NCBI GenBank assembly: GCA_005884765.1
Contig: VAZV01000148.1
Coordinates: 1 to 64,000 of the forward strand
Reading direction: 5' to 3'
DNA length: 64,000 bases
DNA from: Alphaproteobacteria bacterium
GTDB taxonomy: Bacteria > Pseudomonadota > Alphaproteobacteria > Rhizobiales > Xanthobacteraceae
The translations under genes were made by a program, and so were the position numbers. Positions within the stretch are counted from its first letter, which is position 1. Each line of letters starts with the position of its first letter. The notes beneath the pieces are model-generated. The model did not search any database and was not told the origin of the DNA. It saw only the letters and a list, made by a program, of their open reading frames with translations. Below are positions 1 to 64,000 of this stretch, piece after piece.

Positions 1-1
1 C

Positions 2-544
2 AATCGTGCCGACGCGCCCGGTCTGGAGAAGGCGAAGGCAAGCGGCATTCCGACGGTCGTCATTGAAAGCAACTCGTTCGGCAAGAATCGCGCAGGCTTC
101 GAAGCGGTCTTGCAGTCTACCCTCGACCAGCACGGCATCGAGCTGATTTGTCTTGGCGGCTTCATGCGTCTGTTCACGGCCGAATTCGCCAAGCGCTGGT
201 ATGGGCGGATGCTCAACATCCATCCCTCCTTGCTGCCATCGTTCCCGGGTCTCGACCCGCATGGCCAGGCGCTGCGGGCCGGCGTGAAAATTTCAGGTGC
301 CACGGTCCATTTCGTCATCCCCGAGACGGACGCAGGTCCGGTCGTGATGCAGGGCGCGGTGCCCGTGAGCGATCACGACACCGTGGAAACGCTGTCGGAA
401 CGCATCCTCGAAGTCGAACACCGGATCTATCCCGATGCGCTGCGGCTACTCGCCAGCGGCAAAATCCGGCTCGAGGGCGAGATCTGCAAAATCGAGCAAA
501 CCGCAGGCTCGGGCAATTTTCTGATCTCGCCCGCCGCGACCTGA
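2..544 (+). CDS. purN: Phosphoribosylglycinamide formyltransferase (GART), 5' end outside window
   Basis: Transfers a formyl group from 10-formyl-THF to glycinamide ribonucleotide, the third step of de novo purine synthesis, in the cytoplasm. About 180 C-terminal residues are visible, so roughly 35-40 residues are missing upstream compared with the usual ~215. The family signature NIHPSLLPSFPG carries the catalytic Asn and His, and IPETDAGPV supplies the catalytic Asp. The frame is open from base 2 and stops at 544. purM is the expected upstream neighbour but is not in the window. The family call is firm. Confidence 0.95.
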   Translation, partial: NRADAPGLEKAKASGIPTVVIESNSFGKNRAGFEAVLQSTLDQHGIELICLGGFMRLFTAEFAKRWYGRMLNIHPSLLPSFPGLDPHGQALRAGVKISGATVHFVIPETDAGPVVMQGAVPVSDHDTVETLSERILEVEHRIYPDALRLLASGKIRLEGEICKIEQTAGSGNFLISPAAT

Positions 545-569
545 GGAGCTAAGGCTCCAACGACAAAAT

Positions 570-589
570 CCCCCGGCAATGGCCGGGGG
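570..589 (-). terminator. Hairpin between purN and the cold shock gene, likely terminator of the latter
   Basis: A perfect 8-bp stem (CCCCCGGC / GCCGGGGG) closes a 4-base loop. Read on the minus strand it is followed by ATTTTGT, a modest U-rich tract, so it best fits an intrinsic terminator for the minus-strand cold shock gene. It could also stop purN transcription from the other side, where no U-tract follows. Confidence 0.6.
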
Positions 590-621
590 TGCAATGATGG
601 CTCTCCTGCGTCGATCGAAAG

Positions 622-831
622 TTAGGAGACCTTGAGGTTTTCCGCGGCAGTCTTGCCGCGATTTTCCACGAGGTCATATTCAACCACCTGGTTCTCGTTC
701 AAGGTGGTGAGCCCGGCGCGCTCGACCGCCGAGATGTGGACGAACACATCCTTCTCGCCGGCCATCGGTTTGATGAAGCCATAACCCTTGGTCGGGTTGA
801 ACCATTTGACGGTGCCCTTGTGCAACGCCAT
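622..831 (-). CDS. Cold shock domain protein (CspA family)
   Basis: A 69-residue single cold-shock-domain protein, the normal length for the family. It binds single-stranded RNA/DNA as a chaperone or antiterminator in the cytoplasm. RNP1 (KGYGFIKP, about residues 15-22) and RNP2 (VFVHISA, about 29-35) are intact. Only a weak AGG ribosome-binding site precedes the ATG. A terminator-like hairpin sits in the leader 24 bases upstream (855-892), which suggests control by read-through. It is convergent with purN. Several csp paralogues are usual in this group, so no specific letter is assigned. Confidence 0.93.
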   Translation of the reverse strand: MALHKGTVKWFNPTKGYGFIKPMAGEKDVFVHISAVERAGLTTLNENQVVEYDLVENRGKTAAENLKVS

Positions 832-854
832 CGCCTGTCTTCTGGTCTAGACAT

Positions 855-892
855 AAAAAAGACGCGGCCACGCTTTTCGCGTGCCACGCCGC
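855..892 (-). promoter_or_regulatory. Terminator-like attenuator in the leader of the cold shock gene
   Basis: On the minus strand the sequence reads GCGGC, a 4-base bulge, CACGC, a 5-base loop, then GCGTGGCCGC followed by GTC and six T. This is a 10-bp GC-rich stem plus U6, the structure of an intrinsic terminator. It lies between any upstream promoter and the ATG at 831, only 24 bases from the start codon. Transcripts must therefore read through it to express the gene. Leader-RNA control is known for csp genes; attenuation here is inferred. Confidence 0.55.
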
Positions 893-1208
893 AAACGGGC
901 TTCCGGAAGTCTGCCCAATTTCCGAATCTGATATTTCAAAGTCGCGAAACGCACAGTCGAACGGCCAAGATCCGATTGCGATAGAGATTGCAACACGAAA
1001 ATTGCAGGTTAGCAAGCGTTGGACACCGCTCAGGAATCGAGCACGCGTTAGATCAGACAACCAGAACTGTGGCGCTGGAACCACAATGTACGCGATTTGC
1101 CATTTGCAGCGCACCAAGACCGATTGACCCTCGGGGAGAACTAAGGGCAAATCCGATAAGATTTTATACCTTTTGCGGAGCTGGCGCTCCTTTTGGAAAT
1201 AAGCATTC
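893..1208. other. Intergenic region between divergent csp and beta-barrel genes
   Basis: About 316 bases containing the promoters of both divergent genes. AT-richer stretches occur near 1155-1205, but no convincing -35/-10 pair, operator or small gene with a good start was found. Confidence 0.5.
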
Positions 1209-2333
1209 ATGTGCTGCTCATCGCGGCCTTCGCGAGCCAAGAAGAGCGTGGTCTTCCGCAGGCTTGCAAAGCTCGTTTTCCTCCTCCTGGCCGTTTCGAC
1301 AGCGTCAACGTTGGCACAGGCGCAGATTGCTGCGGGACCGCCGCCGCCACCGCCTCCACTGCCGGTACCAACCGATATCAATTCCGACGTGTCGTCGGGC
1401 GCCGCAGCGACGAATCTCGTTAGCAGTTACCTCGAGCGACTTGGAAACCAGGCGACGGGCGGCTTCAATCGCAACTCTCGAACCAACCCAGGCGGCGGCG
1501 GCGCCTCGGAAGCCGCAGAGAGCCCGCAGTTTCGCGCTTGGGGTGAGGCCTACGGCATCTCGGCCACGACCGGCGCACAGGGCGTCTATGTCGGCGATCA
1601 CCGCCAGACTTGGGGCGGTGTCGCGGGTATCGGCGCGCGCGTAGCGCCCGGCGTCAATGTAGGATTTTCCGTCGATCAGAGCCGTACCGCGATCGACGTG
1701 CCGCTGGCGTTTCAATCGGCGAGCCTCGACCTCACGCAGCTTGGCTTTAACGCCTCCATCGACAAAGGGCCTTGGACCTGGGCGGTTGCGGTGGTCCACG
1801 GCTTCGGCAAGGTCAATTCGAACAGGGACACCGGGCAGGGACTTGCGACCGCGGGCTACAACGCCCTGGTCGACGGCGCGCTGACCGAGCTCAGCTATTA
1901 CTGGAATATCGATCAGAGCCGCATCGTGCCGAAGGCGGCATTCGAGTATGTGCGCGCCTCGACCGGATCGTTCCAGGAAGTAGGCGGCTTTGGTCCCGTG
2001 ATGGCAAGCGGCGCCACGGTGGAGCGCTCGCGCGTGCTGATCGGCGCCGAGGTCGGTCACTACTGGATCCTTGACCGCAAGATCCTCGATCTGTCGGCCT
2101 ACGGCAAATTCGTCGACAATGTTGAACAGAATTTTGGTTCGATCCTCGTCAGCCTCGGCCGGCAGAGCATCGCGGTGCAGGGCATCGGCGAAAGCCAGCT
2201 CGGCGCCGACGCCGGCGCCTCCGCCTCGCTCAGCCTGAGCAACACGCTGCGCCTTTACCTCAACTATGACGGCAAATTCCGCTCCGCCCTGCAATCGCAC
2301 CAGGGGACGGCTGGCCTCGAGGTCAAATGGTAG
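1209..2333 (+). CDS. Outer-membrane autotransporter-type beta-barrel protein, no passenger
   Basis: 374 residues. A hydrophobic segment (about residues 20-37, ending ALAQAQ-like) looks like a signal peptide. It is followed by a seven-proline run and a Gly/Asn-rich linker (about 90-105). Residues ~110-374 alternate polar and hydrophobic residues in Gly/aromatic-rich strands and end in Val-Lys-Trp, the C-terminal aromatic expected of outer-membrane barrels. This matches an autotransporter beta-domain standing alone without a passenger. The first residues are an odd n-region; a GTG at 1248 would give a cleaner signal peptide. Substrate and role are unknown. Confidence 0.75.
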   Translation: MCCSSRPSRAKKSVVFRRLAKLVFLLLAVSTASTLAQAQIAAGPPPPPPPLPVPTDINSDVSSGAAATNLVSSYLERLGNQATGGFNRNSRTNPGGGGASEAAESPQFRAWGEAYGISATTGAQGVYVGDHRQTWGGVAGIGARVAPGVNVGFSVDQSRTAIDVPLAFQSASLDLTQLGFNASIDKGPWTWAVAVVHGFGKVNSNRDTGQGLATAGYNALVDGALTELSYYWNIDQSRIVPKAAFEYVRASTGSFQEVGGFGPVMASGATVERSRVLIGAEVGHYWILDRKILDLSAYGKFVDNVEQNFGSILVSLGRQSIAVQGIGESQLGADAGASASLSLSNTLRLYLNYDGKFRSALQSHQGTAGLEVKW

Positions 2334-2345
2334 GCGCCGGAGCGA

Positions 2346-3494
2346 TTAGGCGCGGTCGACCCTTACGACGCGGCCCCGCTCGATGGCAAGCGCGAGTCTG
2401 CCTTGCTTGAGCGACAGCGCGGCCTCGCCAAACAATTCACGGCGCCAGCCGCGCAGCGCGGCGACGTCGGCATCGTCGTCGGCGGCGATCTGCTCGAGAT
2501 CGTCGACGGTCGCGATCACCTTGCTGGCGACGGCGTGGCGCTCCGAGGTCATGCGCAGCAAGACCTTCAGAAGCTCGACGGTCGCCGCACCATTTGAATT
2601 GTTGCGCTGCTTTTCGATCTTCGGCAGCGTCGCCGGATCGCGCGCCAGCCCGCGTTGCACGGCGGCGATGATGTCGGCGCCCCATTTCGACCGGTCAAAG
2701 CCCTTCGGCAGCGAACGCAGATTGGCGAGCCGCTCGAGGCTGGTCGGCGCATGGGTGGCGATATCGCCGACCGCGTCGTCCTTCAGGACGCGGCCGCGCG
2801 GAACGTCGCGGCCTTGCGCCTCCTGCTCGCGCCACGCCGCGACTTCCATCAGCACCGCGAGCTCCTTCGGCTTGCGCACCCGCGTCTTCAACCGTTCCCA
2901 GGCCCGTTCGGGATGAAAGTCGTAGGTCTTCGGCGAGGTCAGCACTTCCATCTCCTCGCTCACCCAATCGCTGCGGCCGCGCTTCTTGAGGTCGGCATCG
3001 AGCGCTGCGAACACGTCGCGCAGATGGGTGACGTCGGAAACCGCATAGTGCACCTGTTCCTTGCTCAGCGGCCGCCGCGACCAGTCGGTGAAACGATGGG
3101 TCTTGTCGGGCCGGTGGCCGGTGATGCGCTCGACGAGCTGGTCATAAGCGATGGAATCGCCGTAACCCAGCACCATGGCCGCAACCTGGGTGTCGAAGAT
3201 CGGATGCGGAACGATGCCGGTGCGATGCCAGACGATTTCGATATCCTGGCGTGCGGCGTGGAACACCTTGAGCACCGCTTCATCGACCATCAGCTCGAAG
3301 AACGGTTTTAGGTCGATGCCCTCGGCCAGCGTGTCGACCACGACCGCTTCCTCAGGGCTTGCCATCTGAACGACGCAGAGCAGGGGATAATAGGTGGTCT
3401 CACGCAGAAATTCCGTATCGACGGTGATGACCGGGTGTCGGGCGAGACGGGAGCAGACTGCGGCGAGTTCCGAAGTGGTTGTAATCAGATCCAT
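2346..3494 (-). CDS. rnd: Ribonuclease D
   Basis: 382 residues from the ATG at 3494, chosen because the 78 codons upstream of it are low-complexity Arg/Pro-rich and the family begins here. It is a 3'-5' exonuclease that trims tRNA and other stable RNA ends. The DEDDy exonuclease motifs are visible: DTE at 26-28, the FHAARQD block, and the YAVSDV block with the catalytic Tyr and Asp. Two HRDC-like regions follow, one around the [12 protein letters not shown] segment and one at the C-terminus. It is convergent with the beta-barrel gene, 12 bp apart. Confidence 0.95.
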
Positions 3495-3664
3495 GAACGA
3501 TCCATAACGCGTCCGACAGGCGTTCGTCCGAAAGCGCTGGCATGTCAAGGGTCCAGGACCGAATTCGGCCCTTGCATTTGGACTAGATCGCGGCGTCCGC
3601 AAGGCCGGATCGCGGCGACTCACCCGCTCAGGGGGCGACCTCCGAATGGTCCTTTTTGAAGTCG

Positions 3665-3775
3665 TCAGTAGTGGCGCACGCGGCGCAAAGGCCGGCGCCC
3701 GGACGGAACGGCCAACACGACGACGCACAGCGCGAGCATCGCGAGCCCCATGAATTCAAATACCAACGCGTCCAC
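3665..3775 (-). CDS. Possible 36-residue single-span membrane microprotein
   Basis: A GTG start at 3775 is preceded by GGGAG eight bases upstream. The product has one strongly hydrophobic stretch ([14 protein letters not shown]) followed by a basic tail. No family was recognised. Length, hydrophobicity and the ribosome-binding site support translation, but the GTG start and lack of a known relative keep this tentative. Confidence 0.35.
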
Positions 3776-3933
3776 GGCAATATCTCCCGGCAAACCGCTA
3801 GATTGGTGCGTTGCGGATTGACCGTCTCTTAATTCGGGACGCGCCCGCCTGCGGAAGCCGATGCGATGGTGGACGGCGAGTTAATTACATCGTGAGGGTT
3901 TTGAGTTGGTGCGGCGCGGGCAGTCTCTAGTCA

Positions 3934-4067
3934 CCTCGCCCCGCTTGCGGGGAGAGGTCGAAGCCGAAGGCTTCGGGTGAGGGGGACTCTCCGCGAACAC
4001 ATCTCTCAGCGTCATCGTGGAAGCAGCCCCTCACCCCAACCCTCTCCCCGCGAAGAGCGGGGCGAGG
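3934..4067. repeat. Large palindromic intergenic repeat
   Basis: Two hairpins in inverted orientation. The left unit is CCTCGCCCCGC-TT-GCGGGGAGAGG (3934-3957). The right unit is CCTCTCCCCGC-GAAGA-GCGGGGCGAGG (4041-4067). They can also pair with each other over 11 bp, and GGGTGAGGGG (3975-3984) pairs with CCCCTCACCC (4027-4036). This resembles palindromic elements I recall as abundant between Bradyrhizobium genes. It lies downstream of selO. The rest of 3776-4115 shows no gene. Confidence 0.8.
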
Positions 4068-4115
4068 GAGAAATAACCACTTCGCTTCAACCTGAACCCA
4101 CCATGCTTTAACGCA

Positions 4116-5594
4116 TCACGTCCCGCAAAACGTCTGCAGCACGCGCTGATCCGGCTGCGGCGGCTCGGCATAGTCAGCGAATTGGGGCTGGTCCTGGTAG
4201 GGCTTCGACAGCACCGCGAGAAGCTCCTCGAAGGGCGCATAGTCGTCGTTGAGCGTCGCGGCCTGGATCACGGCCTCGACACGATGGTTGCGCGGGATGA
4301 AGGCGGGATTGACGGATAGCATCGCTGCCTGCCGCTCGGCCGGCGATTGCGGTTCTTCGCTCGCGCGTTGCCGCCAGCGCGCCGCCCATTCGTCATAGGC
4401 GGAAGGCTCGGCGAACAGCGCGCGGACGCCTGCATCAGCGGCGGCATCACCCGCAGCCTCGCACAACCGCCGGAAGGTCAGCGTGAAGTCGGCCTGGTTC
4501 CTGGCCATGGCATCGAGCAGGTCCTGCACGAGGGCCTCATCGCCGTCGCGCATCGTGAACAGGCCGATCTTGTTTCGCAGGCCGGCCTGATAGGCCGCGG
4601 TGAATTTTTCGATGAACTCGCCGAGGATTTCCTGGGCTTCTGCGATCGCCTTTTCCTGATCGTCTGAAAACAGCGGCAGCAGGCACTCGGCAAGCCGCGT
4701 CAGGTTCCAGAGCGCGATCCGCGGCTGGTTGGCATAGGCATATCGGCCCATCTCGTCGATCGAGCTGAAGACCTGCGCGGGGTCGTAGTGGTCCATGAAC
4801 GCGCATGGGCCGTAATCGATGGTCTCGCCCGAGATCGAGGTGTTGTCGGTATTCATCACGCCATGGATGAAGCCGACCAGGAGCCAGCGCGCGACGAGGT
4901 CAGCCTGGCGGGCGACCACGTTCTTAAGAAGCGCGTGATAGGGATGCTCGACGTTGGCTGCGTGCGGGTAATGCCTCGCAATCACGTGGTCGGCGAGCCG
5001 CCGCACGCCCTCGGTCTCGCCGCGGGCCGCGAAATATTGAAACGTGCCGACGCGGACGTGGCTCGCGGCAACCCGCGTCAGCACCGCGCCGGGCAGCATC
5101 GTCTCGCGCATCACGCTCTCGCCGGTGATAACGGCGGCAAGCGAGCGCGTGGTCGGAATGCCCAAGGCAAACATCGCCTCGCTGACGATGTATTCGCGCA
5201 AGACGGGGCCGAGCGCGGCGCGGCCATCGCCACGACGCGAAAACGGCGTCGGGCCGGAACCCTTGAGTTGGATATCGCGGCGGATGCCGTCCTTGTCGAT
5301 GACCTCTCCGAGCAGGATGGCGCGGCCGTCGCCCAGTTGGGGAACGAATTGCCCGAACTGATGGCCGGCATAGGCCATCGCAATCGGTTCGGCGCCTGCG
5401 GGAACGGTCTTGCCGGCGAGGATTTCGGCGCCTTCCGGGCTCGAAAGCAGGTCCGGATCGAGGCCGAGATGGACCGCAAGCGGCCGGTTCAGCTTGATCA
5501 GCCGGGGCGAGGCCACCGGCGTCGGCGCGACGCGGGCAAAGAAATTCGCCGGCAGCGCCGCATAGGTGTTCTGGAAGGGGAAATGCACCGTCAT
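4116..5594 (-). CDS. selO: SelO-type protein adenylyltransferase (YdiU / UPF0061)
   Basis: 492 residues, full length for the family. SelO is a pseudokinase-fold enzyme that transfers AMP from ATP to protein hydroxyls and is linked to redox stress. Diagnostic blocks are [37 protein letters not shown], the NTDN metal-binding segment ([10 protein letters not shown]) and the DFG-like DYGPCAFMD. It ends in the typical Cys-containing tail TFCGT; bacterial enzymes use Cys or another residue where human SelO has Sec. It is divergent from aspS. Confidence 0.95.
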
Positions 5595-5746
5595 GCGCCC
5601 AAGATAGGCATGGGGAGGCGGTTTTTCGAGCCCAAATCGAGCCCCGCATTCGGTTGCCGCGCGAGAGAGCCTCGGGTAAACCCTCCCCGCGCTTTGGGCA
5701 GGCTTTGGCCCTCGATTCGCTCCTCGACATTGATCTTTGGGACACC

Positions 5747-7522
5747 ATGCATCGTTACCGGACCCATACCTGCGGCGCGCTCCGCGAGAGCCACATCGAC
5801 CAGACGGTTCGGCTGTCCGGCTGGTGCCATCGCATTCGCGACCATGGCGGCGTGCTGTTCATCGATTTGCGCGACCATTACGGCCTGACGCAATGCGTGG
5901 CCGATCCGGATTCGCCGGCGTTCAAGGACGCCGAAAAGCTGCGCTCGGAATGGGTGGTGCGGATGGAGGGCAGGGTGCGCCGCCGTCCCGAAGGCACCGA
6001 CAATCCGGAACTGCCGACCGGCATGGTTGAAGTCTATGTCAGTGGCATCGAGGTGCTGGGCCCATCAGGCGAACTGCCGCTGCCGGTGTTCGGCGAGCAG
6101 GAATATCCTGAGGACATCAGGCTCAAGTACCGTTTCCTCGACCTGCGCCGCGAGAAGCTGCACCAGAACATCATGACCCGCGGCGCGATCGTCGATTCCA
6201 TGCGTCGGCGGATGAAGGAGCAGGGTTTCTTTGAGTTCCAGACCCCGATCCTGACGGCGTCGTCACCCGAGGGTGCGCGTGACTTCCTGGTGCCGTCGCG
6301 GATTCATCCGGGGCGGTTCTACGCGCTGCCGCAGGCGCCGCAGCAATACAAGCAGCTCCTGATGATGTCGGGCTTCGACCGCTACTTCCAGATCGCGCCG
6401 TGCTTTCGCGACGAGGACCCGCGCGCCGACCGTCTGCCCGGCGAGTTCTATCAGCTCGACGTCGAGATGAGCTTTGTCACGCAGGAAGACGTGTTCGACG
6501 CGATGGAGCCGGTGATATCAGGCGTGTTCGAGGAGTTCGCCAAGGGCAAGCCGGTCACGAAGAAATGGCCGCGGATTCCCTTTGCCGAAGCTGTCCGCAA
6601 ATATGGATCGGACAAGCCGGACCTGCGCAACCCGATCGTGATGCAGGACGTCTCCGAGCATTTCCGAGGCTCGGGCTTCAAGGTGTTCGCGCGGATGCTG
6701 GAGGACGCCAAGAACCAGGTCTGGGCGATCCCTGCAGCCGGCGGCGGCAGCCGCGCCTTCTGTGACCGGATGAATTCCTGGGCGCAGGGCGAGGGCCAGC
6801 CGGGTCTCGGCTACATCATGTGGCGTGAAGGCGGCGAGGGCGCGGGTCCGCTTGCCAACAACATCGGTCCGGAACGGACCGCCGCAATCCGCGATGCGCT
6901 CGGATTGAAAGAGGGCGATGCCGCCTTCTTCGTCGCCGGCGATCCCGAAAAATTCTGGAAGTTTTCAGGGCTGGCGCGCACCAAGCTCGGCGAGGAGCTG
7001 AACCTCATCGACAAGGAGCGGTTCGAGCTTGCCTGGATCGTCGACTTTCCGATGTACGAGTACAACGAGGAAGACAAGAGGATCGACTTCTCGCACAATC
7101 CGTTTTCGATGCCGCAGGGCGGCCTCGAGGCGCTGCAAACGCAGGACCCGCTGACGATCAAGGCGTTCCAATACGACATCACCTGCAACGGCTACGAGAT
7201 CGCCTCCGGCGGCATCCGCAACCATCGCCCCGAGGCGATGGTGAAGGCGTTCGAGATCGCAGGTTACGGTGAAAAGGAAGTCGTCGAGCGTTTCGGCGGC
7301 ATGTACCGCGCATTCCAGTATGGCGCACCGCCGCACGGCGGCATGGCGGCCGGCGTCGACCGCATCGTGATGCTCCTCTGCGGCACCACCAACTTGCGCG
7401 AAATCTCGCTATTCCCGATGAACCAGCAGGCGGTGGACCTTCTGATGGGGGCGCCGAGCGAGGTCACGCCGAAGCAGTTGCGTGAGCTGCATATCCGGCT
7501 GAATCTGCCGGACAAGGGGTAG
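5747..7522 (+). CDS. aspS: Aspartyl-tRNA synthetase
   Basis: 591 residues from the ATG at 5747. An in-frame upstream extension from 5654 is non-homologous in character and was rejected. This class II synthetase charges tRNA-Asp. It has an N-terminal OB-fold anticodon-binding domain ([20 protein letters not shown]), motif 2 ([10 protein letters not shown]), the bacterial GAD insertion in the middle, and motif 3 near GVDRIVMLL. Many alphaproteobacterial enzymes are non-discriminating Asp/Asn types; this was not decided here. The stop is 3 bp from the stop of the convergent NTPase gene. Confidence 0.97.
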
Positions 7523-7525
7523 CAA

Positions 7526-10500
7526 CTAAGTGGACTGTCGTCGTGATCCCTCAAGGTGCGTGATCTTCTCCTCAACGACCCGAGCGTGCGCAACGCCCGA
7601 CTGAATAAGTATATCGAGGCACTTGAACAATTCGTCAGCGACGGCCTCGGTTACGTCGTGAACTCCAGTATCCTTAGCAAGAAGGATATCGAGCCAAACA
7701 CACACGCGGCTGCCGACGTTCTTCTCTGCCCAGAAGTTTCTGTCTACCCCGTAAGCCGCACACCAAGTTGAACAAGCTCGGGCGACAAAGGGAATAAGGG
7801 CCTTTCCGTGCGAAGATTCGATCAAGTTCAGGAATAGACTAGCTAGATAGCCAGAAGTCGGAGCCCCGGCTACAAGATCCGTCAGTGTCGCAATGGTCGT
7901 CAGCAATCCCGGCCAATCGGCAGGAATCGTTGGCCGTCCGTTATTTGCCCAGCGCGACGGCTGATAGAACATTGCGTTCAGCGCGTCGCCTGCGTGTGTC
8001 TCACTGGTGAACCCTTTTTCACATCCCAGCCGCCGATAGTTCCAGCCGCGCTTGATGCGATCCGCGAGTAGCGCGCGGACAGCGCCCGGATTTTCGGGAT
8101 CCTTGGTGTCAGTTGCCACCGTCGCCCGGTCGTACCCGCGAAGGAAAGATGCCATCACATCATGAAATGCTTCGTCATTGAATTTCACGATGCGATTCAA
8201 GAACAGGTCGACGGCTTGCGCGTGCGGGAGGGCTACACTCAACACCCCGATAAGATTGAAGAACGCGATGTTCCAGGTGTCTGGTCGATGATCGCGCTCG
8301 CGCACGTCTTCGCCATGCGGACCATTCGCTTCGTCGGTCCACGCCATCAAGTGAACAGCTAGGTCATTAACCCACACGGGCACGTCTTTGATTGTGAAAC
8401 GAATGAGGTGATCCGCGAGCTTGGCGATAGCTTGCTCATCGACATAGTGGCTCAGCGGCTCGTCGTCATTATCGTCGTCCTCAATATGTCCATCGTTGCC
8501 CAGGCGAACGCCCCGACGCGGCGTCGTCCGCCACGACGCCAGTTCGGGCCATGACGGTTCCGCGCCTTCTCCGTTAAGCCAACGCTGTTCGATAGCGATC
8601 GCAGCATCGATTGCCTCGCGGTGAAGGCGGTCATTCGCCTTCTGTTGCTCAAGACCCAGAACTCGGCGCGGATGGACCGCGCTGACCATGACGATGCGGA
8701 TGATAGACCGCGGAATTCGATCGTTCACTTCGCCAAGTTGCAACAGGTTCTGAGCCAGCGCTTCCAGCACTGCAAGGTGCTCGTACGCTGACAGCTCGAG
8801 GATCATATCGCGCGTCGTCGTATCCTGGTCTCTCAAAAAGAGAGCGACGATGCCAAGAGTGGCAGAAGCCGTCGTGTTATGTTCGACCCGATCGTTGCCG
8901 CGATATTCGCGATCGTTTTGTGCCGATGCCGTCAACAGAATTGGTCGTGCCCAAGTGAGTGTGTGCTCGCGATCCGCGGCTTCGTAATTGCGCGCGATCA
9001 GCGCAGCGGTCATCACCACCGCTCGCCGGTTCCATTCTGCATCGTAATTGTCGCCGTCTTCGTCAGCCTTCGGTTCGGCATCCAAGGGCTGCGCCTTCGC
9101 CCACGCGAGCGCTTCCTGCAGGAGGGCCGGCGTCGATTTGTCGGGCTCAATGAGAGCCGACTGGATGCGAAGCCGGATATTCATGCGCTGAAGGTCGGCG
9201 TTCGCTCGCGATGCCTGCTCGTCTCTTTCCTGCTGCTCCTCGGGAACTTCCTTGAACTGGTAGCCCTCGACTTGCCTGCCGTCCGGCAAAGTCCCCTGCA
9301 CGGCTTCCCAATTCTCAGCATCCGCCAAGCGCAAAGCGCGCTCGGCTAGTGTGCGCAGGCGATCATTTCGATCATCATCATCGGCGGCGGCTCGGTCGCC
9401 GAGCTCGTCACGAGCTTGTTCGAGGGCCGCCCGCAGGAGTCCGAGCGTCGTCGTATCATCGCGGAAGGCGTAACGCCCAATCATATCGAGCAAGCGCGTT
9501 CGCCGCGACGGCTGTGCGTCGAGATCGACGCGAAGGGCCACTTGAATTTGCTGCCCTCTCGTGCGCGGTAGACGATTGACGCCGGAGATGTCCTGCCTGA
9601 ATCGATCTTCGTCGAATTCTAGAAGTCGGGGATTGGCAGCTAAGGGCCAAGCTGCATCGGCGGCAGCCGACCAATGCGACAGAGCAAGGTCGATCGCGAC
9701 AGAGAGGAGCGCAACGCTTGAGCCATTAGGACCCAGAATATCGCTGAGGACATCGTTGAACGGACGCCCAGCCTCAATTTGTAGATGGCCCCACGCTTCG
9801 AGCGCCATCAAGGCGGTCGTTGCTATGCGCGAGGGAGCCGAGACACGCGCCCAGCGATAGATGGTGAGATCGCCCTGGAATGTTTTCTCGCTATCGGGAA
9901 ATCGGATTGTCAGCCGTGGAAACGGGGTTCGCTGTTCCTGGTATTGCTCACGTCGCCATTGCGTCGCATGCTCGACAAGCCCGCGAGTGAGCCGCAACCC
10001 GTCCTCGTGGGAAGCATTCAGAACCGAGAGGAACGGGCCGCCGTCGGGCGGCGTGTCCAGAAAGACGTGCTCGTGAATCTGGAACGGACCGTAGTCGCGG
10101 CGCCGCGAATAGTAACGATCCGGATCGTCCTTCTCGATCACCGTCCCCAGCACAAAATCCGCGAATGGCCCAGCGGCGGCTTCAGGCAGCGTCCCGGGCG
10201 ACTGAAGCAGGGTTTGCTGATCGTGATAGTTGATCGGTTGCGCGTTGACGCCGTTGAGATATTGAGCTGCGGCAGCCGGATTCAGGTTCGCGAAAGTGAG
10301 CACGATCATCCGGATTTCGTCACGCACATCGCGCGGGCGATCAATGTTGAGCGACGGCGGAGCCTCGCTGATGTCGTTGTAGATGCGATGCGACAGCCGG
10401 GCCTCGATCAGGGCGAGCCAGCCAAACAGAATATCGACGATCTCGGCGTTGATCGGGTGATTGTGACCGTGCGCTACGGTCAACCAGGACTGAAACACCT

Positions 10501-12742
10501 TGACGACGTCCGGAATGAGCCCGGCGGGTAAAGACGTCGCCGACATCGTGAGCCAAACCACGAGCGCAACCCAGCCCGGGCCCTTCGGCGCGATCAGATC
10601 GCCAGCGCCGGCCGGAACGGATATGTCGGGCCTCATGCGCGCAATCAAGGCCGCAAGAGGTTCGGATTCGACCGCGATCATAAGTCGAATGACTTCGCGC
10701 AGGCGGCGCCCGTCTGATTCCAGTAGAACGGGCGTCAAGGTCACGAAAAAGGTCAACGCATCTTCAGAACGCGGAAGTGCCAGCAAGATCGGCCGCTTCC
10801 AACTTCCATGACTGCCTTCGCGCTCGGTAATCGCAAGCAATGCCAGCCAGCGTTGCCCGGTAGGATCGTCTGCCAACGCCAATCTTGCTGCAATCTCCAG
10901 CCCGCGCCCCAAGACTGTCGGCAGCGGCCGCTCCATCGGCTGCGCTGCCAACAGGCTTGCGTCTTCGTGAAGCTGGAATCCGATCGTCCAATCACGAAGA
11001 ACATCGTGGCGGAAGGTTACGCTTGCGCCTTGGATCTCCTCGCGGAGACTTTCGAGACGCAACAATTCGGCGACGGTCGCAGAATCGAGATTGTCGACAT
11101 TGAACGTCGCCTGCGACGGATTCGCCATTACTTGCGCTCCGATAGAACGCAGTAGCCTCAAGCGCGCAAATCTCCGGTCGTCCTCGGATCGTCCACCACC
11201 GTAGCGCCACCACAGGCGCGCGAGATCAAGTTCGGTTGCAATGCCGGCGTCCTGTCCGACACCGAGTTCGACCAGGCGCGACAGATAGAAGAGGTTTTCA
11301 GCAATTCCCTTTGCCGGATGGCCGTCGGCCAAAATCAGAGCCAGTGTCCTGTTCTGCGAAGACAGCTCGGCTTTTTCCTCATCCGACAAGGCCCCGACCA
11401 CCAAGGCGCCGATGCCCGAAGTTCTTACGCGTGCGGGAAGTTTGGTTTTCCAATCATCACTCTCGACGCTGCACGTTGCGACGACGCGCCAGCCCTGACT
11501 CCGAGCCGCTTGCGACAGCAGATCAGTGACTGTGGCCCATTCGCCCGGATCGTCGATCTGGTCGATGTTGTCGACGAACAGTACCGCTCCGCCATCCGCC
11601 CCAAGCTCATTGAACAATTCCGCCTGGGAGCCGGCCCAGCCGATCGTGTGAGCCATGACGGCCCAACCGCCTGGAATAATCCTGCCGCGGCGCAGGGCCA
11701 GGATGCAGCCTTCCGCTTGCAGTCGCACGGCGAGATGCTTCATGACCGCGGATTTGCCAACACCCGGCCGACCCTGGATCAGTACCGTAGGATGCTGGTG
11801 GATGACCTCGTACGCCCCATCAATCAGTGTGTTCCGCGCGAGGCGTACACCACCAACGGTTTCGTCGATTTCATCGAGGGCCTGCTCGGCGGCTTCCGCG
11901 AGGCGCTCGTAGACGGGGCGCAGATAGGAATGCGGTGTGAGCTGAATACCATGCTGCTGTTCGAGCGTCGTAACGATCGTGGCGCGATCCGTTGCCCCAG
12001 CCGCGCGAGCGCTTGCGCAGACATAATCAACGAGAACCGGCCAAAGATCGTTGGCGCGGTCGGCCTGGTCGGCGCCAAGCATCCAGCGCAAATTCTCGCG
12101 GGCTCGATGGTCATAGTCCGAGCCGGTTGATTCAAAGTCAAAAACCAGAATCTGGAAGCGACGAAGCAGCCGCCAAACCGTCTCCTCGTCCGTCGGTGCG
12201 CCAGCCATTGCGAGGTTGGCACGAAAGACCTCGACGAAGCTGCGCATCGCATCCGATGCGAAGGTCGGGCGGTTGATATGCGCAGCAAAGGTCGGGCCGT
12301 CCGGTAATTGGCGAGCCCAGTGCAAGACTTCCTGGCAGGCTTGCTCAATGCGCGTTGTCGTTCGCGCGATCGCCGCTGCGAGTTCGTACCGGCTGGTCGC
12401 GAAGTCGGGCTTCTGCGCCGCTTCCCAGATTTGTCCGACGACGTCCTGAAATTCGGTATCGGAGGCGGTGAAGCTCAGGCTGCGTTTGACCTGGATCTCC
12501 AACGTGGCCGGGGAGCTGTCCCGATTGACTGCTTTGACCACCACATCGTCGAGAGGGTGTTCCGCGACCCGTTGCTGAAAGGCGACGCTGCGGACGGTTG
12601 TCCCGGGGAGGCCGCGCGGCTCGCCGCCTGACAGCAGCGGCAGAACGTAGAATGCACCAACCTTGGCCTCAAACTGTGGCCCAGCCCCGCCCGTCGCCGC
12701 CGGGGCCGCGATTTGAGCTGGTTGATATAGTTCCTTGGACAT
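7526..12742 (-). CDS. Very large STAND-like NTPase with N-terminal nuclease-like domain; Avs-type antiphage defence candidate
   Basis: 1738 residues. Residues ~18-110 fit a PD-(D/E)xK nuclease of the Cap4/DUF4297 kind: FE at 24-25, DD at 65-66, and EIQVK at 82-86 followed by FTASDTEF. A P-loop NTPase follows, with Walker A GRPGVGKS at 324-331 and Walker B AVLFVDNIDQ at 386-395, then a STAND-like FRHDVLRDW segment. The remaining ~1000 residues are mostly predicted helical and could form a repeat sensor. Effector-NTPase-large C-terminus is the layout of Avs (AVAST) proteins, which recognise phage proteins and then cut DNA. No partner gene is seen; Avs proteins often act alone. No clear ribosome-binding site precedes the ATG. 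Defence function is inferred from architecture only. Confidence 0.75.
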   Translation of the reverse strand: MSKELYQPAQIAAPAATGGAGPQFEAKVGAFYVLPLLSGGEPRGLPGTTVRSVAFQQRVAEHPLDDVVVKAVNRDSSPATLEIQVKRSLSFTASDTEFQDVVGQIWEAAQKPDFATSRYELAAAIARTTTRIEQACQEVLHWARQLPDGPTFAAHINRPTFASDAMRSFVEVFRANLAMAGAPTDEETVWRLLRRFQILVFDFESTGSDYDHRARENLRWMLGADQADRANDLWPVLVDYVCASARAAGATDRATIVTTLEQQHGIQLTPHSYLRPVYERLAEAAEQALDEIDETVGGVRLARNTLIDGAYEVIHQHPTVLIQGRPGVGKSAVMKHLAVRLQAEGCILALRRGRIIPGGWAVMAHTIGWAGSQAELFNELGADGGAVLFVDNIDQIDDPGEWATVTDLLSQAARSQGWRVVATCSVESDDWKTKLPARVRTSGIGALVVGALSDEEKAELSSQNRTLALILADGHPAKGIAENLFYLSRLVELGVGQDAGIATELDLARLWWRYGGGRSEDDRRFARLRLLRSIGAQVMANPSQATFNVDNLDSATVAELLRLESLREEIQGASVTFRHDVLRDWTIGFQLHEDASLLAAQPMERPLPTVLGRGLEIAARLALADDPTGQRWLALLAITEREGSHGSWKRPILLALPRSEDALTFFVTLTPVLLESDGRRLREVIRLMIAVESEPLAALIARMRPDISVPAGAGDLIAPKGPGWVALVVWLTMSATSLPAGLIPDVVKVFQSWLTVAHGHNHPINAEIVDILFGWLALIEARLSHRIYNDISEAPPSLNIDRPRDVRDEIRMIVLTFANLNPAAAAQYLNGVNAQPINYHDQQTLLQSPGTLPEAAAGPFADFVLGTVIEKDDPDRYYSRRRDYGPFQIHEHVFLDTPPDGGPFLSVLNASHEDGLRLTRGLVEHATQWRREQYQEQRTPFPRLTIRFPDSEKTFQGDLTIYRWARVSAPSRIATTALMALEAWGHLQIEAGRPFNDVLSDILGPNGSSVALLSVAIDLALSHWSAAADAAWPLAANPRLLEFDEDRFRQDISGVNRLPRTRGQQIQVALRVDLDAQPSRRTRLLDMIGRYAFRDDTTTLGLLRAALEQARDELGDRAAADDDDRNDRLRTLAERALRLADAENWEAVQGTLPDGRQVEGYQFKEVPEEQQERDEQASRANADLQRMNIRLRIQSALIEPDKSTPALLQEALAWAKAQPLDAEPKADEDGDNYDAEWNRRAVVMTAALIARNYEAADREHTLTWARPILLTASAQNDREYRGNDRVEHNTTASATLGIVALFLRDQDTTTRDMILELSAYEHLAVLEALAQNLLQLGEVNDRIPRSIIRIVMVSAVHPRRVLGLEQQKANDRLHREAIDAAIAIEQRWLNGEGAEPSWPELASWRTTPRRGVRLGNDGHIEDDDNDDEPLSHYVDEQAIAKLADHLIRFTIKDVPVWVNDLAVHLMAWTDEANGPHGEDVRERDHRPDTWNIAFFNLIGVLSVALPHAQAVDLFLNRIVKFNDEAFHDVMASFLRGYDRATVATDTKDPENPGAVRALLADRIKRGWNYRRLGCEKGFTSETHAGDALNAMFYQPSRWANNGRPTIPADWPGLLTTIATLTDLVAGAPTSGYLASLFLNLIESSHGKALIPFVARACSTWCAAYGVDRNFWAEKNVGSRVCVWLDILLAKDTGVHDVTEAVADELFKCLDILIQSGVAHARVVEEKITHLEGSRRQST

Positions 12743-12895
12743 AAGGTATTGTGTTTGATGTTTGTTCTAATCAATGCGCCCGGCGTCCCCAGTCGCGTAT
12801 GCCCGTGAGGTGGAGTCTTCGATACTTTGGCTTTGAATGCGGGCTCCGCAAACGGCCGGCTTACGGCCGATCGCACACAAGACCTCGCCGCATAC

Positions 12896-12966
12896 TCCCG
12901 CATACACCCCATGCGCAAATTGCCCGTCGTGCCAATCTGCCGCACGTCTTCGCGCTTGCGGCGTCG
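12896..12966. repeat. Direct repeat C, copy 1 (71 bp)
   Basis: This 71-bp stretch recurs at 15588-15658 in the same orientation with only two base differences. It starts TCCCGCATACACC and ends TTGCGGCGTCG. Together the two copies bracket the VOC gene and several tiny ORFs, so recombination between them could delete 2.7 kb. Confidence 0.9.
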
Positions 12967-12971
12967 CGGTT

Positions 12972-13034
12972 ACGGTGACAGTGCACTCAATTGGCTGCGA
13001 TGCCTTAGTGTGAGGTTGAGTGCACTGTCACCGT
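12972..13034. repeat. Palindromic repeat A, copy 1 (perfect 19-bp inverted repeat)
   Basis: ACGGTGACAGTGCACTCAA (12972-12990) and its exact reverse complement (13016-13034) flank a 25-base loop. A less perfect copy is at 15257-15312. The GTGCACTGTCACCG core resembles REP-type sequences mobilised by REP-associated tyrosine transposases, but no transposase lies in this window. Confidence 0.85.
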
Positions 13035-13151
13035 GATGCCTGCCAAGGCGAACAAGCAGCGAATCCCGCCACCGGCGCGGAAAAAATTTGAATACGACCA
13101 GGCACACGGTGGCGAGGATAAGAAGAGCCCGTTTAGATCGTAGAGAAATCT

Positions 13152-13541
13152 ATGAAACGCACATGGACTATCATTGGCGTCGCTGACGTGCCCAAGAGCT
13201 ACAGGTGGTACCAATCGTTGCTCTGCCTCTCGGAGACGGTTCCTGCTCACGACTACTTCGGCCAAATTGTCGATTCGGATGGAACGGTTTTGCTCTGTCT
13301 CCACAAGTGGGGTGCTCACGAGCATCCCTCGTTGATAAGCCCCGACGACGCGAAGCCCGGCAACGGCCTTCTCCTGTTCTTTCGGGTCGACAACTTCAAC
13401 GTGGCTTTGACAATGGCGCGCACGCTCGTTAGCCGGCTCGAAGAAGAACCGCACGTAAACCCCAACACTGGAACTGCGGAGTTTTCGCTGCGCGATCCTG
13501 ACGGATATTACGTCACCCTCAGTGCGCTTAATCCGGCCTGA
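13152..13541 (+). CDS. VOC-family (glyoxalase/bleomycin resistance-like) protein
   Basis: 129 residues, one vicinal-oxygen-chelate module of usual size. It has the two beta-alpha-beta-beta-beta halves, with VADVPKSYRWYQSLL at the start, LLLFFRVDNFNVAL in the middle and the closing FSLRDPDGYYVTLSAL block typical of the superfamily. VOC proteins bind a metal or small molecule and act as dioxygenases, isomerases or antibiotic-binding proteins. The substrate cannot be read from sequence. It sits alone between repeat blocks in the presumed accessory island. Confidence 0.85.
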   Translation: MKRTWTIIGVADVPKSYRWYQSLLCLSETVPAHDYFGQIVDSDGTVLLCLHKWGAHEHPSLISPDDAKPGNGLLLFFRVDNFNVALTMARTLVSRLEEEPHVNPNTGTAEFSLRDPDGYYVTLSALNPA

Positions 13542-13580
13542 CCAAGTCCTCCCATCGCGCCGATAGGAATTACGGTGATA

Positions 13581-13663
13581 GCGCGTAGGGCGGATTGGAG
13601 CCGAAGACGTAATCCGCCATCTTGGCGACGAAGACGGCGGATCACGATCCGCCCTACGGACCT
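13581..13663. repeat. Palindromic repeat B, copy 1 (83 bp)
   Basis: The outer arms GTAGGGCGGAT (13585-13595) and ATCCGCCCTAC (13647-13657) are exact inverted repeats. The whole unit recurs at 15481-15563 with a few changes. It is directly preceded by TTACGGTGATA, which looks like a fragment of repeat A, so the repeats seem to form mosaics. I recall this motif as frequent in Bradyrhizobium intergenic DNA. Confidence 0.9.
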
Positions 13664-13802
13664 GCTAATCATTTGGCAAGTGTTTGGGGCCGCCTGGGGA
13701 TAACGGGTCAATCAACTCTTAATCGCATCAAGGTATTCTAGAGCTGGGCATTCGGGGCGTGTGTACTGGCTTACGGCCAGCTTTAAGCGTGCGTGTGCAC
13801 CG

Positions 13803-13886
13803 ATGGCCTTAGACCCGGAAGAAATCGTTACCCTGCTGCTGCTCGCGGCGCTGGCAATCGCCTGGAATTGGAGGCTCGGGCACTGA
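13803..13886 (+). CDS. Possible 27-residue hydrophobic microprotein
   Basis: An ATG-initiated ORF whose product has an acidic N-terminus, one hydrophobic helix (VTLLLLAALAIAWNW) and a short basic tail. The reading is clean but tiny, and no clear ribosome-binding site is seen. It is one of several tiny hydrophobic ORFs in 13.8-14.7 kb. Confidence 0.25.
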   Translation: MALDPEEIVTLLLLAALAIAWNWRLGH

Positions 13887-13953
13887 TGCTCCTGCCCATG
13901 GGCGTCGAGCACATTCGGCTCGCTAATTCTAACCCTCAAGGATGCTTTGTCGG

Positions 13954-14118
13954 ATGACCGCCGTTGCAAATCTTCTTGCGCGAAAGCAGTTGCTCTTGGA
14001 CCGGCTGCAGGAAGATCCCGACCCGAAGGAGCGTGATGAAATCGAGCGAGTGCTGGCGCAGATCGAGACCGCGTTGAACTTGCTCGACAAGACGGGACCG
14101 GCCGATCACGATATCTGA
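13954..14118 (+). CDS. Small helical hypothetical protein (54 residues)
   Basis: ATG at 13954, stop at 14116-14118. The product is nearly all predicted helix with regular Leu spacing (LLARKQLLLDRLQEDPDPKE, then IERVLAQIETALNLLD), suggesting a helical hairpin or coiled coil. Codon use resembles real genes here (strong third-position GC). No family was recognised. It resembles in style the 65-residue protein at 32092. Confidence 0.55.
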   Translation: MTAVANLLARKQLLLDRLQEDPDPKERDEIERVLAQIETALNLLDKTGPADHDI

Positions 14119-14566
14119 TCCGCTATCGAGACCCGGCGCCCGCGATCAAATGTGCATGCTGCTGATCGCGGCACCGCGCGTCATTCGCACTCTGGTGCTC
14201 GTTGGCAGCGACTCAGGTATAGTATCGCGGAAGCCATCGAAAATGGGGCGACCCGCACAGCGAGAACTGAGATGCTCTTTTTCTCTCTAATGCCCTGGAT
14301 CCTTTTTAACGTGTTCACGTCGTCTCCGCTGCCGGCGCCCAACCGGACAACGTCCTGACCCATCCCATGACTTGAACCGGACCGGCCCGCGCACCATCAT
14401 GTGCATGCTGTTGATCGCCGCGCTCGGCATTGCGATCTATCGAACAGCCTAAGTTCAAGCGGATCGCGAACGCATAGACCCGTTCCAGAATTAACCCGCA
14501 GCGCGGAAATCAAGCTTAACGAGTGAGTTTCATTGCGGCGTTGTGCGGCCACGATATTGTTTGCCA
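14119..14566. other. Sparse region with a 23-bp near-direct repeat
   Basis: No convincing gene. ATGTGCATGCTGCTGATC at 14150 and ATGTGCATGCTGTTGATC at 14399 begin near-identical 23-base stretches. The second opens a 17-codon ORF encoding a hydrophobic peptide (MCMLLIAALGIAIYRTA). A similar ATGTGCTGCTCATCGCGG lies at the start of the barrel gene at 1209. These may be translated microprotein starts or decayed duplicates. Confidence 0.4.
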
Positions 14567-14677
14567 ATGACGCAAGAGCGCGTTTGGAATTTTGTCTCTG
14601 CTGTCGCATTGGTTGTCGTGGCGGCCGCTTGGCTTTGGTTCCTCTTTGCTTATGCCGAACTAATTTTCAGGCACTAA
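14567..14677 (+). CDS. Possible 36-residue single-span membrane microprotein
   Basis: ATG at 14567, stop at 14675-14677. The product has one long hydrophobic segment (VSAVALVVVAAAWLWFLFAY) with short polar ends, a plausible transmembrane helix. No strong ribosome-binding site and no known family. Tentative. Confidence 0.3.
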   Translation: MTQERVWNFVSAVALVVVAAAWLWFLFAYAELIFRH

Positions 14678-14849
14678 CGGTTCGTCGACCAGGGCAGTCT
14701 CGGCTGATATCAACTTCGGTCGAGCCAGGCGTTGCTTTCCAAGCTGATGCGGCGACGGATGGAAGCTCAGTCAACGCGCTGAAGGTGCGATGACCCCGTT
14801 GGAACCTTGTCGATCGTTCAGCCTTTTAGAGGCGAGCGGAGAGGCGTCC

Positions 14850-15137
14850 ATGAGCGGCGACCCGGAACCGGATCTTCAGAAAGCCATTTACGCCCTAAAT
14901 GTTCTGCGCCAGGCCCGTTTTTCGCGGACCGAAAAGGCGGCAAGAATGGTCGAGCACCTTGCGTATGTCACGACCAACACCGGGTCGCGGACCCCCGAAA
15001 TAGAGGAGGCTCAGCAAGCCGCTTGGGCTGCAATTTCCGAGTTGGCGAGTGCTATCGAGCAAGAAACGTTTGCTCCGCCCGGTCTCTGGAAAGCAGCGCA
15101 CAGAGCTATCGAGAGCTGGATCGAATTGTTGAAATAA
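14850..15137 (+). CDS. Hypothetical helical protein (95 residues)
   Basis: The start at 14850 is chosen because GGAG lies eight bases upstream; an in-frame ATG at 14790 lacks one. The product is soluble and almost entirely predicted helix (LQKAIYALNVLRQARF, then EEAQQAAWAAISELASAIE). No motif or family was recognised. It lies in the accessory block between repeats A/B/C and the tiny ORFs. Confidence 0.5.
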   Translation: MSGDPEPDLQKAIYALNVLRQARFSRTEKAARMVEHLAYVTTNTGSRTPEIEEAQQAAWAAISELASAIEQETFAPPGLWKAAHRAIESWIELLK

Positions 15138-15256
15138 GCTTCCCGCCGCTAAACTCGCCCGAATCGCAAACGCATCTTCGTCTCGGCGTCGCCTTGTCCT
15201 TTTTTGGCGGATGCCACACTTAGCCTCATTCCGGTTGCCCCCCATGCACCGGAGTT

Positions 15257-15312
15257 GCGGTGACAATGCACTCTATTGCCGCCTTGGTGTGGAATGAGTG
15301 CACTGTCACCGT
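15257..15312. repeat. Palindromic repeat A, copy 2
   Basis: An imperfect second copy of the element at 12972-13034. The right arm AATGAGTGCACTGTCACCGT (15293-15312) pairs with GCGGTGACAATGCACTCTATT (15257-15277) with a few mismatches. Same orientation as copy 1. Confidence 0.8.
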
Positions 15313-15480
15313 AATGCTATGGCCGTAATGCGGAACAGCGCACGTTCGACGCTATTCGCGACCGTCGATGGCGATCTTGGTTGCCGCCGACCGAGGCCGT
15401 GCGCGAACTCACCGTTACGGCCACCGCGCCTCCGGATGAGAAGTCTGCAGCATCACGCGCGGAACATCACGCCGCACCTA

Positions 15481-15563
15481 GCGCGTAGGGCGGATTGGAG
15501 CCGAAGGCGTAATCCGCCATCTTGGCGATCAAGGCGGCGGATCACGATCCGCCCTACGGACCT
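15481..15563. repeat. Palindromic repeat B, copy 2
   Basis: The same 83-base unit as 13581-13663, including the exact GTAGGGCGGAT / ATCCGCCCTAC outer arms. It directly adjoins the repeat C unit, forming a composite block. Confidence 0.9.
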
Positions 15564-15570
15564 TGCGCAC

Positions 15571-15664
15571 TTTGCCCGACGGGCAATTCCCGCATACACG
15601 CCATGCGCAAATTGCCCGTCGCGCCAATCTGCCGCACGTCTTCGCGCTTGCGGCGTCGGGCAAA
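15571..15664. repeat. Repeat C, copy 2, with its inverted ends
   Basis: Contains the 71-bp copy of 12896-12966 (at 15588-15658). The larger unit is bounded by TTTGCCCGACG (15571-15581) and its exact inverse CGTCGGGCAAA. The left end also holds a local palindrome TTGCCCG-A-CGGGCAA. The inverted ends are not preserved at copy 1, which therefore looks truncated. Confidence 0.85.
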
Positions 15665-15830
15665 TCACAACGATGCTCTCGCGCATCCCGCCTCGATGAA
15701 GAGGGACGTTTCGGCCGATCGTCACGACACGTGGGGCGGGGATGCGATGGACGCGGATGGCACGTCAGACGAACGTGGCGGACGCGGACGGCGAAATCGC
15801 GTGGTCCTGATCCCCCGACGCTGGGATCAA

Positions 15831-16034
15831 CCCCCGGGTCAAGAGCCCGGGGGGACGGTGGCTACCAAGCCCGGACACCGGGGAGAGTGCGTATAAGCCG
15901 TAGCCCATTGCGCGGGGAATGCCGGTTGATCCGGCTGAACCTGTGGTGACTGCCGCCTGCTTTTTTTGTTGCAGGTGGGCCATGGGTGAGGCCATCACCC
16001 GGCATTCCCTGCGCCCTCTTCAATCTTCGAGGGC
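15831..16034 (+). ncRNA. Candidate structured RNA element upstream of maeB
   Basis: Strong nested folding is visible. A hairpin CCCCCGGG / CCCGGGGG (15831-15838 with 15846-15853) comes first. A 16-bp stem follows: GCGCGGGGAATGCCGG (15910-15925) pairs with CCGGCATTCCCTGCGC (15999-16014) with a single G-U. It encloses GCCGCCTGC...GCAGGTGGGC around a U-rich loop (15952-15980) and GGGTGA-GGCCA-TCACCC (15984-16000). A last hairpin GCCCTC / GAGGGC lies at 16013-16034. I recall similar sequence recurring in Bradyrhizobiaceae genomes, unverified. It may be an RNA, a maeB leader or a folded repeat; strand is assigned from the maeB direction. Confidence 0.45.
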
Positions 16035-16117
16035 CAAGCTGTTTGCAGCACTCGGGGCGCCAATGCGTCGCGGGACCGCATAAACGCGTCCACAATGTTC
16101 CGGGTAGTGGCCGGGCC

Positions 16118-16129
16118 CGGTCATGACCG
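16118..16129. promoter_or_regulatory. Perfect 12-bp palindrome upstream of maeB
   Basis: CGGTCATGACCG is a perfect dyad within a GC-rich context, 127 bases before the maeB ATG. It could be an operator half-site pair or the core of a hairpin. No factor is assigned. Confidence 0.3.
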
Positions 16130-16255
16130 AGCCGGGGCTGTTAACATGAGTCGTTTCAGATGTTGCGCGAGGGCACTTGAGCATGCTTCACATCCGGCCC
16201 AATTTGCCGCAGAACTAAGCCGCCCTGTGGAACAATCGGGGGCCGGGGAGAGCGA

Positions 16256-18562
16256 ATGTCCTATTCTGAAGATCTGCATTCGGCGGCGCTGGCCTATCAC
16301 CGCTTGCCGCGGCCGGGCAAACTTGAGATCCAGGCGATCAAGCCGCTCGCCAACCAGCGCGACCTCGCGCTGGCCTATTCGCCGGGGGTCGCGGCCGCAT
16401 GCACTGAAATCGCCAATAATCCGGCCGAAGCGGCGTCGCTGACCTCGCGCGCCAATCTCGTCGCCGTGGTCTCGAACGGCACCGCGGTGCTGGGGCTCGG
16501 CAATATCGGCCCGCTCGCCTCAAAGCCCGTCATGGAAGGCAAGGCGGTCCTGTTCAAGAAGTTCGCCGGGATCGACGTCTTCGACATCGAAATCGCGGCC
16601 GACACCATCGATCGCGTGGTGGAGACCGTGGCGGCGCTGGAGCCGACCTTCGGCGGCATCAATCTGGAGGACATCAAGGGACCCGAATGCTTCGAGATCG
16701 AGGCGCGGCTGAAGGAGCGCATGAAAATCCCGGTCTTCCATGACGATCAGCATGGCACGGCCATCATTGTCAGCGCCGCGATCACCAATGGACTGCTGCT
16801 GAACGGCAAGAAGCTCGCCGACGTCAAGATCGTCGCCTCGGGCGCTGGTGCCGCGGCGATCGCCTGTCTCAATCTGCTGGTCTCGCTCGGCGCGCTGCGC
16901 AAGAACATCTGGGTCTGCGACATTGACGGCGTGGTGCATGAGGGCCGCAACACGCTGATGGACCGCTGGAAGGCGGTCTATGCGCAGAAGACCGATAAGC
17001 GCGTGCTCGCCGAAGTCATCGGCGGTGCCGATATTTTCTTGGGGCTTTCGGCACCGAACGTGCTGACACCTGAGATGGTCAAGCTGATGGCGGACAAGCC
17101 GCTGGTGATGGCGCTTGCCAATCCAAACCCGGAGATCATGCCGGATGACGCCCGGAAAGCGCGTCCTGACGCCATGATCTGTACCGGCCGCTCCGACTTC
17201 CCCAATCAGGTCAACAACGTCCTGTGCTTTCCCTTCATCTTCCGCGGCGCGCTCGACGTCGGCGCCACCGCGATCAATGAGGAGATGAAGAAGGCCGCGG
17301 TCGATGCCATCGCTCAACTCGCGCGTGATCCGCCGGTCGATTCGATCGCTCCCGGATTCGACAGCGGCGAAACGCAAGGGTTTGGTCCGGGCTCGCTGAT
17401 TCCGAGCCCGTTCGATCCGCGGCTGATCCTGCGCATTGCGCCCGCGGTCGCAAGAGCGGCCATGGAATCGGGTGTTGCCAGCCGTCCCATCACGAGCTTC
17501 GAGGAGTATCGCGCGCAGCTGGAGCGCTTTGCCTTCCGTTCCGGCCTCGTCATGAAGCCGGTGTTTGCCAAGGCGAAGACCCAGCCGGTCCGCGTGATCT
17601 ATGCCGAAGGCGAGGATGAGCGGGTTCTGCACGCGACGCAGGTCGTGCTCGAGGAAAAGCTGGCGCGGCCGATCCTGGTCGGACGTCCCTCGGTGGTCGA
17701 AGCACGGATCAAAAGATACGGCCTTGCCATCAAGGCCGGCCGCGATTTCGATCTCGTCAACCCCGAGGACGATCCGCGCTACAGATCCTATGTCCAAACC
17801 TATATCGATGCCGCCGGCCGGCACGGCGTGACGCCGGATGCGGCACGCACGGTGGTTCGCACCAATGCCACCGTGATCGCAGCGCTTGCGGTCATCCGCG
17901 GCGAGGCCGATGCCATGATCTGCGGCATCGAGGGCCGCTACATGAGCCATCTGCGCCATGTGCGCGAGATCGTCGGCTTCATGCCCGGGGTCAGCGATTT
18001 CGCAGCGCTCGCGCTTTTGATCACCAGCAAGGGCGCCTATTTCATCGCAGATACGCAGGTGCGGCCCAATCCGAGCGCGGAGGAACTGGCGGAAATGGCT
18101 TCGCTCGCCGCAATCCACGTCCAGCGCTTCGCCATCAAGCCCAAGATCGCCTTCGTGTCACATTCCGACTTTGGAAGTTTTGATACGGACTCCTCGCGCA
18201 AGATGCGAAAGGCAACCGCGCTTCTGAAAGACAAGCATCCGGAGATCGAGGCGGACGGCGAGATGCAGGGCGATACCGCGCTTTCGGAAGCCGCGCGCAA
18301 GCTCGTCCTGCCGCATTCGAAGCTGGAAGGGGAGGCCAATATCCTGATCATGCCCAATCTCGACACCGCCAACGTCGCGTATCAGATGATCAAGTCGCTG
18401 GCCGATGCGCTTCCGGTGGGTCCTATTCTGATCGGTCCGGCGCGTCCGGCGCATATTCTCACGCCGTCGGTGACGGCGCGGGGCGTGCTGAACATGACGG
18501 CGGTAGCAGCGGTCGAGGCGCAGGAGCGTGCCGGCCGTCAGGAGCCGAGTCTGTTCGGTTAG
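16256..18562 (+). CDS. maeB: NADP-dependent malic enzyme with C-terminal phosphotransacetylase-like domain
   Basis: 768 residues, the normal length of the large MaeB type. It decarboxylates malate to pyruvate with NADP, feeding pyruvate and NADPH from C4 acids. The N-terminal malic domain shows AYSPGVA (catalytic Tyr) and [11 protein letters not shown] (catalytic Lys), with metal-binding HDDQHGTA. An NAD-fold follows with [13 protein letters not shown]. Residues ~430-768 are the Pta-like domain ([17 protein letters not shown] onward), which is regulatory and lacks independent Pta activity in known MaeB. Just past the stop, CTGTTCGGTT is duplicated. Confidence 0.96.
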
Positions 18563-18698
18563 CGAGCCTGTTCGGTTGGATGGAATAGCGGGTTCCTTTG
18601 TCATTCATTGACGTCTGGAGCCCGATTTCAAGGTTTGAAAAGCTGCAGCGGAACCTCCATAATCCAACCGCTTTTGGCGACCCCGCCTTAAAGCATCC

Positions 18699-19163
18699 AT
18701 GAGGCCGAAAATGCCAGCGTTCATCACTTTCGGGCGAGTTCTGTTCGCCGTGCTCTTTATCTACCTGGGCGCGACCAAGCTGTTCGGCATGCAGGCCACC
18801 GCGGACTTCATCGCGACCAAGATCACGATCCCCGCAGCGCTGGCGCCGTACACCGCGCAGCTGGAGTCGGCGACCGGGATGACGACGCCGCAACTGCTGG
18901 CGGTTGTCGGCGGGGTTTTCGAGATTCTTGCGGGACTGATGATCGCGCTCAATTTCGGCGCGCGGTTCTTTTCCTTCCTTTTGATCATCTACATGGCCGG
19001 AGCCACCTTCTATTTCTACGATTTCTGGAACCAGACGCCGCCCGAGAATGGCAAGACCCTGGTGGACGCGCTGAAAAACCTGTCGATCATCGGCGCGCTG
19101 TTCATGATCGCGGGATACGGCAGAGGCTCGCGGAGCGCCGAGCCGGCCTATGGTGATGTGTAG
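18699..19163 (+). CDS. DoxX family membrane protein
   Basis: 154 residues with four predicted transmembrane helices: FGRVLFAVLFIYLGATKLF, a LLAVVGGVFEILAGLMIAL segment, FFSFLLIIYMAGATFYFY, and IIGALFMIAGYG near the end. The LFIYLGATKLFGM opening is typical of DoxX/SURF4-like proteins, often linked to redox or thiol homeostasis in the inner membrane. A second ATG lies four codons in. The stop abuts the stop of the convergent DHFR-like gene with no gap. Confidence 0.85.
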   Translation: MRPKMPAFITFGRVLFAVLFIYLGATKLFGMQATADFIATKITIPAALAPYTAQLESATGMTTPQLLAVVGGVFEILAGLMIALNFGARFFSFLLIIYMAGATFYFYDFWNQTPPENGKTLVDALKNLSIIGALFMIAGYGRGSRSAEPAYGDV

Positions 19164-19745
19164 CTAGCGCGGCGGGGAGGCGGATGGCGCAACGACGCGC
19201 CGCCAGGGCGTCACGCCGACGCCGTCGTTGGGATCGAGCATCCGCGCCTCGCCGGCTTTCAGGCCATGGGCGGCCAGGATCTGCTGCGGTGATCGCTGCG
19301 GCACGCCGGGGAAGCAGGGTTCGCCGCCGGGCAGCCGCACTTTTGGGGCGAGCGACAGCCAGAAGGTGTCGTAGCGGTCCATGAACATGCCGAACACGGC
19401 GGGGCCGCCGATGACGGCGACGGTGCCGGAACGCACGTCCGCGAAGTCGCACGCCGCTTCAAACGTAGCGCCGGACGGGTTCCACAGCGTAGCGTTCGGA
19501 TTGGACGGGTCGGGCGCGAGCGCAGCAACCCTGCGGGTCAGGATGATCCGCTTTCGCTTGGGCGAATTCGGCTGGTCCTCGCCGGAATGGCGACCATGCA
19601 CGATCATATCGGCTTGGTCGAGCGCCGAGGTAAAGAAGTGCTTGTCGCCCTCGAACTTCAGTGCCTCCGGCATCACGCGGTCGGCGTTCGCCAGCATGCC
19701 GTCCGCCGAGACGATCACATAGCCTTCGATCCGGTACGCCGGCAC
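19164..19745 (-). CDS. Dihydrofolate reductase-like (RibD C-terminal fold) protein
   Basis: 193 residues. The N-terminal RIEGYVIVSADGMLA is the DHFR/RibD-type first strand and substrate loop. DMIVHGRHSGED corresponds to the MGRxT-like segment, and TVAVIGGPAVFGMF is the NADPH-binding GG motif. It likely reduces a pterin- or pyrimidine-like substrate with NADPH, but the true substrate is unknown; it is not a canonical FolA. It is convergent with and directly abutting the DoxX gene. Confidence 0.8.
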   Translation of the reverse strand: MPAYRIEGYVIVSADGMLANADRVMPEALKFEGDKHFFTSALDQADMIVHGRHSGEDQPNSPKRKRIILTRRVAALAPDPSNPNATLWNPSGATFEAACDFADVRSGTVAVIGGPAVFGMFMDRYDTFWLSLAPKVRLPGGEPCFPGVPQRSPQQILAAHGLKAGEARMLDPNDGVGVTPWRRVVAPSASPPR

Positions 19746-19769
19746 TTTGACCTTCGAGCCGGGACGAAG

Positions 19770-20738
19770 CTATTGCGTAACGTCGGTAACGACGCTCGAG
19801 ACCGGCCGCTGGCTCACGGTCGGCAGTTTGGCGTCCTTGATGATCTGCTCGTCGAACTCCGGCAGCGACTGCACCGGCGCTTTGGCCTTCATCGCCACGA
19901 CCTTGTAGCCGCCGGCCTTCAAGGTATGCAGCAGTTCGGGCAGGGCTTCGGCGGTGTGCTTGTGGAAGTCATGCATCAGGATGATGCCCTTGCCGAGCTT
20001 GTTGAGCTTCTTCATCGTGACGTCGATCACCTGCTTGGCGTTGCGCGCCTTGAAATCAAAGGAATCGAGGTCGCAGGAAAACATCGCGATATTGCGGGTG
20101 CCGAGATAAGTGACCATCTCCGGCGGATGTTGCAGCGCCGGGAAGCGGAAGAACGGCGCCTCGGACACGCCGCCCAGCGCCCATTTCACCGCGCTGATTC
20201 CCTTTTCAATTTCTTCCTTGCGCTGATCTTCGGTCAGCTTCTTGTTGGTCAGCGTCGCGTGCGACCAGGTGTGCGAACCGATGGTGTGGCCGGCGGCGTA
20301 AACCTGTTTGAGGATTTCCGGATAATAGGTCGCGTGCTTGCCGATCGAGAAGAAGATGCCGGTCGTGCACTCTTCGGCAAGTGTCTTGAGCACCGACGGC
20401 GTGTTTTCCGGCCAGGGCCCGTCGTCGAAGGTCAGCACCACCTCATGATCGCGCAGGAAATCGAGTTCCTTGAAGTGCTCAAAGCCAAAGCCCGGACCGC
20501 CGGTAGTGTCGATCTCGACGGTGCGTGCAACCCCAAGCGCGTTGGGATTGGTGCATTGGGCTCTCGCGGGCTGTGGCGGTTGAGCCGCTGCTGCCGCCGT
20601 TGCGGGCGTCGCAGCGGGTGGCGCCTGAGGTGCGGCGCCTTGCGTGGTAGTCGCCGGCTTCGAAGGAGGGGTCTGCGACCACGCCGTGCCGGACGCACAA
20701 AGCGAAACCGCAACGATCAGTCCTGTCGCAATACGCAT
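19770..20738 (-). CDS. Exported polysaccharide deacetylase (NodB/CE4 domain)
   Basis: 322 residues with a signal peptide (cleavage near AWSQ, residues 19-22) and an Ala/Pro/Thr-rich linker to about 60. The CE4 domain has TFDDGP at 103-108 (catalytic base and metal Asp) and the metal-binding SHTWSH at 155-160. It should remove N-acetyl or similar groups from a cell-envelope polysaccharide in the periplasm. It lies near an L,D-transpeptidase and a large membrane protein, an envelope-related cluster on the same strand. Confidence 0.92.
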   Translation of the reverse strand: MRIATGLIVAVSLCASGTAWSQTPPSKPATTTQGAAPQAPPAATPATAAAAAQPPQPARAQCTNPNALGVARTVEIDTTGGPGFGFEHFKELDFLRDHEVVLTFDDGPWPENTPSVLKTLAEECTTGIFFSIGKHATYYPEILKQVYAAGHTIGSHTWSHATLTNKKLTEDQRKEEIEKGISAVKWALGGVSEAPFFRFPALQHPPEMVTYLGTRNIAMFSCDLDSFDFKARNAKQVIDVTMKKLNKLGKGIILMHDFHKHTAEALPELLHTLKAGGYKVVAMKAKAPVQSLPEFDEQIIKDAKLPTVSQRPVSSVVTDVTQ

Positions 20739-20943
20739 CTTTGTCCCCTTAACGCTGATCCCTGGCGGGAAGCGGCTCTTGACCGGCTTCCGAACGATTC
20801 CTATCCCTGATTACAATAGCCTAGATGGACGCGCGCCGCCACGGCAACGGCTATTATCGCAGCTAGCCGATTTGTTAACCGCGAACAGGTGGAACTCTGC
20901 TCTAGCTGGCCGCGAGTGCCCACACGGTCGCGGTTTTGACACG

Positions 20944-22578
20944 TCAGCGCTTGCACCAGGGCAGCGGCATCAGCGGCATATAATACGGATTCCATTCACA
21001 AATCGATTCCGGGCCGGTGCGCTTGAAAGCGTATTTGACAGGCTCGGCCTGTCCGACCGCGATATGCAGGCCAAACAGCGTCATGGCGATCGGATACGTC
21101 CATTTGTGGAAGCGCAGATCGCGCGCGGCATCGAGCAGGATCGCGCCCGCCAGGATGATCAGTGGATCGGTGAAGATGAAGTATTCCGATTTTAGTCCGC
21201 GGCGCACCCCGAGCGTATCTATCCCGATCGCAGCCAGCATCAGCACCAGCGCCTGCAGTGCAGCCAGCCTCTCGCCGCGCCGCCATGCGTAGACGATGCC
21301 GGGCATGATCAGCCAAGTGAGGAACACGGTCGGTCGCGGCGAAGAATGCAGCACAAACGTGTAGCGCGCCAGCACCGAGCCGAGCCCATCAAACAGCAGC
21401 AGGAAGATTGCGGTCAGGCTCGATCCGTTCGCGGCACTGGTCGTGGTGGTATCGGCGAAGGTGATCATCTTCTCCAGTGGATTGAACACGGCGATGACAT
21501 TTCCGCTGTTATAGTCGAGGTTGAGGACGAGCAGGGCGATCGATGTGCCGGCGGCAATCGTCGACATCGAGGCCAGTGTTTCGGCCACGCTGACCCGCCA
21601 GATCGCGGCATAGGCGACCATGCACGCGCCGGCCAGGAACAGCAGTGCCATCTGATAGATGCCGAAACGGCCGAACGCGAGCGGAACGAAATGCGCGGCG
21701 TCCAGCAAGCTGCGGTCGAAGCCTATGCCAGCCAGCGGCCACGCCGCCCATGCGGCCGCTGTTGCGACAATCGCGGCAACAGCCGTCACCAGCCAGCGCG
21801 AACGCCTATGGCTCCAGAACGCGACGCTTGCGCTATCAGCGCTGCCGAACGGCAGGATGACGAACGGCAGCGCGCCGATCAGCAGGATCGTCTGCACCTT
21901 GTTTTCCAGACCAAGCACGCACAACCCTGCTGCGGCCGCGAGCGCGAGCGGGCGCGTGGGGCTGGCGCGGCGGCCGGCGGCAATCAGGATCATCAATGCA
22001 AAAATGACCGGCAGCGCCGCGACAAGCTCGCTGCGCAGAATGCGTGAATGTACGGCGATGCCGCCGGAGAATGCAAAGGCAAGCGTCGCCAGCAACGCGA
22101 CGCGCCGATCGCGCAGGATGAAGCGGGCGAGACCCGCAAAGATCAGCACGCAGCCAGTTGCGACCAGGAACGCAAGCACGCGCGCGGCACGAACCGCCGA
22201 TGTCATGGCCGCGTCGAACGCGGTTGCGTTGGCCGCGGATGGAATGGCCGGCAACGTATCGGCGTCGAACAGGCCGAACCCATGGAGCAGTTGAAACCAG
22301 GATTTGACCGACAGGATGGTCAGGTAGGCGGTGTGGTCGAGGAATTGCTGCGGCTTGCCATCGTTCATGGCAAGCGCGCTGTAGATCACCATGAAGTCCA
22401 TGTCGGCGTTGCGCCAGTAGATTACAGCAAAGCCGAAAAGGAAAAACGATACCGCCAAGCCTGCGACGGTCGCCGCCAGCCCGCCCCGCCAACCGAGAAA
22501 GGTCAGACGGTCGAACGCATCTCTGGCCGTGCCGGACGGCGGATCGGCCAATGCGGTCGTTGCAGAAAGCTCAGTCAT
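20944..22578 (-). CDS. Polytopic membrane protein, possibly GT-C-type glycosyltransferase
   Basis: 544 residues with roughly ten predicted transmembrane helices. The first begins about residue 30 (GGLAATVAGLAVSFFLFGFA). It is followed by a periplasmic loop with ADMDFMVIYSALA, reminiscent of the acidic first loop of GT-C enzymes such as Pmt/ArnT types. The C-terminal ~30 residues are hydrophilic and contain CEWNPYYMPL. No certain family is assigned. It sits between the deacetylase and the L,D-transpeptidase genes, consistent with envelope glycan work. Confidence 0.6.
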   Translation of the reverse strand: MTELSATTALADPPSGTARDAFDRLTFLGWRGGLAATVAGLAVSFFLFGFAVIYWRNADMDFMVIYSALAMNDGKPQQFLDHTAYLTILSVKSWFQLLHGFGLFDADTLPAIPSAANATAFDAAMTSAVRAARVLAFLVATGCVLIFAGLARFILRDRRVALLATLAFAFSGGIAVHSRILRSELVAALPVIFALMILIAAGRRASPTRPLALAAAAGLCVLGLENKVQTILLIGALPFVILPFGSADSASVAFWSHRRSRWLVTAVAAIVATAAAWAAWPLAGIGFDRSLLDAAHFVPLAFGRFGIYQMALLFLAGACMVAYAAIWRVSVAETLASMSTIAAGTSIALLVLNLDYNSGNVIAVFNPLEKMITFADTTTTSAANGSSLTAIFLLLFDGLGSVLARYTFVLHSSPRPTVFLTWLIMPGIVYAWRRGERLAALQALVLMLAAIGIDTLGVRRGLKSEYFIFTDPLIILAGAILLDAARDLRFHKWTYPIAMTLFGLHIAVGQAEPVKYAFKRTGPESICEWNPYYMPLMPLPWCKR

Positions 22579-22624
22579 GCCGACGGTCTTTTAGCCCAAC
22601 CGTCGCCGCATGGCGACCAAACCA

Positions 22625-24301
22625 CTAGCGCAAGGATACGATGAAATCCGTGCCTTCGCCGGTTTCGCCCTGGTTGATGCCCTGATCGGACACGATGATC
22701 GAGCTGCCGGTGGTCAGCGCTTCGGTGACGCGCGCCATGGCATCCGCCGGGATGGTAACGCGGTCGAGGGCTTCGGCTGCGCTATCCGCTACGGGCAGCA
22801 CCTTCATGTCGATCAGGCCAGCGGCCGCAACCTTGCGGCGAGGGGAGACGTGCTCTTGGTCCGCGGTGCGTTTAAGGCCGCGGGCTGAGACCGGCAGCGA
22901 AACCACCGACCAGTGCAGGACATTGGCCTCCTTCTTGTCGACCTCGACCGTGAACACATGGGTTCCCAGCGGGCGGTCGCTCGCTGCGATCGTGATCGGC
23001 ACCTCGAACAGCGGCGCGAAGTTCTGGCGCACGTAGAGCTTGGAATCCTTGCGGCTGATGAATACCGAGATCTGGCCGGCGCGCTTCGGCGGCTCGGGTT
23101 TTATCATGATCGAGTTGCCGGTGTCCGTCAGGCGAGCCTGGTTTTTCTTGGCATCCGGCGCAATGGCGGCGTTGGCGCTATCGTCGGGCTTCGCTGTTGC
23201 GGGAACAGCGCTGTCTGTAGTTTTCGTTTCGACAGGCGTCGCTTGGCTCGACTTGATCTGAGCGGGCTCGATTTCAGCGGGCTTGGCGTCGACTGATTTA
23301 CTGTCGAGGGCTACCGTTTCATCGTGCTTAGCGGGGCGCGCATTGCTGCCGGCCTTGCCCGCAATCGCCTCATGCTGCGGCGGGGTGCTGGCTGCCGGCG
23401 CATCGGACATCATGGCCGGAGTCTTGGTGGCACGCGCATTGTCATCGGCATCGGCGGTGTGAGGCTGTTCACGCAGCGAGGCGGCACCGGGACCTTCGGT
23501 CGTGGCCGGCCTCACCGCATCGATATGGCCAACGGTCGACCTCAATTCGAGGTTTGCCTCCGAGCTTGCGGGTTTGGCTTCGCCGGCTCCCTTGTCGGCT
23601 TTCATCGCAACGGGCTGATCGGCCGGCGGTTCGGCTGCCGCGATCGGCTGCGGCGCGACGCTCGTTGGAAGCAGCGGATGCGAGAAACTGACCGGCATCA
23701 TGATTTCACCGGGAGTCACGAACACCCGCGCGCCCATCTTGGTCCAATTCCACATCTTTACCGCGAACGACATCGGCATGCGGATACAGCCATGCGATGC
23801 TGGATATCCGGGTAGCACGCCGGCGTGCATGGCAACTCCGGACCAGGTGATGCGCTGCATAAAGGGCATCGGCGCCCCGCTATAGATATTCGAATGATGA
23901 AACTTGTGCTTCTGGATCACGCTGAACACGCCGGTCGGGGTCGGATGGCCGCGCATGCCGGTAGAAACCGGAGCCTCCGCGAAGACCCCGTTGTCGTCGA
24001 AGATTCTCACCTTTTGTCTGTCAATGGAGACTGCGATGATCAGCGGCCCCTGCGGCTTGGCGCTGGTCTCCTTGGCCGCCGCCTCGGTCTTGCCTTTCAC
24101 GCGCCGGTGCGTTCGTTGTCGCGGCGGTTGTACCGTCGGTGCGGGCTGCGAAAGGCTGGGATCGGAATCCTGCCAGAAATACAGCGCGGCATCAGCATGC
24201 GAAACGGCGCCGATGGTGCCGGCAGCCGTCAGAATTACAACTTGCCAGAACCGTTCGCTCGGAAGGGCCCTGTTCGAAACACGACGCCGGCTCACGCGCA
24301 T
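22625..24301 (-). CDS. L,D-transpeptidase with YkuD domain and a degenerate second YkuD-like region
   Basis: 558 residues. A basic N-terminus and hydrophobic segment (about 18-37) export it to the periplasm. The YkuD domain spans ~85-200, with catalytic His159 and Cys172 in HAGVLPGYPASHGCIRMP. It likely forms 3-3 peptidoglycan cross-links or attaches proteins to the wall. A ~220-residue Ala/Pro/Lys-rich disordered region follows. Near residues 430-500 a second YkuD-like start (QISVFISRKDSKLYVRQ) has no HGC motif and is probably structural. It is divergent from creA. Confidence 0.9.
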   Translation of the reverse strand: MRVSRRRVSNRALPSERFWQVVILTAAGTIGAVSHADAALYFWQDSDPSLSQPAPTVQPPRQRTHRRVKGKTEAAAKETSAKPQGPLIIAVSIDRQKVRIFDDNGVFAEAPVSTGMRGHPTPTGVFSVIQKHKFHHSNIYSGAPMPFMQRITWSGVAMHAGVLPGYPASHGCIRMPMSFAVKMWNWTKMGARVFVTPGEIMMPVSFSHPLLPTSVAPQPIAAAEPPADQPVAMKADKGAGEAKPASSEANLELRSTVGHIDAVRPATTEGPGAASLREQPHTADADDNARATKTPAMMSDAPAASTPPQHEAIAGKAGSNARPAKHDETVALDSKSVDAKPAEIEPAQIKSSQATPVETKTTDSAVPATAKPDDSANAAIAPDAKKNQARLTDTGNSIMIKPEPPKRAGQISVFISRKDSKLYVRQNFAPLFEVPITIAASDRPLGTHVFTVEVDKKEANVLHWSVVSLPVSARGLKRTADQEHVSPRRKVAAAGLIDMKVLPVADSAAEALDRVTIPADAMARVTEALTTGSSIIVSDQGINQGETGEGTDFIVSLR

Positions 24302-24529
24302 TATCCTGATTTCCAGTCTCGATTATTGGTGGTTGTTGCAGACACAAAACGCGTTCACCAGAACAAGGCTCCAACAGACCGCGGTTTTCGCCCCGAGCGT
24401 AGCAAAAAAGCCTCACATTACGTTAAACCCACGTGAAATCGCCGGTAGCGGCTGCGACCGGCAGCCTTCCGGCCGTGGTACCGCGCGCCTACATGGCAGC
24501 GAGCGGCAAGCCCGCCGAGGGAGATATTC

Positions 24530-25078
24530 ATGCCATTTCAAACCCGAAGCGAATGTGACATCCGGCGCAGACCCTGGACCTCAGCGATGTTCGCGCTGGC
24601 ATTATCGTTCGCCTCACCCGCCCTGGCGGCCGATGAGCCGGACCTGATTTTCCGCCGCTCAACCGTGTTCAAGTGGGTCAGCCCCAACGACAAGCTTGCA
24701 ACCTACGGTGTTGACGATCCGGAAGTGGAGGGGGTGGCTTGCCATTTCACGGTTCCCGAGAAAGGCGGCTTCACGGGCTGGCTTGGGCTTGCCGAGCAGG
24801 TTTCGGATATCTCATTGGCCTGCCGGCAGATCGGACCAATCCATTTCAAGGCCAAGATGGAGCAGGGCGACGACATGTTCCGGCAGCGCCGCTCTTTGTT
24901 CTTTAAGAAAATGCAGATCGTCCGCGGCTGCGACGCCAAGCGTAACGTGCTGGTCTATATGGTCTATTCGGACAAGCTGATCGAAGGGTCACCAAAGAAT
25001 TCCACCTCCTCGGTGCCGATCATGCCATGGGGCGCAAGTGAGAGTTCAGTTCAGAAATGCGGCGATTTCATTCAGTGA
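24530..25078 (+). CDS. creA: CreA family periplasmic protein
   Basis: 182 residues. Residues 1-34 contain a signal-like segment ending SPALAADEPD. The core shows the conserved VFKWVSPNDKLATYGVDDP and ACHFTVPEKGGFTGWLGLAE blocks, then SLACRQIGP, a DDMFRQRRSLFFKKMQIVRG block and a Cys near the end. CreA proteins are small exported proteins of unknown biochemical function. An internal Met at 24587 (MFALALSFASPALA) would give a shorter, cleaner signal peptide. It is divergent from the L,D-transpeptidase gene. Confidence 0.88.
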   Translation: MPFQTRSECDIRRRPWTSAMFALALSFASPALAADEPDLIFRRSTVFKWVSPNDKLATYGVDDPEVEGVACHFTVPEKGGFTGWLGLAEQVSDISLACRQIGPIHFKAKMEQGDDMFRQRRSLFFKKMQIVRGCDAKRNVLVYMVYSDKLIEGSPKNSTSSVPIMPWGASESSVQKCGDFIQ

Positions 25079-25676
25079 TTGGGACTTCTATCGCTTTGCC
25101 GACCATCGGGCCCTGGGATCGCGGCACCCCACCAGGCGCACGAATTTTTGCGGCGTCGATTGATTGCTCAAGTCGCCGCGCTGTTGCGACATGGCCCCAC
25201 AGATCGCCGGCGCGCGGGACGGTTGCTCGGGAGCCGTTGTAGCGGGTTTAAGAGGTGAGGGCTTGCTACCAACAACGATGTTGTCACGGTCCATGACCGC
25301 CATCCTTTGTTGAAGGGAAGTTGGACAACGCGCAACTGCGGGAAAAAGTTGCGCGTGGTTCGGTTAAGTGATCCGCGCGACGCCTTTGGTTCAACTCTGG
25401 GCGGGTGAGCCCACAACTTATCCACCAGATCCGGGTTAAGAATTCGCTCAGCGTCGATCGTCGCGGTTTCGGCTGGGTCAATGAACCAGCTGAAACTATT
25501 CGAGATTATCAGGAATTGTTTCGTCGGCGTCGAGGGGACGAAACAATCTCGCCTGCGACGAAACCATTTTCCACTTGCCGTGCAGAACCGCGGAAACCGG
25601 GCACGGCTATCAAAGCTGGAACGAAACGGTGGACAACGGCGAAAGTTGTCCCAAGAAACTCGAGCAAGGCCAGGCA
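25079..25676. other. 598-base intergenic region with hairpins
   Basis: No convincing gene on either strand. A perfect 11-bp inverted repeat ATTGTTTCGTC / GACGAAACAAT lies at 25515-25525 and 25537-25547. A 7-bp hairpin GGACAAC / GTTGTCC lies at 25631-25651, just before the next gene. TTATCCACC near 25418 is one base from a DnaA box, alone and unlikely to matter. A 71-codon minus-strand frame (25088-25303) has no recognisable content. Confidence 0.55.
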
Positions 25677-26042
25677 ATGCCTCTCCGAATTTATTCCGCA
25701 GCGATTGTTGCTTGCTTTGTTCTGGCCGGCTCAGCGCAGGCTCAGGTACGATCGCTGATGAAGGTTCCAGATCCCCGCGACCAATTTGTGCGCATGTGCG
25801 CCCCGCATATGTTGGGGCGCTGGGCGCATCCCGAAGAAGTCTGCGGCTGCCTGCACGACCATGCCGCCGCGGCGATCGAAGACAACGATCTGCGCGAAGC
25901 CCTGCTGCGCGGTATCAGCGAGACCGGTGTGCCTTCCATCGAGACCCAATGGGTGCCAGTCGCAAAACGATCCGAGATCGGCGCGACGTTTACAAAGATT
26001 GCAAAGCCGACGTTGCAGTGCATGTTCGCGCCCGCGCATTAG
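25677..26042 (+). CDS. Small secreted hypothetical protein
   Basis: 121 residues from the ATG at 25677, where a clean signal peptide begins (IYSAAIVACFVLAGSAQAQ); the 34 codons upstream in frame are not gene-like. The mature part is helical and has Cys at RMCAPHM, VCGCLHDHA and near the C-terminus (TLQCMF), possibly two disulfides in the periplasm. No family was assigned. Hairpins lie just upstream (25515-25547 and 25631-25651). Confidence 0.65.
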   Translation: MPLRIYSAAIVACFVLAGSAQAQVRSLMKVPDPRDQFVRMCAPHMLGRWAHPEEVCGCLHDHAAAAIEDNDLREALLRGISETGVPSIETQWVPVAKRSEIGATFTKIAKPTLQCMFAPAH

Positions 26043-26090
26043 GTTTACGACTTCCCTTTCTCGAACTTCAAATCCGTCCGTCATTCGCGC

Positions 26091-26333
26091 CTATTTCTTC
26101 TTGCGCGGAATGCATTTGCGCGCGCGCTCGACCCCGTTAGGGCCCATCCTGGCGCCGGACACTTCCTTGATTTGGCCCTGCGGACAGGTCCCATCATCGA
26201 CCTGAACGCGCTGGCCAAGCCGCAAATCAGCGATGTCCTGCTCGCGCCCCACCTGATCGATCATCGCATGCGCGGCTGATCCGGATAGCACGAGTGCGAG
26301 CAGGATCAAGCAGCCCCTGAATTTTCCAGCCAT
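26091..26333 (-). CDS. Small secreted protein, DUF6719-like
   Basis: 80 residues from the ATG at 26333, which starts a signal peptide (GCLILLALVLSGSAAHA). The mature chain contains LRLGQRVQVDDGTCPQGQIK and ends in a basic RARKCIPRKKK tail, with two Cys that could pair. The pattern resembles small Rhizobiales periplasmic proteins grouped as DUF6719; that name is from memory and unsure. An upstream in-frame extension reads antisense to the neighbouring M20 gene and was rejected. Confidence 0.7.
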   Translation of the reverse strand: MAGKFRGCLILLALVLSGSAAHAMIDQVGREQDIADLRLGQRVQVDDGTCPQGQIKEVSGARMGPNGVERARKCIPRKKK

Positions 26334-26478
26334 CTCATGCCTCCACGCGGCGCAAAATCTCGCACCCGAGTCTAGGGATACCGCCGCGATTCTGAAAGCG
26401 ATCCGGCCTCGGCAAGTGCCCGCAAAGTGTGCTTTGATCTGGCAGCAGCGAAAAAGCCTCACCGGAAGTATCAAAGCG

Positions 26479-27759
26479 ATGATCGAAAGCGACATCAAAC
26501 AAAGAATTCTCGATGCCGTCGATGCGGGCTTCGACGCGCAGCTCGCTACGACAAGGGACTTCGTCGCGATACCCTCCACGCGCGGCGCCGAAGGGCCGTG
26601 CCAGGACATGATTGGCGACCTCCTGCGCCGGCGCGGCTACGAGGTCGATGACTGGCATATCGATGTCGACGACCTCAGGGAACTGCGCGGCTTTGGCCCG
26701 GTCCTTCATGATTTCTCGAAAGCGCGCACGGTGGTCGGGACTTATCGGCCGTCGAACAATTCTGGCAAATCCCTGATCCTGCAGGGACATTGCGACGTCG
26801 TTCCGACCGGTCCGCTCGAGATGTGGGAGACGCCGCCGTTCTCGCCAGTGATCAAGGACGGCAAGTTGTATGGCCGCGGCGCCTGCGACATGAAGTCGGG
26901 CACCATCGGCGCACTCTATGCGCTGGACGCGATCAGGATGGCCGGCTTTGAGCCGACGGCGCGGATTCACTTTCAGTCCGTGATCGAAGAAGAGAGCACC
27001 GGCGTCGGTGCACTCTCGACCCTGCAGCGCGGCTACCGTGCCGACGCCTGCTTCATTCCCGAGCCGACCGGCGGCAAGATGGTACGCGCGCAAGTCGGCG
27101 TGATCTGGTTTCGCCTCAAGGTGCGAGGCCATCCGGTCCATGTGTTCGAGGCGGGATCCGGGTCGAACGCGATCACCGCGGCCTTTCATCTGATCTGCGG
27201 CTTGCAGCAGCTTGAGGCCGAATGGAACGAACGCGCCAAAAGCGATCGCCATTTCAAGGCACTGACGCATCCGATCAATTTCAATCCCGGAATCATCAGG
27301 GGCGGTGACTGGGCTTCCAGCGTGCCGGCCTGGTGCGACGTCGATTGCCGGATCGCTATCCTGCCGGGCTGGTCGGTTGCGAATGCGCAGGCCGAGATTC
27401 TGTCGTGTGTTTCGGCGGCCGCGCGCGATCATCGCTTCCTCTCCAACAATCCGCCCGATGTGGAATGGTCCGGCTTTTTGTCGGATGGCTATGAGCTGAA
27501 GGATTCCACCGATGCCGAGGCCGCATTCGGCAAAGCCTTTGCGTCAGTCTATGGCGGGGTCGTCGAGGATCTCGTATTTACGGCACTCACCGACACCCGC
27601 TTCTATGGGCTGAATTACAACATCCCGAGCCTGTGCTTCGGCGCCAGCGGGGCGGCGATGCATGGCTTCAACGAATACGTGGAATTGGATTCGTTGCGGA
27701 AGTCCACCAAGGTAACCGCGTTGTTCATCGCGGAATGGTGCGGCGTGGAGGCAATCTAA
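26479..27759 (+). CDS. M20 family metallohydrolase (ArgE/DapE-type deacylase)
   Basis: 426 residues from the ATG at 26479. The zinc-site residues of M20 enzymes are present: His104 and Asp106 in LQGHCDVVPTGP, Asp137 in YGRGACDMKSGT, and an EEES segment near 166. A lid/dimerisation domain interrupts the catalytic domain as usual, and the C-terminal His motif lies in the GAAMHGFNEYV region. It hydrolyses an N-acyl amino acid or related amide in the cytoplasm; the exact substrate is not determined. A thioesterase-like gene follows. Confidence 0.9.
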   Translation: MIESDIKQRILDAVDAGFDAQLATTRDFVAIPSTRGAEGPCQDMIGDLLRRRGYEVDDWHIDVDDLRELRGFGPVLHDFSKARTVVGTYRPSNNSGKSLILQGHCDVVPTGPLEMWETPPFSPVIKDGKLYGRGACDMKSGTIGALYALDAIRMAGFEPTARIHFQSVIEEESTGVGALSTLQRGYRADACFIPEPTGGKMVRAQVGVIWFRLKVRGHPVHVFEAGSGSNAITAAFHLICGLQQLEAEWNERAKSDRHFKALTHPINFNPGIIRGGDWASSVPAWCDVDCRIAILPGWSVANAQAEILSCVSAAARDHRFLSNNPPDVEWSGFLSDGYELKDSTDAEAAFGKAFASVYGGVVEDLVFTALTDTRFYGLNYNIPSLCFGASGAAMHGFNEYVELDSLRKSTKVTALFIAEWCGVEAI

Positions 27760-27870
27760 ACACGTCCAGGGATGTCATGTTGACCATTACCTCGCACGTC
27801 ATTGCCTAACTTACTCGGCCAATCCATGCTGCATTTTGAAGAATTGCTTGAGCGAACGACCGGAGGTTTC

Positions 27871-28269
27871 ATGACGCCGCTTGAAAAAGTCAATTCGATG
27901 AAAATGCCGTTTGCCGAGTTGAAGGGCGTGAAATTCACCGAGGCCGAACAGGATCGCGTGGTGGCGAGGATGCTGGTGCGCCCGGATCTGTGCACCCTGA
28001 ATCACACCATCCATGGCGGCGCGATCATGGCATTAGCAGATTCCGTCGGCGCCGCCGCGACCGTGATCAACTTGCCTGATGATGCCAAGGGCACCACGAC
28101 GATCGAGAGCAAGACCAATTTCATCGGCGGCGCCAAGGAGGGAGCGACCTTGGTCGCGACCGCAACGCCGGTGCATCGCGGACGGCGCACCCAGGTCTGG
28201 CAAACCCGGCTGGAAACCGAAGAAGGCAAACTGGTCGCGATCGTGATTCAGACGCAAATGGTGCTGTGA
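27871..28269 (+). CDS. PaaI-type hotdog thioesterase
   Basis: 132 residues from the ATG at 27871, preferred because GGAGG stands four bases upstream; in-frame ATGs at 27802 and 27826 lack this. The hotdog fold hallmark LNHTIHGGAIMALADSVGAAA covers the central helix, followed by ESKTNFIGGAKEG. These enzymes hydrolyse acyl-CoA thioesters such as phenylacetyl-CoA derivatives. Substrate unknown. About 110 bases follow the M20 gene, so co-transcription is possible. Confidence 0.88.
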   Translation: MTPLEKVNSMKMPFAELKGVKFTEAEQDRVVARMLVRPDLCTLNHTIHGGAIMALADSVGAAATVINLPDDAKGTTTIESKTNFIGGAKEGATLVATATPVHRGRRTQVWQTRLETEEGKLVAIVIQTQMVL

Positions 28270-28420
28270 CGGGCTCACGTCAGGTGTGATTATTAACCAA
28301 CATGTTGCGTCCGCGCGGCGGAAGACCAATCTGCCGCCTTGAATCTTGTGCTGCAATGCACAATATCCGTGATCTAGGGATTCGACGCCTCCTCGAGGGT
28401 TACCCAAGAGGAGTTTAGAC

Positions 28421-29044
28421 ATGCACCATAACGATGGTGAGAGCCGGGCGCGTGCCAGAAGTCACGTCCGGATACTTAGCCAGCACGAAGAACTGCCGCT
28501 GTTGCGCGATCATCTGTTACGGCTTGACCGTTCCAGCCGCCGCGATCGCTTCCATGGCTACATGGACGACGGATTTATCGAGCGCTATGCCGAAAAATGC
28601 GCCAATGACGGCACCGTCATCATCGCGTACTTCGAGGATGGCGTGGTGCGCGGCGCGGCCGAATTGCATCCGCCGGATCAATCATCCGGTTTACTGCCAG
28701 AGATCGCGTTCAGCGTGGAGGCGTCGGTACGGCGGCGCGGCGTTGGCAGCTTCCTGTTCAGGCAGCTGATCGCGAAAGCGCAAGCGAAAGGCTATCGCTC
28801 CTTGCGGATCACCACCGGCGCCCAAAATCAACCGATGCGGGCGCTCGCCAAGAAATTCGGGGCAAATCTGACATTCCACCACGGCGAATCCACCGGCACC
28901 ATTGATCTGATCGAGCAAAATCAGCCGGAATCGGTGCCTGTGGGTTTCCAAGCAACGCTCGCCGCCGCACGCGCGATAGCGAATTTCAACCGCGCCTATT
29001 GGCGAATGGTGTTGCGGATGTATGGCTGGGGCCGGGCGGCCTGA
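28421..29044 (+). CDS. GNAT family N-acetyltransferase
   Basis: 207 residues. The acetyl-CoA binding motif A is clear as IAFSVEASVRRRGVGSFLFRQLI (R-R-x-G-x-G). Motif B falls at YRSLRITTGAQNQPMRALAKKFG. The N-terminal half has the usual beta strands (VIIAYFEDGVVRGAAELH). The C-terminal ~40 residues extend beyond the minimal fold. The acetyl acceptor cannot be inferred. Stand-alone gene. Confidence 0.88.
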   Translation: MHHNDGESRARARSHVRILSQHEELPLLRDHLLRLDRSSRRDRFHGYMDDGFIERYAEKCANDGTVIIAYFEDGVVRGAAELHPPDQSSGLLPEIAFSVEASVRRRGVGSFLFRQLIAKAQAKGYRSLRITTGAQNQPMRALAKKFGANLTFHHGESTGTIDLIEQNQPESVPVGFQATLAAARAIANFNRAYWRMVLRMYGWGRAA

Positions 29045-29144
29045 CCAAAGATGCTCTCCTGAGCCGCTCGCTGATTTGGAATCAATCAAACGGCTCAAGC
29101 GGTCTTACACACTCAGGTCCCGCGCGAATCATGTCCTGCGAAAA

Positions 29145-29450
29145 TCAGGCCCCGGTTCGCTTGTCGTTACCGAATCTCCGCGCCACGCGGCGCTCGACCA
29201 CGATGGAGCGCTGCGCGCCCTGTTCGCCGGCGATCACGCGCGTCGAGGCGACCCGGGCGGAGGCACGGCCGAGCTTCTTTACTTCGGCTTGAACGTTTTC
29301 CAGCGGTAGCCCCATCAGTGACGCCGCGATCTCCGCCTGCTGATCCTGATCGTCGGTGATGCCGACCGCTGCGAAAATCGCTTCATCCAAGGTCGGCGGA
29401 TCGCGTCGGACGCGTCGCTTCCCATATTTGGTATTCCAGTCTTCGCTCAT
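29145..29450 (-). CDS. Conserved-looking hypothetical protein (101 residues)
   Basis: The start at 29450 gives MSEDWNTKYGKRRVRRDPPT, with a basic patch followed by an acidic helical region (LDEAIFAAVGITDDQDQQAE). It ends with a very basic tail (VVERRVARRFGNDKRTGA). Soluble and charged, with no recognised domain; the basic ends could bind nucleic acid. It is convergent with the GNAT gene. Confidence 0.6.
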   Translation of the reverse strand: MSEDWNTKYGKRRVRRDPPTLDEAIFAAVGITDDQDQQAEIAASLMGLPLENVQAEVKKLGRASARVASTRVIAGEQGAQRSIVVERRVARRFGNDKRTGA

Positions 29451-29677
29451 TGGGGCCTCGTCGTTCGGTGCGAGATACCTAGGTGCCCTGATATTGCATT
29501 GCAATATGAATTTGGCACGGCAATCCAGCTATGCAGTGACGGTTTCAGAGGCCTTGTGGCTTTGTTGCATCTCGATAATCGTTCGTCGGGCGAATCCTGC
29601 CGCGCTGTCACACTGTCCGTCACCCACGATCATTTCCCGTCTGCGAGCTTTAATTCTAATCTTTGATTCTGGCTTCG

Positions 29678-30364
29678 TCAGGGCGCTGCATCGACGGCAT
29701 CAATCAATTTCGGCCTCTGTTGCGGCCAGCGCTTGAGCGCGGTGCGTCCAGCGTCGGTGAGCACGTAGATTCCGCGCTCGGCCCGATCGAACCAGCCATA
29801 GACGTTGTGCAGCAGGATTTTCGGCGCATCGGGAATTTCAGGCTTGAGGTCGCGTACTCGCCGCGGCCCTTGCGACAACGCGCAGGCGCAGGCCAGCGCC
29901 TGCTGACGATATGCCGTCATAATCGGCGCGCGCGTGCTGCCGCCGGTCGCCGGATCGCCCTGGCGTCGCCGATGTTCCGCGACGAGGCGTGAGCGCTTCC
30001 TGGGATCGCGCCGCGGCGCCGTCGTCGGCGGTTTGACGATCACTTCGACCCCGCCGCTGTTCGTCACCGCAAGCATGCCAAAGCCGAGGCGGCGGCAGAG
30101 ATTGCGATAGCGCGCGTCGCTCTCGCGGCCCTTGCCGCGCGCGGACATCCTGGCGGCAATCCAGACTTCGTCGCCGGCACCGGCGCGATCGACCGCCTGC
30201 AGGATGAGCTCGAGGTTGAATGCGAGTTTCAGTTCGCTGATCACCACAATAGGAGGATCATCGGCGCTGAGCGCAACCACGTCACAGCCGCCGATCTCGC
30301 CCTTGACCGTGAAGCCGAGGTTTTCCAGGAATCGTTTAACGGGCAGATAGAGCGCGGTTTCCAA
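29678..30364 (-). CDS. DUF2161-family protein (PD-(D/E)xK-like)
   Basis: 228 residues. The N-terminus has the DUF2161 layout: ETALYLPVKRFLENLGF, GGCDVVALS (Asp) and VVISELKLAF (E-x-K), which together fit a restriction-endonuclease-like PD-(D/E)xK core. A disordered Arg/Pro stretch follows (about 115-145). The C-terminal winged-helix-like part has VRDLKPEIPDAPKILLHNVYGWFD and YVLTDAGRTALKRW. The family has no settled function; a nuclease role is inference. Confidence 0.8.
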   Translation of the reverse strand: METALYLPVKRFLENLGFTVKGEIGGCDVVALSADDPPIVVISELKLAFNLELILQAVDRAGAGDEVWIAARMSARGKGRESDARYRNLCRRLGFGMLAVTNSGGVEVIVKPPTTAPRRDPRKRSRLVAEHRRRQGDPATGGSTRAPIMTAYRQQALACACALSQGPRRVRDLKPEIPDAPKILLHNVYGWFDRAERGIYVLTDAGRTALKRWPQQRPKLIDAVDAAP

Positions 30365-30452
30365 AACAAGACTCCGGCGCCGCGGAAACGCGGCGACTCA
30401 ATGTCCATCAGTCTAGCTGAAAATCCGTCAAGCGTTTGATCAGGGGCTTGGT

Positions 30453-31133
30453 TCAGACCCGTCCGCTTACCGGAAGCAGCGCGCCGGTAATCGCGGTGGC
30501 GGCGTCGCTGGCGAGAAACAGGATGACGTCGGCCAGCTCCTTCGGCGTGACCCATTTCGAAAAATCCGCCCTCGGCATGCCGGCGCGGTTTGCCGGGGTA
30601 TCGATGGTTGACGGCAGCACGGCGTTGACCGTGACCTTGCCCTTCAATTCCGCCGCAAGGGCTTCGGTAAGGCGATGCACACCGGCTTTTGATGCGGCGT
30701 ATGGGCCCATGCCGGAGGCCGCCTGCAACGCGCCCATTGCGCCGACGTTGATAATGCGGCCGGCGCCGGAGGCCATCAAATGCGTTATCGCCGATCGCGA
30801 GGCGTTCAGCGTGGTCAACACGTTAAGCGCATACATGCGCTGCCAGGTTTTCATATCGCCGTCGGCGACCGTCTCGAATGCAAAGCCGCCGGCGATATTG
30901 ATCAGCGCGTCCAGCTTGCCGAAATGCGCTGCAGCCGCATCGATCGCATTTTTGGCCTGCGCTGCGTCCGAGAGGTCGACGCCGCCGATCTCGATCCGGT
31001 TCGCGGTCGCGGGTGCCTGCGATGGCGCATAATCGATGCCCGCCACCCCGGCGCCACGCGCGAGCGCCTGTTCTGCGACTACCTTCCCAAGCGCGCCCAG
31101 GGCGCCGGTCACCACAACTACTTTTCCGTCCAT
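30453..31133 (-). CDS. Short-chain dehydrogenase/reductase
   Basis: 226 residues, single Rossmann domain. The cofactor motif is VVTGALGALGKVV (TGxxxGxG variant), followed by NIAGG in place of NNAG. The catalytic Tyr and Lys are in YAASKAGV, and the preceding strand reads GRIINVGAM, where the usual Ser is Gly-Ala-like. It reduces or oxidises an unknown alcohol/ketone with NAD(P). Divergent from the SGNH hydrolase gene. Confidence 0.88.
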   Translation of the reverse strand: MDGKVVVVTGALGALGKVVAEQALARGAGVAGIDYAPSQAPATANRIEIGGVDLSDAAQAKNAIDAAAAHFGKLDALINIAGGFAFETVADGDMKTWQRMYALNVLTTLNASRSAITHLMASGAGRIINVGAMGALQAASGMGPYAASKAGVHRLTEALAAELKGKVTVNAVLPSTIDTPANRAGMPRADFSKWVTPKELADVILFLASDAATAITGALLPVSGRV

Positions 31134-31254
31134 GATCTGGCCTCCGGCGCCGAGCGAGCGACGTTCACACTACCCAGGCAAAATTCATTTGCAATGCCGT
31201 GAAAACCACATCCCAATACGGTATACGATAGATCAGCACGCAAAGGATGCCGAC

Positions 31255-31980
31255 ATGTCCGACGCGCCTTGCGATCCGCATCTCGATCTCGTCAAATTCA
31301 ACTATTCGCTTCGGCATTTCGCCGAGAGCCTCAAACGACAGCGAAAGATCAAGGTGGTGGCGATCGGCTCGTCGTCGGTTTCAGGTGAAGACAACGTCAT
31401 TCCTTTCCCGCCCCGCCTGGAGTTGGCTCTCAGGAGGCGATTTCCCGACCGCATGATTGACGTCCTCAACAGAGGTATCGGCGGTCAGGAGGCACCGGAA
31501 GAGCTTTCGCGGTTCGACCCCGACGTGATTGCGGAAGCCCCGACGCTGGCGATCTGGCAGGTTGGAACGAATGCGATCTATCACAGGGCTCTGTATGACC
31601 CCCATCGCGTTGCCGGAACCATTGCGACGGGACTGAGCTGGCTCAAGGGCCTTGCGATGGACGTCATCCTGATGGACCTGCAATACGCTCCGGTTCTTCT
31701 CGGAGCACAGGAAAAAGATCAGGCAGCGAAAGAGCAGAAAGAGAAAGACACCAGGCTGATGGTGTCGCTGATATCGGCCGTCGCAACGACCGCTGAGGTC
31801 AATCTGTTTCCGCGTTTCGCGCTGATGGAGCGCTGGGTGACGGTCGACAAGATCGATCAGGCGAAATTGATCGGTCAGGACGGATTGCATCAGACCGATT
31901 TTGCCAACGTCTGTGTTACGCAAGCCTTCGACTGCGCCATCGGTGACGCGGTCGGAATCGTACCGGCGGCGCCCGCGTAA
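31255..31980 (+). CDS. SGNH/GDSL-type hydrolase
   Basis: 241 residues from the ATG at 31255, which has AAGGA eight bases upstream. Block I is IKVVAIGSSSVSGEDN, with the nucleophile Ser in a GxSS context. Block II Gly is in LNRGIGGQEAPEELSRFD, and block III is WQVGTNAIY. The C-terminal Asp-x-x-His region is LIGQDGLHQTD. It is probably a lipase, esterase or carbohydrate deacetylase. No signal peptide is seen, so it is likely cytoplasmic. Confidence 0.85.
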   Translation: MSDAPCDPHLDLVKFNYSLRHFAESLKRQRKIKVVAIGSSSVSGEDNVIPFPPRLELALRRRFPDRMIDVLNRGIGGQEAPEELSRFDPDVIAEAPTLAIWQVGTNAIYHRALYDPHRVAGTIATGLSWLKGLAMDVILMDLQYAPVLLGAQEKDQAAKEQKEKDTRLMVSLISAVATTAEVNLFPRFALMERWVTVDKIDQAKLIGQDGLHQTDFANVCVTQAFDCAIGDAVGIVPAAPA

Positions 31981-32091
31981 GCGCCGACGTCCAGCGCTTT
32001 ACGCCGATCGATAAAATTTGCCGGATTTTTGTAAGCGGATCGCAGAGAGATCGGGCTATTGTGATGCTCTTCCAATCCAGGGGCTGGACTG

Positions 32092-32289
32092 ATGAAACAT
32101 CTACCTGACCACGGCTTGCCGCTCGTTCAGTTGAAGGAACAGCGGCGGGATTTGATCGTCGCTCTGCAAAACCGCAACGGCCCGGTCAGCGGCTGGGAGC
32201 TGATGCAGATCGCCGCGGTTCAGCAGGCGATCTCGGCATTCGAGGAGGTCATCTCCGATCTGGACGCGGAAATGGAAGCCGCCGCGTAA
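32092..32289 (+). CDS. Small helical hypothetical protein (65 residues)
   Basis: ATG at 32092, preceded by AGGGG about eight bases upstream. The product is helical with a coiled-coil-like C-terminal half (QQAISAFEEVISDLDAEME). No recognised family; similar small proteins are common in Bradyrhizobium, from memory. It is convergent with the protein phosphatase gene, 9 bp apart. Confidence 0.65.
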   Translation: MKHLPDHGLPLVQLKEQRRDLIVALQNRNGPVSGWELMQIAAVQQAISAFEEVISDLDAEMEAAA

Positions 32290-32298
32290 GCAATTCGT

Positions 32299-33045
32299 TC
32301 AGGCTTCGAGATAACGCGCTTTCAGTCGCGCGCGGTGCTTCGCGCCGAATTCCAGCCCGTCGCTGAAATAGCTTTCCAGATCGCCATATTCTTCCGCAAT
32401 CGCCTCAAAGGCGGCGGCCAGGAACGACGTTTCGACCGACCCCAGCACCCGCCTGACTTCATCCGGAAGATCGCTGCTGGAGTTGGGATCGCGCCGGTAG
32501 AAGCGGTTGGTAAGGAGGTAATCGTCGGCGATCACGTCGTCGGGCACTCCGAGGGCATGCAGGATCAGCGCGCAGGCAAAGCCGGTGCGGTCCTTGCCGG
32601 CGGTACAGTGGATCACGAGCGGCGCACGATCCTCCAGCAGATGGCCGAACAGGGCACGGAAGCTCGGCGTGTTGTGACGCACATAGTCGCGGTAGGAATC
32701 GCGCATCACGTCGACCGCGTCGATCGACGACAGCGCGGTGCCAGCCGCAGCGCGGGCGCGCAACGACGCAACCACGGTCGGCTCGATCGGCAGTGAATGA
32801 ACCGCGATTTCGCCGATGCCGCAAAGCGCGGTGACACGCTCTTCGGTGCCGCGAAAGTCGAACGCGCTTCTCACGCCCAGGCTACGCAAGATTGCAATGT
32901 CGGCCTCCGTGACATGGCCGAGATGATTGGAGCGGAAGATCTGCCGCCAGCGGACCTTGCGTCCGTCGCGGGCGGCATAGCCGCCTAGATCGCGAAAATT
33001 GCTCGCGCCCTCAAGATTGAGATGACGGGCAGGGGAGTTTGACAT
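32299..33045 (-). CDS. Protein tyrosine/dual-specificity phosphatase family protein
   Basis: 248 residues from the ATG at 33045. The P-loop HCTAGKDRTG (146-155) supplies nucleophile Cys147 and Arg153, and the N-terminal segment NFRDLGGYAARDGR is characteristic of the Y_phosphatase3 family. In this subfamily a Lys follows Gly in the loop, as in phosphatases that also act on lipids. Substrate unknown, cytoplasmic. An alternative ATG lies six codons upstream. Confidence 0.9.
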   Translation of the reverse strand: MSNSPARHLNLEGASNFRDLGGYAARDGRKVRWRQIFRSNHLGHVTEADIAILRSLGVRSAFDFRGTEERVTALCGIGEIAVHSLPIEPTVVASLRARAAAGTALSSIDAVDVMRDSYRDYVRHNTPSFRALFGHLLEDRAPLVIHCTAGKDRTGFACALILHALGVPDDVIADDYLLTNRFYRRDPNSSSDLPDEVRRVLGSVETSFLAAAFEAIAEEYGDLESYFSDGLEFGAKHRARLKARYLEA

Positions 33046-33120
33046 CGAATGGGCTTGAGCCATGCTCTGCGGCGAGAAATGACGACGCGGTTGTCTGGAT
33101 GCAAGCTTTAGGGGGCAATC

Positions 33121-33432
33121 ATGAATTGGCGCAAGGCGATTATTTTGGCTGCGGCGCTGTCGGCTGCCGGAACTCTAGCCGTCGTGCCGCGGGCGTTGGC
33201 GCAGAGTTTCCATACTTATCGCTGCGGCGACGGTACGCAGTTTATCGTGGCTTTTTACGACTGTGACACACACGCCTATGTGCAGATCGACGGCAGAGCC
33301 GTCACCCTTACGAAGCGCCTTGTGCTATCGGGCTCGCGCTACTCGGGCGGCGGGGTGACACTGGGCATCTCCAAAGCCGCCATTACGGTCAGGCACGCGA
33401 GGCGGCCGGTAACGGCGTGCGAACTCATCTAA
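33121..33432 (+). CDS. MliC-like periplasmic lysozyme inhibitor homologue
   Basis: 103 residues with a signal peptide (AIILAAALSAAGTLAVV, cleaved near ALAQS). The mature domain YRCGDGTQFIVAFYD, then VTLTKRLVLSGSRYSGGG and a C-terminal Cys, matches the eight-strand MliC/PliC pattern, including SGxxY, the segment that inserts into c-type lysozyme active sites. It would protect peptidoglycan from host lysozyme. There is no lipobox, so it is soluble rather than lipid anchored. Inhibition is inferred from the fold. Confidence 0.72.
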   Translation: MNWRKAIILAAALSAAGTLAVVPRALAQSFHTYRCGDGTQFIVAFYDCDTHAYVQIDGRAVTLTKRLVLSGSRYSGGGVTLGISKAAITVRHARRPVTACELI

Positions 33433-33437
33433 AGCAA

Positions 33438-33467
33438 AAGGGCCGAAACGATTTCGCTCCGACCCTT
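33438..33467. terminator. Hairpin between convergent MliC-like and DUF2735 genes
   Basis: AAGGG-c-CG at 33438-33445 pairs with CG-a-CCCTT at 33460-33467 around an inner CGAAA/TTTCG pairing. CTTCAGTTCTT follows on the plus strand. It is a plausible bidirectional terminator with one C-A mismatch. Confidence 0.45.
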
Positions 33468-33525
33468 CTTCAGTTCTTGATGTCCACCAACCGGCTGCGC
33501 GCCGGTGTCCGATTGATGCCCGGCA

Positions 33526-33732
33526 TCAGCTTTCCCGTGCCGGCTTGGATTTAGCTTCCTGGATGGCCGCCTCGTGATACCAGCTCTCGCTGCAGGCAGC
33601 CTCGTTGAGGCGGTAGTCGCCGAGCGCGCCCGGCGGTTGGACCTCGTCGTAGCGACGTCCGCCGAGGGCCGCGCGACCCCCGGCCGGGAATTGATAGATC
33701 TTGGCGGAGCCCTGATTAAAACTCGTGTTCAT
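33526..33732 (-). CDS. DUF2735-family small protein
   Basis: 68 residues. The family hallmark is the N-terminal SAKIYQFPAGGRAALGG stretch, followed by a helical tail rich in Ala, Glu and Lys. DUF2735 proteins are small cytoplasmic Rhizobiales proteins, often found near glutamine synthetase or nitrogen genes. Here glnII lies about 550 bases away in the divergent direction. GGAG-like bases (AAGGAG) precede the ATG. Confidence 0.82.
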   Translation of the reverse strand: MNTSFNQGSAKIYQFPAGGRAALGGRRYDEVQPPGALGDYRLNEAACSESWYHEAAIQEAKSKPARES

Positions 33733-34174
33733 TTCATTCTCCTTGCGTCGAAGCGCTTGACCTCATGGTGCGCCCGACTCGTTCTCTTGCGGTTACCTAA
33801 GTGCGATATCGTTGGTGCCCGCGCTGATGCAACCTGATCAAAGGAAAATCATCGGATGTCTAATTTGTAGGCATTTCCGGGTCTGCACCCTGCAAGGCAG
33901 TGAGCAGATGATTAACGCTTGGGCCGATGTGAAGGTTGCTAGATTGAGCCGGCGCACTCAGCGGATGTTGCGGGCGACTGCCGCGCCTTTAATCGGCGGC
34001 GGCTGTCCGGCATGAACTGCCGCAGAAAGCGGCGTGATCGCGGCCCTAAATCCGTGGTTTCGCCACTTCGCGAAAGCGCGCACCGCGCTTCTATGCCGCA
34101 CCCACAAGGGCGATCAGGCATCGCCGCCGCCGGACAACTTTCGGTGTGTGGATAAGCGCTGCACTGGAGCGCTC
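33733..34174. other. Intergenic region upstream of glnII
   Basis: Long leader region between divergent DUF2735 and glnII. It should contain upstream activator sites for the sigma-54 promoter, but no clear NtrC dyad was located. A dyad AGCGCT-N7-AGCGCT lies at 34155-34173, touching the promoter. No gene was accepted here. Confidence 0.5.
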
Positions 34175-34190
34175 TGGCATTTTAATTGCT
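34175..34190 (+). promoter_or_regulatory. Sigma-54 (RpoN) promoter of glnII
   Basis: TGGCATTTTAATTGCT matches the -24/-12 consensus: the invariant GG (34176-34177) and GC (34188-34189) are separated by exactly ten bases. Transcription should start near 34201, leaving a leader of about 83 bases before the ATG at 34284. NtrC/sigma-54 control of glnII under nitrogen limitation is established in Bradyrhizobium; the element here is read from sequence. Confidence 0.85.
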
Positions 34191-34283
34191 TGGAAAGAAA
34201 TGGCCGATGGTGGCCGGGTACACCTGTGCGGATCATTAGGACTTGGTTCCCATTTTTCGCATTACCAACACAGAGAGAGCTCA

Positions 34284-35318
34284 ATGACGAAGTATAAGCT
34301 CGAGTATATCTGGCTCGACGGATACACGCCGACGCCAAATCTGCGGGGCAAAACGCAAATCAAGGAATACGGCTCATTTCCGACGCTGGACCAGCTTCCG
34401 CTGTGGGGCTTCGATGGAAGCTCGACCATGCAGGCCGAGGGCCATAATTCAGATTGCGTGCTCAAGCCGGTCGCTGTCTATCCGGACGCCGCGCGCACCA
34501 ATGGCGTGTTGGTGATGTGCGAAGTCATGATGCCTGACGGCAAAACTCCGCACCCCTCGAACAAGCGCGCGACCATTCTCGACGACGAAGGCGCCTGGTT
34601 CGGCTATGAGCAGGAATATTTCTTCTACAAGGACGGCCGTCCGCTCGGCTTTCCGACATCAGGTTATCCGGCGCCGCAGGGGCCATACTACACCGGCGTC
34701 GGCTACAAGAATGTCGGCGACGTCGCCCGCAAGATGGTGGACGAGCATCTGGATCTTTGCCTCGCCGCCGGTATCAACCACGAAGGCATCAACGCCGAAG
34801 TGGCGAAGGGTCAATGGGAATTCCAGATCTTCGGCAAGGGCTCCAAGACCGCCGCTGACCAGATGTGGATGGCGCGCTACCTGATGCTGCGTTTGACCGA
34901 GAAGTACGGCATCGACATCGAATTCCACTGCAAGCCGCTCGGCGATACCGACTGGAACGGCTCCGGCATGCACGCCAATTTCTCGACCAAGTACATGCGC
35001 GAAGTCGGCGGCAAGGAGTATTTCGAGAAGCTGATGGAAGCGTTCAAGGCCAACCGCGCCGATCACATCGCAGTCTACGGACCGGACAATCATATGCGCC
35101 TGACCGGCAAGCACGAGACCGCATCGATTGATACCTTTACCTTCGGTATTGCCGACCGCGGCGCTTCGATCCGCGTGCCGCACTCTTTCATCAACAACGG
35201 CTACAAGGGCTACCTGGAAGATCGCCGCCCGAACTCGCAAGGCGACCCCTACCAGATCGCCTCGCAGATCCTGAAGACGATCGCATCGGTGCCGACCAGC
35301 GCCAAGGCGGCTGCTTAA
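34284..35318 (+). CDS. glnII: Glutamine synthetase II (eukaryotic type)
   Basis: 344 residues from the ATG at 34284, chosen over in-frame upstream codons because the sigma-54 promoter starts transcription inside that extension. It makes glutamine from glutamate, ammonia and ATP. The beta-grasp start KYKLEYIWLDGYTP, WGFDGSSTMQAEG, FGYEQEYFF, and GINAEVAKGQWEFQ with the NGSGMHANFST loop are diagnostic of GSII. Unlike GSI it is not adenylylated. A strong terminator follows at 35395. After the TAA the frame stays open for 12 further codons repeating the SKAAA tail. Confidence 0.97.
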   Translation: MTKYKLEYIWLDGYTPTPNLRGKTQIKEYGSFPTLDQLPLWGFDGSSTMQAEGHNSDCVLKPVAVYPDAARTNGVLVMCEVMMPDGKTPHPSNKRATILDDEGAWFGYEQEYFFYKDGRPLGFPTSGYPAPQGPYYTGVGYKNVGDVARKMVDEHLDLCLAAGINHEGINAEVAKGQWEFQIFGKGSKTAADQMWMARYLMLRLTEKYGIDIEFHCKPLGDTDWNGSGMHANFSTKYMREVGGKEYFEKLMEAFKANRADHIAVYGPDNHMRLTGKHETASIDTFTFGIADRGASIRVPHSFINNGYKGYLEDRRPNSQGDPYQIASQILKTIASVPTSAKAAA

Positions 35319-35394
35319 TCCAAGGCGGCGGCTGATTATTCCAAGGCTGCTGCTTAGTCCAAGAGGGGCAGGGGGTTCCCTGCGCTGCAACCGT

Positions 35395-35437
35395 GATCCG
35401 CCAAAGCATCACTGCTTTGGCGGATCGTTGCTTTTTT
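35395..35437 (+). terminator. Strong intrinsic terminator after glnII
   Basis: A perfect 14-bp stem GATCCGCCAAAGCA / TGCTTTGGCGGATC (35395-35408, 35413-35426) with a 4-base loop is followed by GTTGCTTTTTT. This is a textbook rho-independent terminator. Confidence 0.92.
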
Positions 35438-35499
35438 ATGACACGTTTCAAATCCGTTTCGCTGCGTTACGAACCGCGCTAGAGAGCGGACGTATTGCA

Positions 35500-36219
35500 A
35501 TGCCGGGGACGCGCATGTTCGGCGGGTTTTACACCGCCAGGTTTCAACTGGGCGAAGCGGTCGGCCACAGCGTGATGCATGCCGGTGCCGGCAAGATGCT
35601 CGGCGGCAATTCGGCCTTTGCGCATATCGGCACCTACGAAGACCTCGGCGGCGAAATCGCGATCAAGATCACGACGGTCCGTCACAACCCGGACCCGAAT
35701 TATCCGGCGATGGCCGGCACCGACAATGCGACGCTGCTCGCACGGGGCAAACCGGATGGCCAGCGCTATCGATTCGAAGGCCGCCTGAACGAAGTGCCGG
35801 ACGCGCTATTTCAATCCGTGATGACCCCGGTCGAGGAGCATCCAATCCCGATTGCCGGCGGCGTGGGTGAGGGCGGCATCGTCAACGGGCTCTATTGCAT
35901 TCACCTGCGCATGCTCGACGGTGTCGAGGGCGGCTTGACCGGCGTCATGCTGCTCAATGACGGCTGCATTCTCGGCGGCGATGCATCGTCCTATTACCTC
36001 GGCACCTACACTTCCGAGAACGGCCGCTGGAAGGGACAGATCCTCAACCAGGAACACACGCCCGCCAAGGGCAATAACTCCGTGTTCGGCGGCCATGAGG
36101 TCGGCATCGGCTTTTCCGGCAGCTGCGAGGAGCAGGGCGCGCTGTTGGAAGCAACCGCGCTCGCCGGAAAGCGCAGCCTTCGACTGACGGCCGTGCTCAA
36201 GTTGATGCGCCGGGCTTGA
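35500..36219 (+). CDS. Tandem GrlR-like domain protein
   Basis: 239 residues from the ATG at 35500; a second ATG at 35515 has a closer GGGGA and is a fair alternative. Two repeats of the GrlR-like beta barrel are visible: GGFYTARF...HAGAGKMLGGNSAFAHIGTYED in the first half and NGLYCIHL...LLNDGCILGGDASSYYLGTYTS in the second. In enteropathogens GrlR is a type III secretion regulator; in other bacteria the fold is of unknown role. The next gene begins 7 bases after its stop, so they are likely co-transcribed. Confidence 0.72.
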   Translation: MPGTRMFGGFYTARFQLGEAVGHSVMHAGAGKMLGGNSAFAHIGTYEDLGGEIAIKITTVRHNPDPNYPAMAGTDNATLLARGKPDGQRYRFEGRLNEVPDALFQSVMTPVEEHPIPIAGGVGEGGIVNGLYCIHLRMLDGVEGGLTGVMLLNDGCILGGDASSYYLGTYTSENGRWKGQILNQEHTPAKGNNSVFGGHEVGIGFSGSCEEQGALLEATALAGKRSLRLTAVLKLMRRA

Positions 36220-36226
36220 GCCGCCG

Positions 36227-36913
36227 ATGGCCGACACTGTCCGCGTGCTCTCAACTTTGGCCCTGAAGGGAGCGGTGCATCGTCTTGCCGATCAATACGA
36301 AGCGTCGACGGCAACGCGGATCGATGCCGACTTTGCGCCGACCCTCGCGTTGCTCGATCGCGTGCGCGGCGGCGAGAACGCCGACGTGCTCATCCTGACC
36401 CGCGAGGGCCTCGGCGCACTCGTGGGCGAGGGACGGGTGGTGGCGACGAGTTGCGTCGACCTCGCGCGCTCTTTTGTCGGCATTGCAGTCCGTCAAGGCT
36501 TTCCGCACCCCAATATCGCAAGCGAGGCCGCGCTGCGCACGGCTTTGCTGGGCGCCCGCTCGGTGGCCTACTCCCGGCTCGGGGCCAGCGGCATTTTGTT
36601 TGCGCAATTGATCGAGCGGATGGGCATCGGTGCCGAAGTCAACGCAAGAGCCACGATCACCCCGTCCGGCTTTACCGCCGAGCGCCTCGTCACGGGCGAG
36701 GCCGATCTTGCCGTGCAGCAGATCAGCGAGCTGAAGCAGATCACAGGCATCGAGGTCGTCGGCGCAATACCGCTTGAGCTGCAAACGCCGGCGATCTTTT
36801 CCGCCGGGCGAATGGCGGCATCGATGAAGACCGATCAATCCGATCGGCTGTTGATGTACCTGGCTTCGCCCGAGGTCGCCCCTATACTGCGGGACACCGG
36901 GTTGGAGCCTTGA
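36227..36913 (+). CDS. ModA-like periplasmic-binding-fold protein without signal peptide
   Basis: 228 residues with a type-2 periplasmic-binding fold: VRVLSTLALKGAVHRLADQYE, then RGGENADVLILTREGLGAL and VAYSRLGASGILFAQLIERMGI, typical of ModA-like molybdate-binding proteins. No signal peptide or lipobox precedes the domain, which starts at residue ~5, so the protein is probably cytoplasmic and may sense a ligand rather than feed a transporter. No ModB/ModC genes are nearby. It sits between the GrlR-like and Sel1 genes. Confidence 0.78.
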   Translation: MADTVRVLSTLALKGAVHRLADQYEASTATRIDADFAPTLALLDRVRGGENADVLILTREGLGALVGEGRVVATSCVDLARSFVGIAVRQGFPHPNIASEAALRTALLGARSVAYSRLGASGILFAQLIERMGIGAEVNARATITPSGFTAERLVTGEADLAVQQISELKQITGIEVVGAIPLELQTPAIFSAGRMAASMKTDQSDRLLMYLASPEVAPILRDTGLEP

Positions 36914-36945
36914 ATTTGCCGGAGCATCGAAGCAACCTCGAGCCC

Positions 36946-37776
36946 ATGACCAGACGGTTTCATGGGTTTGCTCTCGCTGCGACCATTGTCCTGCTTGCCC
37001 CGGTATTTGCGCACGCGCAGTCCGCCGATCTCGTGCTGTGCGATCGGCTCGCCGCGGATGGCGCGGACCCCGACAAGCCCGCCGACATCAAGGGCGTGGC
37101 CGAGGTGGCGCCGTCGGACGTCGAAACCGCGATCAAATTTTGCAAGAAGGCGGCGGGCGGCTCACGCCGCGCGATGTATGAACTCGGCCGCGCCTATGCC
37201 GCGAACCGCGCGATGCCCGAGGCGATCGCCGCCTGGCGCAAGGCGGCGGACAAGGGCTCGACGTCGGCGATGGTCGAACTCGGCGTGCTCTATGGTACCG
37301 GCGCCGGCGTGGCCAGGGACGAAGCCCAGGCGCGCAAGTTGTTCGAGCGCGCGGCGCAAGCCGGCAATCCGCGCGGCGTCAGCAACCTTGCGGCCCTTGG
37401 CGGCAGCGGGGGCGCGCCCGCCGATCCCGCAAAGTCAAGGGAACTGCTCGCGAAGGCCGCCGAGACCAACGCCGAAGCGCAATATCAGCTCGGGCTGTTG
37501 CTGGCGGAGGGCAGTGGCGGCGAAAAGGACGATGTGCAGGCGCGGGCGCTGTTTGAAAAGGCCTCCGCACAAAATCATCCGGGCGCGCTGGAGCGGATGG
37601 GCGCGTTCACGCAGGAGGGCCGTGGCGGGCCGAAGGACTCGTCGGCTGCGAAAGCCTATTATGAAAGAGCGGCGGCGCTTGGCGACGAAGACGCCAAGAA
37701 GGCGCTGGAACGCTTGCGATGCCCTTATACGATCAAGGACAAGCGTGGGAACGTGGTGACGAACCTTTGTTTTTAG
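36946..37776 (+). CDS. Sel1-repeat protein with signal peptide
   Basis: 276 residues from the ATG at 36946; signal peptide ends near VFAHAQS. Four to five Sel1-like (SLR) repeats run from ~70 to 260, each with the A-x-x-x-L-G-x-x-Y and A-x-x-W/Y-x-x-K/R-A-A pattern (for example AMYELGRAYAANRAMPEAIA and AYYERAAALGDEDAKKALER). Sel1 repeats mediate protein-protein contact, often in envelope signalling. The C-terminus has two Cys near CPYTIKDKRGNVVTNLCF. Convergent with marR. Confidence 0.85.
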   Translation: MTRRFHGFALAATIVLLAPVFAHAQSADLVLCDRLAADGADPDKPADIKGVAEVAPSDVETAIKFCKKAAGGSRRAMYELGRAYAANRAMPEAIAAWRKAADKGSTSAMVELGVLYGTGAGVARDEAQARKLFERAAQAGNPRGVSNLAALGGSGGAPADPAKSRELLAKAAETNAEAQYQLGLLLAEGSGGEKDDVQARALFEKASAQNHPGALERMGAFTQEGRGGPKDSSAAKAYYERAAALGDEDAKKALERLRCPYTIKDKRGNVVTNLCF

Positions 37777-37806
37777 GCAGAGGGAATTTAAGGAATAATC
37801 CACTTG

Positions 37807-38271
37807 TCATTTCATCGACGCGAGCTTCGCCATCGACTGGTCGAGCATGTCGTTTAATGCCAGCCGCTGTTTTCGGCCGAGCGTCTGCTCGACTTTCGTG
37901 TGGACCTGGCGCCAAAGGACCATCGCATAGTTCAATTCGTGGCGCCCTTTCCCCGTGATCTGCACGATGCGCAAGCGCCCGTCAGACGGGTCTGTTTGAT
38001 CCTTCACCAGTCCTCGTGCTTTCAACGGTTTCAGATTTCGATTCAGCGTCGTGGGGTCCATGCCCAGCCATTCCGCAATCGCGCCAATCGATGAAACCTC
38101 CGATCGTCGGAGACTGGCGCCGAAGAGGTTGGCCAGGAGGCCGAATTGCATAACAGTCAATCCAGCCGGCTCAAGAGCATGATCATAGATTTGGGTGAAT
38201 TGGCGGGCCGCCCGCCTGATGCAGAGGCACGTGCATCCCATCGCTTCCTGAAGGTCTCGATCCATCTGCAT
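37807..38271 (-). CDS. MarR-family transcriptional regulator
   Basis: 154 residues from 38271; a second ATG at 38265 has GGGA at better spacing (8 bases). The winged helix includes LTVMQFGLLANLF and IGAIAEWLGMDPTTLNRNLKPLKARGLVKDQTDPSDGRLRIVQIT, the latter with the wing Asp and Arg typical of MarR. The N-terminus has two Cys (MGCTCLC) that might sense oxidants. It is divergent from a membrane protein/MATE efflux gene pair with a dyad between, so it probably represses them. Confidence 0.9.
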   Translation of the reverse strand: MQMDRDLQEAMGCTCLCIRRAARQFTQIYDHALEPAGLTVMQFGLLANLFGASLRRSEVSSIGAIAEWLGMDPTTLNRNLKPLKARGLVKDQTDPSDGRLRIVQITGKGRHELNYAMVLWRQVHTKVEQTLGRKQRLALNDMLDQSMAKLASMK

Positions 38272-38394
38272 GTTCCCAGATCGCGGGGGCCATTCCAAAA
38301 ACTCAACCCGATGGCTGTAGATGCAGGCATTAGCGGAAACTGTCAAGAATTCGCGCCGAAGTAGAAACGAGACCGTTCAATTTTCCGTGCTTAC

Positions 38395-38423
38395 TTTTTA
38401 TACAGGATTGACTTGTGTAAAAA
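38395..38423. promoter_or_regulatory. Inverted repeat, likely MarR operator
   Basis: TTTTTATACAGG (38395-38406) and CTTGTGTAAAAA (38412-38423) form a 12-bp dyad with two mismatches around a 5-base spacer. It sits 46 bases before the membrane protein ATG at 38469 and inside the divergent marR intergenic region. MarR dimers typically bind such 20-30 bp palindromes. Confidence 0.65.
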
Positions 38424-38468
38424 TAGCGGCATATGCAGGTAAGACGAATTGTCTGGTGGAGCGCGAAG

Positions 38469-38996
38469 ATGGACAGCAAGGCAATCATCGGGATGAGTGT
38501 CGTCCTAAATTTAGTGGCGTTCGCGAAAGTGGCGCAGCTCTACATATGGCCGCGGCTTCAGGAAATGCGCCAGGAAGAAGCTTTGACCGCCCTCGTGGCG
38601 CCTCACATGTTCAGGTTCGTCGGCTTGAGTTTTCTGGTGCCTGGCGTGGTATCGCCCGCCATTTCCCCCGCCTTCGCAATACCGGCGGCCTATGGCGACC
38701 TGGCCGCCGCCTTGCTGGCTATCGTCGCAACGATGGCGCTATCGGCTCGCGTGCCCTGGGCGCTGGCCGCGGTTTGGCTGCTCAATATCGAGGGCACCCT
38801 CGATTTGCTGGTTGCCTTCTACCAGGGCTTGATCGGCGTGGGTTTGCCCCCCGGGGTCCTCGGCGCGGCATTCTATATTCCCACCGTGATCGTGCCGCCG
38901 TTGCTGGTCACGCACTTCTTGATGTTCCGGCTGCTGTTGCGCGCTGAGGAAATTGGCGAGACGTCCAGCCTTGGCAGTTCGCCAACACGTAGCTGA
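38469..38996 (+). CDS. Small polytopic membrane protein paired with MATE exporter
   Basis: 175 residues from the ATG at 38469 (GGAG seven bases upstream); a 12-codon-longer start at 38433 is possible. Four to five predicted transmembrane helices, including MFRFVGLSFLVPGVVSP, LAAALLAIVATMALSA, and VPWALAAVWLLNIEGTLDLL. No family was assigned. The stop is 10 bases before the MATE start and the dyad lies upstream, so they form a MarR-controlled operon. Confidence 0.75.
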   Translation: MDSKAIIGMSVVLNLVAFAKVAQLYIWPRLQEMRQEEALTALVAPHMFRFVGLSFLVPGVVSPAISPAFAIPAAYGDLAAALLAIVATMALSARVPWALAAVWLLNIEGTLDLLVAFYQGLIGVGLPPGVLGAAFYIPTVIVPPLLVTHFLMFRLLLRAEEIGETSSLGSSPTRS

Positions 38997-39006
38997 GGTG
39001 AAGCCA

Positions 39007-40518
39007 ATGACCCAGCCGGAATTGTCGACGCCATTCGTAGCCGCAACGCCGAACCAACAAGCCGGCACCAGCATCATCCGCAGTAGGGCGGACGTTGCAC
39101 GGGACGGTCATGAGACCGAAGCTGCAAAGCAAGCGATGCTGGCCCAGCGGCAGGCCCTGCTTGGCGGCCCGGTTCTGCCGGTCATGCTCAAACTTGCGTT
39201 GCCGACGGTGATTGTCCTGGTCGTGCAGAGTTTTGTGGGTGTCGCGGAAACCTATTTTGTCAGCTTCCTGGGAACCGACGCCCTGGCCGGCGTGGCACTG
39301 GTTTTTCCGATCCTGATGCTGATGCAGATGATGTCGAACGGCGGCATCGGCGGCGGGGTCGCTTCGGCGGTGGCGCGGGCGATCGGCGCCGGACGCAAGG
39401 ACGACGCCGATGCCTTGGTGTTGAATGCGCTGGTGCTTGCGATCGGCTTTGGCCTTGTCTTTACCGTCGCGGAATTTTGGGGCGGTCGGGCGCTTTATCG
39501 ATCGCTCGGTGGACAAGGCGAGGCGCTGGCGGCATCGCTTGCCTATGCCGATGCCGTATTTGCCGGAGCGGTCCTGGTCTGGGTCGTAAGCCTGCTGGCC
39601 GCGGCGCTTCGGGGGGCGGGGAATACGATCGTGCCGGCCGCGGTCACTTTCGGCGCAGTGTTCGTGCTGCTGCCGCTGTCGCCGCTGCTGATCTTCGGTT
39701 GGGGACCGTTTCCGCGCCTTGGCGTCATGGGGGCCGGAGTGGCCGTCGTCATCTACTATGTCGTCGCCGCGCTGGTCTTGATCTTCTATCTGCGATCCCG
39801 TCGCAGCGTCTTGCGGTTGCCGTTCGACTTGCGGCGCGTCGAGGCGCGCCTGCTGGGCGATGTGTTGCGCGTGGGCGGGTTGTCGGCCATCGGCACGATC
39901 CAGGCAAACCTCACGGTCGTTCTGGTGACAGGCGCCGTTGGCTTGTTCGGCACCCACGCTATTGCCGGCTACGGCATCGCCTCGCGGCTCGATTATATCC
40001 TCATTCCCCTGTTGTTCGGGCTGGGGACGGCCGTACTGACAATGGTCGGCGTCAATATCGGCGCCGGCCAGGTTGCGAGGGCGGAACGCATTGCGTGGAA
40101 TGGGGGACTAGTTGCCGCCGCCTTGACCGAGACGATCGGGCTCGCCGCCGCGATATTTCCACAAGGATGGCTCGAACTGTTCAGCAGCGATCCTGCCGTG
40201 CTCGCGGTAGGAACGCTCTATCTGCGCATCGTTGCGCCGTTCTATGGAATCTTTGGGATCGGCATGTTGCTGTATTTTGCAGGGCAAGGTGCAGGCAAGG
40301 TGATGTGGCCGGTTCTTGCGGGCACCGCGCGGCTGATCATTGCGACTGCGGTAGGCTGGCTGGTCGTCAAAGCCCTCGGCGGCAGTTTGCAAGAGCTGTT
40401 CATAACCCTGGCAATATCCGTGATTGCCTTTGGCGGCATCACGGTCACAGCCCTTCGCTTGCATGGGTGGAGCCGCGGCGACCAGCGCACGCCTTCCGCT
40501 AGCACTGCGGAGAAATAA
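39007..40518 (+). CDS. MATE-family multidrug/toxin efflux transporter
   Basis: 503 residues from the ATG at 39007 with GAGG upstream. Twelve predicted transmembrane helices begin near residue 55 (VLPVMLKLALPTVIVLVVQSFVGVAE) and show the duplicated MATE bundle. The N-terminal half contains GVALVFPILMLMQMMSNGGIGGGVASAVARAIGAGR, characteristic of the family. It exports cationic drugs or metabolites by H+ or Na+ antiport at the inner membrane. It is probably induced when MarR ligand appears. Confidence 0.92.
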   Translation: MTQPELSTPFVAATPNQQAGTSIIRSRADVARDGHETEAAKQAMLAQRQALLGGPVLPVMLKLALPTVIVLVVQSFVGVAETYFVSFLGTDALAGVALVFPILMLMQMMSNGGIGGGVASAVARAIGAGRKDDADALVLNALVLAIGFGLVFTVAEFWGGRALYRSLGGQGEALAASLAYADAVFAGAVLVWVVSLLAAALRGAGNTIVPAAVTFGAVFVLLPLSPLLIFGWGPFPRLGVMGAGVAVVIYYVVAALVLIFYLRSRRSVLRLPFDLRRVEARLLGDVLRVGGLSAIGTIQANLTVVLVTGAVGLFGTHAIAGYGIASRLDYILIPLLFGLGTAVLTMVGVNIGAGQVARAERIAWNGGLVAAALTETIGLAAAIFPQGWLELFSSDPAVLAVGTLYLRIVAPFYGIFGIGMLLYFAGQGAGKVMWPVLAGTARLIIATAVGWLVVKALGGSLQELFITLAISVIAFGGITVTALRLHGWSRGDQRTPSASTAEK

Positions 40519-40520
40519 CA

Positions 40521-40547
40521 CCGCGCCTTCCGCCAAACACGGCGCGG
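40521..40547 (+). terminator. Possible terminator after the MATE gene
   Basis: CCGCGCC (40521-40527) and GGCGCGG (40541-40547) form a 7-bp stem with a 13-base loop, directly after the MATE stop. No U-tract follows, so it is a weak candidate. The rest of 40519-40818 (300 bases) shows no gene. Confidence 0.4.
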
Positions 40548-40818
40548 TTGACACGCTCCTCTTCAGCCGTCGGCGGGCCTTTCATCGTGTCGAGCAGCGA
40601 CCACTGCCGCCACAGCGAAAAGGCTTGCGTCGTTCAGCGGCAGCCTCGCTGTCTCTGGGAATGATCTCTGCGATCTCGGCCGCACTTTCTCCTGATGTCA
40701 TGGGTCCGTCGTCGCCAGCATCTGGCCGGCGGTTCGATCGTTTGCCGGACCATCTCGAGGGAACCTGCGCCCGCGATCTCCGTTAAGAACAAAAATTCGT
40801 TGGACCGAAGGTTATCCC

Positions 40819-40968
40819 ATGATCCGAAAATTGCAGTCGGGTGAATACCGGCTCTATTCCCGAAAGGTGAATCCGAAAACCGGCAAGCGCCGCAATCTCG
40901 GAACCTTCAAGTCGCGTGCCGCCGCCGAAAAGCACGAGCGCGCCGTGCAATATTTCAAGCGGCATTAG
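40819..40968 (+). CDS. 49-residue basic protein resembling an integrase arm-type fold
   Basis: ATG at 40819 with GAAGG seven bases upstream. The product is basic and compact: SGEYRLYSRKVNPKTGKRR, then LGTFKSRAAAEKHERAVQYF. The strand-turn-strand-helix order and GKRRNLGTFxSRxAAEKHE pattern resemble the small arm DNA-binding domain of tyrosine integrases, here standing alone. DNA or RNA binding is inferred. Such short proteins recur in Rhizobiales, from memory. It ends 5 bases before the next gene. Confidence 0.6.
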   Translation: MIRKLQSGEYRLYSRKVNPKTGKRRNLGTFKSRAAAEKHERAVQYFKRH

Positions 40969-40973
40969 CGGCT

Positions 40974-42104
40974 GTGACCAAAATCAGCGCGGCGGATGTG
41001 CCGCTTCGCATTCTCGCGGTCGCCTGCGCGCTCGTCGCAGCTCCTGCCGCAGCCCAAAATCCGGGTAAAGTCGGCTCACCCCTGGAAACCATAAAGGCGT
41101 TCGAAGATGATTTCCGGCTGGTCGGTATCGGCGTTTCGGCCGAGGGTAGGGTATTTGCGAGCGCACCGGCCTCTCGTGTCCGTTCGCGCTTCAGCATGGT
41201 CGAAGTCAATCCCAGGAGCGGTGCGATCACGCCGTATCCGGATGCCGCCTGGAATAATTTCAGCGAGCAGGGGGACGGCAAGTCGGAATGGATCTCCGTT
41301 CAGGCGCTGTGGGTCGACAAGGCGGACCATCTTTGGGCCCTCGATTCCTCACTGTCGAAGGTCGATCAGGAACGCCTGCCGCCCAAGCTGGTCGAGTTCG
41401 ACCTATCCAACAACAAAGTGATCCGGCAATATGATTTCAAGGGCGTGGTCTCGGCGAAAGATTCGCTGAACGATGCACGGATCGATACCGTGCATCATTA
41501 TGCCTACCTCACCAATGCCGGAAACAAGGGCAGCCTCGTGGCGCTCGATCTGAAGACGGGCAATGCCCGGCAAGTACTGGTCGGCGATCGCTCGACCTTT
41601 GCCGATCCCAAACAACATCTGATGATCGGCAAGGAGATCGCGCTGCGGCCGGACGGCTCGGTGGTGGCGATCCACGCCGACGGCATCGCGCTTTCGCCGG
41701 ATGCGCAATGGCTCTATTACCGACCCTTGACCGATCATAATTATTGGCGCGTGGCGACGTCCGCTCTGCGCGATGCGCGGTTATCCGAGACGGAGCTTGC
41801 CAAAAGGGTCGAGTATCTCGGCAGCTCGGTTTTGAGCGGCGGATTGATCATGGATAAACACGGCACACTCTATGGCGGCGATCTCGAAAACGGCACCGTG
41901 GTTTCAATAACTAGAACGCCGAGCCATACGCTGAATACGAAAGTCTTCGTCAGCGACCCATCAAAACTTTCCTGGGCGGACGGTTTCGCGATCAGCGGCG
42001 GTTACCTGTACATCGCCGATTCCCATCTGTGGGAAGTCGCATTCAAGAATGACTTGCCGCGTTCCGGTCCATTCACGATCTTCAGGGTAAAGCTGCCGCG
42101 ATAG
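40974..42104 (+). CDS. Royal-jelly/yellow-type beta-propeller protein, exported
   Basis: 376 residues from a GTG at 40974. Signal peptide ILAVACALVAAPAAAQ. The propeller shows GIGVSAEGRVFASAP, NNFSEQGDGKSEWISVQALWVDKADHLWALD, and SGGLIMDKHGTLYGGDLENG blades, matching the major royal jelly protein family, related to gluconolactonases. Such bacterial proteins are periplasmic; enzymatic activity and ligand are unsettled. The last blade YLYIADSHLWEVAF closes the ring. A long hairpin follows. Confidence 0.85.
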   Translation: MTKISAADVPLRILAVACALVAAPAAAQNPGKVGSPLETIKAFEDDFRLVGIGVSAEGRVFASAPASRVRSRFSMVEVNPRSGAITPYPDAAWNNFSEQGDGKSEWISVQALWVDKADHLWALDSSLSKVDQERLPPKLVEFDLSNNKVIRQYDFKGVVSAKDSLNDARIDTVHHYAYLTNAGNKGSLVALDLKTGNARQVLVGDRSTFADPKQHLMIGKEIALRPDGSVVAIHADGIALSPDAQWLYYRPLTDHNYWRVATSALRDARLSETELAKRVEYLGSSVLSGGLIMDKHGTLYGGDLENGTVVSITRTPSHTLNTKVFVSDPSKLSWADGFAISGGYLYIADSHLWEVAFKNDLPRSGPFTIFRVKLPR

Positions 42105-42112
42105 GACGAGGA

Positions 42113-42147
42113 TGATCGACGGCCGCGCTTTGCGCGGCCGTCGATCA
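42113..42147. terminator. 16-bp hairpin between convergent genes
   Basis: TGATCGACGGCCGCGC (42113-42128), TTT loop, and GCGCGGCCGTCGATCA (42132-42147) form a perfect 16-bp stem between the propeller gene and the convergent SnoaL-like gene. There is no U-tract, but its strength and position suggest bidirectional termination or RNA 3'-end protection. Confidence 0.75.
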
Positions 42148-42181
42148 ATCGGTTCTGAAACCTGATGCCTGATCCAACCCA

Positions 42182-42571
42182 TCAAAAGCCGGTCGGCCCT
42201 ACCGACCCGTACCAGTGCTTGACCTTGGAGGGATCGGCTTTGTCCATGTAGAAGAAATGCGTCATCGTGGGCTTGACCGTCGGTAGCTTCGGATCGTCGA
42301 ACTTCATGGTGACGGTGCCGCGGAAGACCTTGAGCGAGGGGCTGTCCCAGTATTCGACCACATCGTGGAGCGCGGTGAATCCTCTGTCGATGAAGGCACG
42401 TAGATTGTTGCGGATCGCCTCGCGTCCATGCCAATCGGCAGCGCCGAGATTACAGATGGCATCCTCGGCGAAACAGTCAAAGCCTTTGCCAAAGGTCTTG
42501 TCGTCGATTTCCTTCCACATATCGAGCAACCATTGCGGCGGCGCGGTTTTCGTAAACGTCATTGTGGTCAT
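42182..42571 (-). CDS. SnoaL/NTF2-like protein
   Basis: 129 residues, NTF2-like cone fold. ADWHGREAIRNNLRAFID and VVEYWDSPSLKVFRGTVTMKF are typical of the SnoaL-like superfamily of small isomerases, hydrolases or ligand binders. Two in-frame ATGs occur at the start (MTTMTF). Function unknown. Convergent with the propeller gene and upstream of inhA-like on the same strand, with no overlap. Confidence 0.8.
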   Translation of the reverse strand: MTTMTFTKTAPPQWLLDMWKEIDDKTFGKGFDCFAEDAICNLGAADWHGREAIRNNLRAFIDRGFTALHDVVEYWDSPSLKVFRGTVTMKFDDPKLPTVKPTMTHFFYMDKADPSKVKHWYGSVGPTGF

Positions 42572-42700
42572 GTCATTCTCCTTGTTTTGTCGCGCAAGCT
42601 GTTTCGGGCAGCAGGCTTTCGCGCAATTGGCAATTGTCCCTCGGTTTTTTCGCTAAGGCGCATTGCGCTATCGTGCTGTTGCTTTGGCTCGATGGCCGGC

Positions 42701-43423
42701 TCATTGCGCTGCCGCCGCGGCAACGGCGATGCCGAGTCTCGCGGCAATGCGGCGTGCCGTCGCCTCGCGCTGCGCCGTGATGTCGGCTACGGACTTCCGC
42801 GCTTGTGCGAGGATGGCGGCCGGCGCGGTCGTGGGCGTGCCGCTGTCGAACGGAGGCTCCGGCGCATACACCATGTAAAGCTGGATCGCCTTGGCGACGT
42901 CGTCGCCGCGCAACTCGGCCGCGAGACGCAATGCGCCGTCGATTCCGGCGGTGACGCCGGCGGCGAACACCCAGTTGCCATCCACGACGACGCGTTCGTT
43001 GACCGGTATGGCGCCGAAGAAAGGCAGCAGGTGAAACGAAGCCCAGTGCGTCGTTGCCCGCCGTCCTCTTAACAGACCGGCCGCGCCGCAAAGCAGCGCG
43101 CCCGTGCATACCGAGAAAACGCTGTGCGCGCCGGCGGCCTGCTCCGCGATCCACCCCAGCACTTCGGCGTCGTCCATCAGCGCTTCCTGCCCAAAGCCGC
43201 CGGGCACATGGAGTACGTCGAGTTGCTGCGCGTCGGCAAGCGCCGCATCCGGCGTCAGCCGCAATCCCCTGAGGTCGCGAACCGGTTCGGCTGATTTGCC
43301 GTAGATGCGATAGGTCGAGTTCGGGATGCGTGACAGAACCTCGAACGGGCCTGTCAGGTCGATCTGATCGACGCCTTCGAACACCAGCGCCCCGATTTGT
43401 AAATGGGTGTCGCGTGGGATCAT
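42701..43423 (-). CDS. inhA: Isonitrile hydratase-like DJ-1/PfpI family protein
   Basis: 240 residues from the ATG at 43423; an upstream in-frame start would overlap the divergent regulator. The DJ-1 nucleophile Cys106 lies in SVCTGALLCGAAGLL, with the family's VDQIDLTGPFE N-terminal acidic motif and HVPGGFGQEAL before it. This resembles cyclohexyl-isocyanide hydratase (InhA), which converts isonitriles to formamides. The substrate is inferred from family similarity. Divergent from a GlxA-type regulator with 61 bp between the genes. Confidence 0.8.
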   Translation of the reverse strand: MIPRDTHLQIGALVFEGVDQIDLTGPFEVLSRIPNSTYRIYGKSAEPVRDLRGLRLTPDAALADAQQLDVLHVPGGFGQEALMDDAEVLGWIAEQAAGAHSVFSVCTGALLCGAAGLLRGRRATTHWASFHLLPFFGAIPVNERVVVDGNWVFAAGVTAGIDGALRLAAELRGDDVAKAIQLYMVYAPEPPFDSGTPTTAPAAILAQARKSVADITAQREATARRIAARLGIAVAAAAAQ

Positions 43424-43484
43424 GGGAAGCTCCGGACGCTTAGGGGTGGACAGGCCGAACCTAACCGGGCAGGCTCTGGCGGAA

Positions 43485-44489
43485 ATGCCAAAATCCCCTC
43501 GTTCTCCGCCAAGCTCCCGGACCGGTGCTGTTCGCATCATCGAGGTGCTCGCCTATCCCTCGGTGCAACTGCTCGATGTCACGGGGCCGCTTCAGGTGTT
43601 CGCATCCGCCAATGATATGGCCGCGGACGCAGGAGGAACGCTGCCTTATTCGCTCCGGGTGGTGGCGAAGGGCGGGCAGGGCGTGACAGCTTCCGCAGGG
43701 CTCGGAATCGCGACCCGTCCGCTGCCGCGCATTAGCGCCGCACTGGATACGCTGATCGTTGCCGGCGGTCCGGGTGTCGAGGCGGCCTCAGCCGATCCGG
43801 AGTTGGTCGACTGGGTGCGGCGGCGAGCGGAGCGGGCGCGTCGCGTCGCTTCGGTCTGCACCGGCGCGTTCCTGCTGGCGGCCTCAAATGTGCTGGACGG
43901 ACGACGCGCGGCCACCCACTGGTCGGTTTGCGCCGAGCTTGCCCGGCGTTTCCCCGCCGTGCGTGTCGAATCCGATCCGATCTTTGTGCGCGACGGCACG
44001 GTCTGGACTTCGGCCGGCGTGAGCGCCGGGATCGATTTGGCACTGGCGCTGGTAGAGGAGGATCTCGGTCGAACCGCGGCGCTGGCGGTGGCGCGCTATC
44101 TGGTGGTCTTTCTCAAGCGTCCCGGCGGTCAGGCGCAGTTTAGCGCGGCGCTGGCGCTGCAGTCGGCGGAAGATCAATTCGGCGCGCTTCATGACTGGAT
44201 CAACCAGCATCTCCCGGACGATATTTCACTTCCGCTTCTCGCCAGGCAGGCCGGGATGAGCGAGCGCAGTTTCAGCCGGCACTATCTGGAGGCGACCGGG
44301 TTGACGCCGGCGCGTGCGGTCGAGCGGCTGAGGGTGGAGGCGGCGCGTCGGCTGCTATCGGAGACGCGCCTGCCGGTGAAGCGAATCTCGCAGCGTTGCG
44401 GCTTCGGTTCGGAAGAAACCATGCGGCGCAGCTTCCTCCGCGTGCTATCCGCCACGCCGCAGGACTACCGCGCTCGGTTCAGTTCCTGA
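43485..44489 (+). CDS. GlxA-type transcriptional regulator (DJ-1/PfpI + AraC)
   Basis: 334 residues from the ATG at 43485. Residues ~18-195 form a DJ-1/PfpI-like ligand domain with LLDVTGPLQVF and ASVCTGAFLLAAS. The C-terminal AraC domain has two helix-turn-helices: ISLPLLARQAGMSERSFSRHY and VKRISQRCGFGSEETMRRSF. It probably activates the divergent inhA-like gene in response to an isonitrile-like ligand. The pairing of enzyme and regulator with homologous DJ-1 domains supports this. An upstream in-frame start at 43407 would overlap inhA. Confidence 0.88.
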   Translation: MPKSPRSPPSSRTGAVRIIEVLAYPSVQLLDVTGPLQVFASANDMAADAGGTLPYSLRVVAKGGQGVTASAGLGIATRPLPRISAALDTLIVAGGPGVEAASADPELVDWVRRRAERARRVASVCTGAFLLAASNVLDGRRAATHWSVCAELARRFPAVRVESDPIFVRDGTVWTSAGVSAGIDLALALVEEDLGRTAALAVARYLVVFLKRPGGQAQFSAALALQSAEDQFGALHDWINQHLPDDISLPLLARQAGMSERSFSRHYLEATGLTPARAVERLRVEAARRLLSETRLPVKRISQRCGFGSEETMRRSFLRVLSATPQDYRARFSS

Positions 44490-44624
44490 ACGTGTCGCCA
44501 ATCTGTCATCGGGTGCGCCTTGCGCGCTGCGTTGGCTGTGCCGCGCGGGGCGGGCTTCCGTAAGCCGGCTACATGGCTTAGAGACGGCGTAAATTCTTCT
44601 AACTCTCCTCCTGCTCAGGCACCA

Positions 44625-46247
44625 ATGATCCGTCTCGACAACGTCAGCAAGCAACATGGCCACCAGATTCTCTTCATCGAAGCGTCCGCGACGCTGCTAA
44701 AGGGAGAGAAGGCCGGTCTGGTCGGTCCGAACGGCGCCGGCAAGACCACGCTTTTCCGGATGATTACCGGCCAGGACCAACCCGACGAGGGCCAGGTCGC
44801 CGTCGATCGCGGCGTCACCATCGGTTACTTCAGCCAGGACGTCGGCGAGATGTCGGGCCGCAGCGCCGTGGCCGAGGTGATGGATGGCGCCGGAGCCGTC
44901 AGTGCGGTTGCGGTCGAGCTCAAAGAGCTCGAGGCCGCCATGGCCGATCCGGCGCGCGCCGATGACATGGACGACATCATCGCCCGTTACGGCGAGGTGC
45001 AGGCGCGCTTCGAGGAGCTCGACGGCTATGCCCTGGAAACGCGGGCCCGCGAAGTCCTTGCCGGCTTGAGTTTTAGCCAGGAGATGATGGACGGCGATGT
45101 CGGCGCGCTCTCCGGCGGCTGGAAGATGCGCGTGGCGCTCGCGCGCATTCTCTTGATGCGTCCCGACGCCATGCTGCTGGACGAACCGAGCAACCATCTC
45201 GACCTCGAAAGCCTGATCTGGCTGGAGCAGTTTCTTAGGGCTTACGAGGGTGCGCTGCTGATGACTTCGCACGATCGCGAATTCATGAACCGCATCGTCA
45301 ACAAGGTGGTGGAGATCGATGGTGGTCAGTTGACGAGCTATTCCGGCGATTACGAGTTCTATGAGCAGCAACGCGCGCTGAACGAGAAGCAGCAGCAGGC
45401 CCAGTTCGAGCGCCAGCAGGCGATGCTCGCCAAGGAGATCAAGTTCATCGAGCGTTTCAAGGCGCGCGCTTCCCACGCAGCGCAGGTGCAGAGCCGGGTC
45501 AAAAAGCTGGAGAAGATCGAGCGCGTCGAGCCGCCGAGGCGGCGCCAGACCGTGGCCTTTGAGTTTTTGCCGGCGCCGCGCTCCGGCGAGGACGTGGTGA
45601 GCTTGAAGCGCGTGCACAAGGGCTATGGCGCGCGACGGATCTATGACGGGTTAGACTTCCAGGTGCGCCGCCGGGAGCGCTGGTGCGTCATGGGCATCAA
45701 CGGTGCGGGCAAGTCGACCCTTTTGAAACTGGTGGCCGGTTCGACCGAGCCGGACGACGGCACGGTAGCGGTCGGCGGCAGCGTCAAGATGGGCTACTTC
45801 GCGCAGCATGCCATGGATCTCCTGGAGGGCGAGCGCACGGTGTTTCAGTCGCTGGAGGATGCGTTTCCGCAGGCCGGCCAAGGTTCGCTCCGGGCGCTCG
45901 CCGGCTGCTTCGGCTTCTCCGGCGACGATGTGGAGAAGAGATGCCGGGTGCTGTCGGGCGGCGAGAAGGCGCGGCTGGTGATGGCGAAGATGCTCTACGA
46001 TCCGCCGAATTTTCTGGTGCTGGACGAGCCCACCAACCATCTGGACATGGCGACCAAGGAGATGCTGATCACGGCACTGTCGGAATATGAGGGCACCATG
46101 CTGTTCGTCTCGCACGACCGGCATTTTCTCGCGGCGCTGTCCAACCGGGTGCTCGAGCTGACGCCCGAGGGCATCCATCAATATGGCGGCGGCTACAGCG
46201 AATATGTCGCGCGCACCGGGCAGGAAGCGCCGGGCTTGCGGAGCTGA
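44625..46247 (+). CDS. ABC-F family ATPase
   Basis: 540 residues from the ATG at 44625. Two ABC domains without membrane segments: Walker A GPNGAGKTT and GINGAGKST, signatures LSGGWKMRVALA and LSGGEKARLVMAKM, and Walker B plus H-like loop MLLDEPSNHLD and LVLDEPTNHLD. A charged coiled linker (QQRALNEKQQQAQFERQQAM, then KARASHAAQVQSRVKKLEKI) is the ABC-F P-site tRNA-interaction motif. Such proteins act on ribosomes. The subtype (Uup, EttA or YbiT-like) is not decided. Confidence 0.92.
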   Translation: MIRLDNVSKQHGHQILFIEASATLLKGEKAGLVGPNGAGKTTLFRMITGQDQPDEGQVAVDRGVTIGYFSQDVGEMSGRSAVAEVMDGAGAVSAVAVELKELEAAMADPARADDMDDIIARYGEVQARFEELDGYALETRAREVLAGLSFSQEMMDGDVGALSGGWKMRVALARILLMRPDAMLLDEPSNHLDLESLIWLEQFLRAYEGALLMTSHDREFMNRIVNKVVEIDGGQLTSYSGDYEFYEQQRALNEKQQQAQFERQQAMLAKEIKFIERFKARASHAAQVQSRVKKLEKIERVEPPRRRQTVAFEFLPAPRSGEDVVSLKRVHKGYGARRIYDGLDFQVRRRERWCVMGINGAGKSTLLKLVAGSTEPDDGTVAVGGSVKMGYFAQHAMDLLEGERTVFQSLEDAFPQAGQGSLRALAGCFGFSGDDVEKRCRVLSGGEKARLVMAKMLYDPPNFLVLDEPTNHLDMATKEMLITALSEYEGTMLFVSHDRHFLAALSNRVLELTPEGIHQYGGGYSEYVARTGQEAPGLRS

Positions 46248-46297
46248 CAGACCTTCGAACCCGCTTTTCTGAAACAGCCGCGATGGCGCGAGGGCGT

Positions 46298-46611
46298 TCA
46301 CCGCGACGACAGCGAATAGCCGAGATGGCCGGTCCACCAGCCGCGTCGCTGGTCAGGCGGAGTGCAAACAGCCCGACACCAGCGACGAGCGCGATCCAGA
46401 ACAGCGGCTTCGGCATCGAGCTCCTCAAGGCGATCAGGCCGACGAGCATGCCGAGATCGAACGTCATGGTCATGACCTGCTCGGCACGCATCGGATATTC
46501 ATGCGCCGTCGTCAGCAATTTCCAGAGAAACTGGCCGATCAGGAGCCAGGGCAGCAGCACAGCAATAAACGGACTGCGGCGCGCGTTATCGGTCGTCTGC
46601 TGGTCGGTCAT
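46298..46611 (-). CDS. Small three-span membrane protein with an apparent frameshift near 46343
   Basis: The ATG is at 46611. The product has hydrophobic segments LIAVLLPWLLIGQFLWK-like (residues ~16-32), FDLGMLVGLIALR and LFWIALVAGVGLFALRL. After LTSDAA the frame becomes Arg-rich and runs antisense into the ABC-F gene. Shifting by one base there gives WWTGHLGYSLSSR and a stop at 46298-46300, a far more natural end (~104 residues). Either one base was lost in the organism or it is a sequencing error. Function unknown. Confidence 0.55.
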
Positions 46612-46688
46612 GCTCTGCCCCTCGAGGTTTGGACGGTTAGTCGCGGCCAGGCGAGGGAACGTTCAAACGGAGCCCGCGGGTTCCAGCT

Positions 46689-46952
46689 TCAGTGCCCATC
46701 ATCGTCCGCCTTCCGGGCGGAGGCCTTGTGCCGCTGCGTTGGCCTAGGGGAATCCGCCGTCTGGCATGGAAGCTCGGTCCACGATCCATCAGCGGCCTGT
46801 TGGTACGCATGACAGGGCGGTGAAGTGGACGGTGTCGATATCGTCGATTGGTCGTTGGTTTTCTGGGACTGTGAATCCTTCGCCAGCACCGGCGTTGCCA
46901 GAACGGCCGCGGCGACAACGGAACCAAAGAAGATTGCGTTTCTGATGCGCAT
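46689..46952 (-). CDS. Small secreted hypothetical protein (87 residues)
   Basis: The ATG at 46952 has GGAGAG six bases upstream. Signal peptide AIFFGSVVAAAVLATPVLA. The mature part is Ser/Thr/Gln-rich (QKTNDQSTISTPSTSPP) with two Cys (PPCHAY and LPCQTA), and ends in basic/acidic residues. Likely periplasmic or cell-surface; no family recognised. Confidence 0.65.
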   Translation of the reverse strand: MRIRNAIFFGSVVAAAVLATPVLAKDSQSQKTNDQSTISTPSTSPPCHAYQQAADGSWTELPCQTADSPRPTQRHKASARKADDDGH

Positions 46953-47110
46953 CTCGGGCTCTCCTTCTCGAAACAAGTTGATTTCGTAAAAAGGATTGTG
47001 GCGATTTTTTTGCCGCGATGATCGGCGCGCAGCGCCTGCTTAAGATTTGGAAAACGCCGGGACGATCCGATGGGAGACAGGCGTCCCAAGCGTGCTAATG
47101 TGCGGATGCC

Positions 47111-47701
47111 ATGAGCAACCGCATTCTCGTATTCTACGGCTCGTACCGCAGGGATCGCTTGGGCATCCGCCTTGCGCAATTCGTTGTCGAGGGGTTACGC
47201 GGCCGCGGCAACGAGGTCGAGCTGATCGACGCCAAGGCGGTTGGCCTGCCGATGCTGGACCGGATGTACAAGGAATATCCGAAAGGCGAGGCGCCCGCGG
47301 CGTTGGAAAAACTCGCTGGTCAAATTCGGGGCGCCGACGGGTTCGTCTTGATATCAGGCGAATATAATTGGGGCGTCCAGCCGGGGCTGAAAAACCTCAC
47401 CGATCATTTTCTCGAGGAGTGGTTCTGGCGTCCCGCCGCGATCGCCAGCTATTCGGCGGGCCGTTTTTCAGGCGTCCGCGCCGCGCTCGCCTGGCATGGC
47501 ACGCTTTCGGAGATGGGCATGGTGGTGATTTCGAGCACCATCGCAGCCGGCCCGATTATGCAGACGCTGTCGGCGGACGGCAAGCCGATTGGCGAGGGCG
47601 GCAAAGCGCTGGAGGCAGCTTTCCCGCGTTTCGCGGATGATCTGGCGTGGTGGATGGAGGCGGCGAAAGCGCAGCGGGCGAGACGGGCGCCGCCATATTG
47701 A
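47111..47701 (+). CDS. NADPH-dependent FMN reductase-like flavodoxin-fold protein
   Basis: 196 residues. The N-terminal FMN phosphate loop is VFYGSYRRDRLGIRLAQF, and GEYNWGVQPGLKNLTDHF matches the conserved P-x-Y-N-x-G-x-x-x-x-L-K-N-x-x-D motif of this family. It reduces FMN or quinone/azo-type substrates with NADPH in the cytoplasm. The C-terminus is longer and basic (AKAQRARRAPPY). The true substrate is unknown. Confidence 0.88.
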   Translation: MSNRILVFYGSYRRDRLGIRLAQFVVEGLRGRGNEVELIDAKAVGLPMLDRMYKEYPKGEAPAALEKLAGQIRGADGFVLISGEYNWGVQPGLKNLTDHFLEEWFWRPAAIASYSAGRFSGVRAALAWHGTLSEMGMVVISSTIAAGPIMQTLSADGKPIGEGGKALEAAFPRFADDLAWWMEAAKAQRARRAPPY

Positions 47702-47790
47702 TCTCCGCACGGGAGCAAATCAGTCGAGTGCGCTTTCGCTCGTCAAGGTGTGGTCTGCGGCAGCGCAGAAATGCCGTACTCGAGGCCACC

Positions 47791-48162
47791 TCACTCCAGG
47801 CCCTGAACCGGCGGTGCCGTGGAAGCAGCTTTAGGAGAGGGTGCCGGCGCTTGCGCGGCCGGGGGCGGAGCGGCCGGCCTATTCGGGACTGGCTGGCTCT
47901 CAACAGGAGATATCCGCGCCTCTTGCTTGGTCGATGTCCGTCCGCGACGGGCGGCGCTCGAGCGTCTAAAGCCCCAGGAATGCGCAATCGATGGTCCGGC
48001 GGCATACCCCACGACCGCGCCCGCCACGGCGCCGACCGGTCCAAACACCACTGCACCCGATAGCGCTCCGAGCGCGGCGTCGCCGCCGCGACGTTCGTCC
48101 GCCATCGCCACGGAAGAAACCAGCGAAAGGGCCAGCGCCCCAAACGCGATCGTCTTTTTCAT
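47791..48162 (-). CDS. Secreted glycine-zipper-type protein
   Basis: 123 residues from the ATG at 48162 with GAGGGGA just upstream. Signal peptide AFGALALSLVSSVAMADE. A Gly/Ala-rich helix follows (AALGALSGAVVFGPVGAVAGAVVGYAAG), typical of a glycine-zipper membrane-associating segment. The C-terminal half is Pro/Ala-rich and disordered. Probably envelope associated; function unknown. Confidence 0.7.
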   Translation of the reverse strand: MKKTIAFGALALSLVSSVAMADERRGGDAALGALSGAVVFGPVGAVAGAVVGYAAGPSIAHSWGFRRSSAARRGRTSTKQEARISPVESQPVPNRPAAPPPAAQAPAPSPKAASTAPPVQGLE

Positions 48163-48280
48163 GCAAATCCCCTCGTTCCTGCCGGCTAGCAATACCGAGA
48201 AATGCGGCGACAAGAGTACGATTCTAGGTAATCGGCGAGGCCGGCGGCTTCGTCATCGGCGGCAATATTCGGTCGTGCAG

Positions 48281-49564
48281 CTATGCCTCATTCAAAGCCT
48301 GCGCGATGTCCGCGATCAGATCGGAGGGGTGTTCGATGCCGATCGACAGCCGGATCGTGGAGTCGAGAACGCCGATTTTTTGGCGGATATCAGCCGGAAC
48401 GCCGGAGTGGGTCATGCTGGCGGGCAGGCTGGCAAGCGACTCGGTGCCGCCCAGGCTCACCGCGAGCTTGAAGATTTGCAGCGCGTTCAAGAATTTGAAT
48501 GCAGCGGCTTGGCCGCCGACAATGTCGAACGAGAACGTGGAGCCGGCGCCGATGCATTGTCTCGCGAACAGACGGCCGGCGGGCGAGGTCTCGTCGTGGT
48601 GAGCAAGGTAGTGAACTTTCGCCACCTTGGCGTGGTCGCGCAGGTAATCCGCCACGAGCCGCGCGTTTCTGTCAGCTCGTTCCATGCGGATGCTCAGGGT
48701 TTCGAGCGACCGGCTGATCATCCAGCAGGAATGCGGGTCCAGCTGGGTGCCGATGGCGCCTCGCAGCGCTTTGACGTCTTTCATAAGGGCCTTTGAGCCG
48801 AGCGCTGCGCCCGCAATCAGGTCGGAATGACCGCCGATATATTTCGTCAGCGAGTACAACGAAAGATCCGCGCCGTGTTCGATCGGCCGCTGAAACACCG
48901 GCCCAAGCAACGTATTGTCGCATGCAACGATCGGCGTGTGCCCCTGGGTCTGGCCAATCTTCTCAGCGATGCGGCGGACCATCGCGATATCGACCAGGCC
49001 GTTGGTGGGATTTGCCGGGGTTTCGATGAAAATCATCGTGACCCGGCCTTTGCGCATGGCATCCTCCGCCGCCAGCCTGACCGCGGTTTCGTCGATGCCG
49101 TCGGCAAAACCCACGGCGCCGATGGAGAGGCCCGCGAGTGTCTTGGCAAGCAGAGTTTCCGTCCCGCCATAGAGCGGTTGCGAGTGCAGGATGACGTCGC
49201 CGGGGCGCGCGAACGCGAGGATCGTGGTCGCAATCGCCGCCATGCCGGAGGAGAACAGCGCGCACTTCTCGGTGCGCTCGTAGACAGCGAGCCTGTCCTC
49301 GACGATCTCGCTGTTCGGGTGATTGAACCGCGAATAAACCAGGCCCGCGCCCATTCCCTCGGGAGGCTCGCGCCGACCCGAGACGAAATCGAAGAAGTCC
49401 TGTCCGTCTTCGGCGGTCCGAAAGACGAAGGTCGAGGTCAGGAACACCGGTGGTTTGACGGCTCCTTCCGACAGTTGCGGATCGTAGCCGTAGTTCAGCA
49501 TCAGCGTCTCCGGATGCAGCATGTGGTTGCCGATGTGGGTCTTCGAGGGAAACGGTTTCACCAT
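48281..49564 (-). CDS. Trans-sulfuration PLP enzyme (cystathionine gamma-synthase/methionine gamma-lyase family)
   Basis: 427 residues from the ATG at 49564. The PLP lysine is Lys241 in [14 protein letters not shown], with the Asp in ACDNTLLGP and the substrate-binding [10 protein letters not shown] near residue 77. Active sites like this catalyse gamma-elimination or gamma-replacement on homoserine or cysteine derivatives. The 10-residue N-terminal motif and length (427) fit the longer cystathionine gamma-synthase-like type; synthase versus lyase cannot be settled. No SAM riboswitch was found upstream. Confidence 0.9.
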
Positions 49565-49859
49565 GGCCTGTCTCGCTGTGTGGCTTCGGAACGTCGCCCC
49601 GCGTGGGTCTTCCGCAGTGGCGAGGTAGCCGGGAGCGGTGGATGCGAGCGCATCCAAGGGCTCACGTCGACCTTGCCAGGATCAGCCTAGCAACATCCGG
49701 AACTGATTTCACCCGAGGCGCCATCAGCAGCGGCGATGACCTATTGCAGCAGCCGCGCACGATATCGTGCGTTTTTGAACCAAAAGTTTCGCGCTGGTAC
49801 TAATTGAGAAGGCCAACCGCCGGCGAGCACCATTGAGAGCTTCAGTTTTTGGGCGCAGC

Positions 49860-50039
49860 ATGAATTACTTCAGTACAAGCCAACTGACCGGCTCGGAGAC
49901 CACGGAGCCGCGTCGCTGCAGCCGTTGCGCAGCGGAACCCAAGCTGATCTGCAAGATGCTGGATTCCAATAAGGGTCGCACCATCAGCATGTTCAAATGC
50001 CAATGCGGAGAGCAAACCTGGGTATCTGATCCGGCGTAG
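49860..50039 (+). CDS. Small zinc-ribbon-like protein (59 residues)
   Basis: ATG at 49860; a TTG in frame at 49833 is a weaker alternative. RRCSRCAAEPKLICKM and MFKCQCGEQTWV give two CxxC/CxC pairs suited to bind one zinc ion. The family looks like small zinc-finger proteins common in Bradyrhizobium, from memory. Nucleic-acid or protein binding is inferred. No operon partner is seen. Confidence 0.6.
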   Translation: MNYFSTSQLTGSETTEPRRCSRCAAEPKLICKMLDSNKGRTISMFKCQCGEQTWVSDPA

Positions 50040-50136
50040 CTGGTGATTGAGGACGGCTCTGGCGGCAGTGGCTTCGCGACTTTGCGGCCGGACGGCCAAT
50101 CGCGGAACCGGACGCGGGCTATCTACGCGGCTAAAG

Positions 50137-50346
50137 TCAGCCCTGCTGGCGTGTACCAGGCTGGGTTGCCATCGGGCCCGCATGCATGGATTGCTGAAGA
50201 GGCGGCTTTTTCTGATGACGCCATGAGTTCTGAGCCCGGGCAAGTTCATGCCAACGCTCGGCCTGCGCAATCCATTTACCTCTGTTCCGAGGATCTAACC
50301 TTGACCGCTCCAGGCAATACGACTCCATCATGGTGCAATCGCTCAT
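50137..50346 (-). CDS. Small soluble hypothetical protein (69 residues)
   Basis: The ATG at 50346 is supported by GGGAGGAG eleven bases upstream. The product is polar and helical with a Trp-rich segment (GKWIAQAERWHELARAQNSW) resembling a short helix often seen in small Bradyrhizobium proteins of unknown role. The tail is Gln/Pro-rich. It overlaps nothing of note and precedes a methyltransferase gene on the same strand. Confidence 0.55.
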   Translation of the reverse strand: MSDCTMMESYCLERSRLDPRNRGKWIAQAERWHELARAQNSWRHQKKPPLQQSMHAGPMATQPGTRQQG

Positions 50347-50596
50347 CGCAAAATCTCCTCCCTTATTCACAAGCTTATTTCTTCTCCTTGCGTCAGAGTC
50401 ATCACGATTATGAGGCAGAACTATTTTTGTGATTTGGCCGGAGCGATTGCGGTCCCGTCACTTTGGCACGACCTGCCTACCTACCTACCGTCGCTTGTGT
50501 CGTTGATGCTGACGTATTCGCACCTGAGACTGGACTCGCAACGGGCGTTAATCGCAAACGAACGTCGCTTTCGATTCCGACAGCCGCTTTTTCAAT

Positions 50597-51211
50597 TCAG
50601 GACTTCGCCCGGCTTCTGCAAAGCCACACCGTGCGTCCACCCGCTCGCGCATCATTGGCGGCATACTCGATAACCTCAAAGCCGATTCCGTTGATCAAGG
50701 TCACGTATTCGGCGGGTGCCAGGCTCGCATGATAGAGCGGATCGCCTCGATAGCCGCCGACACCCTCGCCATGTTCAGGTCCAGTATTGAGCATCAGCAC
50801 CGCGTCGGCGGATGAGTGCTCTCCGAACACCGCAAACATTCGGCGTTGGTCATCATGGTCCAGGTGAAAGAAACTGTCCCAGGCCAGGATAGCGTCGAAG
50901 CGGCGGCCCAGCGACAGCCGTCTCATGTCGGCCACGACCCACTCGTGGTCGGGCAGGCGGCTCCGGCAGAGGGATATCATCGTAGGAGACGAATCGACGC
51001 CAGTCACGCGCAGTCCGCGGTGATGCAGGTGCTGCGCAACCGGCCGTCCTGAGCCACAGCCAAGGTCGAGAACTATTGCGCCTGGCGGGAGGTGATCGAT
51101 GAAACGATCGTGCCACAGCTGGTCATTCCACGCGCTTTTCTGGCGGTCGTTGTCCCACGCCGCTGCGTGTTTTTCGTAATGTCCGATGATGCGGCTTGCG
51201 AGGTGCGTCAT
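50597..51211 (-). CDS. Class I SAM-dependent methyltransferase
   Basis: 204 residues. Motif I is VLDLGCGSGRPVAQHLHHRG (residues ~47-66), with an acidic residue ending strand 2 in VTGVDSSPTMI. WVVADMRRL and DAILAWDSFFHL are motifs II-III. The substrate may be a small molecule or protein and is unknown. It is a lone minus-strand gene before the HD/CHAT region. Confidence 0.87.
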   Translation of the reverse strand: MTHLASRIIGHYEKHAAAWDNDRQKSAWNDQLWHDRFIDHLPPGAIVLDLGCGSGRPVAQHLHHRGLRVTGVDSSPTMISLCRSRLPDHEWVVADMRRLSLGRRFDAILAWDSFFHLDHDDQRRMFAVFGEHSSADAVLMLNTGPEHGEGVGGYRGDPLYHASLAPAEYVTLINGIGFEVIEYAANDARAGGRTVWLCRSRAKS

Positions 51212-51362
51212 CTGTCGCGATCTAGGCGACTACTCAATTTGCGCAAGTAGTCAGGAGCAGGAATCTCGAACCGGCGGCACCCGAATAGCTGCGTCGCAAT
51301 ATATTATCGCTTTTTCACCCGGAGCGGTATTCGGTGTGTGGTGGCCTAACTAGAGATGCGGT

Positions 51363-52265
51363 ATGCTCGCTCGCAGCAAAGCGAGAAGTCAGGAGCGCGC
51401 GCGGGAAGTTAGTTTCATCGGGGCAGCCTCAATGATGACTTTACCGGAGCTGGCGGCAGATGCCTTGGAGGAATTACTCGGCTCCTTCATGCGCCACGTG
51501 TACGGATCTTCGCAGGCGTACCGCGAGATAGTGCTGGCGGCCGCCCGCATAGCCCTCGAGTGCATTGGAAACAGCGACGCTCTCTACCACAATGTCGAGC
51601 ACACGCTGCTCGTAACGCTTGCCGGACATGATATCCTCCGCGGTCGGGCGTTGCACGCCCACATCACCGTGAGCGACTACGCGCACGTCATCATCGCCTG
51701 CCTTGCCCACGACATCGGCTACGTGCGTGGCCTCCTCAAGGATGACGACGCGGACGGTTTTGTGATTGATGCGTCAGGCAGAAAGGTGAGTTTGCCGCGC
51801 GGTTCATCCGATGCCAGCCTGATGCTCTACCATGTCGATCGATCGAAGCTCTACGTGATCGAGAGGATCAAGGGCATTGCGGAGCTCGATGAGCAGCGCA
51901 TTGCTCATGCCATCGAAGGCACCCGATTTCCTCCAGGCGAGGGTCAGCAATATGATGAGGAGGCATCGATCCTTCGAGCGGCGGATTTCATCGGGCAACT
52001 CGGCGATCCCAATTACATCAGGAAAGCCAACGCTCTCTATCATGAGTTTGAAGAAGTTGGCATGAACCGTCAGCTTGGCTATGCATCGCCCGCCGACATC
52101 GTCGACCGCTATCCGCAATTCTACTGGAACAGCGTGGCACCTCACGTTCAGACCGCAATACGCTATCTCAACATGACGTCGCGCGGACGCCAGTGGGTTG
52201 CGAATCTTTACAGTAATGTCTTCCGCGCGGAACGAGAGATCTCGCTTTCCGGCCCGCAAGCTTAA
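51363..52265 (+). CDS. HD-domain phosphohydrolase, cyclic-nucleotide-phosphodiesterase-like
   Basis: 300 residues from the ATG at 51363; internal starts at 51432/51435 are equally good. Metal ligands are visible as YHNVEHT (His76 and His80) and AHDIGY (His116-Asp117), then RAADFIGQLGD late. The YHNxxH spacing is characteristic of class I cyclic nucleotide phosphodiesterases, unlike many plain HD proteins, though the usual following HPG is absent. It could hydrolyse a cyclic nucleotide or (p)ppGpp-like signal. It lies 126 bases before the CHAT operon. Confidence 0.72.
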   Translation: MLARSKARSQERAREVSFIGAASMMTLPELAADALEELLGSFMRHVYGSSQAYREIVLAAARIALECIGNSDALYHNVEHTLLVTLAGHDILRGRALHAHITVSDYAHVIIACLAHDIGYVRGLLKDDDADGFVIDASGRKVSLPRGSSDASLMLYHVDRSKLYVIERIKGIAELDEQRIAHAIEGTRFPPGEGQQYDEEASILRAADFIGQLGDPNYIRKANALYHEFEEVGMNRQLGYASPADIVDRYPQFYWNSVAPHVQTAIRYLNMTSRGRQWVANLYSNVFRAEREISLSGPQA

Positions 52266-52391
52266 GAGCCGCAGGGATCGACTGAATCCGTGGCCCAACC
52301 GTCGATCTACGGTTGATTGAGTCTTGTTATCGAGGGCAATTTGAAGATAGGATTTTGCATTTCAACGGTGTCTTTTGTGCAGGTGTTTGCA

Positions 52392-55300
52392 ATGCTATTT
52401 CGCCAATTGGGGCATAGTTTCCATCGTCGGGTTGTTGGCCAAATCGCTGCGCTCTGCTTTCTGATCGGATCAACGGGATTGGCGTTTCCACTTTCGATGG
52501 AAACGGCCATCGAGAATTGCCGGATGACAGTCGGCAGGCCGATGGTGATGTCATGCATGCAATCAAGTGGTGGTATGGGCAGCTTGGAGGCGTGCCGCGC
52601 CAAGGCGAAGCCACGCGTTCAAGCATGCGTCAAGGCAGCACTGAATACTGCCAATGGGCGCGCGAACGTGGCTATTGCAGTTCCAAATGAGGCCGCACCC
52701 AAGATTGCAGCGGGGAGTGGACTTCCCGCCGGCTTCGTCGCTCCGCCGCGGACGATTTCCGACATCACGGCGATCCTGGATAGCGAAAAGCCCGACCTTA
52801 AGGTCATTCAGCAGTTGCAGGCAACCGCTGATGCTTCTCCGACCGGCAAGGAATCGCGAGAGGATCTAGCGCAATTCTATTTTGGCCGTGGCAATGCGCG
52901 TGCGCAACTTGGCAGGTTGGCAGATTCCATCACGGATGCGAACAAAGCAATCGAGGTTGGACGCGGAGTTGTCAGTCTCAACCTGATGGGACGGTTCATG
53001 CAGCTCGGCGCGCTGCAGTATGCCGTCGCCGGCGACCCGAAAAAGGCGCTTGAGGTCTATCAGCGTCTGTTGCGCGATACCAATGCGCCGGGTGCCAAGG
53101 GCTATCAGTTTGCGACCAACCGGCAGATTAGCTCGATGCTTCTCCAAATGGGGGATATCCCTCAGGCCGAGGCCTATCTACGCCGCAGCGTGTCCTTGAT
53201 CCAGGAAGCGCGGACCAGTGGCATGCCAGGATGGCGTGCTTCCTATGCCAAATTCGCTCATGCCTGGGAATCCGAGATTGATTTCAATCGTGCAATTGTT
53301 TTCGAGGCGCGCGGGCAGTTCCGTGAGGCCGAAGCCGCTTATCGTCTCGCCGAGCAACGCAAATACGCGGGCATGAAGGCGGTGCTCGATTCCGATAATC
53401 CTCCATCGGAATCGCTGCTTCTGCAGGCGATCGATGGCACCGTCCTCAGCCAAGCCCGCGTGAAGGCGCGGCAGGGACGATTGGGGGAAGCCGAGATCGA
53501 CGCCCGCCGCGCCTTGCTGTCCAGGCTCAAGGACACGGGGAAGTACAACGCGGTGACGACGCGATACGTGATGGGCCTCGCAGCAATTCTTGTTGAAGAA
53601 GGACGCTACACAGAAGCCGAACAACTGACGCGCGTGGCCCTCGAAATCAACCAAACGGTCGGCATCCCGGACGATTCGCAACCGACGGTGCAAATCCTTT
53701 CCCAACTTGGGGGGATCCTTACGCTGCAGCGCAAGCCCGAGGCGACGGCGATTTACGATCGGATCGACAAGTCGATTGCCGGCTGGGATCCACAGCGGCG
53801 TCGAATCTTCGAGCTAAATCCATCGCGGATTCTTTCGCTTTATTCCTCGGGCCAGGTTGATGCGGGCATCGCGGCGGCGGAGCAACTGGTGAAGAGCCAG
53901 GTGGGTCGAGTGGGCGAAACTCATTTCGACACCGCATCCGCGCGCGGCACGCTGGCCATTGGACTGATGCAGGCGGGACGCGATGCCGAGGCGATCCGCG
54001 AATTCAAGGCAGCCATACCGGGCATGATGGCGGCCTCGCAGGAGAACTCCGACGACGACAATACGACGACGGTTGCAGCGCGCAGCTTTCGATTGCAGGT
54101 TGTCGTGGAAACCTACTTCGTCATGCTCGCGAGAAATACGGGTTTGGTTGCCGACGTCGGCGCGGAAACGTTTGGCCTCGCTGACGCTATTCGCGGTCAT
54201 TCCGTCCAGCAAGCGCTGGCGGCGTCGAGCGCGCGAGCCGCGGCCAAAGATCCGGCACTCAGCGAACTGGTGCGTAAGGAGCAGGATCTTTCCAAACAGT
54301 TGAATGCGCAACTGGGTACGCTCAATAATGTGCTCGCGCTATCGTCGGATGAGCGCGATGAAAAAGGCGTGCAAGCGATCACCGCTTCCATCGGCAGTCT
54401 GCGGGCGCAGCGGGACAAGGCGCGCCAGGAAATCAATCAAAAATTTCCAGCTTATGCCGATCTGATTTCGCCAAAGCCGCCGACGATCGAAGAAATAAGA
54501 GCCACGCTAGTGGACGGCGAAGCAATGCTGTCTTTCTATTTCGGTCTGAATAGAAGTTTTGTTTGGGCCGTGCCAAAGGCAGGTCCCATTGCGTTCGCCC
54601 AGATCGCTGCGAAGAGCGGGGAGATTGAAACCAAAATTCGCAAATTGCGGGAGGCTCTCGAGCCGCAGGCAGCCATGATATCGGATATCCCCGGCTTCGA
54701 CTTGGGGCTGGCTTATGGACTTTACGAGTTGCTCTTGAAGCCGGTCGAAAGCGGTTGGAAGTCCGCCAAGAGCTTGATTGTCGTCACCAACGGCGCGTTA
54801 GGCTTGCTGCCTGTTTCCTTATTGCCGACGGCACTGGCTGCAGCCAAGGATGGCGATGACGCTCTATTTTCGGGCTATCGAGGGGTGCCGTGGCTCGCCC
54901 GAACCCATGGGGTGACGACGATACCCTCGGCGGCGGCCCTGCGCACACTCCGGCAGCTGCCGCCCGGCAAGCCCAATCGGGAAGAATTCGTGGCATTTGG
55001 CGACCCGTATTTCAACACGGACCAGCAAGCCGAAGCGGAAACCGCAGAGAGTAGGGTTCAGATCGCCGATGCGAGCAACAACCTAAGCCGTGGAACGCCG
55101 TTGAAGCGGCGGAGCAGCCCAAAACTCGAGGGCGTGGATAGCGCGGAATTAGGCCTTTTACCGCGCTTGCCGGACACGGCCGACGAATTGAAGTCGATTG
55201 CGCTGGCATTGCACGCCGACCCGGCCAAAGTGCTGCATCTCGGCAAGAACGCGACGGAAAGCGCGGTCAAGACCCTGGATCTGTCCGGGTTCAAGATCCT

Positions 55301-55787
55301 GGCTTTCGCCACCCACGGCCTCGTGCCCGGTGAACTCAATGGCTTGACGCAGCCGGCCTTGGCATTGTCATCGCCGACCGTCACGGGAGAGGACGGCGAC
55401 GGCCTTCTGACAATGGAAGAAATCCTGGGCCTCAGGCTTGATGCGGATTGGGTTGTTTTGTCGGCCTGTAATACCGCTGCCGGCGCCGGAGCCGGTGCGG
55501 AGGCCGCGTCCGGACTTGGTCGTGCGTTCTTCTACGCGGGAACCCGGGCGTTGTTGGTCACGAACTGGTCGGTGCACTCCCAGTCTGCCCGACAACTGGT
55601 TACCGACTTGTTCAAGCGTCAGGCAGAAAATCCAAAGCTGGGTCGCAGCGAAGCACTCCGCCAGGCGATGATGGCGCTCGTGGACGGACCCGGTTATCTT
55701 AACAGCGAAGGCAAAACCGAATTCGCTTACGCGCATCCCTTGTTCTGGGCGCCGTACACGATTATCGGTGATGGCGGTGCACGTTGA
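52392..55787 (+). CDS. Exported TPR-CHAT (caspase-like) protein
   Basis: 1131 residues from the ATG at 52392; a TTG 25 codons upstream is possible. A hydrophobic segment (~18-36) suggests export. A Cys-rich block follows (ENCRMTVGRPMVMSC, then EACRAKAKPRVQAC). Residues ~110-640 are TPR-like helical repeats. The C-terminal CHAT domain has the catalytic His975 (AFATHGL) and Cys1026 (LSACNTA), the dyad of caspase-fold proteases. It is the first gene of a tight four-gene operon. Proteolysis and substrate are inferred; its periplasmic location is unusual and untested. Confidence 0.85.
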   Translation: MLFRQLGHSFHRRVVGQIAALCFLIGSTGLAFPLSMETAIENCRMTVGRPMVMSCMQSSGGMGSLEACRAKAKPRVQACVKAALNTANGRANVAIAVPNEAAPKIAAGSGLPAGFVAPPRTISDITAILDSEKPDLKVIQQLQATADASPTGKESREDLAQFYFGRGNARAQLGRLADSITDANKAIEVGRGVVSLNLMGRFMQLGALQYAVAGDPKKALEVYQRLLRDTNAPGAKGYQFATNRQISSMLLQMGDIPQAEAYLRRSVSLIQEARTSGMPGWRASYAKFAHAWESEIDFNRAIVFEARGQFREAEAAYRLAEQRKYAGMKAVLDSDNPPSESLLLQAIDGTVLSQARVKARQGRLGEAEIDARRALLSRLKDTGKYNAVTTRYVMGLAAILVEEGRYTEAEQLTRVALEINQTVGIPDDSQPTVQILSQLGGILTLQRKPEATAIYDRIDKSIAGWDPQRRRIFELNPSRILSLYSSGQVDAGIAAAEQLVKSQVGRVGETHFDTASARGTLAIGLMQAGRDAEAIREFKAAIPGMMAASQENSDDDNTTTVAARSFRLQVVVETYFVMLARNTGLVADVGAETFGLADAIRGHSVQQALAASSARAAAKDPALSELVRKEQDLSKQLNAQLGTLNNVLALSSDERDEKGVQAITASIGSLRAQRDKARQEINQKFPAYADLISPKPPTIEEIRATLVDGEAMLSFYFGLNRSFVWAVPKAGPIAFAQIAAKSGEIETKIRKLREALEPQAAMISDIPGFDLGLAYGLYELLLKPVESGWKSAKSLIVVTNGALGLLPVSLLPTALAAAKDGDDALFSGYRGVPWLARTHGVTTIPSAAALRTLRQLPPGKPNREEFVAFGDPYFNTDQQAEAETAESRVQIADASNNLSRGTPLKRRSSPKLEGVDSAELGLLPRLPDTADELKSIALALHADPAKVLHLGKNATESAVKTLDLSGFKILAFATHGLVPGELNGLTQPALALSSPTVTGEDGDGLLTMEEILGLRLDADWVVLSACNTAAGAGAGAEAASGLGRAFFYAGTRALLVTNWSVHSQSARQLVTDLFKRQAENPKLGRSEALRQAMMALVDGPGYLNSEGKTEFAYAHPLFWAPYTIIGDGGAR

Positions 55788-55822
55788 AGCACTTTCCAAC
55801 CGTACGGCGAGACCCCGGATAC

Positions 55823-56263
55823 ATGATGAACAAGATTGGTTCGATACTGGTAGCAGCCGGACTAAGCGTGTCAGGCGGGGCTCATGCGACCAAGTTGATT
55901 ACAGAAGAAGAAGCTCAGCTGCCGCCGCCGAAAGGCGCGGTTGCAGCGGACCGACGCGGGATTTTGCGAGCGCCGAAGGTGGAGTTCGTTTCACCGGGCG
56001 ATACGGTGCATTCGCCACTGCGACTTCAACTGAAATTTGAGTCGTTCGGTGGAGCCAAGATTGATCCAGACTCCGTCAAGATGACGTTTCTGCGAACACC
56101 AAATGTCGACCTCACCTCCCGCATCAAGCCATTCGTGCAAAATGCGGGTATCGATATGCCCGATACCGAACTACCGCCAGGCGAATACATCATTCGAGTT
56201 GACGTCAAAGATAGCGATGGTCACGTCGGCACCACCAGCTTCGTTCTAAAAATCGTGCCCTAG
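55823..56263 (+). CDS. Small exported beta-rich protein of the CHAT operon
   Basis: 146 residues from the ATG at 55823 (a second ATG is one codon later). The signal peptide ends near GAHATK. The mature chain is predicted beta-rich: VEFVSPGDTVHSPLRLQLKF, then DPDSVKMTFLRTPNVDLTSR and YIIRVDVKDSDGHVGTTSFVLK, like an Ig/CopC-type fold with a metal- or ligand-ready loop. It begins 35 bases after the CHAT stop. It may be the protease substrate, regulator or receptor. Confidence 0.7.
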   Translation: MMNKIGSILVAAGLSVSGGAHATKLITEEEAQLPPPKGAVAADRRGILRAPKVEFVSPGDTVHSPLRLQLKFESFGGAKIDPDSVKMTFLRTPNVDLTSRIKPFVQNAGIDMPDTELPPGEYIIRVDVKDSDGHVGTTSFVLKIVP

Positions 56264-56267
56264 TACC

Positions 56268-56468
56268 ATGCTGCCGTGTCCCTACTGCCTATCGCAAAAT
56301 GCCGAAGGAACACTCGTTTGCGTCACTTGCTCGCGAGATATTGCAATACCAGCGACGCTAATGGCTGAACGGGACGAACTTCTGCGCAAGCGCGATATCA
56401 TCCGGGAAGAACTTCACAGGGCGCGGCGCGAAATTGAGACGATTAGAACGCGCAGGAAATCTCGATAG
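56268..56468 (+). CDS. Zinc-ribbon/coiled-coil small protein of the CHAT operon
   Basis: 66 residues, starting four bases after the previous stop, so translationally coupled. The N-terminal ribbon CPYC (4-7) and CVTCSRD (18-24) gives C-x2-C-x10-C-x2-C. A charged helix follows (ERDELLRKRDIIREELHRAR), a plausible coiled coil. It looks like a shortened paralogue of the next gene, lacking the membrane part. The ribbon pattern is like treble-clef/zinc-ribbon domains common in signal proteins. Confidence 0.68.
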   Translation: MLPCPYCLSQNAEGTLVCVTCSRDIAIPATLMAERDELLRKRDIIREELHRARREIETIRTRRKSR

Positions 56469-56473
56469 CACCG

Positions 56474-57238
56474 ATGGAATGTCCTTTTTGCGCTGAAACC
56501 ATCAAGGACGAAGCCATTGCTTGCAAGCACTGTTCGCGCGACTTGCGCGTCGTGCGCCCTATGCTGCTTGAAACCCAGGATCTCGTTGCGGAATTGGATA
56601 GGCTGAGACGCGATCTGGATCGCGTAAATACCAGGCTCGAGCGATACAAATATCCAGTCCGCTATTTTTCTTCTCACATCGTGCTGTATGTTCTTGTTCC
56701 CACCGCACTGCTGGTGATCGCGCATGTCGTGGTCACGATTGTGCTGAACCTCTCTCCGCTGCCGCTGCGGCTGGCGTCGGTTCTCATCCCGGGCTTGTTC
56801 GGCTTTGCAGCTTATCCGTTAAATAAAGTCTGGCTCGAGGGTGCGCTTGCGCTGGGCGGCGTTACGGCAACCTTAAGCATCACGTTGATGCTGATCGTGA
56901 CAGGACTTCATGACCAGGTACCGATCGTGCCGGGATCGTTCGTCGAATGGCGTGAGGTCGTCGAATACGGCAGTAGTATCCTGCTGGCCTTCGTCTCGGG
57001 TAATATCCTCGGCGTCTTGATCTTTCAGGCGTTGCCGAAAGTACTGGCGCAGGGCGGCAAGCCAAATGCCGCGGCTTTCAAGATTGCGCGGTTGCTCGGC
57101 CACCATGTCGGCGAGGAGCAACTGCGCCGCAGGGCGCGCCTCATCCAAGACCTCATCCATACGGCGGGTCCACTCGTCGGCGTAGCTGTGACGGCCATCG
57201 GTTCGATATATGCCGGGCTCAAGGGCATCTTGAGTTGA
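56474..57238 (+). CDS. Zinc-ribbon membrane protein of the CHAT operon
   Basis: 254 residues, starting five bases after the previous stop. The ribbon CPFC (3-6) and CKHCSRD (17-23) repeats the C-x2-C-x10-C-x2-C-S-R-D pattern of its neighbour. A coiled-coil segment (ETQDLVAELDRLRRDLDRVN) follows, then four predicted transmembrane helices (from ~70, starting VLYVLVPTALLVIAHVVVTI). The C-terminal ~60 residues are soluble and helical. Ribbon plus coil suggest a cytoplasmic sensor coupled to membrane action. Function unknown. Confidence 0.72.
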   Translation: MECPFCAETIKDEAIACKHCSRDLRVVRPMLLETQDLVAELDRLRRDLDRVNTRLERYKYPVRYFSSHIVLYVLVPTALLVIAHVVVTIVLNLSPLPLRLASVLIPGLFGFAAYPLNKVWLEGALALGGVTATLSITLMLIVTGLHDQVPIVPGSFVEWREVVEYGSSILLAFVSGNILGVLIFQALPKVLAQGGKPNAAAFKIARLLGHHVGEEQLRRRARLIQDLIHTAGPLVGVAVTAIGSIYAGLKGILS

Positions 57239-57276
57239 TGCTTCCTGTTTCGATAATGCCCGATGTTCCTGGTGCC

Positions 57277-58167
57277 TCACGCAACATCCGCCTGCGCGCT
57301 CTCCTTCTTTTCCCTCTCCTCCGCGGTGAGCGCATCGAGATCGACGAGTTGCGGAGCGTCCGCAGGCAGATCGCCATCGAACCCTCCGCTGCCATGAACG
57401 TGGATTAGGGTCTGCACGCGCCGGGCATTCAGATAATCCACATGCTGATGCCGCAGGGCGACCGGCAGCAACATCTTTGGCAGGGCGACCATCGCGAACG
57501 CCGGGACCCTGCGCACTTCGCTGCCCTCGCGCCACAGAAGCGGATTGAGCGTGTAAACCAGTTGCCGCTCGATCTCAGGCAGTGGCACGTGCTCTGGGGT
57601 AGGTGGCGCGAGCACCAGGTTCGCGTTGCCCGCACGGGTGCGCACGGCAGCTGACCGCAGCTCCCAGCAAATCAAGTCCGCAGCCGCGAGCACCTCGCGG
57701 CGCAGCGCATCGACGCTTGCCGAGAACCTGGTCGCTTCCGGTATTGACGCCGTGCTTTTTGTTACGGCATCCACGAGTGCGGCGGCACCGGCACCAAATC
57801 CTGGGGCAGCCTGCTCGATTGCCGCAGCCAACCCCTCGATCTCGTCCGCTGCCATGTCACGGTCACGTTGCGCCTTGGCGTCAGCCAAGGCGCGCTCGGT
57901 GGAGACGATCTGCTCGTCGAACTCCACCAATTCGGCGCGTAGCATTTTGGCGCGCTCCTCAACGGTACGCAACTTGGCCTCCGCCCGATCGAGCTGCGCA
58001 TTGCTGGCACCGGCCACCGCCAGCCGTTCAGCCGCGGTCCGCTGTTCGACCAGCAACGTTTCGGCCGTGCTCAACCGCTCGGCCATCTTCTGCCGCACCG
58101 CCTGCTTATCCCTCAGCGCACTTTCGAAGCGCTCGATTGGGCTTAGCTCACGCTTGAAAAATGCCAT
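57277..58167 (-). CDS. Long coiled-coil protein of unknown function
   Basis: 296 residues from the ATG at 58167; a 17-codon-longer start is possible. Residues ~5-110 are strongly coiled-coil with heptad-like Leu/Ala (RFESALRDKQAVRQKMAERL, then AKLRTVEERAKMLRAELVEF). The C-terminal half is mixed with several Pro (PPTPEHVPLPEI) and hydrophobic strands. No membrane segments. PspA-like or structural scaffolding could be guessed but no family is assigned. It is convergent with the CHAT operon, 38 bases apart. Confidence 0.65.
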   Translation of the reverse strand: MAFFKRELSPIERFESALRDKQAVRQKMAERLSTAETLLVEQRTAAERLAVAGASNAQLDRAEAKLRTVEERAKMLRAELVEFDEQIVSTERALADAKAQRDRDMAADEIEGLAAAIEQAAPGFGAGAAALVDAVTKSTASIPEATRFSASVDALRREVLAAADLICWELRSAAVRTRAGNANLVLAPPTPEHVPLPEIERQLVYTLNPLLWREGSEVRRVPAFAMVALPKMLLPVALRHQHVDYLNARRVQTLIHVHGSGGFDGDLPADAPQLVDLDALTAEEREKKESAQADVA

Positions 58168-58451
58168 ACGATATCCTCGCGGACTCCAGGGGTCATCCGC
58201 CGAATCAGTTGGATTCAATGTGCCTTATTGCTAGTCGGGAACTTGGATAACATTGCGGCTTAAGATCGGCACCCGTGAGCTGGTGCCCCCCTACAACCAA
58301 CTTGCTGTCGCACTGCCGCCGCAACCGTTACAGCGGGTTCACGAATCGAACGGACTTCCCAATCGCGCAGTGGATTGATTTGACATTCGCCACCCACCTA
58401 CTGTCCTTTCCAATCCACAGTTTCGCGAGAGGGCAGAACTTGGATTCAAAA

Positions 58452-58994
58452 ATGGCGACGCCGCTCGACCAGCGGTTCGAAGAGGTGGTCACGACCGAGC
58501 AGGATTTGCGGAAAGTTGTCGGGCCTGCCAACCGGTGGTTCACCAGCAAGATTCTCAGGAAGCTCGATCGCCGATGCCGGGAGTTTATTGCCGCCTCTCC
58601 GTTCGTGGTGGTGGGTTCAACGGATGCCTTCGGCATGGTTGATCTGTCGCCAAAGGGAGATCGCGCGGGATTTGTAAGATGCCTTGACGATGCGACCCTC
58701 GCGATCCCGGATCGTCGCGGCAACCGCCGCGTCGATACCTTCCACAATTTGCTGCAGAACCCCGGCGTCGGCTTGATCTTCTTTGTGCCGCAGCAGCGCG
58801 AAACGCTTCGCGTCGCCGGTCGGGCCATAATTGTCCGGGATCAGGGTATCAGGAGCGCGATGGTGGACGATGGGCGTCTGCCCGATCTCGCGATGGTCGT
58901 CGGCGTTGAAAAGGCGTTTTTCCACTGCGGCAAATGCATCACGCGCTCCAATCTCTGGAATTACGAGGCCTATCTCGCGCAAGCCGCTGAATAG
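58452..58994 (+). CDS. Pyridoxamine 5'-phosphate oxidase-fold flavoprotein
   Basis: 180 residues from the ATG at 58452; the in-frame region upstream is not gene-like. The split-barrel fold is indicated by PFVVVGSTDAFGMVDLSPKGDRAGF and FHNLLQNPGVGLIFFVPQQRETLRVAGRA, typical of the MSMEG_1061-like PPOX subfamily that binds FMN or F420 and reduces or oxidises small molecules. A CGKCITRSNLW block near the end is typical of this group. The electron donor and substrate are unknown. Confidence 0.85.
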   Translation: MATPLDQRFEEVVTTEQDLRKVVGPANRWFTSKILRKLDRRCREFIAASPFVVVGSTDAFGMVDLSPKGDRAGFVRCLDDATLAIPDRRGNRRVDTFHNLLQNPGVGLIFFVPQQRETLRVAGRAIIVRDQGIRSAMVDDGRLPDLAMVVGVEKAFFHCGKCITRSNLWNYEAYLAQAAE

Positions 58995-59020
58995 CAGGTT
59001 TTCCGGGCGCAACAGCCTTG

Positions 59021-59392
59021 CTAGCGCTCCGGCACCGGCAGGGGCGGCCGCAATGACGATCGTGACGTGCTGACAACGGGAGACGATCGCTTCGAAGCCG
59101 CGGCCCGCAATTGGCTGCGCGCTGGGCTATCGACCGACTCCAGATAGGAGGTGAGCGCCCAGGCCGAGCTCGAATTGGTCGCGTAGTGATCCTGCAGGAA
59201 CAGAAACAGCGTGAGGCGGAAGCGCCCTTTGGCAAGCCCGCGTGCGCTGTGATGACATGTCGCGCAACCGTCCGCATACAGCTTGGTGGCTGATTTGCCC
59301 TGGTCGAGATTCTGGGCGTGTACTGCACCGCCTGTCAGCACAGAAATTGCGCCAAGGGCGACCAGGCCGCGCCATAGCTGCCCGCGCGGCAT
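59021..59392 (-). CDS. Small c-type cytochrome-like exported protein
   Basis: 123 residues from the ATG at 59392. Signal peptide VALGAISVLTGGAVHAQ. Heme-binding CATCH is followed by HSARGLAKGRF, then LFLFLQDHYATNSSSAWALTSYLESV. The typical heme-ligand Met region is not obvious, and the C-terminus is short and Ser/Arg-rich, so the protein may be truncated or shifted in frame near its end. It probably carries electrons in the periplasm. Convergent with the PPOX gene. Confidence 0.68.
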   Translation of the reverse strand: MPRGQLWRGLVALGAISVLTGGAVHAQNLDQGKSATKLYADGCATCHHSARGLAKGRFRLTLFLFLQDHYATNSSSAWALTSYLESVDSPARSQLRAAASKRSSPVVSTSRSSLRPPLPVPER

Positions 59393-59934
59393 GAGTCCGG
59401 AGCCTACTTGCATGCCGCAGCGGTCCTTTGCCGCAGCACAACCGCCCTCGTGATTTCAGGCAATTGCCGCCTCCCATACCGTACCCTCCGGGATGGTTAT
59501 GGTCGAACAACGTCAAAAAGGCGGCAGTGCGTTCGGCAGCACCAAACGGAGAAGCCCCATCTGCATCGACGGCGACGATTTCCTCCTCGAGCCCATTCTT
59601 CACCTGCAGCAGTAAGGCTCTGGTTCTCAGCACATCGACTTTGACGAGGTAATTAGTCCTGCGGCGTGGCGCATCCGCAATGCGAGGCTGGCGCTTTGAT
59701 TACTGGCGCTTTGATTAGATGCACCGCGCGGTTTGGGTTGTGCGCTGAAATGGCCGCGCCGGGTCCGTTCGCGGAACACGAAGACGAAGATGCAACCTCC
59801 AATCGAGAATTCCGGTGCACAGTCATTCGGCAATCTTGTAAAGCCCGATCGCCTCGATACGATCATCATTGATTCCGAGGCGGCGAACCGCTTGGCGGCG
59901 TGGCCGTAACATCGGTCGACTTTTGGGGGCAACG
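59393..59934. other. 542-base intergenic region
   Basis: No secure gene. A minus-strand frame starting near 59633 begins with a plausible-looking segment but continues into the cytochrome gene in another frame and has no ribosome-binding site. GGCGCTTTGATTA is tandemly duplicated near 59690-59718. Promoters for the flanking divergent genes must lie here. Confidence 0.45.
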
Positions 59935-60216
59935 ATGCGCGCGGTTCGGTTCAAGGCCCGAAATTTCAAAATCATGTCCAGCCTGGCTTTCAGCCTGGCG
60001 ATGTTGCCTGCAGCGAGCCATGCCTTCACGCAGGAGGATCAGCGGCGGCTTTGCACCGGCGATGTTTTCCGTCTCTGTTCGTGGGAAATTCCCGACGTCG
60101 AGCGGATCACGGCCTGCATGCGCCGGCAGCGCGCCAACCTGAGCGAAGGCTGCCGCAGTGTTTTCGGCAAGCCGTCCGATCAACCCGCTTCGACGAAGTA
60201 TACCAACAGGCACTAA
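59935..60216 (+). CDS. Small exported Cys-rich repeat protein
   Basis: 93 residues from the ATG at 59935, which has GGGGGC a few bases upstream. The signal peptide ends near ASHAFT. One cysteine-rich repeat follows: RLCTGDVFRLCSWEIPDVER, then ACMRRQRANLSEGCRSVF, with four Cys in the spacing of the GLG1-like Cys-rich repeat family. Such proteins are secreted and disulfide bonded. Function unknown. Confidence 0.72.
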   Translation: MRAVRFKARNFKIMSSLAFSLAMLPAASHAFTQEDQRRLCTGDVFRLCSWEIPDVERITACMRRQRANLSEGCRSVFGKPSDQPASTKYTNRH

Positions 60217-60354
60217 CCAGCCTTCTCTCGCTATGCATGCCATCGCTTGTTGCGCATGCCCTCGCGGGGGCGATAGAATTGCTGCGTGCGCCGGTGTGAG
60301 CCGTCTCGCACGAAACAAGCGCGAGATGTCGCCGCTTTGGAAACCGCAATCGAG

Positions 60355-61143
60355 ATGAGCCTGCTCAACGCTCCATTCGACCCCGTGCGCGAGGCAGCTC
60401 TGGTGACCGGCGCCGGAAACGGCATCGGTCGCGCCATCGCGCAGGCCTTGGTCGGCGAGGGCGTGCGAACCGTGTTCGCTGATGTGAACAAGGATACGGT
60501 CACCGCGGCAGCCAAAACCTCGCCGCGACCCGACTTGGCGGTGCCCTGGGTCGGCGACCTCGCTGATACCGCCGCCTGCGATGCGCTGCTCGCGCAAGCA
60601 CAGTCAGCCGTCGGGCAGGTGACACACTTCGTTCACAGCGCGTCGCCCTCGCGCCGGGAGGCTGATCACGCGTTCGCCGTCAATAGAGCGACCTGGAAGC
60701 AGATGCATGCCGTCAATCTGGAGGCCGGCTTTCACCTCGCACGCGAACTCGCGCGAAAACTCATCGCTGCTCGTGAGCCCGGCTCGTTCCTGTTCCTGAC
60801 CTCGCTGCACGCCGGCACGCCGCGCAACCTGCCGCACTACTCAACCGCCAAAGCGGCTCTCGCTATGCTGGTGAAGGAATTGGCCAAGACCTTTGGCCGC
60901 TTCGGCATCCGCGTCAATGCATTGGTGCCGGGCGCCATTGCCGCCGGCGGTTTCGTCGCCGATCCGGCGCTCGCGCGACATATCCCGCTCGGCCGCCTCG
61001 GCCGCAGTGAAGACCTGGCCCCGATGGCACTGGCCGTGTTGTCGAACCGCGTGTCGGCCTATGTCACAGGTGCAGCGATTGTGGTCGATGGCGGCTTGTC
61101 ACTGACGAACTGGTTCGATCCTCCTGAGTTGGACGATCTCTGA
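60355..61143 (+). CDS. Short-chain dehydrogenase/reductase
   Basis: 262 residues from the ATG at 60355. Cofactor motif ALVTGAGNGIGRAIAQALVGEG (TGxxxGIG) and catalytic Tyr/Lys in HYSTAKAAL. The NNAG motif is HSASPS here, an unusual variation. C-terminal GAAIVVDGGLSL is the classical SDR end. It acts on an unknown alcohol/ketone with NAD(P). A terminator follows before the convergent hydrolase gene. Confidence 0.88.
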   Translation: MSLLNAPFDPVREAALVTGAGNGIGRAIAQALVGEGVRTVFADVNKDTVTAAAKTSPRPDLAVPWVGDLADTAACDALLAQAQSAVGQVTHFVHSASPSRREADHAFAVNRATWKQMHAVNLEAGFHLARELARKLIAAREPGSFLFLTSLHAGTPRNLPHYSTAKAALAMLVKELAKTFGRFGIRVNALVPGAIAAGGFVADPALARHIPLGRLGRSEDLAPMALAVLSNRVSAYVTGAAIVVDGGLSLTNWFDPPELDDL

Positions 61144-61164
61144 CTGGATACCACCTCGCAACCC

Positions 61165-61188
61165 GGGATCGCAGGTTGCTGCGATCCC
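61165..61188. terminator. Hairpin terminator between convergent SDR and hydrolase genes
   Basis: GGGATCGCAG (61165-61174), GTTG loop, CTGCGATCCC (61179-61188): perfect 10-bp stem. A T-rich run (GATTGATCTTGCAATTTG) follows at a short distance. It probably serves both directions. Confidence 0.7.
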
Positions 61189-61234
61189 TCAGGCCATCGA
61201 TTGATCTTGCAATTTGTCTTGTCTGTTTGGCTTG

Positions 61235-62155
61235 TCAGTTGGTCTTGGCGGCGGCGCGCACGAACGCGGCCAGTTCGGTGTTAAAGCGAGGGGCGTCCTC
61301 GTAGAACGGGGAATGGCCGATCCCTTCATAGATGGAGAGCTTGGCCCCCGGGATGATCGAGGCGGTGTACTGGCCGGCGCCGACCTTGGCGTTGCGGTCC
61401 TCTGCGCCATGGGTCACCAGCACCGGCAGCTTCAGTTTGGACATCATGTGGCTGGCGTCGAGCGGACGGCCGCCAAGGCCGGCCCGCACCTTGGGCAACA
61501 CCATCATGTTGAAGGCGAGCATGGTCTCATAGTCGTCGGCGCTCGGTTGCCTGGAGAAGCAGCCGTGCAGGAAGGCTCGCGTTGCCGTGATGTTGGTGAC
61601 GAGATCCTCCGACGCCATCAGCGGCAGGTTCTTGAGGTTGTCGCCAATCAGGGCGGGATCAACCTTGATCGGAGCATCGACGAAGTTGATGCCGGCGAGC
61701 TGACCTGCACCATGGGTCGCGAGATAATCCGAGATCACGCGGCCGGCATAGGACCAGCCGACCAGCACCGGGCGTTTGAGCCCGGCGGTGTCGATCACGG
61801 CCTGCACCTCGTCACCCCAGGCCTTTGAATCCCGGTAGCGCGCGGCATCCAGCGGCTTGTCGGAATTGCCGTGCCCGCGCAAGTCGTAGGTCACGATGCG
61901 AAACTCTTTGGCGAGGTCGCTGCCGACCTGGCGCATCCACGACAGATGACTCTGCGAGAAACCATGGATGAACAGGATTTCCGGGCCGGCCGGATTGCCC
62001 CATTCCTGCGCCGATATGGTCAATCCGTCGGGCGTCTTCACGGTGACGGGCTTGTAGTTCAGGCGCTCGCCAAAGCCCGGCTGCGCCATTGCAACAAGCA
62101 AGGCGGCCGCGATCGTCGTTTTCACGAGGTGGCTGTCATGCACCGCCATCTTCAT
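61235..62155 (-). CDS. Alpha/beta hydrolase with signal-like N-terminus
   Basis: 306 residues from the ATG at 62155 with GGGAGG seven bases upstream. A hydrophobic segment (TTIAAALLVAMAQPGFGE, residues ~13-30) suggests export. The oxyanion motif is LFIHGFSQSHLSW, the nucleophile elbow is GWSYAGR (G-x-S-x-x-G), and the catalytic Asp and His lie in THGAEDRNAKV and GIGHSPFYEDA. It resembles epoxide hydrolase/haloperoxidase-type enzymes; substrate unknown. Periplasmic location is inferred. Confidence 0.88.
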   Translation of the reverse strand: MKMAVHDSHLVKTTIAAALLVAMAQPGFGERLNYKPVTVKTPDGLTISAQEWGNPAGPEILFIHGFSQSHLSWMRQVGSDLAKEFRIVTYDLRGHGNSDKPLDAARYRDSKAWGDEVQAVIDTAGLKRPVLVGWSYAGRVISDYLATHGAGQLAGINFVDAPIKVDPALIGDNLKNLPLMASEDLVTNITATRAFLHGCFSRQPSADDYETMLAFNMMVLPKVRAGLGGRPLDASHMMSKLKLPVLVTHGAEDRNAKVGAGQYTASIIPGAKLSIYEGIGHSPFYEDAPRFNTELAAFVRAAAKTN

Positions 62156-62391
62156 CGAAATCCTCCCTTTGTTTTTCTTTTGGCAGGACGTCGAACCTAA
62201 CACGCACATGATTTGGGCATAAGTTCCCATCCGCGCGATGCGTGCCATCCACACGATTGCCGCGGCCCAGTGGGCAGATGGTCCAGTGGGCAACGGAACG
62301 AGAGCTCCGGTTGGATCGTTTAAAGGGGTCAAGCGAGCGACGGGGGCCGGTCACCGCTAGCTCCGAGTGGCGCAACATCAGGGAGAGCGAC

Positions 62392-62577
62392 ATGATACCC
62401 GAGACGCAAATTCACACGATCGCGCGGCAGATGCTCGAGAAGCACGGCTTGGAGGCTATCGCCCAGGCAGCCCAGAAAGCGGTCGCTTGCGAGAGCAGGG
62501 GCGAGGCAGAAGAAGCAAAAGAGTGGCGCCACATCGAGGACGCCATGAAGATCATGCGGGGCCCGCATCACAGCTGA
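62392..62577 (+). CDS. Small helical hypothetical protein (61 residues)
   Basis: ATG at 62392 with GGGAGAG a few bases upstream. The product is almost all helix (ETQIHTIARQMLEKHGLEAI, then AVACESRGEAEEAKEWRHIE). No recognised family; the pattern is familiar from other Bradyrhizobium small proteins. Soluble, cytoplasmic. Confidence 0.62.
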   Translation: MIPETQIHTIARQMLEKHGLEAIAQAAQKAVACESRGEAEEAKEWRHIEDAMKIMRGPHHS

Positions 62578-62780
62578 CGCGCCGCGGGAGATCGCGACGA
62601 CGCGGGCTCAATACACGCGGCTTTGATGCTTCGCGTGCCACTTCGGGCCGGGCCCCCGCATGTAATGAAGCTCAGGCCGATAGTTGGCAATTCTCATCAG
62701 TCTATGCCATCGCGTCACGATCACGCTCAAGCACCGGAGAAGTGGCACGGATGGCGACTGCGCGACCCACATAGCGCCGC

Positions 62781-63014
62781 TCAATGCAGTTTGCCGAGCG
62801 CGGAGGCGAACGGCACGCTGAAGATCTCCTCGCCGATATCATCGCTGACGTGCAGGACCCAGCCGCGCCAATCTTCCAGGTTGGGTCTTGTGATGAGCGA
62901 ACGCACAACAACGGCCGCATGCTCGCGCGCCTCAGCCAGATCGCGCACGGCAGCGCCGCATCGATCGGTCAACGCTCCCTGGGTGTTGGAGTAGTGGAAA
63001 TAGACCTGGGCCAT
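62781..63014 (-). CDS. DUF6894-like small protein
   Basis: 77 residues from the ATG at 63014 with AGGAGG upstream. The sequence AQVYFHYSNTQGALTDRCGA, then DLAEAREHAAVVVRSLITRPN and WRGWVLHVSDDIGEEIFSVPF, follows the DUF6894 pattern (Tyr-Phe-His strand, Asp after Gly, central helix, W strand). The family has no known function. A long in-frame upstream extension overlaps the neighbouring L,D-transpeptidase gene and was rejected. Confidence 0.75.
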   Translation of the reverse strand: MAQVYFHYSNTQGALTDRCGAAVRDLAEAREHAAVVVRSLITRPNLEDWRGWVLHVSDDIGEEIFSVPFASALGKLH

Positions 63015-63200
63015 GTTCCGCCTCCTGCGAAGAGCGACGTGCAGGCTCAACGGATAGCAGCGGCAATCGCTGCGGAAAATCCGGATAAACCCGGTAAGGG
63101 AAGCTACGGCGGTCTCTGTGTTTATTGTGCAACTCAACGCCATGATTTCTGCACTATTCGAGAAGCATATGGTGCAACCTGACGCTTTGGAGGCCAGGCG

Positions 63201-63860
63201 GTGCCGAGGTCCGGGATTGCATTGTTGCTGATGGGGCTGCTCGCCTTTGGGCTGGGCGGCTGCATGCAAGCGACGCTCGCGCCCTCGTCGGATGCCAATT
63301 TTACCCCACGCGACCGCCAGTTGCTCGCCCATCCACCCTATGCGCGGGCGGACATTCCAGAATCCTATCGACGGCATGTCGTGGACTATTCGCGCAAGGA
63401 GGCGCCAGGCACGATCCTGGTCGATACTGATGCGCGTTATCTTTACTACGTGCTGCCCGGCGGCAAGGCGATCCGCTACGGCGTGGCGGTGGGGGAGGAA
63501 GCGCTGGCCTTCTCCGGCGTCGCCGCGGTCGGCCGCATGGCTGAATGGCCCGATTGGATCCCAACGCCGGAGATTCAGGCGCGGCTCGGCCCTTACCCGC
63601 CGCGCATTCCCGGCGGTCCAGCCAATCCGCTGGGGGCGAGGGCGCTCTATCTCTACGAGGGCAACAAGGATACCCTGTACCGCATCCACGGCACCAATCA
63701 GCCGGAATATATCGGCCAAGCCATCTCCTCCGGCTGCATCCGCATGACCAACGAGGATGTCATCGATCTCTTTGATCGGGTGAGGCAAGGCGCGACCGTC
63801 GTCGTGCTGCCGCCGAGCCAGAGTGCATGGACCGGGCGCACCCCGGGTCGCCGCATCTGA
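63201..63860 (+). CDS. Lipoprotein L,D-transpeptidase (YkuD)
   Basis: 219 residues from a GTG at 63201 with GGAGG seven bases upstream. The lipobox is LGGC with Cys21, so the mature protein is lipid anchored. The YkuD domain has YRIHGTNQPEYIGQAISSGC, with catalytic His163 and Cys179, then IRMTNEDVIDL. It forms 3-3 peptidoglycan bonds or links outer-membrane proteins to the wall, and is a second, shorter family member next to the one at 22625. About 140 bases follow to the window end with no further gene. Confidence 0.9.
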   Translation: MPRSGIALLLMGLLAFGLGGCMQATLAPSSDANFTPRDRQLLAHPPYARADIPESYRRHVVDYSRKEAPGTILVDTDARYLYYVLPGGKAIRYGVAVGEEALAFSGVAAVGRMAEWPDWIPTPEIQARLGPYPPRIPGGPANPLGARALYLYEGNKDTLYRIHGTNQPEYIGQAISSGCIRMTNEDVIDLFDRVRQGATVVVLPPSQSAWTGRTPGRRI

Positions 63861-64000
63861 TCAATCGTTGAAGCCGCAGGCTCCACGCCGCCTCGCGGGG
63901 CTGTGGCACAATAATCACACCTGAATGCAATCGTGTCGTTGATGTCGTGCCTGGTCTATCCGGCCACGGTTCCGCCCTCATTGGATTCCGCCCTTGTGGT

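What the first reader, a model, noticed from the sequence alone, without database searches (positions are those of the whole stretch)
52392..57238. Four-gene CHAT protease-zinc ribbon membrane operon
An exported TPR-CHAT protein with a Cys-rich N-terminus is tightly linked (4-35 base gaps) to a secreted beta-rich protein, a small zinc-ribbon coiled-coil and a zinc-ribbon membrane protein. CHAT proteases usually sit in the cytoplasm in known systems such as gasdermin or CRISPR-linked ones. A periplasmic CHAT with a ribbon/membrane partner would be a different kind of signalling or killing module.
Basis: partly seen in the sequence, partly recalled or inferred. Interest (0 to 1): 0.68.

Follow-up and report, generated by a model that had tools for sequence, protein, structure and literature searches.

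The report
Exported CHAT-or-caspase membrane protease module
A small set of soil-bacterium genes pairs an exported caspase-like protease with a secreted partner and a zinc-ribbon membrane protein; the protease can be either of two caspase-related families while the partners stay the same, which suggests an undescribed protease switch at the cell envelope.

Summary
In detail: CHAT (52392-55787), Ig-like secreted "beta" (55823-56263), small zinc ribbon (56268-56468) and ribbon/4-TM "mem" (56474-57238), gaps 35, 4 and 5 bases. The set is conserved: 63 of 71 fetched loci hold CHAT-beta-small-mem in this order, 61 with mem unbroken; catalytic His/Cys 64/64, ribbon cysteines 68/68 and 66/66.

New here: the protease is exchangeable. 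Of 75 beta homologs in 195 genomes of the genus, 64 sit beside CHAT, 8 beside exported C14 caspases, 3 beside neither. In one caspase lineage the protein carries CHAT's four-cysteine N-terminal domain. Beta plus mem with exported proteases also occurs in another alphaproteobacterial order (caspase), in Variovorax (CHAT) and in genomes of another class (caspases in 10 of 11 loci). Typical betas keep an Arg-rich linker motif (69/69 and 15/16); a second, distant beta type lacks it (0/12).

Best reading: an inner-membrane-anchored periplasmic protease switch, with beta the protease's dedicated substrate or regulator. Linkage is well supported; topology is predicted and mechanism inferred. Function is untested. 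My literature searches found no description.

The parts
52392..55787 (+). CHAT gene: exported Cys-domain + TPR + CHAT protease, 1131 aa
   Evidence: ORF; Pfam CHAT and TPR; 63 orthologs in fetched loci
52392..52484 (+). signal-peptide-like N-terminus (about residues 1-31)
   Evidence: home-made hydropathy/charge/small-x-small rule, 61 of 63 orthologs; the cleavage place is a guess
52494..52670 (+). four-cysteine domain (C43, C55, C68, C79), predicted two-helix stretch
   Evidence: Cys 63/64; shared with TPR-caspase L088/L089 and with stand-alone secreted proteins; helices 36-58 and 65-87 in the model
52752..54227 (+). TPR/helical region (about residues 121-612)
   Evidence: Pfam TPR and helices in the model
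54717..55772 (+). CHAT domain; catalytic His975 (55314-55316) and Cys1026 (55467-55469)
   Evidence: PF12770 3.4e-50, residues 776-1127; dyad 64/64
55823..56263 (+). beta: secreted Ig-like beta-sandwich protein, 146 aa
   Evidence: ORF; AlphaFold pLDDT 80; Ig/CopC/PKD-like matches
55952..55975 (+). Arg-rich linker motif RRGILRAP (residues 44-51) before the Ig-like domain
   Evidence: R45 70/70, G46 69/70, R49 70/70, P51 70/70; mean pLDDT of residues 41-50 is 58; motif in 69/69 betas of the fetched loci and 15/16 other typical betas
56268..56468 (+). small zinc-ribbon + helix protein, 66 aa, no hydrophobic segment
   Evidence: four Cys 68/68; no hydrophobic stretch
56474..57238 (+). mem: N-terminal zinc ribbon, helical stretch, about 4 TM helices, 254 aa
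   Evidence: four Cys 66/66; family hydropathy and charge pattern
56903..56956 (+). predicted periplasmic loop of mem (D147, VPI, P153, EWRE 158-161)
   Evidence: invariant or nearly so, also in Variovorax; topology inferred

Best explanation
An envelope protease module. Shown by sequence: an exported-looking clan-CD protease gene (CHAT here, C14 caspase elsewhere) is kept next to a secreted Ig-like protein (beta) and a membrane protein with a zinc ribbon and about four TM helices (mem); the Nitrobacteraceae loci add a small soluble ribbon protein. Inferred: protease and beta meet in the periplasm, the ribbons sit in the cytoplasm, and mem holds or senses the complex through its conserved acidic outside loop. 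Beta is the dedicated substrate or regulator of the protease, with the Arg-rich linker as the cleavage or docking site. A signal passed through mem and the ribbons releases or activates the protease, which cuts beta and perhaps other envelope proteins. The output (cell death, defence, signalling or envelope remodelling) is not known.
For: Conserved operon: 63 of 71 fetched loci in order CHAT-beta-small-mem, mem broken in 2 of the 63. Of 195 genus genomes mem is in 71, beta in 68, all within the 71, and the Cys domain in 66, 65 of them within the 71. Protease exchange: 64 CHAT, 8 caspase, 3 neither of 75 betas. Caspase-type loci outside the genus: L253, L254, L268-L275 and L277. CHAT in Variovorax with beta and ribbon-mem. 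All 25 caspase ORFs I picked for the check (not every caspase ORF found) keep GHG and the Cys motif, and 24 show a signal-like N-terminus. Shared Cys domain on CHAT and TPR-caspase. Linker motif conserved although low in pLDDT. Topology.
Against: No experiment; no complex modelled. Cleavage after Arg by this CHAT is not supported: separase reads P1 Arg with Asp2151 (PMC9729208 passage), while this family has an invariant His1062 in the WSVHS stretch where the second CHAT of the same genome has Asp (which residue lines the pocket is my judgement). The Arg motif could be a docking or structural element, and the second beta type lacks it in 12 of 12 although 10 of these lie in loci with caspases. 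One beta-mem locus (L276) has no protease nearby, the decayed copy L033/L203 keeps beta without protease, and L200 has instead a neighbour that looks like an L,D-transpeptidase by eye. The C-terminal half of the CHAT model is too poor to use.
Confidence: 0.45

Rival explanations
1. Beta is an inhibitor or chaperone of the protease, not a substrate: it keeps the exported protease inactive (securin-like) and mem removes it on signal.
For: Beta is kept with two different protease families and stays intact in a decayed copy that lost the protease; conserved basic linker motif beside an Ig-like domain; no Asp in the stretch where a P1-Arg pocket would be expected. A protease-plus-protease-inhibition operon with a metacaspase is noted for four Rhizobium strains in PMC3501461; whether it is related was not tested.
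Against: An orphan inhibitor without protease (L033) is unexplained; nothing here tells inhibitor from substrate.
Confidence: 0.25
2. Secreted effector module: protease and beta leave the cell to act on competitors, predators or plants; the ribbon proteins help their assembly or export.
For: Bradyrhizobium and Afipia names dominate the hits; patchy presence, 71 of 195 genus genomes; plasmid copy in a nodule strain; the stand-alone two-module secreted Cys protein.
Against: I noticed no secretion system next to the genes, but did not search for one; linkage to a membrane protein favours action at the own envelope.
Confidence: 0.15
3. Housekeeping envelope maintenance: the protease trims periplasmic or outer-membrane proteins, with beta as adaptor.
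For: A gene that looks OmpA-like by eye inside the G686 operon; OmpA domains in 14 of 217 metacaspase operons (PMC3501461, operon section read); PG-binding-like segment in one caspase below cut-off.
Against: Patchy distribution and several broken copies are unlike a core function.
Confidence: 0.15

Closest known systems
Craspase TPR-CHAT (Csx29) and its substrate Csx30 (type III-E CRISPR)
   Same: TPR plus CHAT protease with His/Cys dyad acting on a dedicated partner; structure resembles separase (PMC9729208 passages; PMC11106740 passages)
   Different: Works with crRNA-guided gRAMP; ours has an export-like signal and a Cys domain, and its conserved partners are Ig-like and ribbon-membrane proteins
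EACC1-caspase two-gene membrane conflict system (PMC7159879, section 33 read)
   Same: A constant membrane component coupled to a caspase-superfamily peptidase; there too the caspase is sometimes displaced, by a cNMP cyclase
   Different: EACC1 has one TM helix and the variable part is fused behind the caspase; here mem has a zinc ribbon and about 4 TM, beta is extra, and the protease itself changes family. The NCBIfam EACC1-caspase model scores 58 and 55 bits against a cut-off of 140 for the two caspases tested
Exported prokaryotic caspases (metacaspases/orthocaspases) of rhizobia
   Same: Partner caspases belong to PF00656; rhizobia are rich in them (PMC3501461 passages)
   Different: That survey's operon section does not name this partner set; it does mention a protease/protease-inhibition operon in four Rhizobium strains, which I could not compare
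Bacterial gasdermin systems (recalled)
   Same: CHAT or caspase protease beside a small partner (recalled)
   Different: Beta is a predicted secreted Ig-like sandwich; no gasdermin family among its Pfam hits

Membership tests
CHAT protease (PF12770) | profile match over the curated cut-off | tested here: met
   168.9 bits against 24
CHAT protease (PF12770) | His/Cys catalytic dyad | tested here: met
   H975 and C1026 in 64 of 64
CHAT protease (PF12770) | proteolytic activity | not testable with these tools
   needs an enzyme assay
Craspase (type III-E) TPR-CHAT | encoded with gRAMP/Cas7-11 and Csx30 | tested here: not met
   the two flanking genes have no Cas family among their Pfam hits; the conserved partners are beta, small and mem; gRAMP itself was not searched for genome-wide
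EACC1-caspase system | single-TM EACC1 gene 5' of the caspase | tested here: not met
   mem has about 4 TM and a zinc ribbon; no EACC1 family among the NCBIfam hits of beta, small or mem, and the two caspases tested score under the EACC1-type cut-off
Known anti-phage defence systems (PADLOC 2023) | match to a system's protein models | tested here: not met
   window proteins: only weak hits, E 0.005 or worse; the two partner caspases hit a generic caspase model (2.3e-6, 1.7e-12)
Bacterial gasdermin system | gasdermin partner with pore domain | tested here: inconclusive
   no Pfam gasdermin hit for beta; beta model matches Ig/CopC/PKD folds with Z at most 7.4
Prokaryotic caspase (PF00656), partner proteins in other genomes | profile over cut-off and H/C motifs | tested here: met
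   7 of 7 proteins scanned are over cut-off; motifs in 25 of 25 ORFs picked

The most novel reading that the evidence does not exclude
A previously undescribed class of envelope switch in which different but structurally kindred proteases (CHAT or caspase, possibly trypsin) are plugged into one constant membrane module; cytoplasmic zinc ribbons read a metal or redox cue through mem and trigger periplasmic cleavage of the Ig-like beta at its Arg linker, giving a bacterial protease-driven death or alarm response run from outside the cytoplasm.
Probability: 0.2. Interest if true: 0.85.

Novelty: new variant of a known kind. Interest (0 to 1): 0.62.

Why it matters
What the many exported caspases and CHAT proteins of soil bacteria do is largely unknown. 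A constant set of partners, kept across protease families and across classes, gives concrete candidates for their substrate, regulator and anchor, and turns a vague question into pull-down and cleavage tests. If right, it adds a periplasmic branch to a protease superfamily best known from cytoplasmic death and defence.

Tried and rejected
Chance adjacency: rejected. The seven genomes searched hold 9-20 caspase hits each, some of them fragments, so a random site within about 3 kb of one is roughly a 1-2% event (my estimate), while 8 of the 11 non-CHAT betas have one. The caspase loci are not all independent: mem tree, 2 changes of protease type (quick tree, careful search unfinished); beta tree, 5 changes counting CHAT and caspase rows only, mostly on weak branches, starred branches forcing only 1-2, with long branches meeting.

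Phage or mobile origin: no beta in phages; 31 viral-contig loci match only within about the first 45 residues of mem, the ribbon. Plasmid records: beta in one Bradyrhizobium and one Variovorax replicon (a Bacteroides hit at E 4e-3 covers 42% and was not followed), mem in the Variovorax one.

Solved structures: no CHAT chain found from the full protein or the CHAT profile, so the S1 pocket was not modelled. CHAT AlphaFold C-terminal half mostly under pLDDT 50: not used. Beta fold searches show a generic Ig-like sandwich; no function read from it.

HD-domain gene upstream (51363-52265): in the maps of 71 loci it recurs only in the sister genome (L044), so not part of the module. G896/L278: generic ribbon, not a member. 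G503 Cys-domain hit (6e-4, 31 residues): no module seen at L205.

Oddity: the order sample shows mem in all 9 same-genus genomes that its listing shows, the genus sample in 71 of 195; I cannot explain the difference.

Literature searches for the module: 'CHAT domain'+caspase+Bradyrhizobium 0 papers; Bradyrhizobium+'CHAT domain-containing protein' 0; 'CHAT domain'+'zinc ribbon'+TPR 0; in the listings no title or abstract start describes it. Beyond listings I saw passages of PMC9729208, PMC11106740, PMC3501461 and PMC7159879, and one section each of the last two.

Full report
OBSERVATION. The four genes are present as described. Pfam finds CHAT and TPRs far over cut-off in the first protein and nothing over cut-off in beta, small or mem; NCBIfam gives nothing over cut-off for any of the four. 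The genome search finds one further CHAT gene, on contig 109.

CONSERVATION. In 297 genomes of the order, mem is found in 9, all of the window's genus, and beta in 10, the tenth being a distant homolog in another family. In 195 genomes of the genus mem is found in 71 (a few of them fragments or weak), beta in 68 and the four-cysteine domain in 66; all beta genomes and 65 of the 66 Cys-domain genomes are among the 71. I fetched and mapped 71 loci (L033-L103, one of them, L035, from another family): 63 have CHAT, beta, small and mem in this order on one strand, with mem broken or truncated in two of these (L101, L102). CHAT-beta gaps are 14-71 bases in 60 and about 530 in 3 that hold an extra gene. 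A scan of named genomes with the mem alignment gave 78 loci, mostly labelled Bradyrhizobium or Afipia (it keeps the best 80 of 124 relatives); all 78 show CHAT (75) or caspase (3) sequence with beta, small and mem, some of them broken or cut by contig ends (the two sets overlap in genomes). The nearest named relative is L161, a MAG titled Alphaproteobacteria bacterium AP_2, 98% identical in mem.

CONSTRAINT. Among aligned orthologs His975 and Cys1026 are 64 of 64, the four N-terminal cysteines 63 of 64 each, the ribbon cysteines 68 of 68 (small) and 66 of 66 (mem). This is what intact, working proteins look like.

PROTEASE EXCHANGE. Four genus loci with beta, small and mem lack the CHAT gene. 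In G216 and G380 two tandem exported C14 caspases lie upstream of beta on the same strand; in G378 and G308 a divergent gene encodes signal + the same four-Cys domain + TPRs + C14 caspase. The Cys domain of that caspase protein aligns with that of CHAT with the same cysteines. Further betas lie beside exported caspases in G112 (second copy), G465 (second copy), G461 and, distantly related, G419. So of 75 beta places in the genus, 64 are beside CHAT (62 fetched, the window, and G449 judged from L181), 8 beside a caspase, and 3 beside neither (the same decayed copy in G000 and G384, and a distant one in G313). The mem tree needs two changes of protease type; a beta tree with distant members needs more, but on weak branches.

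BEYOND THE FAMILY. Variovorax paradoxus (CP063167.1, a 2.48-Mb replicon filed as plasmid; taxonomy line Betaproteobacteria) has a divergent TPR-CHAT gene with a signal-like start by eye, a beta 33% and a ribbon-membrane protein 35% identical over the aligned parts, the latter covering 40% of mem. A phylum-wide beta profile search hit 12 of 398 genomes, two outside the genus: G626 (same class, other order) with ribbon-mem, beta and an exported caspase, and G686 (other class). Among 62 relatives of G686, itself included, 12 have a mem hit; G896 is a generic ribbon and not a member, and the other 11 (G686 plus 10) have beta and mem. Ten of the 11 have exported caspases adjacent, typically caspase / beta-mem-caspase / second beta, with a gene that looks OmpA-like by eye in G686; L276 has none nearby. 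A B. japonicum conjugative plasmid has CHAT and beta; no mem is annotated beside them. A distant beta in G030 lies among two trypsin-like genes.

ANATOMY. The Cys domain is predicted as two helices, 36-58 and 65-87, with Cys43/55 on one and Cys68/79 on the other; a disulphide-stapled hairpin is my inference, fitting an oxidising compartment. It also exists alone: two copies in a secreted protein between CHAT and beta in three loci, and in a secreted protein 1 base after an exported caspase in G429. Beta is a signal-bearing Ig-like sandwich (mean pLDDT 80). Its most striking conserved stretch outside the fold, RRGILRAP here, lies in a linker with mean pLDDT 58 for residues 41-50; R45, R49 and P51 are 70 of 70. 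A loose pattern for it is found in 69 of 69 betas of the fetched loci and in 15 of 16 other typical betas (one search lists 17, L034 being already in the 69). A second, more distant beta type has it in 0 of 12: nine second betas of the G686-type loci, and L198, L200, L035. Mem is predicted with ribbon and helix inside, about four TM helices, a conserved acidic outside loop (D147...EWRE) and an Arg-rich inside tail; the loop is kept in Variovorax. The small ribbon has no hydrophobic segment; I saw it only in the Nitrobacteraceae-type loci.

MECHANISM. I infer a periplasmic protease complex tied to the inner membrane by mem, with beta as dedicated substrate or regulator and the ribbons as the cytoplasmic side. 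Linkage of one beta-mem pair to two protease families of one clan is best explained if beta meets the protease itself. Orthocaspases cut after basic residues (abstract start of PMC6426788, listing), which suits the Arg linker; for the CHAT version this is not supported, because the invariant WSVHS stretch has no Asp where the genome's other CHAT does, and Craspase orthologs show that CHAT cleavage sites can vary and depend on positioning (PMC11106740 passages). Substrate and inhibitor cannot be told apart here.

KNOWN OR NEW. No Pfam or NCBIfam family over cut-off covers beta, small or mem, and PADLOC gives only weak hits; my literature searches found no description. It works somewhat like Craspase-Csx30 or the EACC1-caspase pair but lacks their defining gene content as far as tested. 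I file it as a new variant of protease-centred effector or switch systems; whether it is a new kind depends on its function.

Noticed in passing
L033 7560-8239 (G000 contig 86); L203 (G384): A decayed second copy: beta intact, small ribbon with a stop, a remnant that reads like the mem C-terminus, no protease. The same beta recurs in the sister genome.
   Followed up: partly
L096, L097, L100, between CHAT and beta: A secreted protein made of two tandem four-Cys domains, inserted into the operon in three related genomes.
   Followed up: partly
L197 4842-5750 (G419 C2): A secreted protein with the four-Cys domain followed by a region that looks alpha/beta-hydrolase-like by eye, away from any module seen.
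   Followed up: no
L201 8150-12001 (G461): A 1284-aa exported protein with a weak LprI-like N-terminus and a C-terminal caspase domain, beside beta and a mem lacking its zinc ribbon.
   Followed up: no
L035 5707-10313 (G030): A distant beta among two trypsin-like proteases, hinting that serine proteases may also pair with this fold.
   Followed up: partly
L101, L102, L103, L148, L181: Truncated, split or remnant copies of mem or CHAT: the module seems to be lost repeatedly.
   Followed up: no
L115 (record titled Frankia sp. RB7): A typical Bradyrhizobium-type locus under a Frankia label; possibly mislabelled or a contaminant.
   Followed up: no
window 51363-52265: An HD/phosphodiesterase-like protein (weak Pfam hits) just upstream of CHAT; among mapped loci it recurs only in the sister genome.
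   Followed up: partly
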